Notes under the pieces: model-generated | Database searches by the model: none | Seen by the model: only the letters and a program-made list of their open reading frames with translations | Told to the model about the DNA's origin: nothing | Shown: positions 1 through 32,543 of the stretch, piece by piece | Position numbering within the stretch: position 1 is the first letter of the stretch | Layout: every line of letters starts with the position of its first letter | Made by a program: the position numbers and the translations under genes | NCBI GenBank assembly: GCA_001820725.1 | Contig: MHQR01000009.1 | Span: 1 to 32,543 of the forward strand | Source: Candidatus Sungbacteria bacterium RIFCSPLOWO2_01_FULL_54_21 | GTDB lineage: Bacteria > Patescibacteriota > Minisyncoccia > Sungbacterales > HO2-52-23 | Reading direction: 5' to 3' | DNA: 32,543 nt

Positions 1-1139
1 GGGAGCGGAGGCGCTGGTGCCGGCTCCGCAGTGTCTTCCGAGTCATCCAAATCCTCCAGCGTTACCGAACTCCCGTACAAGGCGCTCGCCATGCCAAAGG
101 CGCCGCGTTTGAACGTGTCAACCCGCCTCCCCAGCCAGGAGCGGTTTTTGTCGTACAGGATTTTGGTCTTTTGTTCTTTCTCCACCTCATCGAGAAAGAG
201 TTTTACTACGCCGGAGCCGTAGAGGACGGCCTGGCGGGAGAGACGGGACCAATAAGAAGAAAGAACTTTGTTATCATCAACAGAATATTCTATAACCCTA
301 CTTCCAAATCTTTTTTTAACTTTTGCTAGTTTGTATTCTCCCTCTGTATCAGATGCATATACAAAATACTCAGGCAAATCATCTTTATATTCTGTAGAAA
401 AGGTAGAGGAAAGTTTAGGAAAGTCATAATCATAAATCGTGTCTTTGCTTAAAAAATGCTTATTTGTATATCCAGCCACCTGATCAAAATAATCATCCAA
501 CGAATTGAGGGTTATTGGTCTTTTGTCTTTCACCTCCTCAAAAACTTTGATCGCATCGCGATCAAACTGGTTGGTCCAGTCCTCGTACGGACTTCCCATA
601 CCAAAAATGTGCGGATGTGGATCGTTCCGAGTATGCTCTGGGACGGTTGCATCTTCCAGGAGATGCAAGATATGACCCAAAGATTCAAGACCGCGTACTC
701 TATCACCCCATGCGTACTCATGCACTGCCCGATCCCATGAATAATCAGTTGAAGCACTGAAAGCCGCTTGCGTTATAGTCCCAAATTTCGATAAATAATT
801 GATGTCATATCCCGCCTGTTCGCTTGCGCTCTTGCTCCATTGTTTGGAGCTCACAAAAGGCACTCCATTTAAGATAAGCCCCCTGTCGTGGACTGGATCA
901 TAGAAGTGATGAAGGGCACGTATATCGCTATCCTCCTCAATACTACCACGGATGATCGCAGTTATTTCCAAATCATTGAAGGCGTGTGCTTTGAAGCTTT
1001 TGTTAAAAAGTTTTATAATCTCTTGCGTAAGCGCCGCATGTGTTGTCTCTGGATTATAGGCGAAAGCAAAAAACGGCAGAACAAAAGACAGTCCGAGGCA
1101 ACTATAAAAGAGGTGCTTTATAACTCGGTGATTTTCCAT
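1..1139 (-). CDS. Exported zinc-dependent phospholipase C-like protein, partial at left edge
   Basis: The reading frame is open from the ATG at 1139 to the window edge, giving at least 379 residues without a stop, so the C-terminus is missing. Residues 1-27 form a signal peptide (basic start, hydrophobic core, FAFA end). The mature part has the pattern of the Zn_dep_PLPC family: His34 near the new N-terminus, HHFYDP at 77-82, and a helix-like stretch at 154-173 with LGHILHLLEDATVP followed by EHTRND, whose His and Asp residues would bind zinc. From about residue 360 it turns into an acidic, Ala-Pro-rich linker, suggesting a further domain beyond the edge. Its start overlaps the end of the upstream gene by 22 bases, so the two are probably translationally coupled. 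Likely a secreted or surface hydrolase acting on lipids or phosphoesters; the substrate is unknown. The family assignment is from motif recall, not a search. Confidence 0.8.
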   Translation of the reverse strand, partial: MENHRVIKHLFYSCLGLSFVLPFFAFAYNPETTHAALTQEIIKLFNKSFKAHAFNDLEITAIIRGSIEEDSDIRALHHFYDPVHDRGLILNGVPFVSSKQWSKSASEQAGYDINYLSKFGTITQAAFSASTDYSWDRAVHEYAWGDRVRGLESLGHILHLLEDATVPEHTRNDPHPHIFGMGSPYEDWTNQFDRDAIKVFEEVKDKRPITLNSLDDYFDQVAGYTNKHFLSKDTIYDYDFPKLSSTFSTEYKDDLPEYFVYASDTEGEYKLAKVKKRFGSRVIEYSVDDNKVLSSYWSRLSRQAVLYGSGVVKLFLDEVEKEQKTKILYDKNRSWLGRRVDTFKRGAFGMASALYGSSVTLEDLDDSEDTAEPAPAPPL

Positions 1140-1579
1140 TTGTTATTGAGAGAATTTTTGTGCATAACAAGTTCTGACGGTAAATCATTCACGCGAGTCA
1201 ACGTAAAATAAGCAACCTCACCCTTAAGAGTCATTTTCGTGCTTGTGAGATCCCCCACCATCTCATCCAATAATCCTTTCTCTTGTATCTGCGATAGGTC
1301 TGCTCTCCACTCCTCCTGCTTATCAAGGACGAAATACTTTGCGGCGAGGTCTATGTCTCCTTTTTTGAGGGCTTCTATGAAGAGTTTGAGCGTTTCTTCT
1401 GGGGTATCCCCTCCGTAGGGGTCTTCCCTGTATTCTTTCTTTATTTCCTCTGCCTGTTTCTCGGCCTGATACTCGGGGCTTTTCTGATAGCGGATATAGT
1501 CAATAGCAAACAAAGCCCCCATGCCTATGGCGACAATAGCCACAGCCCCTCCCAAAAACTTAAAAACATTTTTTGTCAT
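1118..1579 (-). CDS. Membrane-anchored NTF2/DUF4878-like protein
   Basis: A 153-residue protein with one N-terminal membrane segment (about residues 9-27, FLGGAVAIVAIGMGALFAI) followed by a charged linker and a small domain beginning TPEETLKLFIEALKKGD. That opening, a helix followed by ..DLAAKYFV and then a strand-rich end, is typical of NTF2-like/DUF4878 lipoprotein-type domains found in many small bacterial envelope proteins. The domain would face outside the membrane. I start it at the ATG at 1579 and not the GTG two codons upstream, because a TAGCAT -10 box ends only six bases upstream of that ATG and would give a leaderless message. Its end overlaps the start of the phospholipase-like gene by 22 bases, so the pair likely works together. 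No enzymatic residues are recognisable. Confidence 0.75.
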   Translation of the reverse strand: MTKNVFKFLGGAVAIVAIGMGALFAIDYIRYQKSPEYQAEKQAEEIKKEYREDPYGGDTPEETLKLFIEALKKGDIDLAAKYFVLDKQEEWRADLSQIQEKGLLDEMVGDLTSTKMTLKGEVAYFTLTRVNDLPSELVMHKNSLNNKWKITEL

Positions 1580-1585
1580 ACGCAC

Positions 1586-1614
1586 ATGCTACCCCACACC
1601 TCTCCAGCTCTCAA
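1586..1614 (-). promoter_or_regulatory. Candidate promoter of the DUF4878-like gene
   Basis: On the minus strand a -35 TTGAGA (1609-1614) and a -10 TAGCAT (1586-1591) are separated by exactly 17 bases. The expected start of transcription falls at or next to the A of the ATG at 1579, so the mRNA would be leaderless. The boxes are imperfect; the assignment is inference. Confidence 0.4.
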
Positions 1615-1620
1615 CGCGGC

Positions 1621-1629
1621 TTATCCACA
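1621..1629 (-). promoter_or_regulatory. DnaA-box-like 9-mer TGTGGATAA (copy 1)
   Basis: An exact match to the strong DnaA box (TTATCCACA on the plus strand) lies in the short gap between the YdcF-like and DUF4878-like genes, about 40 bases upstream of the latter's start and just upstream of its candidate -35 box. Two more exact copies occur within 2.6 kb. Confidence 0.5.
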
Positions 1630-1648
1630 ATACCAAAGGAATTTGCAC

Positions 1649-2233
1649 TCATATATGGAAAAGCAAATATGCAGCATAGACCATAACTTCCCGCATTGCA
1701 TAGTGAAGTTTTACCGAGCGGCTTTTCGTCAGCATGGGTGCTGGAAAAACTCTTATATTGAGATCGTGTGCCATCTGCCGCGCCCTCATCATATGAAAGT
1801 CATGACTCACGAGTATTGCGGATCGAAGTGACTGCACTTCCATGATGTCCCGCGCAAGTATTAGGTTTTCCAATGTCGTCCTGCTCTGTTCTTCAATATA
1901 TATCCGATTCGAAGGAATACCGAGACGCACAAGATACACTTTCCCGATAGCGGAATCGGAAGCTGGAGATCCCGGCACTTTCCCTCCTGTTACGATAATC
2001 GAATCTGCATATCCTTGTTCATATACTTTATGGGCATGATCGAGGCGTGCCTGAAATATAGGCGATGGCTCGCCATTCCGTTGGGCCGCGCCAAGAACAA
2101 TAATGGCATCGGATTTCTGAATATCGGAGAAAGACCCCTGGCGATAAATCCGCGCCAAAAGAGCGATACAAATTATCAGCACACACCCCAAAAACCACGC
2201 TCCTGCGCGCAAGGTCTTTCTCAATCCGCTCAT
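1649..2233 (-). CDS. YdcF/SanA-like DUF218 membrane protein
   Basis: A 194-residue protein with an N-terminal membrane helix (about residues 10-28) and a DUF218 domain. The family marks are visible in order: SDAIIVLGAA, RLDHAHKVYEQGYADSIIVT with the following TGG, and the SRTTLENLILARDIM helix that is preceded by an acidic pair, then ILVSHDFHMMRARQMA, where the family keeps an Ser-x-x-x-H/R-type helix start. Members (YdcF, SanA, ElyC) sit in the inner membrane and have been linked to envelope integrity and peptidoglycan or lipid carrier supply; the enzymatic activity is not established. Its ATG shares ATGA with the stop of the lysozyme-fold gene upstream (2230-2233), so it is the second cistron of that pair. 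No Shine-Dalgarno is visible, which fits coupling. Confidence 0.85.
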   Translation of the reverse strand: MSGLRKTLRAGAWFLGCVLIICIALLARIYRQGSFSDIQKSDAIIVLGAAQRNGEPSPIFQARLDHAHKVYEQGYADSIIVTGGKVPGSPASDSAIGKVYLVRLGIPSNRIYIEEQSRTTLENLILARDIMEVQSLRSAILVSHDFHMMRARQMAHDLNIRVFPAPMLTKSRSVKLHYAMREVMVYAAYLLFHI

Positions 2234-3378
2234 AAGCCGAGCAATCGCTTCATTTCCTGATAGTGTCGCGCAACGCCTGCGCCAAATTCGTTTGTCTGTG
2301 GGTTCGCGTGCGGTTCAATTGGATTGCTTACATCTTCAATGTTATAAAGCGTGCCGAGGATTTCCGGCTTGCCGCTTATGTCAAAACCCTTTTCTTTCCA
2401 TCGCGCATCGCTGAAATGCAATTTGACCGCTACATATCTGATATTTGTGTAGGGATCTTTCAATCTTTCTACCCGTATAAACGTATCCTCAACCGCATGG
2501 ACGGTGTCCTTATCCGGATATAGCTGAGGATAGATATTTTCAAGATCGCGTGCAGTATTTACCCGTATCTGCCCAATACCGATGGATGTATTAAGGTGCA
2601 GGAGTCCGCCAATAGAATCCGTAAGCGTATCTACAAAATTTACATTCGTCGCTTGTTCCTGGTATATAACGCCGCCTACTATTGCGGGATCGACATGAAA
2701 TTCCTGTCCGGCAAATAGTATCAGCTGCTTATAGGTCTGGATGAGGTTAATGGCTCTCGCTCCCGCTTCTCTTTCAGGATGTCTGATGGAGAATACAGTA
2801 CGATGCAGGAAAGGCATCCGGTCAGCATGAAACTCGATATAGTGTATACCGCTATCAAGCTGTTCATGAAATTCAACGGTGGCCTTTTTGATACTTCCGA
2901 TGATCCCCTTCGCTGTCCAAGGCAGCAAAGAACCAACAAGGCGCCAAAAAGAAAACTTTCCGGAGACGGAGGATTTCTTTATGCTACCGTCAACGATTAT
3001 CTTAACGTCATCGCTATCGCGTAAGCGTTTTTGAATACTCACCTCTGCTGAAAAATATACAAGGGGGAGATCTATAAGCACAAACGTATGCCATGATCTC
3101 CTGTCTCCGTCTTCAGCCACCTCCTCCCATACAAGATCGACGTCATGATGCTGTAATTCACGAACGTCAATACCATCAATAGTTGCTGCAGGATCCGGAA
3201 TCAGATTTAATACATGCTCGCCCGCTTCAAGAATTGTGAAAAGAGTAATTATTTTTTGCTTGCCTTTGAGTTCCGCTCCGTTGCATGCCGGAGGGATATT
3301 GAATGCCTGGACATATTTCGCTGGCGGTATTTCGCGAAAACGAAGTCCATCAATCTCCACGCGCAGATTTTCATCCAT
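2230..3378 (-). CDS. Lysozyme-fold (lytic transglycosylase-like) protein with N-terminal beta domain
   Basis: A 382-residue protein. Residues 1 to about 190 are strand-rich, with AGEHVLNLIPDPAATIDGI resembling a carbohydrate-binding beta sandwich. From about residue 205 comes a lysozyme-like domain: FHVDPAIVGGVIYQEQ, where the Glu of YQE is the expected catalytic acid, then SIGIGQIRVNTA, equivalent to the SxGxxQI motif of lytic transglycosylases. The C-terminus (GTLYNIEDV, PHANPQTNEFG) recalls DUF1402-type proteins. Function: cleavage of peptidoglycan or another polysaccharide. I chose the ATG at 3378 because GGAG lies five bases upstream; an in-frame ATG at 3492 would add 38 atypical basic residues with a weak hydrophobic patch. 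Neither start gives a clear signal peptide, which is odd for a wall enzyme. It overlaps the DUF218 gene by four bases. Confidence 0.75.
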   Translation of the reverse strand: MDENLRVEIDGLRFREIPPAKYVQAFNIPPACNGAELKGKQKIITLFTILEAGEHVLNLIPDPAATIDGIDVRELQHHDVDLVWEEVAEDGDRRSWHTFVLIDLPLVYFSAEVSIQKRLRDSDDVKIIVDGSIKKSSVSGKFSFWRLVGSLLPWTAKGIIGSIKKATVEFHEQLDSGIHYIEFHADRMPFLHRTVFSIRHPEREAGARAINLIQTYKQLILFAGQEFHVDPAIVGGVIYQEQATNVNFVDTLTDSIGGLLHLNTSIGIGQIRVNTARDLENIYPQLYPDKDTVHAVEDTFIRVERLKDPYTNIRYVAVKLHFSDARWKEKGFDISGKPEILGTLYNIEDVSNPIEPHANPQTNEFGAGVARHYQEMKRLLGL

Positions 3379-3535
3379 ATCGGCTCCGGCTTGGTGTCTT
3401 GATTTACACCGGACACGTATGATGATAGCGACTAGTCCGGCATGCGCTATGCGGAACGGAAATGGCGATGCCTTCGTAATATGGCGGTGCATAAGAATAT
3501 CAGAAAGTCATTTTAATGCTTCTTATCGTGGCATT

Positions 3536-3565
3536 ATTGTATCCTGCGTGTATAAACTCCCACAA
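3536..3565 (-). promoter_or_regulatory. Possible promoter of the lysozyme-fold gene
   Basis: The 235-base gap at 3379-3613 holds no further gene. On the minus strand a TACAAT -10 (3536-3541) is preceded by TTGTGG (3560-3565) at 18 bases. The match is weak at -35 and would leave a leader of about 150 bases to the preferred ATG at 3378, or about 37 bases to the alternative at 3492. Confidence 0.25.
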
Positions 3566-3571
3566 ACATAG

Positions 3572-3580
3572 TTATCCACA
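3572..3580 (-). promoter_or_regulatory. DnaA-box-like 9-mer TGTGGATAA (copy 2)
   Basis: An exact TTATCCACA on the plus strand in the gap between the lysozyme-fold gene and the broken gene at 3614. It lies immediately upstream of the candidate promoter at 3536-3565 and shares the extended form TGTGGATAACT with copy 3. Confidence 0.5.
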
Positions 3581-3613
3581 CGATGTAGCAATCGCATGAC
3601 CATTTCCACACCC

Positions 3614-4111
3614 TTAAAATTCAGTCGTCGCATCGCATGTCACCGAGAAAAGCGTACCCTTCCTGCGACGCAAAAACAAAATATGCTGTACCGGTAGTGG
3701 TAGTCGCAATGCCTCCCAAATACCACTCATCCCACCAGTCCCCCATCGGAGAATCTACAGGCCACACTCCCTCATCAAAGAACAGAACCTCAAGCGGCGT
3801 CTTGCTGATGAAATTGATTGATCGGATAAAGCGATTTTATATGCCTGGCGTATGCTTTCTTTAGGGAGCGGCGCAGAGCGGAACTCTCCAACGAAAAAGT
3901 CACATCGCCAAGATCCGTGTTCTTGAGGGCCGCCAAGATATTTCTTTTTCTCCAGAAGTATTGATTCTGGTGGATGATAAAGCGCAGCTCTTTTGAAATT
4001 CTTTTCAAGTCTCCAAGGTCGGAAATCATGGATTGGCACTCCCCACATGGGAAAATAGAGAAGCGATAAGATAACAAGCGAGGGTATAGCGGCGACCAGA
4101 ATGATTTTCAT
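3614..4111 (-). pseudogene. Small membrane-anchored protein, frameshifted
   Basis: From the ATG at 4111 the frame encodes an N-terminal membrane segment (about residues 3-20, ILVAAIPSLVILSLLYFPMW) and a polar domain up to KESIRQAYK. There the frame goes wrong. The sequence that clearly continues the protein, starting RFIRSINFISKTPLEVLFF and going on through VWPVDSPMGDWWDEWYLGG to VTCDATTEF and a TAA at 3614, is in the -1 frame. Adding one base to the four-A run (TTTT at 3835-3838 on the plus strand) joins the halves smoothly as QAYKNRFIRS, giving about 165 residues. A homopolymer indel, natural or from assembly, is the simplest reading; no good slippery heptamer supports programmed -1 frameshifting. 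The function is unknown. Without repair the product ends at 3755 with an unrelated tail. Confidence 0.65.
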
Positions 4112-4154
4112 ATCGCCATGGTATCACTTGCCCACGATTTATAAGAACGATGAG

Positions 4155-4163
4155 TTATCCACA
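4155..4163 (-). promoter_or_regulatory. DnaA-box-like 9-mer TGTGGATAA (copy 3)
   Basis: The third exact TTATCCACA (plus strand) in the left module, 44 bases upstream of the ATG at 4111. As in copy 2 it continues as TGTGGATAACT on the minus strand. All three copies have the same orientation relative to the downstream minus-strand genes. Confidence 0.5.
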
Positions 4164-4207
4164 ACACAAAGCGCTCCGCGTGACGCATTTCTGCTCGCGT
4201 CACAGTA

Positions 4208-4245
4208 AAAACATCCTTACAAACTCCAGTTTGTAAGGATGTTTT
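4208..4245. terminator. Strong intrinsic terminator, perfect 18-bp stem
   Basis: Arms 4208-4225 and 4228-4245 are perfect reverse complements with only CC between them (in practice a loop opened by the flanking ACT/AGT). On the minus strand the stem runs into a short T tract, so it should end transcription of the winged-helix gene; the A/T flanks make it plausible in both directions. Its centre ACAAACTCCAGTTTGT recurs, with one change, in the inverted repeat at 4611-4634. Confidence 0.8.
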
Positions 4246-4274
4246 GTTTGTGCTGTGGAAATGTTATGAATATT

Positions 4275-4571
4275 TTATGCGCGCTGGAAGGATTTGAGGA
4301 AGCTGACGAACGCCCTGCCGTAGGGCGAGAGCTTGTGCTCTACGAACTTCCCCCGATACTTTTTATCAATCAGGCCGGCATACGACAGCCGCCGCGTGTG
4401 CTCGCCCAATGTCTTCTCATTTGCCCCTATCGCCTTCACTATGCCATCCAGCGTAATGCCCTGCCCCTCTGCAACCGCAAGCAATATTTCAATCCTATAG
4501 TGATTAGCCATCCCTTTGAGGTGGCGCTCCATCTGTTTTGCCGTTTTCATTTTCTCCGTCTTCATATCCAT
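4275..4571 (-). CDS. Winged-helix (ArsR/MarR-like) transcription regulator
   Basis: A 98-residue basic protein. KQMERHLKGMANHYRIEILL, then TLDGIVKAIGANEKTLGEHTRRLSYAGLI, is the helix-turn-helix part (about residues 27-67), followed by a wing containing KKYRGKFVEHKLSPYG. This is the usual single-domain ArsR-like layout, but no cysteine or histidine cluster for metal sensing is visible. It stands alone between a strong terminator downstream and a divergent membrane-protein gene upstream. A GATAAT -10 box (4574-4579) ends only two bases before the ATG at 4571, so the real leaderless start may be the second ATG at 4565 (MKTEKMKTAKQ). The inverted repeat at 4611-4634 would lie just upstream of its -35 region and is a candidate autoregulatory operator. 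The likely targets are itself and the glycan genes that begin at 4712; this is inference. Confidence 0.8.
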   Translation of the reverse strand: MDMKTEKMKTAKQMERHLKGMANHYRIEILLAVAEGQGITLDGIVKAIGANEKTLGEHTRRLSYAGLIDKKYRGKFVEHKLSPYGRAFVSFLKSFQRA

Positions 4572-4573
4572 AT

Positions 4574-4579
4574 ATTATC
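4574..4579 (-). promoter_or_regulatory. Candidate -10 box of the winged-helix gene
   Basis: GATAAT on the minus strand, two bases before the first ATG (4571) and eight before the second (4565). No convincing -35 is visible, so an activator or an extended -10 would be needed. Confidence 0.35.
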
Positions 4580-4610
4580 ACATCCCCGCAATCCTCCGCA
4601 TCCACAACAT

Positions 4611-4634
4611 ACCAACATACTCCAGTTTGTTGGT
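4611..4634. promoter_or_regulatory. Imperfect inverted repeat, candidate operator of the winged-helix regulator
   Basis: The halves ACCAACATACTC and CAGTTTGTTGGT pair at ten of twelve positions. The repeat is in the divergent gap between the regulator (start 4571) and the GT-C-like gene (start 4712), with no T tract, so it is not an obvious terminator. Its core differs by one base from the core of the terminator at 4208-4245. Confidence 0.45.
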
Positions 4635-4711
4635 TTGAGTATTGGATCGTGCGGCTCTTCGCCTGCGACTGCTTGCCGATGATGCTGTAAAAAGATTAGT
4701 ATTGGGCTATA

Positions 4712-6784
4712 GTGAGGCATAATCTTGGCTTTGGCATGGAACGGATGATTTTCTCGCTTTGGGGATGGGTCGGACGGCATTGGGCGGCTTTGGTTTTGTG
4801 TTTGGCTGTGGGTTTGGTGTATGGCTTGCACCACATGGTACTTTTGGGCGCGGCGCGAGATGCTGGGTTGGGGTATCACCCGCTTGTCGTGAATGAGGAC
4901 GAGGCCATGTTTACGGGGCCGAAAGCCCATGCCGCCGAGATGGGGGAGGTCATCGTGGGCGACTTCAATGTCGCGGAATACAAAGATACACGGATATATG
5001 TGTTACCGTTCCTGTCCCCGCTTATCATGGGAACTATCGCGCGCGCTGTCGGCGGCATTGAGCGGGCTTTTATCGTGAGCGATTTTCTTTTTCCGCCGAT
5101 TATTTTTCTTTTGTTTTATGCGTTTCTTTTTCTGCTTTCCGAGCGACGGCTCCTTGCTTTGTCTGGGGCAACGCTTTTTATCTTTCTCCCGCAGGTTTTG
5201 CTTGCCGTGCCGCCGATCACGCCGTATCTCCAGGCCACTATTCTGACGCTCGCGGCAAAAGGTTCATCGCTTTATTTTTCCCGCGTTGAAGACCCCCAGC
5301 TTACCGCGCCTTTGTATCTGGCAGGGCTTTTGTTTTTCCTCCTTATCTTCCAGAGAAGAAGGGAGAGATGGATTATCGCGCTTGCGGGCATCTTTTACGG
5401 ACTGATGTTCTATTCGTATTTTTATTACTGGACGTATGTGTCCATGGCGCTCGTCATCGGTATTGCCATCGTCTGGCGCACACTGCCGGATGTGCGCAAC
5501 CGGCTGATGATGGCCATGGGGCTGGGACTCCTGTTTTCCGTGCCGCACTGGGTAAACGCGTCAATGGTCGCCTCTTTGCCCCAGTATCCTGACCTGTTTG
5601 ACCGCCTGCGCCCGGAGGTGGGACGCGCCCTCAATCTGGAGATGTTGCCGCTCTTTGCCTACCTCCTGCACGCGATTTTAGCTTCTGCGGTATGGATATT
5701 TTTCAGAAAAGAACGGCCTGGTCTTGCCGCTTTTTTCCTGGCTTTTCTCCTGCCGATCTACGCGGCCTACAATATGCAGGTCGTCATCGGATTCAACGTG
5801 CACCCGGATCATTGGTTCAAAGCCGCCATGCCTATAGTGAATACGGCAATGCTGATTGCCATATACTATGCGCTGAAAAAATATGGTGTGCTGCTCTCTT
5901 TCCGCGCGCTTGTTCTCCCGTGGGCAATTCTTGCCATACTTCTTTTTCTGAAGGCAATGCAAACAGAAGTCGCGTCAGTACGGTATGCGTCCCTGCTCCT
6001 GCTCGCCACGGCATCCATCGGCCTACTCTATAGCGCCGCGCGGCCACGTCTGGCCTGGACGCGCCATCGCGCTATTCCGATCGGCCTGGCAGGACTTGTT
6101 ATACTTTTGTTTTTTGCAAAAGGCGTTGCCGTACAGAAGGCGTACATCCGCACCAATGCGGCAAAGACCCTTCCTGCCGAAGAATCCGCCAGTTTCGCGT
6201 GGCTTGCCGAAAATACTCCGGCGTATTCTGTCGTTGCCACGCCTTCGTTCACCACCAACGCGCGGATTCAATTGTACACCAGGAATCGCCTGCTCCTGCC
6301 AAACGGCTACAACACGATCGCGGGGGACGCGGAGTTGTGGGAGCGTCTGCGGGTGACGAACAAGATATTCGGCACGCCCTTGCTGACGTACCGCGCGTAT
6401 CTCACAGGCGCGAGCGCACTCGGCGGCGGAGGCGAGGATGACGCGGCGGGCGACAATCTCTATTTCGCGTTCAAGCCGCAGCTGGATACTCTAGCCGTGT
6501 ACTACCTTTTCCACATGCACTATCTGGATTCTTCGCCGGGAAGCACGTTCCAAAGCACAACGCCGCTTTCCCTGCCGCCCGCCATCGTGGAACGGGAAGT
6601 CGCGGCATATCAGCGTTTTACCCCTGGCGATCCCCTGCCGTATCGCGTGGATTTTCTGTACTATGGCCCGCGCGAGCGCGTCCTTGTCCCCGATGCGTCC
6701 GCATTTTCCTCATACGAAAAAATGTATGACCACAGAGGTATTATCGTCTATCGCTATTCCCATGACCGACTCGCAGAAAAATAA
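4712..6784 (+). CDS. Multi-pass GT-C-like membrane glycosyltransferase
   Basis: A 690-residue integral membrane protein with about eleven to thirteen hydrophobic segments up to about residue 470 and a soluble C-terminal part. The first membrane helix (about residues 22-45) is followed by an outside loop with VVNEDEAMFTGPKAH; an acidic pair in the first loop is the typical catalytic site of GT-C enzymes, which use lipid-linked sugars. The C-terminal domain (LPAEESASFAWLAENTPAYSVV onward) resembles the soluble end of PMT/oligosaccharyltransferase-like proteins. It probably transfers a sugar or glycan outside the membrane and is the only multi-pass protein near the cluster. The GTG at 4712 is the longest start; the ATG at 4736 (MERMIFSLW) is equally possible, and neither has a Shine-Dalgarno. 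Its end overlaps the next gene by 23 bases. GT-C assignment is from topology and the loop motif only. Confidence 0.75.
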   Translation: MRHNLGFGMERMIFSLWGWVGRHWAALVLCLAVGLVYGLHHMVLLGAARDAGLGYHPLVVNEDEAMFTGPKAHAAEMGEVIVGDFNVAEYKDTRIYVLPFLSPLIMGTIARAVGGIERAFIVSDFLFPPIIFLLFYAFLFLLSERRLLALSGATLFIFLPQVLLAVPPITPYLQATILTLAAKGSSLYFSRVEDPQLTAPLYLAGLLFFLLIFQRRRERWIIALAGIFYGLMFYSYFYYWTYVSMALVIGIAIVWRTLPDVRNRLMMAMGLGLLFSVPHWVNASMVASLPQYPDLFDRLRPEVGRALNLEMLPLFAYLLHAILASAVWIFFRKERPGLAAFFLAFLLPIYAAYNMQVVIGFNVHPDHWFKAAMPIVNTAMLIAIYYALKKYGVLLSFRALVLPWAILAILLFLKAMQTEVASVRYASLLLLATASIGLLYSAARPRLAWTRHRAIPIGLAGLVILLFFAKGVAVQKAYIRTNAAKTLPAEESASFAWLAENTPAYSVVATPSFTTNARIQLYTRNRLLLPNGYNTIAGDAELWERLRVTNKIFGTPLLTYRAYLTGASALGGGGEDDAAGDNLYFAFKPQLDTLAVYYLFHMHYLDSSPGSTFQSTTPLSLPPAIVEREVAAYQRFTPGDPLPYRVDFLYYGPRERVLVPDASAFSSYEKMYDHRGIIVYRYSHDRLAEK

Positions 6785-7580
6785 TATCCGCGCATTGCTC
6801 AAGCAATCTGCGTGCGTGGAGCGCGACGATGTGTTCATATGCCGCGAAGGAACGAAAACGATTGACAATCGTTTTCGGGCGGGCGAATCAGATCCTTTGA
6901 AAAAAATATTGCGGCGAGTACCGCGGCTGTATGAATTTCTCCTGTGGATTACGACCACCGTATTTTTCTATGGCTTGAGCGCGGAGCAGGCCATGCGGCG
7001 GGCGTTTCCTGATGCTAAAAACAGAATCATTCTCAATCTCGGCTCGGGCACAAGCGATTTCGGAAACACTGTCATCAATGTTGATGTCGCGCCCTTTGCC
7101 AATGTCCATGTCGTGGCCGATGCCGAGGACTTGCCGTTTCTGGATGCATCGGCAGACATGATCGTATCAGAATCCATGATTGAACACGTGCGCCGGCCGG
7201 AGCGCGGGATTGACGAGATGCGCCGCGTTATCAAGCACGGCGGATATGTGTATGTTGAAATGCCCTTTATCTTCCCATTCCACGCGTCCCCCAGCGATTA
7301 TACGCGCTTTACTATTGAGGGATTGCGCGATCGCTTTGAAGGATTTGACGTGATAAAAGCAGGAGCGCGCGCAGGTCCTGCAACCGCGCTGACGGTACAG
7401 CTCGCGTACACGCTGGCACTTTTACTTTCATTCGGCTCGCGGCATATGTATGGTACGCTCACGCATCTTTTTTTCGTGGCGCTCTTCCCCCTAAAAATAT
7501 TGGACCAGATATTCCGCATCTTCCCGAGCAAAAACCACGAGGCCGCAAACCACATTTATTTCTTCGCGCGGAAAACTTGA
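6762..7580 (+). CDS. Class I SAM-dependent methyltransferase with hydrophobic C-terminus
   Basis: A 272-residue protein starting at the ATG at 6762, inside the last codons of the membrane protein (23-base overlap). An N-terminal region of about 85 residues contains a hydrophobic patch (YEFLLWITTTVFFYGLSAE). Then comes a Methyltransf_11 core: RIILNLGSGTSDFG (motif I), INVDVAPFANVHVVADAEDLPF (motif II and the acidic residue binding the ribose), and ADMIVSESMIEHVRRPERGIDEMRRV. The end (ALTVQLAYTLALLLSFGS, LTHLFFVALFPLKIL) is hydrophobic, so the enzyme probably sits on the inner membrane face, as expected for methylation of lipid-linked sugars. Frames starting further upstream at 6663 only read the neighbour out of frame. 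It converges with the next gene with six bases between stops and no visible terminator. Confidence 0.85.
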   Translation: MTDSQKNNIRALLKQSACVERDDVFICREGTKTIDNRFRAGESDPLKKILRRVPRLYEFLLWITTTVFFYGLSAEQAMRRAFPDAKNRIILNLGSGTSDFGNTVINVDVAPFANVHVVADAEDLPFLDASADMIVSESMIEHVRRPERGIDEMRRVIKHGGYVYVEMPFIFPFHASPSDYTRFTIEGLRDRFEGFDVIKAGARAGPATALTVQLAYTLALLLSFGSRHMYGTLTHLFFVALFPLKILDQIFRIFPSKNHEAANHIYFFARKT

Positions 7581-7586
7581 CTCTCT

Positions 7587-8894
7587 CTATTGGTTGGTAC
7601 GCAAGGGCAAGCGTGTGGCGCTATCCTCTTGAGCATGGAGTTGTCGTACGATGCGCGGAACGGGGACTGGGAGGATGAATCGTCCGCCTGCGCGGGAAAA
7701 CCATTCCAATTTTTTCATGATGGGGTCGGCAAAGTTCCAGGCGAGGATGAGGATATAGTCGGGCGTTTGCTCCGCGATTCTTTGCGCCGCAACCACAGGT
7801 ATGTGGGTACCGGGGGTGAGTAGCCCCTGTTTCCACGCGCTGTCGTCCGCGATATAGTCCAGTGTTTCGGGGCCGATGCCGAAGTAGTTGAGCAGAGTAT
7901 TCCCCTTTGCCGACGCGCCGTATCCCGCGATGGTCTTGCCGTCCGTTCGTAATCCCCGCAGGAGGGCGGTGAGTTGTATTTTATTTTCCTCAACGCGTTT
8001 CGCAAATTTTTCGTAGACCGTCATGTCCTCAAGCCCGCGCGCCCGTTCATCCGCGACAAAGCGTCCGACGGCATCGCCGACCGGATGCGCCGATTCCCGT
8101 GGCGCGGCACATATCCGGAGAGATCCTCCATGGCTGTCCGTTTTTTCGACGTTGATCACTTTCATCCCCAAGCGCTCCAGCAATACGGAAGCGGATGCAA
8201 CGGAAAAATAGGAGAGGTGCTCATGATATACCGTATCAAAAAGGTTCTGCTCCAAAAAATCAGCGAGGTACGGGACCTCTATGATAAAAACGCCTTCGCT
8301 GGCGAGCAGGATGCGTACGCCCTCCACGAGCGCGTCAAGGTTATTCACATGGGCAAATACGTTGGTCGCAGTGATGACCGAGGAGCGACCGTGCCTGTCC
8401 GCGATGTCGCGCGCGACATCGGGCGTGAAAAAATACGGCAACGTTTCTATGCCCGCAGCAGTCGCCTCGGCGGCGATTTTTACGGCTGGATCGACGCCGA
8501 GCACCCGAATGCCTTTTTCTTGAAATGGTTTTAGGAGGATGCCGTCATTGGAGCCGATGTCCACTACGAGCGACGAGGGCCCCAAACCAAAGCGAGATAC
8601 GATCGCATCCGCAAACGCGCGGAAATGCGCGACAAACGCCGGAGACGTGGATGACACATAGACATACTGCGTGAAGAGCAGTTCGGGCGAGACAATATCC
8701 CGCAATTGCGCCAGCGAGCAGTCGTTGCAAAAATACACGTCAAGCGGGAATGCCAACTCCGGCTTGCCGAGGTCTTCGGGCCGAACAAACGCGTTTGCCG
8801 GCGGCTGGACTCCGAGCGACAGAATGCGTGTGAGTGCGGCACTCGTGCACCCGCGGCATCGCTCGTTTCTTGTCATCAATGTTGCGATTTCCAT
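7587..8894 (-). CDS. NDP-sugar C-methyltransferase (TylC3/Methyltransf_13-14 type)
   Basis: A 435-residue protein with all three family parts. Zinc-binding cysteines C13xxC16 and C56xxC59 form the N-terminal Methyltransf_13 knuckle. The SAM domain has VVDIGSNDGILL (about 110-121) and a VYHEHLSYFSVAS segment typical of these enzymes. The C-terminal Methyltransf_14 domain starts with GYGASAKGNTLLNYFGI. Characterised relatives (TylC3, TcaB9, CloU) add a methyl to a carbon of a 4-keto-deoxysugar bound to a nucleotide, giving branched sugars such as mycarose. It is the last gene of the long minus-strand run, nine bases after the sugar cupin gene, so they may modify the same sugar. An ATG at 8876 is an alternative start. 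Which nucleotide sugar it uses cannot be read from the sequence. Confidence 0.9.
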   Translation of the reverse strand: MEIATLMTRNERCRGCTSAALTRILSLGVQPPANAFVRPEDLGKPELAFPLDVYFCNDCSLAQLRDIVSPELLFTQYVYVSSTSPAFVAHFRAFADAIVSRFGLGPSSLVVDIGSNDGILLKPFQEKGIRVLGVDPAVKIAAEATAAGIETLPYFFTPDVARDIADRHGRSSVITATNVFAHVNNLDALVEGVRILLASEGVFIIEVPYLADFLEQNLFDTVYHEHLSYFSVASASVLLERLGMKVINVEKTDSHGGSLRICAAPRESAHPVGDAVGRFVADERARGLEDMTVYEKFAKRVEENKIQLTALLRGLRTDGKTIAGYGASAKGNTLLNYFGIGPETLDYIADDSAWKQGLLTPGTHIPVVAAQRIAEQTPDYILILAWNFADPIMKKLEWFSRAGGRFILPVPVPRIVRQLHAQEDSATRLPLRTNQ

Positions 8895-8903
8895 GTGTTT
8901 GTT

Positions 8904-9287
8904 CTACGGCTTGACCAGTTCCACCCGCACCGTGTCCGCTTCATAGTCCTCTTGGCTCCGCGACTTGGTCGCCATGGCGAGAAACACCGAATCCTCCAAA
9001 AACCGCATGGCATGGATCATCTGCGGCGGCGTAAACACCATGTCGCCTTGCTCCAGCACCGCGGTCTGTATTGCGCCGCCTTCCACCAGCTTCTCGGAGT
9101 ATTCCATCTTGCCCGCCAGCATATATGAATAGTGGGAGTCATGCTTATGATAATGGTTGGCCCGCACCGCTCCGGCGCCGGATGTAATCAAAAGGATACT
9201 CTTGATTGCGGTTCCATTGTCCAGAATTTTGGTGATCGCGCCGCGTACATCCGTAAATTCCGCCTTAATCCCCTTGGTGATATACAT
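8904..9287 (-). CDS. WxcM/FdtA-like sugar cupin
   Basis: A 127-residue single-domain cupin. The cupin motif 1 is RANHYHKHDSHYSYMLAGKMEY with the His-rich metal or substrate site, and motif 2 is GDMVFTPPQMIHAMRF. Proteins of this family act as ketoisomerases or epimerases on dTDP- or UDP-4-keto sugars, or regulate them. It lies between an oxidoreductase and the sugar C-methyltransferase, which fits a role in making a modified deoxysugar. I start it at the ATG at 9287 (MYITKGIKAEF). A TTG nine codons upstream would read through the inverted repeat at 9296-9316 and is less likely. The ATG has no Shine-Dalgarno but directly follows a T tract after a hairpin. Confidence 0.8.
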   Translation of the reverse strand: MYITKGIKAEFTDVRGAITKILDNGTAIKSILLITSGAGAVRANHYHKHDSHYSYMLAGKMEYSEKLVEGGAIQTAVLEQGDMVFTPPQMIHAMRFLEDSVFLAMATKSRSQEDYEADTVRVELVKP

Positions 9288-9295
9288 AAAAAAGT

Positions 9296-9316
9296 GTTTG
9301 AAGTGGAACTTCAAAC
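9296..9316 (-). terminator. Terminator-like hairpin just before the cupin gene
   Basis: Perfect 9-bp arms (9296-9304 and 9308-9316) around a 3-base loop. On the minus strand the hairpin is followed by ACTTTTTT and then at once by the ATG of the cupin gene. It could end most transcripts after the oxidoreductase gene, or act as an attenuator or RNA processing site that sets the level of the last two genes. The stem is AT-rich, so its strength is uncertain. Confidence 0.5.
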
Positions 9317-9322
9317 AGGAGG

Positions 9323-10318
9323 TTAGGATATAAGAACACGGCGCGTCGCATCCAGCAGGCGCATAACGCGCATGCCGTGGCTAATGCCGCTCGCGGGTTC
9401 CGTTCCCGTCCGCACGCAGGAAATAAAATGATCCAGCTGATTTCGTAGGGGCTCACGGGCGGCAACCGCAGGCGTCATGATTTCACTCGCGGAAAACGCC
9501 ATGAATGCCGAGGATGTGTCTTCACCATCGGGGATTGGATAGGGACGTAAAAAAAACTTCAACTTTTCTTCGCGCCGGTCGTCAAACACCGCCATGCCTC
9601 GGTCTCCGGCAATCGTGATGCGGCGGATTTTTTCAGGCGCAAACCATGATACCGTAATCGCCGCCGTAAGACCGTTTTCAAACGTGATCTGTGCGGACGC
9701 GAAGTCCTCTCGACCGGATTGCAAAAAATCAACGCTTCTGCCGGTTGCGTCCCTCACCGCCCCCGGAGAAAAAAGAAAGTCGATGATGGCGCATTCGTGC
9801 ACCGCCATTTCCCAAAAACACCCAATGCCCGGACGAATGGGGCCAAAAGAGAAATGCTCGGCATGCACATACCGTACGGCGCCCAAGAGACCCTCGTCCA
9901 TTTTTTGCTTCAATACCCGCACATAATCGTGATAGAGATACTGGTGCCCCACCATAAAAATTGTTTTGCTTTTTTCCGCGGCTTTGCGGATATCCTCCGC
10001 CTCTTCCATATTCATCGCCATGGGCTTTTCCACGAGCGCGTGTTTGCCTGCCGAGAGCGCCGCGAGAGCAAGCGCGTGATGCGTGGACGCGGGGGTCGCG
10101 ATCACCACGCAATCAATCGAGGAGTCGGAAAGCACATCATGAGCGTCGGTATAGCGGCGCACGTTCAGCGAAAGCAGAACGCCGCTTTCTCCTACCGCGC
10201 GGCCCGAACGATCCGCAACCGCCCGCAATACGGCCCCCGGCATATCCTGCAGGAGACGGACATAATGCTTCCCGAAATATCCCGCGCCGATCACGCCAAA
10301 AGCAAGCGGTGTTTTCAT
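9323..10318 (-). CDS. Gfo/Idh/MocA-family sugar oxidoreductase
   Basis: A 331-residue protein. Residues 7-16 form the NAD(P)-binding GVIGAGYFGK; VVIATPASTHH (about 71-81) and the diagnostic EKP (97-99, in ALVEKPMAMN) follow, then the C-terminal alpha/beta domain with WEMAVHECAIIDFLF, where His174 is at the expected catalytic position. Family members oxidise or reduce sugar hydroxyls, for example the 3-position of UDP-uronic acids (WlbA) or of deoxysugars. The ATG at 10318 shares ATGA with the stop of the preceding SDR gene, which settles the start; a frame reaching back to 10447 only overlaps that gene. In context it probably works on a nucleotide sugar made by the neighbouring dehydrogenase or SDR. 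Substrate not deducible. Confidence 0.85.
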   Translation of the reverse strand: MKTPLAFGVIGAGYFGKHYVRLLQDMPGAVLRAVADRSGRAVGESGVLLSLNVRRYTDAHDVLSDSSIDCVVIATPASTHHALALAALSAGKHALVEKPMAMNMEEAEDIRKAAEKSKTIFMVGHQYLYHDYVRVLKQKMDEGLLGAVRYVHAEHFSFGPIRPGIGCFWEMAVHECAIIDFLFSPGAVRDATGRSVDFLQSGREDFASAQITFENGLTAAITVSWFAPEKIRRITIAGDRGMAVFDDRREEKLKFFLRPYPIPDGEDTSSAFMAFSASEIMTPAVAAREPLRNQLDHFISCVRTGTEPASGISHGMRVMRLLDATRRVLIS

Positions 10319-11403
10319 ACTTCGGCCGTTCGACGACCGGGCGCTGCGGCGTCGCGAAACCATGACAGCGTGCGCGAGAGCCCATCGGCCAAACCAATCT
10401 GCGGCGCGTATCCTACATCGCGCCTGATCTTGGTCAGATCCGGACATCGCCTCCGCGGCTCGTCCGCCGGATATGTTTCCGGATACTGCACGAGCTCGGT
10501 TTTTACTTCATGGGGAAACAGCCCCGACACCATGTGCGCGAGCGTCATCATGCTCACTTCTTCCGTGTCCTGCCCCACATTATAAATCCCCCCTGCGGGA
10601 GCCGAGAGCAGAACTTTGAAAAATCCGGTTATGGCATCGCTGATATAGCAGAAGGTGCGCGTTTGCATCCCTTTGTCGTGCACCGGCAGAGATGCGCCCG
10701 CAAGACCACGATCCATAAAGGTAGGCACCACGCGGTAGTCGTTTGCCTTCATCCCCGGGCCGTAAACATTAAACGGCCGCACAATACGCACGGGTACGCC
10801 ATGGCGCTCGTGATATACCATGCATAGCGTTTCGGCGAGGCGCTTGGATTCATCATAGCATGCGCGGGGACCGATGGAAGACACGTTGCCGCGATACGTC
10901 TCGGGCGTGGGAATCGCAGAAGGATCCGGGTCGCCGTATATCTCGCTGGAACTGAAAAAGAGAAAGCTTTTGACCGGCGTCGCGCTGGTTCGCGCAAACT
11001 CCAGAAGGTTCTTGGCGCCCCCCACGGCCGATTCGATGGTTTCCAGGGGATACTGGCGATAATACACCGGAGACGCGAGTCCTGCGGCGTGAATGATGTA
11101 ATCGGGCGACGCGTCAATGGCAAGGGGTTGCGTCACGTCCCCGCGCACGAAGCGCACATGCCGGTCATACAAGTCGCCCGTCACGCTGTGCGTGGATCCG
11201 GTGATATAGTTGTCTATGACAACCACACGACATGGCGACCGCAGTACATTCCTGTTCAATACCGCAATCGCGCCGCACAGATACGACCCCAAAAAACCCG
11301 CTCCCCCGCTGATGAGGAGCGTTTTACCCGACAGGTGTCCTGCTTCGTCCCGGATTGCCGTTGTGATTCTTTCCAGATCTTCCGCAACAATGGGATGTAT
11401 CAT
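10315..11403 (-). CDS. NAD-dependent SDR epimerase/dehydratase, UDP-glucuronate decarboxylase-like
   Basis: A 362-residue extended SDR. The NAD site is LLISGGAGFLGSYLC (33-39 GGAGFLG), the catalytic triad is SSSE (151-154) with Tyr183 and Lys187 in ACYDESKR. GPRACYDESKRLAE and the C-terminal EPRRRCPDLTKIRRDVGY are closest to UDP-glucuronate decarboxylases (UXS/ArnA-C type), which turn UDP-GlcA into UDP-xylose or the 4-keto pentose. The related dTDP-glucose dehydratase group is an alternative. A UDP-sugar dehydrogenase that could feed it lies at 16764. The ATG at 11403 is chosen; a TTG at 11424 is the only longer option. Its stop overlaps the oxidoreductase start (ATGA), so the two are probably sequential enzymes. 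Confidence 0.85.
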   Translation of the reverse strand: MIHPIVAEDLERITTAIRDEAGHLSGKTLLISGGAGFLGSYLCGAIAVLNRNVLRSPCRVVVIDNYITGSTHSVTGDLYDRHVRFVRGDVTQPLAIDASPDYIIHAAGLASPVYYRQYPLETIESAVGGAKNLLEFARTSATPVKSFLFFSSSEIYGDPDPSAIPTPETYRGNVSSIGPRACYDESKRLAETLCMVYHERHGVPVRIVRPFNVYGPGMKANDYRVVPTFMDRGLAGASLPVHDKGMQTRTFCYISDAITGFFKVLLSAPAGGIYNVGQDTEEVSMMTLAHMVSGLFPHEVKTELVQYPETYPADEPRRRCPDLTKIRRDVGYAPQIGLADGLSRTLSWFRDAAAPGRRTAEV

Positions 11404-11440
11404 AGAGGTCTTGCGCTTTCCCAAGAATATATCCCGACGC

Positions 11441-12139
11441 TCAAAAAGGCAAGAAGCGCCACTTCACGATCGTCCAAAGTATCTTGAAGCCGTGGTGCCA
11501 CCGTATTTTCTTGCCCGTCCCATAACTTCTTGGGTGATACGACACCGGCACATCCGTGATACGTTTTCCGCGCCGCAGAAGTTTGCAGATAAACTCATTG
11601 TCAAAATCAAAATCATCCGTTTGCACTTCAACGCTCCGCGCCGTCTCCGGGCGGAATACTTTGTAGCACGCCTCGTACTCGCGGGCGTTGTGCCCGTAGA
11701 GCCAGTTGGTGGTCTGCGTGATGACGTGATTGCCAAGCCAACTCAACCAATAGAGCGACTTGCGCCGCCGCGCGTCGCGCTTTGGCGGGATGCGCGCTCC
11801 CATCACCACGTCCGCCGCACCCGAGAGAATCGGCAAGAGCAACGCGGGATAATCCGCCGGATCATATTCCAAATCCGCGTCCTGCACGAGGATGATATCG
11901 CCGGTCGCGCGCCGAATGCCGCTTTTGACGGCGCCGCCCTTGCCGAGGTTGCGCTCGTGGATGACCGTGACGATGCCCGGGAGCCCTCCGATGATCTCGC
12001 GCGTGCGATCCGTTGAGCCGTCATCCACCACGATGATTTCTTTTTCCAGATCCAACGGTACGGCCGCGACGCGCCGTACGATTGTCTCAATCGTCCGCTC
12101 CTCGTTGTGCGCGGGGATCACTATGGAGAGCTTCTGCAT
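11441..12139 (-). CDS. Family 2 glycosyltransferase (dolichol-phosphate-mannose-synthase-like)
   Basis: A 232-residue GT-A enzyme without membrane segments. It begins LSIVIPAHNEERTIETIV, has IIVVDDGSTDRTREII (about 36-50), RNLGKGGAVKSGI and the metal-binding DxD in VQDADLEYDP (Asp87, Asp89). The rest (GNHVITQTTNWLYGHNAREYEACYKVF, here in two parts: GNHVITQTTNWLYG and REYEACYKVF) matches the polyprenyl-phosphate sugar synthase subgroup (DPM1/GtrB-like). It likely moves a hexose from a nucleotide to undecaprenyl phosphate, making the donor that a GT-C enzyme such as the one at 4712 would need. The ATG at 12139, five bases after the stop of the NeuB-like gene, is the start; the longer frame to 12196 overlaps that gene. 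Confidence 0.85.
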   Translation of the reverse strand: MQKLSIVIPAHNEERTIETIVRRVAAVPLDLEKEIIVVDDGSTDRTREIIGGLPGIVTVIHERNLGKGGAVKSGIRRATGDIILVQDADLEYDPADYPALLLPILSGAADVVMGARIPPKRDARRRKSLYWLSWLGNHVITQTTNWLYGHNAREYEACYKVFRPETARSVEVQTDDFDFDNEFICKLLRRGKRITDVPVSYHPRSYGTGKKIRWHHGFKILWTIVKWRFLPF

Positions 12140-12144
12140 GCCGT

Positions 12145-13131
12145 CTATGCGTGAGAGCGCGAAAACGCTTCCCGCGTGTCCCAATTGGAAATCCATTCAC
12201 CGTTGACACGGCTTGCGAATCTGCCGCGATAGTAATCGCGATTGAGCATCTCCGTATGCGTCATCTCCCGCCGCGCGGAGCCATACATCATCCGCCACTC
12301 GGGGATCTCTTTTTCGATCGCCGCCATCTGCGCGTCACGGGGCATCGTGGCAAATACGCAGAGTTCTTTCAAAAGTTTCGGCGTGATGGATATGGGCCCG
12401 TCTTTTGTGGCATCCGCCGGCAGAATGGTAAAATGCCGCTCTACATAATCGGCGCCCAGCGCCAGCGCGGCCTTTGCCGCCGCGATGCCGTCCCGCGCAA
12501 CGAGCGTATGATCGGACCAGCCGACTTCCGGCGCAAGCGTACGAAGCCATGCCATGCGGGCGAGATTGGCCATCTCAAGCGTATTGGGATAGCTTGTCAC
12601 GCAGTGGAGCAGAGCAAAGCGTTTGCGGCGCTCCTGTAAGAACGCCGCCGTCTTTTCTATTTCGGGATCAAATGTCGCTCCGGTGGAGACGATCAGCGTA
12701 TCAAAGGAATCGGCAAGCTCGTCAATCATGGGAACGCTGGCGCAGTCATAGCTCGCCACCTTTACCATCCGCTCCGCGGGCCACGGCAATGACGCGGCGA
12801 GCGGGATGCGCCGCCGCGCGAATACCGTCATCATGGGTGTAGCACCTGTGCGCGTTACCTCTTCAACAAAAAATCGGTAATCGTCTTCCGTAAGATCCAA
12901 TACCGCGAGACGCGCCGCCTCGTCCGTGTATGGCCGCTTGATGGCCTTGCGCACGCCGTTGTCTTCTTCCGCGCCCTCGTCAAAACGCGAGCGATGCGTC
13001 AGGTCTTCGGAAAATATCATCTGCCCTTTGATGATGTCGGCGCCGTTCTCGCGAGCCGCATGAATCATATCCCGAAGCACGCTCCGGTCTCCGTTATGGT
13101 TTTGGCATACTTCAACGATGATTTTCGCCAT
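12145..13131 (-). CDS. neuB: NeuB-family nonulosonic acid synthase lacking the SAF domain
   Basis: A 328-residue protein with the NeuB TIM barrel: IIVEVCQNHNGDRSVLRDMI, then GADIIKGQMIF, LIVSTGATFD, FALLHCVTSYPNTLEMANL, VGWSDHTL and GADYVERHFTI. The His residues of SDHT and ERHFT are the metal ligands in Neisseria NeuB and are kept. The family condenses phosphoenolpyruvate with ManNAc or a related hexose to give a nine-carbon sugar acid. Two deviations: the usual PxxDH..S motif after the barrel reads TKDGPISITPKLLKEL, and the protein ends about 65 residues after it with NRDYYRGRFAS and a short tail, so the C-terminal SAF (antifreeze-like) domain is absent. The cytidylyltransferase partner is four genes upstream at 16032. 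The symbol marks the family; the product sugar is unknown. Confidence 0.85.
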   Translation of the reverse strand: MAKIIVEVCQNHNGDRSVLRDMIHAARENGADIIKGQMIFSEDLTHRSRFDEGAEEDNGVRKAIKRPYTDEAARLAVLDLTEDDYRFFVEEVTRTGATPMMTVFARRRIPLAASLPWPAERMVKVASYDCASVPMIDELADSFDTLIVSTGATFDPEIEKTAAFLQERRKRFALLHCVTSYPNTLEMANLARMAWLRTLAPEVGWSDHTLVARDGIAAAKAALALGADYVERHFTILPADATKDGPISITPKLLKELCVFATMPRDAQMAAIEKEIPEWRMMYGSARREMTHTEMLNRDYYRGRFASRVNGEWISNWDTREAFSRSHA

Positions 13132-13173
13132 GCTGCAAGGGTAAAAGGAATCATAGCGCCTGTCAACGCGCCG

Positions 13174-14322
13174 CTATGCGGTCATGAGGTCGGTGATGCG
13201 GCGCGCGGCATAGCTGTTGCCGTCCAGCGTGCCGAAGCGCGCGGCGAGCGCGGCGTTGAGCGCCGCGACGCGAGGGCGCAGACGCTCCGCATGGGCAAGA
13301 ATATCCGCGAGCGGCTGTCCGCGGTAGAGCACGCCCAATCCGAGTTTCTCCACACAGATATTGTTGAAATAAATTTCCGGATCATCGTGCGGATCATACG
13401 AGGGCGCCACAAGAGGGGTCATGGTCAGCTGGGACAGCCACACCGACCCCCAGCCGCTGCGCGCAAAGTGCAATCGGATGCGGGGGTTGGCGACTGCGCG
13501 GGGAGACAGCCATTCGCTACCCGGCACCGCGTCCGGATCATTGGCGTAGAGGCGCAAACCGAGCGCCTTGGCCTCTCGGTAGAGGCGTTCCAGTCCGGGA
13601 ATGCCGGTTACGGTAACATAAATGCCCTCGGGAATGTCTTCGTCGTGGGGCGCCGTCACATCAATGGTTGGCGGTATGGCCGTATCGCCGTCCGGATGCC
13701 TGCCTTCATCTTCTTGGTATGAAAACGTGCCGGGATGCGCGCGGCCGCGAAATACATAAGATTGCTCGACACCGCGCGCAAGCACTGCCGCGCGCCGAGC
13801 CAATTCCCTATCCAATGCGATCGCTTCTTGCGGAATCGTCCGAACTTTGTCCATGATCTCGGAAACGTATCCGAATGCTACCGCGTACACCGGCGCCACG
13901 CCGTAAGCAAGACGTCCTGCGCGACTAATTTCAATGACGATATCCGATCCCCTCACCGTCCGGGTATTTCCCCGCACATCCTCCACAGCGATCTCTCCCG
14001 ATAGATGCCGCCGAACTTCCCCGCTCAACGCGTCGTGGCGCTCCACCCACAGCCGCAATGCCTGCTCATAGGTATGCTCCCCGTAAAAAATGGTCCCCAG
14101 CATGCCACCGAGGCGCTTGTCCAACAGTACATTTTCCAAAGGAGCGTCCGCGAATGCTTCCCGCATGATGCGCCGCTGTTTCTCTCCATATACCCAAGGG
14201 ACGATGACGCCCAGTTCCGGCAGTCCCCTGACAGCACGTTCGCGATTGATCGCAAGCGCGAGTTCCGTCGTGCGCAGATACGGCCCGGTGCCGTACGCAA
14301 AGTTGGCGACAGCGTACTGCAT
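13174..14322 (-). CDS. GT-B-fold glycosyltransferase-like protein (MGT/GT28-like)
   Basis: A 382-residue soluble protein. The N-terminus, AVANFAYGTGPYLRTTELALAI, looks like the acceptor-side start of GT-B enzymes (MurG or UGT type). The C-terminal half has IYVTVTGIPGLERLY, then HFARSGWGSVWLSQLTMTPLVAPSYDP followed by IYFNNICVEKLGLG. This reproduces the (H/A)xGWGSxxxxLxxxxP..P..D..xNA..vExLGLG layout that binds the nucleotide sugar. The last residues FGTLDGNSYAARRI share a DG-x-(S/A) signature with the three paralogues at 19518-23722. I infer a glycosyltransferase; the acceptor and donor are unknown. It lies six bases after the next methyltransferase gene and 42 bases before neuB. The family call is motif-based and moderate in certainty. 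Confidence 0.65.
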   Translation of the reverse strand: MQYAVANFAYGTGPYLRTTELALAINRERAVRGLPELGVIVPWVYGEKQRRIMREAFADAPLENVLLDKRLGGMLGTIFYGEHTYEQALRLWVERHDALSGEVRRHLSGEIAVEDVRGNTRTVRGSDIVIEISRAGRLAYGVAPVYAVAFGYVSEIMDKVRTIPQEAIALDRELARRAAVLARGVEQSYVFRGRAHPGTFSYQEDEGRHPDGDTAIPPTIDVTAPHDEDIPEGIYVTVTGIPGLERLYREAKALGLRLYANDPDAVPGSEWLSPRAVANPRIRLHFARSGWGSVWLSQLTMTPLVAPSYDPHDDPEIYFNNICVEKLGLGVLYRGQPLADILAHAERLRPRVAALNAALAARFGTLDGNSYAARRITDLMTA

Positions 14323-14328
14323 CGCATC

Positions 14329-15249
14329 TCACACAGACAACGGCTTTCGCGCGACCACCAACACATGCTGGCCCCACTTCTCGCTGCACATCCATGGATG
14401 CCGCCGCGGCCACAGAAGCCGGCGCAGGACGAGCACGCCGCTCCAAAGAAACACCAGCGCCCGCTCAATGGGCCGCGGCATGAGCGTGAAGGGAAACGCC
14501 GGAGAATATGAAAACGAAGGCACCGGAAAGATGCCTCCCTGATATTCAATACGGGCGCCAAGCGCCGTGAGCGCGGCGACATACGGCGACGACCCGTGAC
14601 TGCTGCGATAGAGCGATTTCTTTTCTTCCTTTCCGACACTGCGAACCATACCGATGCGTGCCAACACCCGATGGACTGCGGCGAGCCCCCGGTTTACGAA
14701 AGAGAAAAGCGTCTGCACGGAACGCTTTTCCGGCACGATAGTGGCGATGATGACGCCGCCGGGCTTGAGTACGCGCCATTGCTCGACGAGCGGCGCCCGA
14801 TAATCCTCAAAGTGCTCCAACAGACCGCAATGGACAACCGTATCAAAAAAGCCGTCCGGAAACGGCATGGCAAGGCAATCGGCGCAAACGAAACGCGCCG
14901 ACAAGCCGTTCTCGCGGAAAATGTCCTCGGCGACTCGTAGAATCTCGGCTGACGTATCCAAAAGGTACGCGTCAAAACCCGCGGCGGCAAAATAGCACGA
15001 AATGGACCCCCTGCCCGATCCGGGTTCCAGCGAGCGCGGGCCCAGCGCTTGCGCCGCGCCGAGAAACCGGCGGTATACCTCCCACTGATTCTTAAACGAC
15101 ATCATGATCTGGTTTGTCGGCGCGCCAACGGCATAATAATTCTGCCGCGCCTCGTGCGCGCGGATTTTCCAGCTGTCATCAAATGCGCCAATGGATCCCG
15201 TAACTCCTGTTTTGTCTTGGTGCATACAAAAAAATGCGTATGTCCGCAT
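14329..15249 (-). CDS. Class I SAM-dependent methyltransferase
   Basis: A 306-residue protein with a Methyltransf_11/25 core at about residues 72-170: RSLEPGSGRGSISCYFAAAG (motif I with Glu and the GxGxG-like turn), AYLLDTSAEIL, ARFVCADCLAMPFPDGFFD and VVHCGLLEHFEDY, then WRVLKPGGVII. A C-terminal hydrophobic segment (about 268-285) may hold it at the membrane. The ATG at 15249 overlaps the TGA of the preceding gene as TGATG, which supports this start over the internal ATG at 15225. Probably methylates a sugar of the glycan or a lipid-linked intermediate; the target is not visible from the sequence. Confidence 0.85.
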   Translation of the reverse strand: MRTYAFFCMHQDKTGVTGSIGAFDDSWKIRAHEARQNYYAVGAPTNQIMMSFKNQWEVYRRFLGAAQALGPRSLEPGSGRGSISCYFAAAGFDAYLLDTSAEILRVAEDIFRENGLSARFVCADCLAMPFPDGFFDTVVHCGLLEHFEDYRAPLVEQWRVLKPGGVIIATIVPEKRSVQTLFSFVNRGLAAVHRVLARIGMVRSVGKEEKKSLYRSSHGSSPYVAALTALGARIEYQGGIFPVPSFSYSPAFPFTLMPRPIERALVFLWSGVLVLRRLLWPRRHPWMCSEKWGQHVLVVARKPLSV

Positions 15250-16019
15250 CAGTAGACGCCCGTGATCAGTTTCTTTAGCGGAGGCCGGCGGAAAGCCCGC
15301 GCCTCCATGGCGCGTGAGACGATTGTCTTTGCGTCCGCAAGGTCGCGGCGCGTGACGGGCGCCACGATGCCTATGCGCCGCAGAAAGTCATAACGCACCT
15401 TCCCCGGGAAGAGCAACGAATAGATAAAACAGGTGCTCATGCGCGTATCAATAAAAGCGCTGACCGGCCGTTCGCTGTCCTGCACGATCTTCAGGAAATC
15501 AAAATCAAAGGTGAGAGGCGTGCGCCCTGGATTGATCATAAAGTCGGGACCGTCCACAAACACCAGGTCGTATGCTCCTTTGGGCACATCCTTATAGCGC
15601 ACGCCGCGGAAAAATTCATACGTATCCTCCACCGCTTCGCTCAACACCATCTCCAGGCGGGAGTCGCTTTTGAGATGCGCCGGAAGGCACGCGAGCGCCG
15701 CTTCGTAATACGACGGGTTCTCTTCCATGGAGACCAAGCGCCACGGAGTACCATGTTCTTTCTCGTTTTCCATGAGTGCCCTCGCCAGCACGACGGTAGA
15801 GACGCCGGTGCCGCACTCGAGTATCTCGCGCGGCTTGTGCCTGCGTATCCATGTGTAGTGCGCCAGATAATCCGCGTATGTGCACCCCGTAGAGGGCGAG
15901 TGTGTGCGGTAGTCGGCGATGTCGCGGTATAGCACGGGGAATCGCTCGACAATCACGCGCTCCGCGCGCCGCTCAATCGCGTTTGAAAAATATTGTGCCA
16001 GTCGGTAGCGAAATTTCAT
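15249..16019 (-). CDS. SAM-dependent methyltransferase (Methyltransf_24-like)
   Basis: A 256-residue protein. The core includes REILECGTGVSTVVLARALM (SAM motif I with Glu-x-Gly-x-Gly), WRLVSMEENPSYYEAAL (acidic residue after strand 2), RLEMVLSEAVEDTYEFF and YDLVFVDGPDF, the last typical of Methyltransf_24 and FkbM-like O-methyltransferases with a D-G-P/x loop. The first 50 residues are basic and amphipathic. It overlaps the next methyltransferase (TGATG at 15247-15251) and follows the cytidylyltransferase gene by twelve bases. Two different methyltransferases read as a coupled pair suggest that two positions of one sugar are methylated; this is inference. Confidence 0.8.
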   Translation of the reverse strand: MKFRYRLAQYFSNAIERRAERVIVERFPVLYRDIADYRTHSPSTGCTYADYLAHYTWIRRHKPREILECGTGVSTVVLARALMENEKEHGTPWRLVSMEENPSYYEAALACLPAHLKSDSRLEMVLSEAVEDTYEFFRGVRYKDVPKGAYDLVFVDGPDFMINPGRTPLTFDFDFLKIVQDSERPVSAFIDTRMSTCFIYSLLFPGKVRYDFLRRIGIVAPVTRRDLADAKTIVSRAMEARAFRRPPLKKLITGVY

Positions 16020-16031
16020 ACGCGCATCATA

Positions 16032-16751
16032 TCAGATACGCCGCCACGGCGCCACCCATGACCAATCCTTGTCCCGCATGAGCGCTTCAGCCAATATCCA
16101 GTCGCGCGGTGTATCAATATTCACCCATGTTGCCTCGGGCATGACGTACGGCCGGCACACACCGGCCTTGAAGCTCTGACGTGTGCGAAACACTTCCGTC
16201 CGCGCGGCATAGATAGAGCCGTTGCGGATATATATCTTTTGCGCGTCCTGGCGCCTGCCCATTTCCGGCAGAGTCGGGTCGCAATCCACGAGCCGGTCGT
16301 CTTTGATCAGCTTCATCCATTCGGGATTGATGCCCGTGCTTTCAACGACGCTCACCACCGCGTCCGCATCCGTTTCCATCAGTTTCCTGACGGCGCCGTC
16401 GATGTCCGCCGCAGTACGCAAAGGCGTCGTGGGCTGGAGAAGCACGACGGCATCATATCGCCGGCCGGTCCGATCTTCCATCGCCGCCAGCGCATGCGCT
16501 ACCACCGGCGGCGTTGGCGCGTCGTCCCCCGCCAAAGCCTCGGGGCGCTCAAGCGTTGCGGCGCCGTAAGCGGCCGCGGCCTCGAGGATCTCCGGATCGT
16601 CAGAGGTTACCACGACATCCGCGAGCGCGGCGCTCTCCAGCGCCGGCACGATGGAATAGGCAATCAGCGGCCGCCCGAGCAGGAGCTTGATGTTTTTACG
16701 GGGAATCCCTTTGGAGCCGCCGCGCGCCGGAATAACGCCGAGGACATGCAT
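16032..16751 (-). CDS. neuA: CMP-sugar (CMP-nonulosonate) cytidylyltransferase, NeuA-like
   Basis: A 239-residue single-domain cytidylyltransferase. It has the signature VIPARGGSKGIPRKNIKLLLGRP-like start (IPARGGSKGIPRKN at about 7-20), DVVVTSDDPEIL, VVLLQPTTPLRTAADID and QKIYIRNGSIYAAR, where the last binds the sugar acid and metal. The family activates sialic, legionaminic, pseudaminic acid or KDN with CTP. With the NeuB-family gene at 12145 it makes a two-step route to a CMP-linked sugar acid. The ATG at 16751 is chosen over a TTG two codons upstream. It lies between the fused sugar dehydrogenase (twelve bases upstream) and the methyltransferase pair. The substrate cannot be told from the sequence. 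Confidence 0.9.
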   Translation of the reverse strand: MHVLGVIPARGGSKGIPRKNIKLLLGRPLIAYSIVPALESAALADVVVTSDDPEILEAAAAYGAATLERPEALAGDDAPTPPVVAHALAAMEDRTGRRYDAVVLLQPTTPLRTAADIDGAVRKLMETDADAVVSVVESTGINPEWMKLIKDDRLVDCDPTLPEMGRRQDAQKIYIRNGSIYAARTEVFRTRQSFKAGVCRPYVMPEATWVNIDTPRDWILAEALMRDKDWSWVAPWRRI

Positions 16752-16763
16752 ACACAAAAATCA

Positions 16764-18467
16764 TTACAAGGTGGCATACGTAATGCCTTCGGGCAGGGTG
16801 CCGCGGTCACGACCATACAGATACCAGGCATCAAAGAATAGACCAGGGCGCGCCATGCCGCACGCCAGATCTTTGAGCGCATGCGCCCGAAACGATCGGT
16901 GGTTGTTGAGGATGAGCGCTACGTGCGCTCCCTTGAATCCCTCTTCAAAAGAAACAGGCATGGCGCCCGGAATTTCGATTTCCTCTCCTTTAACCACCGG
17001 GTCATACACGCGCACTGCGTACTGCGGCGCGAGACGTTCGATGATTTCCAGCGCGGATGAGCCGCGCAGATCGGACGTTTCCGGCTCTCCCTTGAACGCG
17101 AGACCTGCCACAAAGATCTCCGGCCGCTCTCCGCGCCCCGCAACGCCGGCGAGAAATTGCTCTACGCGACCGCACAGGTGATCTATGGTGTTTCGGTGGA
17201 TGGCGCGGGACTTGAGCGACAGTTCCATCGGCACCCGTTTTTTTGCGGCGGTTATATGCAGGAGATACGGATCCTTGGTGAGGCACGGCCCTCCCACGCC
17301 GGGACTCGGCAAGGGAATGGGATCGCGCACATAGCCGTGATTTGCCGCCCGGATGACTTCATGCGCGGACAGACCGTACGCATGACAGAGCATCGCTATT
17401 TCGTTTGCGTATGAAAAGACGAGATCCCGGTACGTGTTGTTGAGCAACTTCACCATCTCCGCGGCTTCCAGCGATGCCACCGGCACGATGACCGGCGCGA
17501 TGAGATGGAATAGCTTGCCCGCGAGCTCCCGCGACGCTTCATCGTATCCCCCGACGACCTGCGGAAGCGTGCGCAACTCCTCCATGGCCTTTCCCTCCAC
17601 GGTGCGTTCTGGAGCGAATGCCACGAAAAAGTCCTTGCCAGCAGTAAGACCGGACCCCGCTTCCAGCGCCGGGATGCCGATCTCCCGCGTGGTGCCCGCT
17701 GGTACCGTGGAGCGCAACACCACGAGATCGTGACGCTTGAGCACCCGCGCTACGGCGGCGAGCGATGACGCGAGTGGCGCGGTAACAAGCGTGTCGCCGG
17801 ATACGGGCGTCCCCACGCACACGACATAGACATCGCTCTCGGATCCCGCAAAAGCGCGTTGCACGGTAAAATTTTTATTGAGATGTTTGAGCAGCATCTC
17901 CTGCAAGCCGCGCTCATAAAAGTGCGCCCTGCCGCTATGCAACTCTCCCACGACACGCTCATCCACATCCACACCGACTACGCGCAGACCCATTTCGGCA
18001 AACGTAAGCGCAAGCGTGAGTCCCACATAACCAAGCCCCACGATGCCGACGGTTCTTGTCTTTACGTCGGTGCGGCGCCACAACTCAAAAAATGTCACGA
18101 CATCATGAACCGTGCCGTCTTCGTTTACGATCACGATCTTGGTAAACGCGGTCCCGGGCAATGATCGGCGCTTGGTCTCCTGCAGAAGTGCTACCAACAT
18201 CTCATCGGCGGACAGAACAGAGGAGAGCGTAAACGGCTTGCGATTCATGGCGCCCGCCACCGGAGATTCCAAGTCGCCGCCGGCAATGAGAAACCGGCGA
18301 ATATCGCCGTCGGTTACGATGCCCTGCAGTACCCGTGCGTCATCAACAATCAGGGCAATGCCGTCTGCGGCGGGCGGATCCGCGTGCACCGCCCGATTGA
18401 TGACGCTCAATACCTCACGCATCGGCGTGTCAGAAGAGATGAGAATGGATTGTATGCGCTTTTCCAT
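16764..18467 (-). CDS. Fusion of a CBS-domain pair with a UDP-N-acetylmannosamine-type dehydrogenase
   Basis: A 567-residue protein. Residues 1-133 are a tandem CBS pair: SDTPMREVLSVINRA, ALIVDDARVLQGIVTDGDIRRF, then VAGAMNRKPFTL and KIVIVNEDGTVHDVVTFF. Residue 138 onward is a full nucleotide-sugar dehydrogenase: VGIVGLGYVGLTLALTFAE, VYVVCVGTPVSG, LVVLRSTVPAGTTRE, APERTVEGKAMEELRTLPQ, EMVKLLNNTYRDLVFSYANE with the catalytic Lys, GVGGPCLTKDPYLL with the catalytic Cys, and GLAFKGEPETSDLRGSSALE. It oxidises a UDP-hexose (probably UDP-ManNAc or UDP-Glc type) to the uronic acid. CBS pairs bind adenosyl nucleotides and usually control an enzyme. Such a pair is known in front of nucleotidyltransferases (PtmE type) in nonulosonate clusters, not, to my knowledge, a dehydrogenase. 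The start is the ATG at 18467; further upstream the frame overlaps the next gene. Confidence 0.9.
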   Translation of the reverse strand: MEKRIQSILISSDTPMREVLSVINRAVHADPPAADGIALIVDDARVLQGIVTDGDIRRFLIAGGDLESPVAGAMNRKPFTLSSVLSADEMLVALLQETKRRSLPGTAFTKIVIVNEDGTVHDVVTFFELWRRTDVKTRTVGIVGLGYVGLTLALTFAEMGLRVVGVDVDERVVGELHSGRAHFYERGLQEMLLKHLNKNFTVQRAFAGSESDVYVVCVGTPVSGDTLVTAPLASSLAAVARVLKRHDLVVLRSTVPAGTTREIGIPALEAGSGLTAGKDFFVAFAPERTVEGKAMEELRTLPQVVGGYDEASRELAGKLFHLIAPVIVPVASLEAAEMVKLLNNTYRDLVFSYANEIAMLCHAYGLSAHEVIRAANHGYVRDPIPLPSPGVGGPCLTKDPYLLHITAAKKRVPMELSLKSRAIHRNTIDHLCGRVEQFLAGVAGRGERPEIFVAGLAFKGEPETSDLRGSSALEIIERLAPQYAVRVYDPVVKGEEIEIPGAMPVSFEEGFKGAHVALILNNHRSFRAHALKDLACGMARPGLFFDAWYLYGRDRGTLPEGITYATL

Positions 18468-18537
18468 ATCGTACCACGCGCTATCGGCATACGCCGTCGC
18501 ACGATAAAACGCTCCGGCAAACCGGAAAGTTACCGCG

Positions 18538-19521
18538 CTAGGGGGTGTCGCGCGCTTTTTTTTCCAGACGTTTCGCGACGACAACGATCCTGCGGGCGAT
18601 GTACTCGCTCGTTTTCCAGACCGATTCCACGGCCATGCCCGCGATGTGCGGCGTGATGAGGAGGTTATCGCGCTGTTCTGCGTATGCGATGAGGGGGTGC
18701 GCGAGGCGTCCCGCATAAAGATCTTTTTCGTGTTGCAGAACATCAAGCGCGGCGCCCGCTATGCCGCCCGTTTCCAGAACATGAAGCAGGGCCGCCTCAT
18801 CCACCAGCTCTCCGCGCGCGGTATTGATGAGCACGGCCTCTTTTTTCATAAGCGCGAACTCCGACGCGCCGATCATCCCTGCCGTCTCTTCGGTCAGAAG
18901 CGGATGGAGCGATACGATGTCGCTGTGGCGGAGCAATCCCTCAAGCGATACGGCTTCGATGCCCGCGGACGCGAGCTCGCCGGCATCCCGATGCGGATCG
19001 TACCCCAACACCCGCATGCCGAAAGCGGCCGAGAAGCCGGCAACCATTGCCCCCACGCGCCCGCAACCGACGAGGCCGATCACCCGTCCCTTGAGCTCGT
19101 GGCCTTGGAATGCGAAACTTTCCCATGTGCGGCGCCGAACCGCGTCAAAACTCCACGGGATTCTGCGCAAGAGCGCGAGTATGAGTCCCATCGCGTGCTC
19201 TGCGGTGCTGGGAATCTCTTGCAGGAGCGTCGTCTCCCCGCGTAGGGTAATCACCGCAATCCCATGTTCCTCTAAAGCGCCCATATCAAGATGGTTGATG
19301 CCTGTCGTCGCGGATCCTACGATCACAAGGCGGGGCGCCGCATTGATCAGTGCCCGGTCTACGACCGTATCCATCCGCACGATCAGGATGTCTGCGTCCG
19401 CGACAAGGCGAAGAAATGCCTCGCGGGTTTCGGGCTTGCGCCTCACCACATTACCCAGCGTCTCAAGCATGGCAAGCGCCCCGGAGGGATAGTTTTCAAA
19501 ATCGGTGTGGAGGATTTTCAT
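18538..19521 (-). CDS. D-isomer-specific 2-hydroxyacid dehydrogenase
   Basis: A 327-residue protein. It has the substrate-side VGSATTGINHLDM (about 69-80), the NAD site VIGLVGCGRVGAMVAGF (about 147-163), VSLHPLLTEETAGMIG, LINTARGELVDEAALLHVLETG with the catalytic Arg, and ITPHIAGMAVES with the catalytic His. NAEHAMGLILALLRRIP-like helix residues (TAEHAMGLILALLRR) are typical. Relatives include phosphoglycerate and erythronate-4-phosphate dehydrogenase. In a nonulosonate locus it may make an acid precursor or a 2-keto compound for a rare sugar; serine synthesis is the housekeeping alternative. The ATG at 19521 shares ATGA with the stop of the preceding glycosyltransferase. After its stop, 70 bases without a gene contain a weak CCGG-loop-CCGG hairpin. 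Confidence 0.85.
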   Translation of the reverse strand: MKILHTDFENYPSGALAMLETLGNVVRRKPETREAFLRLVADADILIVRMDTVVDRALINAAPRLVIVGSATTGINHLDMGALEEHGIAVITLRGETTLLQEIPSTAEHAMGLILALLRRIPWSFDAVRRRTWESFAFQGHELKGRVIGLVGCGRVGAMVAGFSAAFGMRVLGYDPHRDAGELASAGIEAVSLEGLLRHSDIVSLHPLLTEETAGMIGASEFALMKKEAVLINTARGELVDEAALLHVLETGGIAGAALDVLQHEKDLYAGRLAHPLIAYAEQRDNLLITPHIAGMAVESVWKTSEYIARRIVVVAKRLEKKARDTP

Positions 19522-20861
19522 ATCGTTTCTCCGACAGCGCCCACGATGAGAGCCGCAAGGCGCCGCCCGGACATGCCGTCCACAAAGCCGCACTGTTCGC
19601 GCACGATCCGCGCCCTGCCCTCGCGGTCCAACCCTGGATCGCGGAAATACTGCTCTACGAGCATGACAAGTTCCTGCTCGCTTTTTGCCACCCGCACGCC
19701 CTTGCTCTGCAGAATCGGCTGGATATGGTCAAAGCCGTACTCCACGATGCCTTCATAAAATGTCTTCTTCCCGGGAAAGAAATTGATCAGCACATTGGGC
19801 TTGTCGAGAAACGCGGCATCTATGTTAATAGTGCCTGGTCCGGAGACCATCAGGTCGCACCACGCCAGATCATTGAGAAGCCGCTCGTCATCTTCAGGCG
19901 TCAGCTCGCTGTCGCCGCGGTTCTTGAAGAGCAGACCGGAATCCTGGAATCTGACGTTCGGTGGAAATGCGCTGCGGTCCATAGTCACTACGGCGGCAGG
20001 CGGAAGCCGCACCAGAATCGTCGCGTCCAGCCGCGAAAGAATGCGCAACACGTGCGTGTCCACGTCGTTTTCTGGCAGACGGAAATCCGTAACCGGCCCG
20101 TAGAGAATCAGGCGCTTGGCCGGGTCCGCGCCGATCTGCGCAAAAAATGCCTCGCGCGACATCATCGGCCCCCGGGCATAGCGATCATAGTGCGGAATAC
20201 CGATGACATGCACTGCCTCTGCCGGTACGAGATGGCGGGTGACGAGTATGGATTTTAGCATCGTGTTCCAAACCGCCACGCGATCGGGCACACAGCGCAT
20301 GAGAAAGTTGGTGGGTCCGTCCCACGAACGTACAAGGCCGAGCGTCGGTATGCCGCATCGCTTCGCGTCTTGGAGGAGCGCGACATCGTTTTCGTCGTTC
20401 ACCTCGGTCGCCACCACAAGGGCGGGGCGGTACCGCTCAAAGAGCGGGCGGAAAAAATACTTCTTGGAAGCAAGATGAAAATCCAGAAAGCGCGCGAGGC
20501 GCGCGCCGAGGCGCGTGGCGCCGAGCAAGCGGGCGGGCAGAAGAAAGAACGCGTAATAGAAAATTCTTTTTTCAATGAAAAGCTTCTGCCGCGCCTTGAG
20601 CAAGGATGTGCGGCTCCCTGCCATGGGACGCGCGAGGCGCTTGAAAAAAAATCCCGCCGGGGCGCGCGAAAATGAGTAGGCGGCGATCCCCTCCACGACG
20701 ACGCCGGGACCTCCAAACTGCCGCACAAAATATTCCTTCTTGTAGTCGGGCACGATGAGCACCACGCGGATTCCCCGCGCGAGAACGGCGCGCAACGCGT
20801 CCGTCGCCAGGATATTGCGGCCGATGAGGATGTGGAAACTGGTGATAAAAACCGTTTTCAT
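19518..20861 (-). CDS. CDP-glycerophosphotransferase/GT-B-like transferase, tandem paralogue 3
   Basis: A 447-residue soluble protein beginning KTVFITSFHILIGRNIL. The first half has a basic, hydrophobic stretch (about 75-130) that may contact the membrane, then ALVVATEVNDENDVALLQDAKR and GIPTLGLVRSWDGPTN. The second half carries VHVIGIPHYDRY, RLILYGPVTDFRLPEND and DLMVSGPGTINIDAAFLDKPNVLI, the nucleotide-binding Rossmann part seen in CDP-glycerol glycerophosphotransferases and UDP-GlcNAc 2-epimerase-like GT-B proteins. The C-terminus ends EQCGFVDGMSGRRLAALI. The same order (xxPTLG..SWD, VIGIPxYD, C..xDG) appears in the next two genes. Likely adds a sugar or polyol-phosphate to the glycan. The start is the ATG at 20861, as the frame further upstream overlaps the neighbour. 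Confidence 0.75.
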   Translation of the reverse strand: MKTVFITSFHILIGRNILATDALRAVLARGIRVVLIVPDYKKEYFVRQFGGPGVVVEGIAAYSFSRAPAGFFFKRLARPMAGSRTSLLKARQKLFIEKRIFYYAFFLLPARLLGATRLGARLARFLDFHLASKKYFFRPLFERYRPALVVATEVNDENDVALLQDAKRCGIPTLGLVRSWDGPTNFLMRCVPDRVAVWNTMLKSILVTRHLVPAEAVHVIGIPHYDRYARGPMMSREAFFAQIGADPAKRLILYGPVTDFRLPENDVDTHVLRILSRLDATILVRLPPAAVVTMDRSAFPPNVRFQDSGLLFKNRGDSELTPEDDERLLNDLAWCDLMVSGPGTINIDAAFLDKPNVLINFFPGKKTFYEGIVEYGFDHIQPILQSKGVRVAKSEQELVMLVEQYFRDPGLDREGRARIVREQCGFVDGMSGRRLAALIVGAVGETI

Positions 20862-20883
20862 AGAGGGTGGAGAAACACACACG

Positions 20884-22308
20884 TCACCCGGCGCGCGCTC
20901 CCGCCGCAAGAATTTCCTCGAGGATGCGCGCCGATGCGTTGCCATCAAGCGTGCCGCATACATTCCTGCGCAGACGTTCGCGCGCGTCCGCGCCGATCTG
21001 CGGATTTTTTAGATATGCATCCAGCGCTGAAAACAACTGATCAAAATCATACACAATGCGCAGAGCTCCCGTATTGAGCACTTCGCGGAAATGGTCAAAA
21101 CCCATAAAACGCCTGATGGAGCGCGCGTAGGACCGTGTGGTATAGCCGTCAAATGCGGGCGCTACCAGAGGTCGGTCGAGCGCTGCCGCCTCCACGACCA
21201 TGGTGGTATACAACGCGATCACCGCATCCGCCTGCGCCAAAATGTTCATAAAGTCAATGCTCAAGGCAACATCGCCCCAAAATTCTTTTTGGTAAAATAT
21301 AACGCGCGGGTGGCTTGCAAATCGGTTGAATTTTTCCATATCGAATTGCTTGTCTTTACTCCTGCCGCCCAGATACGGACGGATGACGAGGTACACATCC
21401 TCGCCGAATTTTCCTCCGTCGGCCCATTTCAAAATCGTCTCAATGATGTCGGGTTCATCGGGGCAATACGCGCTTCCGGACACATACATAAGATACTTCG
21501 CGTGCGAAGGAAATTGCAGACGGGCAAGCACGTCTGCCCGCGGCTTGAAATTTTCTTTCCGCACGATGAAATCAAAATGGGGATACCCGACGGCCACAAT
21601 TTCCGACGGCGCGTAGGCCTGATAGTCCACTGCCATGCGCCGCACCTGGTTTCCGGCAACGAGCAGACGATCGGCGTGGAAGGGCAGGAAATATTTGTCG
21701 AGATGATCCCATCCGGCGGGCATGCCGACCGTGCGGATGCGCCGGCGCTTTGCCTCGGCCATCAGCATGGTATCAAACCACCCGAACAGGTGCGTGGCAA
21801 AAACTACATCGGGCGCTATGCGATCAAACAAGGGGGCGAACGGCCGATCTGTGAAAATCTTGAGCCACATCCACGGTATGACGAGCCGTTTGAGCAATCG
21901 GCTCCTGCCGAACGTCCGTGCGATCAGAATTTTAAGCGGCGCCAGAAACCGCCACCCGCCGGCAGGCGGCTCATCAGGCCGGGTACCGAGGGTCGCCATA
22001 ATCCGCGTGGTGCCCGTATAGATTAAATATGAATAGAAGAAATAGAATATTCTCCGCACCGTGGTTTTTGCCGATGGCACGTCCACGACTTCGATTGAAA
22101 GCCGGTCGCCATATTGCGCGCCATACTGGGAAAAGAAAAAGTCGTATTTTTGGCGCGCATGCGAAGACATAACGAGCACAACCCGCAGGGCATAATCTTG
22201 AGCGAACACCTGCGCCAGCCGGTCAAACATACTGCCGGGAAAAAAGAAAAGATTCCGGAATGACGCCGACGAAGAAATGCTTATTACTAATGTTTTCTTG
22301 TGTCCCAT
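20884..22308 (-). CDS. CDP-glycerophosphotransferase/GT-B-like transferase, tandem paralogue 2
   Basis: A 474-residue protein, the most diverged of the three. The N-terminus is TLVISISSSASFRNLFFFPGSMFDR. The mid part has DVVFATHLFGWFDTMLMAEAKRR, then RTVGMPAGWDHLDKYFLPF, which aligns with the GIPT..SWD segment of the other two. IVAVGYPHFDFIVRKENF corresponds to their VIGIPxYD motif. The nucleotide side has YLMYVSGSAYCPDEPDIIE, DVYLVIRPYLGG and ADAVIALYTTMVVEAAALDRP. It closes with CGTLDGNASARILEEIL. Function as for its paralogues: a GT-B-type transferase using a nucleotide-linked donor. Seven bases separate it from the gene upstream and 22 from the one downstream, so all three are probably co-transcribed. 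Donor and acceptor unknown. Confidence 0.75.
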   Translation of the reverse strand: MGHKKTLVISISSSASFRNLFFFPGSMFDRLAQVFAQDYALRVVLVMSSHARQKYDFFFSQYGAQYGDRLSIEVVDVPSAKTTVRRIFYFFYSYLIYTGTTRIMATLGTRPDEPPAGGWRFLAPLKILIARTFGRSRLLKRLVIPWMWLKIFTDRPFAPLFDRIAPDVVFATHLFGWFDTMLMAEAKRRRIRTVGMPAGWDHLDKYFLPFHADRLLVAGNQVRRMAVDYQAYAPSEIVAVGYPHFDFIVRKENFKPRADVLARLQFPSHAKYLMYVSGSAYCPDEPDIIETILKWADGGKFGEDVYLVIRPYLGGRSKDKQFDMEKFNRFASHPRVIFYQKEFWGDVALSIDFMNILAQADAVIALYTTMVVEAAALDRPLVAPAFDGYTTRSYARSIRRFMGFDHFREVLNTGALRIVYDFDQLFSALDAYLKNPQIGADARERLRRNVCGTLDGNASARILEEILAAGARAG

Positions 22309-22315
22309 ATCAGAA

Positions 22316-23722
22316 TTAGGTCAAACATTCTGTGTTTGACATTTGGAGCATCTGCAGAAGCAGAGCCGCGACCCGCTCTCCTGCTTTGCCGTCCGTAGTC
22401 ACGCACTGTTGGGCTACGATAGCCGCCCTGCCTTGGGTCAGATGCTCCGGATGCGTGAGGCCGTCATTGATCGCTTCTGCCAATTCCTTCTCGCTTTTGA
22501 CCAAGGTGATGCCGCCGAGCGGGCGTATGTCCGCCAGATGGTCCCATGCGAAGAATCTGCGCGCGGAATTCCAAAAATTATTTTTCTGTCCGCCGTCAAA
22601 CGCGATGCCGACGAGTGGTTTATTACACGCAGCGCCTTCAATGAAAAATGTGGAGTACATCGTGATAATGACATCCGCGTGCCACAGCGTATTGGTGAGA
22701 AGACGGATTGCGCCTTCGTCAAATTCCCAGCTGTCCTTGCCTGTGCCCGCGTGCGCCATGGAGGGCTCGGCCAAAAATCCGTATTGCTTTTTTATACGCT
22801 CCAAAACGCCCGCAGGCAAGTCGAATCGCGGATACGGGCGCACGAGCACTTCCGTATCGGCAGGGATACGTCCATCAGCGCGCATCTGCGAAAGTATTTC
22901 AATGATGTCATATTCTATGGCAAGCCCTTGCTTGCCGGAGAGCGCGTAGACAATCATTTTTTTGTTCGGGTCGCCGCCAAGAGACGAGAGAAACACATCG
23001 CGCGGCATAACACCCTGTTTGCGGAACACGCGATCATACTGCGGGATGCCGATGACGCGGATGCGCTCTGCCGGATAATCCCCCAGCGTCTCGGCCTGAT
23101 GTTTGATTGAATCCGTGTGCGCGAGCAGTACATCCGGATGCACGCGCAGAATCGTTTTTGAATACAGATTATCCCACGACAGAGCCATACCCACGGTCGG
23201 TATACCGCGTTTTTTCGCTTCTTTCAGTATGGCCATGTCCGGGGTGAGCATGGTCGGCGCATAGACCAGGGATGGGCTATAGGTATGGAATATCGCCGCA
23301 ATACTCCTATCGGCAGGGAACCATGCATATATTTTTCGCAGGAAATATCGCCACCACCGAAACTGGCCCAGACTGCGCAGGATGCTTTTTGTGATAAAGA
23401 CGACCACGCGCGCGGGAATATGTTTCGCGCTTCCCCTGCGGAATAGTTCCGCATATTGCATCATCATCGCGGTGCGCGTATGAATGCCCGCAATTTCCGC
23501 CCACCGCCAGAACCGTTCGCGGCGCGATGCGGCATACGGCGGAAGAGGTACAAACACGACGCGCTCGCCCGGGAACTCACCGCGATAATAATCTACTTTT
23601 CCGGCGGGCGCCAAAAGTACCAGCCGCATGTCAGGTACGCCTGCGAGTATTGAAAAGGTGTCCGCGCGCAGAAAACTGCGGACAATGAAATTGCTCGTGA
23701 TCGGAATGAGAATCGTCTTCAT
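22316..23722 (-). CDS. CDP-glycerophosphotransferase/GT-B-like transferase, tandem paralogue 1
   Basis: A 468-residue protein. It starts TILIPITSNFIVRSFLRADT, contains YAPTMLTPDMAILKEAKKRG, GIPTVGMALSWDNLYSKTIL and IRVIGIPQYDRVFR, then MIVYALSGKQGLAIEYDIIE, VLVRPYPRFDLP and ADVIITMYSTFFIEGAACNKPLV, and ends CVTTDGKAGERVAALLLQML. The VRPxPR segment and the S/T-T..(I/V)-E/D-A helix start are typical of TagB/TagF-like and polysialyltransferase-like GT-B enzymes. It overlaps the GT4 gene upstream by four bases (ATGA at 23719-23722). The three neighbours share architecture but low identity by eye, so they likely transfer different residues one after the other, as in building a defined oligosaccharide repeat. 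Confidence 0.75.
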   Translation of the reverse strand: MKTILIPITSNFIVRSFLRADTFSILAGVPDMRLVLLAPAGKVDYYRGEFPGERVVFVPLPPYAASRRERFWRWAEIAGIHTRTAMMMQYAELFRRGSAKHIPARVVVFITKSILRSLGQFRWWRYFLRKIYAWFPADRSIAAIFHTYSPSLVYAPTMLTPDMAILKEAKKRGIPTVGMALSWDNLYSKTILRVHPDVLLAHTDSIKHQAETLGDYPAERIRVIGIPQYDRVFRKQGVMPRDVFLSSLGGDPNKKMIVYALSGKQGLAIEYDIIEILSQMRADGRIPADTEVLVRPYPRFDLPAGVLERIKKQYGFLAEPSMAHAGTGKDSWEFDEGAIRLLTNTLWHADVIITMYSTFFIEGAACNKPLVGIAFDGGQKNNFWNSARRFFAWDHLADIRPLGGITLVKSEKELAEAINDGLTHPEHLTQGRAAIVAQQCVTTDGKAGERVAALLLQMLQMSNTECLT

Positions 23723-24915
23723 CGCCGCTTGTCCATCGCCACTTTAAACAGCGCTTCCATGCCATCGGCGTATTTTTCCCAGCCCATACTCTTTTCGACA
23801 AATGCCCGGGCATTGCGGCTCAACGATGTATATAACGCAGGATCGGCAACAAGCGATTCTACGGCCATGGCAATCTCCTCCGGCGCGCGCGACCGCACCA
23901 GCAGGGCATTTTCACGATCAGTCATGACTTCATGGGCTCCGGCTCCGCGGGAGACAATGACCGGCGTGCCGCATGCCATTGCCTCAAATACGGCCAAACC
24001 CCACGTCTGCGGATCATTGGCAAAGATGAAAATATGATGACGCTGATACCCATGCACAAGTTCTTCCTCCGACACTCTCCCCGCAAAAAATATGCGGTCA
24101 TCCAGCCCATTTTGTTTCACCAGCGCTTTTATTTCCCCGGCATATTTTTTGTCATTGTCCTGATCGCCGATGATAGTGAGTGTAGCGTTCACGCCGCGGC
24201 CTGCCAAGATTTTTATGGCTTCTATAATGTCTTCAAATCTGCGATGCCTCATGAATATGCCCGTAGTGAGGAGTTGTACGTTAGCGCGATCGGGCGGCTG
24301 TCGCTCGACATAACGGAATACGGCAATATCAAGGCCACTTCGCACCACAGTCGCGTCGCGCCCCAGAAATCTGCGGACATTTTCTTTATTGAAATTATCC
24401 AGCACCGCGATAACGTCCTGTTTTCTGATAAAATTTCGAAGGTCATAAGAGTCCATCAGCCAATGCAGAAACGCTCTGAAAAACGGCACGCGAAAATGAG
24501 GATTCATTTGGCGGCCATACCACTCTGTATAACCGCGTGTCGGCACATCATTCATCATCCACACCGACGGCACATCCTTCACATATTTTTTATAGTACGC
24601 GGCCACGCGATAGCTCACCTGATCGTGCGGATGCAGAAGATCGATATCTTTATCAATTTGCAGAGCGAGTTCTTTTGCTTTTCTGTTTTCGTCAAAGAAG
24701 CCGCCGAGAAAAAAGTGTTTGGTTTCCCCCGCGCCCCTCCATACCGTCACCTGCATGCCTTTGAGCAAATCCTCAAAGCAATCCTTTTTTGAGTATGCAA
24801 ACGTATAGAGCGTGATCTTATGCCCGCGTTTTTGCAACGCACGAGCCAGTTCCAATATCTGCCGCTGTGCCCCACCCCGCGTATTCAGCCGCCGTATAAT
24901 CAAAGCGATGTTCAT
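23719..24915 (-). CDS. Family 4 glycosyltransferase (GT-B)
   Basis: A 398-residue protein with Glyco_transf_4 and Glycos_transf_1 domains. It begins NIALIIRRLNTRGGAQRQIL with the GGAQR loop, has LLHPHDQVSYRVA, DVIAVLDNFNKENV and VRSGLDIAVF at the linker, and then TGIFMRHRRFEDIIEAI, LTIIGDQ and WGLAVFEAMACGTPVIVSRGAG. In the usual E-x7-E motif of GT4 the first Glu is replaced by Gln (QTWGLAVFE), while the second is kept. GT4 retaining enzymes move mannose, glucose, GlcNAc and others from GDP- or UDP-sugars. It is the first gene of the minus-strand run; a TATACT box lies six bases before its ATG, so the operon message may be leaderless. Confidence 0.9.
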   Translation of the reverse strand: MNIALIIRRLNTRGGAQRQILELARALQKRGHKITLYTFAYSKKDCFEDLLKGMQVTVWRGAGETKHFFLGGFFDENRKAKELALQIDKDIDLLHPHDQVSYRVAAYYKKYVKDVPSVWMMNDVPTRGYTEWYGRQMNPHFRVPFFRAFLHWLMDSYDLRNFIRKQDVIAVLDNFNKENVRRFLGRDATVVRSGLDIAVFRYVERQPPDRANVQLLTTGIFMRHRRFEDIIEAIKILAGRGVNATLTIIGDQDNDKKYAGEIKALVKQNGLDDRIFFAGRVSEEELVHGYQRHHIFIFANDPQTWGLAVFEAMACGTPVIVSRGAGAHEVMTDRENALLVRSRAPEEIAMAVESLVADPALYTSLSRNARAFVEKSMGWEKYADGMEALFKVAMDKRR

Positions 24916-24921
24916 ATATTA

Positions 24922-24927
24922 AGTATA
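24922..24927 (-). promoter_or_regulatory. Candidate -10 box for the long glycan operon
   Basis: TATACT on the minus strand, six bases before the ATG at 24915, which would place transcription start at the start codon. No recognisable -35 at the right distance. If real, this would be the promoter for the sixteen-gene run ending at 7587. Confidence 0.3.
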
Positions 24928-24952
24928 ACGGCGATCTCCACCCTACGGCATC

Positions 24953-24981
24953 TTGACTTCTCCGGAATAGCATGATATGAA
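24953..24981 (+). promoter_or_regulatory. Sigma-70-type promoter for the gene at 25035
   Basis: TTGACT (24953-24958) and TATGAA (24976-24981) are 17 bases apart. This is the best-matching promoter in the window and is divergent from the glycan operon. Transcription should start near 24988, leaving a leader of about 47 bases. Confidence 0.65.
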
Positions 24982-25021
24982 AAGTGTAGTCCTTACCACA
25001 CCAATGAACTTCCCTCTTACG

Positions 25022-25028
25022 AAAGGAG
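25022..25028 (+). promoter_or_regulatory. Strong Shine-Dalgarno AAAGGAG
   Basis: AAAGGAG six bases before the ATG at 25035. It fixes that start, and it is notable because most genes in the window have no visible ribosome binding site. Confidence 0.75.
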
Positions 25029-25034
25029 TGGCAC

Positions 25035-25829
25035 ATGCCACATCCAAGAGTTATGGTCGTCTCAACATCCTGGTATCCCGACACTGACGACGTGCGTTGC
25101 CAACAGATGGGAGAGGTGGCCACCCTCACGCGCGAGGCGGGGCACTATATGGCCCTCGTGGATGGTTCTAAGAACCCCGATGTTGCCGCATTTCTCAAAG
25201 CATGCGGCACTCTTGTTTTCGCCCAGCGGGAACCGGGCATGGCATCATCGCGGCGCGAAGCGTTTGCGCACGCGAAAGAGATTCTCCTCGAGCTTCCCCA
25301 TATACATCAGGGGAGAAGGATCGTTTTCTGGACAGAGGAAAAGCCCTACATAGTGGAGAAGATACCTGCGATCATTGAGCCACTCCTTTGCGGAAGCGCA
25401 GAGGCATGCATTGCAAAGCGGAGCCAGTCCAGCTTTCGCACCTGGCCATGGTTCCAGGCAGAAAGCGAGCAGGGGGCAAACGCCGCCTACAATGAGGCAA
25501 CAGGCCGCAACTCCGACCCCATGCACGGACCTGTAGCCGTGCTCATCGAATTTGCAGACGTGCTGATCAATTGCTACCCGGAGAGGTACGGCGTTCTGCC
25601 GTTCGCGGCAGGATATATCCAGCACTTCGCCCTAATGGAGATGATGGCCTCGGGATGTATAGTGGCGGACAGCGAGCCGCTTGACGTCATCTATCCTCCT
25701 CTCCAGAAAATGAAGGAGGAAACGGCTTTGCTCGATGCGATGCTGGAAAAACGCAGACAACAGAAAGAGGAACTGTCGGAAAGCTATCGCATTGCCGCTC
25801 GGACACTCGGCATCAACTCAACCACATAG
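25035..25829 (+). CDS. Unrecognised protein, possibly GT-A-like nucleotide-sugar transferase
   Basis: A 264-residue soluble protein. MVVSTSWYPDTDDVRCQQMG and LVDGSKNPDVAAFLKACG at the N-terminus, followed by REPGMASSRREAFAHAKEIL, look like the start of a GT-A fold in which the base of the nucleotide is held by a G-M-x-S-S-R-R-E helix start; RRIVFWTEEKPYIVEKIP and VAVLIEFADVLINCYPERYG follow. No clear DxD is present. The last 40 residues are charged helix. The gene has its own promoter and a strong Shine-Dalgarno and is followed directly by a broken Nudix gene: its TAG stop is part of an AGGAG site for that gene. It may be a regulator or transferase linked to nucleotide sugars. I do not recognise a named family, so the function is open. 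Confidence 0.75.
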   Translation: MPHPRVMVVSTSWYPDTDDVRCQQMGEVATLTREAGHYMALVDGSKNPDVAAFLKACGTLVFAQREPGMASSRREAFAHAKEILLELPHIHQGRRIVFWTEEKPYIVEKIPAIIEPLLCGSAEACIAKRSQSSFRTWPWFQAESEQGANAAYNEATGRNSDPMHGPVAVLIEFADVLINCYPERYGVLPFAAGYIQHFALMEMMASGCIVADSEPLDVIYPPLQKMKEETALLDAMLEKRRQQKEELSESYRIAARTLGINSTT

Positions 25830-25839
25830 GAGATATCTC

Positions 25840-26368
25840 TTGGAAAAAGAGACGTAGACGAAAGAGGAAATCCAAGCTGGTATGAGTTTTCTCCAAAAAG
25901 TCAGGAGAAACGACGGCTGGCCGGACGAGGCGTGCATGCGCATTGCGCATAGCATGACGCCGCGATGGGCGCCGGAGCTTGTCTTCACGGAGCCGTGGCC
26001 AAAGTTCCCAGAAGTCAAGATACTTCTCACCGCCTATGACGGCGGTATCAAAGAGTATCGCGGCAAGTGGCACATACCGGGCGGGTACCGGCAGTGTGGA
26101 GGACGAGAGTTTTGAGGCGACATGTTCGCGGGTGGCATTAGAGGAAGTCGGCATTGATGTGTCCGTACTCGGCACGCTAGCCCTCCCCTACTTGTGGCGC
26201 CCCGGCGAGCACCCTTACGGAAGACCCCTATCCATCTACACAATCGTGAGGTCACTGGGAATCATCCAAGAGACAGACACCAGGCGTTTCTTCGGTCCCA
26301 ACGAACTTCCAGACAATATCGTCAAGGTGCATCGGAGGTTCATCGAACAGCACCTATTTCTAGTTTGA
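25840..26368 (+). pseudogene. Nudix hydrolase gene broken by an in-frame TAG and a frameshift
   Basis: The stop of the previous gene forms TAGGAG, and AGGAG (25828-25832) sits seven bases before a TTG at 25840. From there the frame reads MEKET, a TAG at 25855-25857, then TKEEIQAGMSFLQKVRRND and onward through WHIPGGYRQCG. It then ends at 26115 because the rest of the Nudix box (ESFEATCSRVALEEVGIDV) is in the +1 frame, which continues to a TGA at 26366-26368 with LALPYLWRPGEHPYGRPL. Removing four bases (GGAC, near 26100) would restore the canonical G-x5-E-x7-R-x-x-x-E-E spacing. Translation could instead start at the ATG at 25882, avoiding the TAG, but the frameshift remains. Nudix enzymes hydrolyse nucleotide-linked compounds, such as GDP-mannose. 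Assembly error is possible for the frameshift, less so for two independent defects. Confidence 0.7.
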
Positions 26369-26396
26369 GCTGACTGTTACCAGTCCGCAAAACCCG

Positions 26397-26421
26397 AGCG
26401 GCCTCGCATCCCGAGGCCGCT
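26397..26421. terminator. Strong GC-rich intrinsic terminator between convergent genes
   Basis: Arms AGCGGCCTCG (26397-26406) and CGAGGCCGCT (26412-26421) around CATCC, followed on the plus strand by TTTCATTTTTTATTTT. It ends the plus-strand unit. The T-rich tail also covers the stop codon and last codons of the convergent minus-strand gene at 26424, so it is shared space. Confidence 0.9.
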
Positions 26422-26423
26422 TT

Positions 26424-27656
26424 TCATTTTTTATTTTCCGCAACGAGTCCTTTGTTTTTGAAGAAGGCGGCGAAGACGGCGAGGATGTAGTCAAGGTGTT
26501 TTTTGTCCATTTCCGGATGACAGCCGATATAGAAGCCATGGTGGTTGATGTTGGCGGTTATGGGGTATTTCGGTTCCAGATTGCCGAACATACCCACATA
26601 CACCGGTTGGTTGATGAGGGGCATCATGTAGCGCGTTTCCACGTTCCAGTCCTCAAGCCATGCCACCAGTTCGTCACGGGTAAACAGACGCGGGTCTTTG
26701 ATGACCATGGTAAACATCATATACGCGTGTTCCCGATTATCGGGACGCGTGGGCAATTGCAGGAATCCTTCGTACCGCTTCATGCCTTTGAGAAGATACG
26801 CCGCATAGCGCTGGCGCAGTTTGATATTTTTTTTCAAATATTTCAGTTCGGCAATGCCGAGCGCTCCTTCCAGTTCCGTCATGCGGTAACTGTATCCGAC
26901 GCTGATAAAAGAAAACCTTTTGTTCGCCACCTCAAATCGCGCCTTGCCTTTCAACCCCTTGTCATCGTCCATGGAAACATAAATAGAATCGCGGCCGTGG
27001 TTCACCAAGCTTTTCATGCGCACCGCAAGATCGGGATCGTTGGTGAGCGCCAATCCCCCCACCCCTGTAGTAATAAGGTGCGCCATGTAGGTAGAAAAGC
27101 ATACAATATCGCCGTCAGCGCCCACAGGCCTGCCTTTGTAGCTTACACCCACGGCTTCGCATGAATCCTCTACCACGCGGAGTTTGTGCTTGCGCGCAAT
27201 CGCCGTAATCGGATCCATGTCCGCGGACATGCCAAAGAGATGCACCGGTGCAATAGCCCGCGTGCGCGGCGTAATCGCGGCTTCTATTTTCTTCGGGTCA
27301 ATATGATAGGTGTACGGGTCCACGTCGACAAAGACGGGCTTCAATCCGTTCTGGAGCACGACATTGGATGTTGCCACAAACGTAATCGCGGGCACGATAA
27401 CCTCGTCCCCGTCTTTCCATCCGTCCTTTTCTTTCAACGCATGAAAAGCCACTTGCAAAGCGCTGGTCCCGCTGTTTGCGGAGATCGCAAATTTTCTGCC
27501 GCAGACCCGCGCAAATTCCTGTTCAAAGCGCTTGAGCATGGGCCCATATGAGATCCTGCCCGAATTAAGCACCCGATTCACTAGGCGTTTTGCGTATGGC
27601 GTGATGATGGCGCCGCCCACGCCTATTTTTTTCGGATGCCGTTTGAGTGCCGCCAT
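26424..27656 (-). CDS. DegT/DnrJ-fold PLP enzyme with catalytic Lys replaced by His (ColD-like sugar 3-dehydratase)
   Basis: A 410-residue fold-type I PLP enzyme. NSGTSALQVAFHAL (61-74), VPAITFVATSNVV, VDVDPYTYHID, PVHLFGMSADMDP and VVEDSCEAVGVSYKG are the standard DegT/DnrJ/EryC1 blocks, and RDSIYVSMDD and YSYRMTELEGALGIAELKY follow. The segment that normally holds the Schiff-base Lys reads FSTYMAHLITTGVGG: His193 (codon 27078-27080) aligns with the Lys, as in ColD and E1/RfbH, which dehydrate at C3 instead of transaminating. E1's iron-sulfur cysteines are not evident, so ColD (GDP-4-keto-6-deoxymannose 3-dehydratase) is the nearest model. The gene follows gmd with one base between; gmd makes exactly that substrate. 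The expected product is a GDP-4-keto-3,6-dideoxyhexose. The ATG at 27656 is chosen. Confidence 0.85.
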   Translation of the reverse strand: MAALKRHPKKIGVGGAIITPYAKRLVNRVLNSGRISYGPMLKRFEQEFARVCGRKFAISANSGTSALQVAFHALKEKDGWKDGDEVIVPAITFVATSNVVLQNGLKPVFVDVDPYTYHIDPKKIEAAITPRTRAIAPVHLFGMSADMDPITAIARKHKLRVVEDSCEAVGVSYKGRPVGADGDIVCFSTYMAHLITTGVGGLALTNDPDLAVRMKSLVNHGRDSIYVSMDDDKGLKGKARFEVANKRFSFISVGYSYRMTELEGALGIAELKYLKKNIKLRQRYAAYLLKGMKRYEGFLQLPTRPDNREHAYMMFTMVIKDPRLFTRDELVAWLEDWNVETRYMMPLINQPVYVGMFGNLEPKYPITANINHHGFYIGCHPEMDKKHLDYILAVFAAFFKNKGLVAENKK

Positions 27657-27657
27657 A

Positions 27658-28635
27658 TTATTGTCCCCGCGCAAGGCGTTCTACGTCCGCGTCCACCATC
27701 ATCTGCACCAACTCTTGAAATCCTACTTTCGGCTTCCATTTCAATTCTTTGTGCGCGCGCCGCGCATCCGCCAACAGCAGATGCACATCTGCAGGGCGCA
27801 GAAGCGTCTTGTCCACCTTCACATATTTTTTCCAATCGAGTTTGAGGTGCGCAAATGCCGCCTCGACGAATTCCCGTACGCTGTGCGTTATTCCGGTGCC
27901 GATCACGTAGTCGCCCGGTGTATCCTGCTGGAGCATGAGCCACATGGCTTCAACATAATCCCCTGCAAATCCCCAATCGCGCTTGGCGTCCAGATTGCCG
28001 AGCCGCAGTTCTTTCGCAAGTCCCAGCTTGATCTCCGCCGCCCGATGCGTAATTTTTCGCGTTACGAACTCCATGCCCCTGCGCGGCGACTCATGATTGA
28101 AAAGGATGCCTGACGCGGCAAACATACCGTACGACTCGCGATAATTGATGGTAATCCAATGCCCGTACAGTTTGGCCACGCCATACGGACTGCGGGGATA
28201 AAAATGGGTCTTCTCGTTTTGCGGCGATTCTTTACTCCCGCCGAACATTTCCGATGAAGACGCCTGATAGAATTTTATTTTCGGATTGACCTGACGGACG
28301 GCTTCCAGTATGCGCGTGACCCCAAGTCCCGTGACCTCGCCTGTATACACGGGCTGGGGCCATGAATCGCCGACAAATGATTGCGCGGCAAGATTGTACA
28401 CTTCATCGGGCTTTGCTTTTTTCAGCGCGTGTACGAGCGACGCCTCATCCAGCAAATCGCCGGAAAGAAACGTTACGTTATGCATGGACGCTGAAATATT
28501 TTCGCGATTTTTCTTGCTCGCGCGCCGCTCCAGGCCGAATATCCGGTATCCCTTGGCGAGCAAAAAATCAGCCAGATATGAACCGTCCTGGCCGCAGATG
28601 CCCGTGATGAGCGCGCTTTTTTGTTTTGGCTTCAT
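27658..28635 (-). CDS. gmd: GDP-mannose 4,6-dehydratase
   Basis: A 325-residue extended [22 protein letters not shown] gives the NADP-binding turn; [32 protein letters not shown], and [20 protein letters not shown] supply Ser/Thr, Glu and the Tyr-x-x-x-Lys of the active site; [21 protein letters not shown] and [19 protein letters not shown] are diagnostic of Gmd rather than other 4,6-dehydratases. It converts GDP-D-mannose to GDP-4-keto-6-deoxy-D-mannose, the branch point to GDP-fucose, rhamnose, perosamine and colitose. The ATG at 28635 shares ATGA with the stop of the methyltransferase gene upstream. No reductase/epimerase for fucose (WcaG) is next to it; the following gene is a His-type DegT enzyme. 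Confidence 0.95.
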
Positions 28636-29300
28636 AGACAAAGACCGTTGTATGCCCCGGGCTTCTTAAGCAGAAAATAATAATTTCTCGGCGTGTCCAG
28701 GGAAGTTTTTTCTTCCGCAATGGTAAAGCCAGCCTGCGTTATGGCGTGCCGTATGCGACGAAGGGGGAAGCCCGTCACACCAATCTCCCAATAATGCCCT
28801 CGTTTAACGATCGGTGTGCCGCCTCGTTGGACTTTTATCAGCATGTCGCGCGTTTTAAAGAAAGGGATTTTACAGCGGAGTCCGATGAGAATGTTCCGGC
28901 TATCGGGCTCTGAAAGCAAGACGGATCCGCGGCAGATGCGAAAAATTTCTTTCAATGCTTTCGGAAAATCGTCAAAAGGCAAATGCTCAAGAACCTCGCA
29001 TACCAGCACCATATCAAAGGTATCGTCAGGAAACGGCATAGTCAGGACAGTTCCTAACACATCCGGAGAATACTCCTTTTTGTTGTCAAGGGTCGTTACG
29101 GCGACGCCAAACTTTTTTAAATAATCGGTAACAAATCCATGGGAAGGTCCGATCTCCAAAACGGTAAAATTTTCCAGTTTTTTCTCCCGCCGGCGCACCT
29201 CGCGCGCAACAAAATTGACCTGATGGTAATAGTGGATCCAGCGTGCCTTATGATCGTAAAAATCTTTGGACCAAAATGGTATGTCGTATACGCTTGGCAT
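28632..29300 (-). CDS. Class I SAM-dependent methyltransferase
   Basis: A 222-residue protein with the Methyltransf_11 core: [21 protein letters not shown] (motif I; Pro-Ser-His in place of the common glycine-rich turn), [46 protein letters not shown] and [12 protein letters not shown] charged C-terminal part of about 60 residues contains [16 protein letters not shown], probably recognising the substrate. It overlaps gmd by four bases, so methylation of the GDP-derived sugar or of a chain that contains it is the likely role. The 103 bases upstream, before the next gene's stop, contain no gene and no clear promoter. Confidence 0.85.
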
Positions 29301-29403
29301 GGTTGTGGCATAGACACTACTCTCTCGCTATCATACGCGCTATAACGGCGTACAAGACGCTCCTGTCTCTCCACCTGTAGCATAGAAAGGGCGCGGCGTC
29401 TAT

Positions 29404-30525
29404 TTAGAGCCTATGGTAGAGCGTTACATAGGCGCTCACGTGTTTTTCCCATGACATGGTGCGCGCAAACGCGAGAGAACGCGCCCCCATCTCTCCTTTC
29501 AACTTTTTATCGCGCAAAATCTTTGCAATCGCGTCGGCAAAGTCGTCGGGGTCGCGCGTGGATACAAGAATGCCGTTCTTGCCGTCCTCTACCGCGTCAT
29601 CAATCCCGCAGTTTTTACTCCCCACCACCGGCAGTCCTGCGGCCGCGGCTTCCAGAAACACGATACCGAATCCCTCCACATCGTGCAGGATATTTTGTGA
29701 AAACAAGCAAAATAGCTCGGCATTTTTATAGATTTCGGCAAGTGCCGTGCGGCTAGGTACGTCCTGTAAAATATGCACGCGGTTTCCGAGTCCAAGTTCG
29801 GCGATCAGATTTTTCAAACGGCGGTCATAGACATCAGTATAGCGCTTGCCGACGATGACATAATGGAGATCGGGAAACCTGTCCGCAATTTTGGCGAATG
29901 ACCGGATGCTGAAGTGATATCCCTTGCGCCAGCGCAATTGCCCAACACCGAGGATATAGGGCTTATATGCTTGTAGGTTGTAGGTCGTTGAAGCAAATGT
30001 CTTTGCTTCAACGGGTTGTAGGTTACTGTTTGCCGAAAATTCAGTTATATCTATACCCGGATTGATGACCGTGATTTTCAACTCCGGCATTTTTTTCAAG
30101 ATCTCATCCCGCGTAAACGCGCTGATCGCGGTGACGGCCGCGGCACGACGGTATGCCCAGCGCATAAACGGCGCGTAGCGCCAAAAATACAGAGGATGGA
30201 TAGAGCCCGTGCCGATTGCCGTAATGATGAGCTTTTTGCCAAGACCAATGGACGCGAGCGCCGCGATAAAGCCGTAGGGAAAAATGTCGAGCGCGTGCAC
30301 GACATCGCATTGCTTTATCAATCGCCGTATCTTGGGCAGTTCACGCAAAAGCGCCAGCCGGCTTGCATGAATCAAGGCGTGTTCGTTCGACTCACCTGAC
30401 GCTAGGGTCGTGAGTACGACTATTTCGGCAGGGAGCGCACGGGAAAGCTCCGTAATAAGGCGGCGGGAGAAAACCCCCGCCCCGTTATCCTGCCACAGAT
30501 TGTGCGCCAAAAAACAAATTTTCAT
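29404..30525 (-). CDS. Family 4 glycosyltransferase with a palindromic in-frame insert
   Basis: A 373-residue GT-B protein. It begins KICFLAHNLWQDNGAGVFS with the G-A-G-V loop, has CDVVHALDIFPYGFIAAL, AVTAISAFTRDEIL and VINPGIDITEFSA, then the Glycos_transf_1 part: YILGVGQLRWRKGYHFSI, HYVIVGKRYTDVY, RVHILQDVPSRTAL and VEGFGIVFLEAAAAGLPVVG with an intact E-x7-E (E-GFGIVFL-E). Between the acceptor and donor halves, about residues 168-187, lies an unusual low-complexity stretch (NSNLQPVEAKTFASTTYNLQ) encoded by a repeat described at 29971-30023. The glycosyltransferase function is clear, the donor is not. It is two bases after the S66 peptidase gene. Confidence 0.9.
   Translation of the reverse strand: MKICFLAHNLWQDNGAGVFSRRLITELSRALPAEIVVLTTLASGESNEHALIHASRLALLRELPKIRRLIKQCDVVHALDIFPYGFIAALASIGLGKKLIITAIGTGSIHPLYFWRYAPFMRWAYRRAAAVTAISAFTRDEILKKMPELKITVINPGIDITEFSANSNLQPVEAKTFASTTYNLQAYKPYILGVGQLRWRKGYHFSIRSFAKIADRFPDLHYVIVGKRYTDVYDRRLKNLIAELGLGNRVHILQDVPSRTALAEIYKNAELFCLFSQNILHDVEGFGIVFLEAAAAGLPVVGSKNCGIDDAVEDGKNGILVSTRDPDDFADAIAKILRDKKLKGEMGARSLAFARTMSWEKHVSAYVTLYHRL
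29971..30023. repeat. Palindromic repeat unit inside the GT4 gene
   Basis: A perfect 12-bp inverted repeat, CGTTGAAGCAAA (29986-29997) and TTTGCTTCAACG (30002-30013), with a 4-base loop TGTC, is flanked by direct repeats of TTGTAGGT (29971-29978, a shortened copy at 29979-29985, and 30016-30023). The whole unit is in frame, falls in the linker between the two GT-B domains and encodes about 18 residues with no homology to GT4 proteins. It looks like an inserted small repeat element tolerated in a surface loop. Confidence 0.6.
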
Positions 30526-30527
30526 CG

Positions 30528-31499
30528 CTATGCTACGGTCGCGTCATCAATGGAAAGGTATTTTGCGTCAGCATCAATCGTGGCGCGACATCCCACCGGA
30601 AACGTGTAATTTTCAACATTGTGTCCCAGCTCGCCTATTTCCAGAATCGGGAAATCATACCCCCTCGTTGCCTCTAGAACCATATCTGCCACCTCGCGGT
30701 TTTTGCTCTCTTCCTTCATCTCGTGATTGTCAAAATAGCCGAGAATGAGCCCCTTGATCTTTGCAAAAGTGCCATTAAGCCGGAGTGCTGTGAACTGGCG
30801 ATCAAGTCTCGCAAGTGACTCCGTTCCTTCCAAAAACAGCATCGCGTCTTGAAAATCAGCGCCGTATCCTGCGAGCATTGTCGTGATGAGACAGCCCGAA
30901 TGCCCGCCCATCAGTATGCCGCTCGCGCACCCGCTCCGCACTCCGCGCCATCCCGAATATATGAGCTCCTTTTTCTCTATGTGTCGCCACTGCGGATTAG
31001 GCGCCAACACCCCTACATTTCTCTCAAAAAATGTTTTCTTGAAATTCTCGACAAACAGTTCGGACATCGAGTCGCTGAAACCCCACAGAAACGATGGCCC
31101 GTAATATGCTATCAGTCCTGTCTTTGCAAAAATGGCGTTGACGAGCGTAGTGCCGTCCGAGAAGCCCGCGAATATCTTCGGATCGCGCCGGATCATGTCG
31201 TAATCAATCCCGTCGAGCAGATGATTGGCCGTGTCCCCGCCCTGGGACATCATGATCATTTTTACCTCCGGGTCGCGCCACAGCGCATGAAAATCAGTGA
31301 GTCGCGCCTCCCGCGTGCCCGCATTGTAAAAATGCCTGTCAAACGCATGCGCGCCCATTTTTACTTTCAGATCCATCGCCTCCAGCGCCGCACGAGCGCG
31401 CGCACAATCCGTCTGCAAATGTTCGGCGATATACGATGAGGGAGAAAGAATTCCCATTGCATCCCCTGCTTCCAATCGCTTTGGTTTGATGATATCCAT
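30528..31499 (-). CDS. S66 peptidase (LD-carboxypeptidase/MccF-like)
   Basis: A 323-residue protein. It begins DIIKPKRLEAGDAMGILSPS, has MIMMSQGGDTANHLLDGIDY, and then FAGFSDGTTLVNAIF with the nucleophile Ser114. Glu224 in MLFLEGTESLARLDRQF and His293 in GELGHNVENYTFPVG complete the Ser-Glu-His triad of family S66. LdcA members trim the last D-Ala from tetrapeptides in murein recycling; MccF members cleave microcin C-type acyl-adenylates. The MccF group fits the sequence slightly better (GG-D-T loop, GHNVENYTFPVG), but the choice is not firm. It has no signal peptide, so it is cytoplasmic. First gene of the 26424-31499 unit; it starts at the ATG at 31499. Confidence 0.9.
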   Translation of the reverse strand: MDIIKPKRLEAGDAMGILSPSSYIAEHLQTDCARARAALEAMDLKVKMGAHAFDRHFYNAGTREARLTDFHALWRDPEVKMIMMSQGGDTANHLLDGIDYDMIRRDPKIFAGFSDGTTLVNAIFAKTGLIAYYGPSFLWGFSDSMSELFVENFKKTFFERNVGVLAPNPQWRHIEKKELIYSGWRGVRSGCASGILMGGHSGCLITTMLAGYGADFQDAMLFLEGTESLARLDRQFTALRLNGTFAKIKGLILGYFDNHEMKEESKNREVADMVLEATRGYDFPILEIGELGHNVENYTFPVGCRATIDADAKYLSIDDATVA

Positions 31500-31524
31500 A
31501 AAATAAGTGTATCACTAAAGAAAC

Positions 31525-31558
31525 GACCCTGAAACACGGCATGCCGTAGCGCAGGGTC
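31525..31558 (-). terminator. Hairpin after the Nudix-like gene, possible terminator
   Basis: Arms GACCCTG (31525-31531) and CAGGGTC (31552-31558) enclose a second perfect palindrome ACGGCATGCCGT (31536-31547). On the minus strand it is followed by GTTTCTTTAG, a poor T tract. It lies in the 86-base gap between the gene at 31586 and the S66 peptidase gene and may end the former. Confidence 0.5.
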
Positions 31559-31585
31559 AATATTATCCGGATCGCGTAGGGGCGC

Positions 31586-32413
31586 TTACTTCAGAAGCCG
31601 ACGGCCCATGTGTTCCGCATAGGTGCGATGAGAGGGCTCCCAGTCGGGAAATGCGTCAGTACCGAACACGTAACGCAAGCACATAGCAAGTCCGGCAAAA
31701 CCCGTTGGCACGTACGCCTCGGGTTCCACCAGCAGGAGCTCGCGAATTGTGTACGGATCCCAGACAAACGGCTCGAGTTGGGAATGTTCGTCTCCGCTCC
31801 TGGCGCTCCGCGCCTTCCCTATCACTTCCCGAAACGACAGCGCCGTATGCGCGAGGAAAACGAATTCGTAATTGAGCCGCCGCCATGTGAGGTCTGCCGC
31901 GACACCGATACACAGCAGTGACGAAACGTCTGCCTCTGTCATGCCGAGTTCGCTTTGAAACTCGTCGCGTATGCCCTGATACGGGTGTTTCTGCCGCGGC
32001 GTCAGCCGGCCAGCGGGCGCCACGTGCCGCAATGTCGGCCAATCAATCCTGGGACTTCGCACCCCGAGAATACAGAAGCCGTCACACGTAACGGTTACGG
32101 CCATAAAGCCGACCGCGCGATGCTGGCGATCACCGGGAAGCAGAGCGGCCACGCTCTCATGGGTCGTACCCATGAAATTTTTATACTCCGACTCCACGCA
32201 CGTGAGCCGGAGACTGCTCCCACTAATGCTTAGTCCCTGCGCAACGAGCATCGGTCCGGAAAACAGATTCGGATTTTGAACCAATTCCACGTCCCACAGC
32301 TCGTTTACGAGCGCCCCTATCGCGGAGGACAACGGCTCCGCTGTCTCTCTCACCACCTCAATATCTTTTTCTAAAAAAAGACCCGTCGCTACCACCCGTA
32401 CAGGATATTCCAT
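31586..32413 (-). CDS. Nudix-fold protein with a degenerate Nudix box
   Basis: A 275-residue soluble protein. VGFMAVTVTCDGFCILGVRS is a Nudix-type first strand, then RHVAPAGRLTPRQKHPYQG followed by IRDEFQSELGMTEADV occupies the Nudix box position. Only the first and third acidic positions and the Gly of R-E-x-x-E-E-x-G survive (DEFQSELGM), so metal binding and hydrolysis are doubtful; it may bind a nucleotide derivative without cutting it. The flanking parts (N-terminal 90 residues, C-terminal 90 with WDPYTIRELLLVEPEAYVP) are not recognised. AGGAG (32421-32425 on the plus strand as CTCCT) is seven bases before the ATG, a strong ribosome site. It is a single-gene unit or the last gene of one that starts just upstream. 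Confidence 0.75.
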   Translation of the reverse strand: MEYPVRVVATGLFLEKDIEVVRETAEPLSSAIGALVNELWDVELVQNPNLFSGPMLVAQGLSISGSSLRLTCVESEYKNFMGTTHESVAALLPGDRQHRAVGFMAVTVTCDGFCILGVRSPRIDWPTLRHVAPAGRLTPRQKHPYQGIRDEFQSELGMTEADVSSLLCIGVAADLTWRRLNYEFVFLAHTALSFREVIGKARSARSGDEHSQLEPFVWDPYTIRELLLVEPEAYVPTGFAGLAMCLRYVFGTDAFPDWEPSHRTYAEHMGRRLLK

Positions 32414-32420
32414 CGTCTAT

Positions 32421-32425
32421 CTCCT
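32421..32425 (-). promoter_or_regulatory. Shine-Dalgarno AGGAG of the Nudix-like gene
   Basis: AGGAG on the minus strand, seven bases before the ATG at 32413. It fixes the start. Confidence 0.75.
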
Positions 32426-32485
32426 CTTGGTGCTACCTATGATCTCCCACAGACATCCATTCCGTTTTGAATCCGAACACTGCGG

Positions 32486-32491
32486 TACAAT
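32486..32491 (+). promoter_or_regulatory. Candidate -10 box at the right edge
   Basis: TACAAT, nine bases before the ATG at 32501, would give a leaderless or nearly leaderless message for the gene that starts there. The -35 region (TTTTGA at 32465-32470, 15-base spacing) is poor. Confidence 0.3.
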
Positions 32492-32500
32492 CCGTAGTGT

Positions 32501-32543
32501 ATGCACAAGAGACCGAAGATCAGCAAAACCGAGCGTCTGGAGA
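32501..32543 (+). CDS. Possible gene start, cut by the right edge
   Basis: From the ATG at 32501 the frame is open to the edge and reads MHKRPKISKTERLE. This is too short to identify. The position just after a TACAAT box and divergent to the Nudix-like gene make a real start plausible. There is no Shine-Dalgarno. Confidence 0.35.
   Translation, partial: MHKRPKISKTERLE

Follow-up and report, generated by a model that had tools for sequence, protein, structure and literature searches.

The window (the whole stretch of 32,543 nucleotides analysed, from Candidatus Sungbacteria bacterium RIFCSPLOWO2_01_FULL_54_21) encodes a confirmed fusion of a tandem CBS module with a UDP-sugar dehydrogenase, which recurs beside genes for the synthesis of CMP-ulosonates. 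As its sequence class indicates, the enzyme would use NAD+ to oxidise C6 of a UDP-N-acetylhexosamine, a sugar that we infer, to the uronic acid. Its N-terminal CBS pair would bind CMP itself or the CMP-activated ulosonic acid that the NeuB-like synthase and PseF-like synthetase encoded nearby would make. Ligand binding would then feedback-control the dehydrogenase, which would catalyse an early branch-point step in the surface-glycan pathway that yields the ligand. This reading, CBS-mediated feedback on UDP-HexNAc oxidation, has about an even chance of being correct.

The fusion is a single ORF of 567 amino acids on the minus strand (16764..18467), starting at an ATG at 18467, ending in a stop at 16764-16766 and interrupted by no internal stop. 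Homologues start at the same position; a longer reading from the in-frame TTG at 18746, which overlaps the upstream gene and is unconserved, was rejected. The tandem CBS (Bateman) module (18066..18467, minus strand; residues 1-134, repeats at 1-133) is followed after a joint of about five residues by a complete nucleotide-sugar dehydrogenase (16767..18053, minus strand; residues 139-567, domains at 139-551). An AlphaFold2 model built from a 48-sequence alignment is confident throughout (mean pLDDT 91.8, pTM 0.80). In this model the CBS region has a visible two-repeat secondary structure that stops at residue 133, and the first Rossmann strand begins at 139.

The dehydrogenase part contains the Pfam domains UDPG_MGDP_dh_N (139-314), central (334-421) and C-terminal (453-551), all far over the cut-off, and scores 331 bits against TIGR03026. 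All 48 fusions share the catalytic residues T254, E287, K340, N344, C395, K398 and D399 as well as R347 and D348, and C395, K340, N344, D399, E287 and T254 align to 4r16. The closest solved structures are the UDP-ManNAc dehydrogenase 4r16 and CalS8; these match the dehydrogenase part only, and no CBS-dehydrogenase structure occurs among the 50 fold-search matches listed, which cover that part alone. In the aligned PDB entries, the motif NT[YF]RD (NTYRD in the window) is common to the fusion and the UDP-HexNAc dehydrogenases 4r16, 3ojl and 3g79 and is absent in CalS8 (4xr9) and 3gg2. This points to a UDP-HexNAc dehydrogenase, a class assignment in which the exact sugar is a matter of inference. 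Because NT[YF]RD is shared with UDP-HexNAc enzymes and R347-D348 is invariant, the product is most likely a UDP-N-acetylhexosaminuronic acid. The WecC, Cap5O and Pyrococcus UDP-N-acetylmannosamine dehydrogenases (4r16, 3ojl; TIGR03026) share with the fusion the three domains, the catalytic Cys, Lys, Asn and Asp and NT[YF]RD. Unlike the fusion, they have no CBS pair, and the fusion stays under the equivalog cut-offs of NF008286 (WecC; 190 vs 459 bits) and NF040825 (235 vs 750 bits).

The fusion lies in an operon on the minus strand. Only 6 bp downstream is the gene of a PseF-like CMP-ulosonate synthetase (CTP_transf_3, 16032..16757), followed by two methyltransferase genes that are not generally conserved (14329..16019, comprising 15249-16019 and 14329-15249), a protein of predicted GT-B fold with no Pfam match (13174..14322) and a NeuB-family synthase of 328 aa without a SAF domain (12145..13131). 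Upstream is a D-2-hydroxyacid dehydrogenase (PGDH-like, 18538..19593), also a recurrent cassette member. Every fetched locus was searched with the window proteins, and the flanking genes were clustered. In the fetched flanks of 52 fused loci, homologues were found for NeuB in 41, the PseF-like synthetase in 36, the 2-hydroxyacid dehydrogenase in 25 and the GT-B protein in 18 (all Patescibacteria or unnamed bins), counts that are lower limits, many contigs ending within the locus. The corresponding numbers among 20 unfused relatives are 2, 2, 0 and 0; L086 is counted as unfused in both sets of figures, having first been taken as fused, so that the original totals differ by one. Three consecutive GT-like proteins of 470-480 aa, one matching Glyphos_transf (PF04464), are encoded at 19518-23722; proteins related to them turn up close to the fusion at further loci, and the three may be transferases for the cassette sugar. 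Thus the original prediction, a CBS pair in front of a complete WecC-like dehydrogenase within an operon of a nonulosonate locus, holds on each of these points: in the single ORF, Pfam matches, model and homologues for the layout, in the catalytic residues and NT[YF]RD for the enzyme class, and in the NeuB and PseF-like genes, the latter immediately downstream, for the setting.

The cassette resembles the NeuB, PseI and LegI pathways in combining a NeuB-family synthase and a CTP_transf_3 synthetase in one operon. It differs in that its NeuB belongs to a separate SAF-less subfamily and in that clustering of the cassette genes revealed no recurrent dedicated set of the NeuC, PseB-C-H or LegB kind; Epimerase_2 is encoded elsewhere in the genome in 20 of 30 genomes, the source genome among them. 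The window NeuB matches the NeuB catalytic domain with E=1.6e-40. A SAF domain is present in none of 19 subfamily members and in all four canonical NeuB proteins from the same locus set. The subfamily is found in 35 loci, at 45-70% identity to the window protein and mostly with about 315-330 aa, whereas the NeuB proteins of loci outside it are 22-39% identical. A conserved LNRDYYRGRFAS...NW tail was observed in the window NeuB and its homologues, which are sharply separate from canonical NeuB. In the class sample, 10 of 384 genomes carry the SAF-less type, and 6 of the 9 genomes with the fusion are among these (Fisher 4e-9, genomes taken as independent of phylogeny).

The CBS match of the window protein in Pfam is weak (residues 8-60, E=3e-4, under the gathering score); 47 of 48 fused homologues match PF00571 (CBS), the best with 8e-13. 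Conservation within the pair is concentrated in one site, G49-x-x-T-D-G-D-x-R-R (GIVTDGDIRR at residues 49-58 of the window protein), which apart from P78 is the sole strongly conserved part. There, G54-D55 is invariant and T52 and R57-R58 are nearly so in the 48 fusions; the second repeat is degenerate and shows no conserved site in the alignment of fusions. Through this one conserved, predicted ligand site the pair would act as an allosteric sensor. In a six-frame search of the 99.6%-complete source genome, the window CBS pair scores at the cut-off and no other CBS protein was detected, which favours sensing specific to one pathway over global sensing.

As to the ligand, the PDB search with the window CBS pair matches only arabinose-5-phosphate isomerases, namely 4o9k (E=3e-7), 3fna and 3k2v, and the motif TDGD[IL]RR is common to the fusion pair and those isomerases, which carry TDGDLRR. 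The structure 4O9K is reported to have been solved with CMP-Kdo bound; a search of open-access full text gave nothing relevant on CMP-Kdo-CBS structures. In NCBIfam, KpsF/GutQ is the most frequent family, matched by all 28 scanned fused CBS pairs, with IMPDH matched by 8 of the 28. The likeness extends to the systems themselves. In KpsF, GutQ and KdsD, too, a CBS pair with GxxTDGD[IL]RR is attached to an enzyme that acts early in a CMP-ulosonate (Kdo) pathway; that enzyme is a SIS isomerase and bears the pair at its C-terminus, whereas the fusion is a dehydrogenase with the pair at its N-terminus. A profile combining many of the fused pairs, however, matches generic archaeal CBS proteins (2p9m, 3kpc), some of which bind adenosyl ligands, better than 4o9k, so the kinship to the isomerase pairs of the Kdo pathway is suggestive and not proven. 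Because of the isomerase and KpsF/GutQ matches and the CMP-sugar synthetase next door, CMP-ulosonate would be the most economical candidate ligand.

This choice is favoured over the adenine-nucleotide (energy-charge) control proposed in the original prediction, by which binding of ATP, AMP or ADP would adjust UDP-uronate output. Characterised CBS pairs mostly bind adenosyl ligands, the GxxTxxD ribose motif is present in the fused pair, and its distant profile matches include AMPK gamma and IMPDH. Against this, the single-sequence PDB matches are isomerase pairs, the NCBIfam matches are mainly to KpsF/GutQ, and CMP-ulosonate genes accompany the fusion, leaving energy-charge control a possible but weaker candidate. 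Still less probable is a structural role, in which the CBS pair would set the oligomeric state or scaffold cassette enzymes independently of any ligand: the second site is degenerate and the module is wholly absent from some relatives, yet from phylum to phylum the first site (G49, T52, G54-D55, R57) is much better preserved than the remainder of the module, which suggests ligand binding. CBS control is dispensable, since some dehydrogenases of the fusion's clade lack the CBS pair in the tree and some SAF-less NeuB genes have GT-B and PseF-like neighbours but no fusion close by.

Full-length homologues of the fusion, 34-48% identical, are found in about 50 genomes. That it is an assembly or gene-calling artefact, a reading in favour of which only the weak CBS score of the window sequence speaks, is practically excluded because the identical join lies in intact reading frames in these independent genomes and the structure model is confident across it, in agreement with the original prediction, which held a chimera unlikely. 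In the class sample the full fusion is present in 9 of 384 genomes. A broad scan (one genome per species, its Patescibacteria partly overlapping the class sample) extends it to Nitrososphaerota, Bacteroidota, Pseudomonadota, Spirochaetota, Cyanobacteriota, Lentisphaerota, Armatimonadota and others; metagenome bins make up a large share of these genomes, and their organism names carry a risk of misbinning. Rarity of the fusion is contradicted by this spread. Open-access full text yielded no paper describing the fusion or its cassette; this variant of nucleotide-sugar dehydrogenase is widespread and, as it appears, uncharacterised. Of the two traits that together would have refuted the original prediction, being common and being characterised, apparently only the first applies. 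Taken as a whole, the earlier interpretation is partly supported.

The dehydrogenase tree contains six changes between fused and unfused labels, one of which (L062) is a contig-edge artefact. Most simply, the fusion is old, was lost a few times and spread horizontally; two or more gains are a less simple alternative. No standalone CBS gene is present in the close relatives L018 and L019, where the dehydrogenase merely lacks the module, and the plasmid and phage collections contained no fused copy (no match covering 80% of the query). The window fusion groups with Peregrinibacteriota (support 95/72) and not with same-family relatives, to which the window NeuB is closest; with nearest kin thus differing, the cassette looks mosaic. 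A second clade of eight fusions (L053, L057, L059, L063, L065, L066, L068, L075) has a shorter CBS pair and mostly lies beside an AP_endonuc_2-type TIM barrel and a DegT aminotransferase. Canonical NeuB genes, instead of the SAF-less type, are near in several of its loci, which counts against the feedback reading. The cultured Solidesulfovibrio alcoholivorans belongs to this clade.

NeuB pathways require a free aldose, and the UDP-uronate may have to be split to release one. The GT-B protein (c6, in Patescibacteria), whose gene is conserved with those for NeuB and the PseF-like synthetase even without the fusion, is modelled with pLDDT 90.5 as a UGT-like fold at low similarity and is a candidate UDP-sugar hydrolase. 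A different protein, c8, is found in Bacteroidota and others; 11 of 13 cases have Glyco_tran_28_C. Five loci of one clade (L039, L047, L048, L054, L055) have neither c6 nor c8. In all five, a HAD phosphatase is encoded directly upstream of the fusion and a Nudix-box-like protein (c17) without a Pfam hit directly downstream, its Nudix identity being at motif level and unconfirmed by Pfam or PDB profiles. Judging from gene content, a swap between GT-B and phosphatase plus Nudix-like protein would make sense as the UDP-uronate cleavage step; the GT-B proteins of the cassette may equally be glycosyltransferases.

A more speculative reading, which we consider doubtful, is that the uronic acid itself serves as NeuB substrate and that the cassette makes an undescribed dicarboxylic nonulosonate. 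The fusion would form UDP-HexNAc-uronate, from which the GT-B hydrolase, or the Nudix-like protein and the HAD phosphatase, would release free uronate. The SAF-less NeuB would join this to phosphoenolpyruvate, giving a nonulosaric acid that the PseF-like synthetase would convert to its CMP-sugar, and the CMP-sugar would inhibit the fusion by way of its CBS pair. A C8 hydroxyl beside a C9 carboxylate would be a 2-hydroxyacid, which, as a speculation, offers a possible role for the dehydrogenase at 18538-19593.

PtmE-type CBS-nucleotidyltransferases of legionaminic acid loci have an N-terminal CBS pair on a nucleotide-sugar enzyme as well, the partner being a nucleotidyltransferase rather than a dehydrogenase. 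Feedback on UDP-sugar dehydrogenases is best known through inhibitors bound by the enzyme, such as UDP-xylose on UGDH. The fused Bateman module, if the proposed role is true, would constitute a separate control route for the acidic-sugar branch point, one whose carriers range from Patescibacteria to archaea that oxidise ammonia. The genes found beside the fusion also point to a conserved cassette of nonulosonate-like type, containing a divergent NeuB, as a candidate source of a new acidic surface sugar in uncultured microbes.
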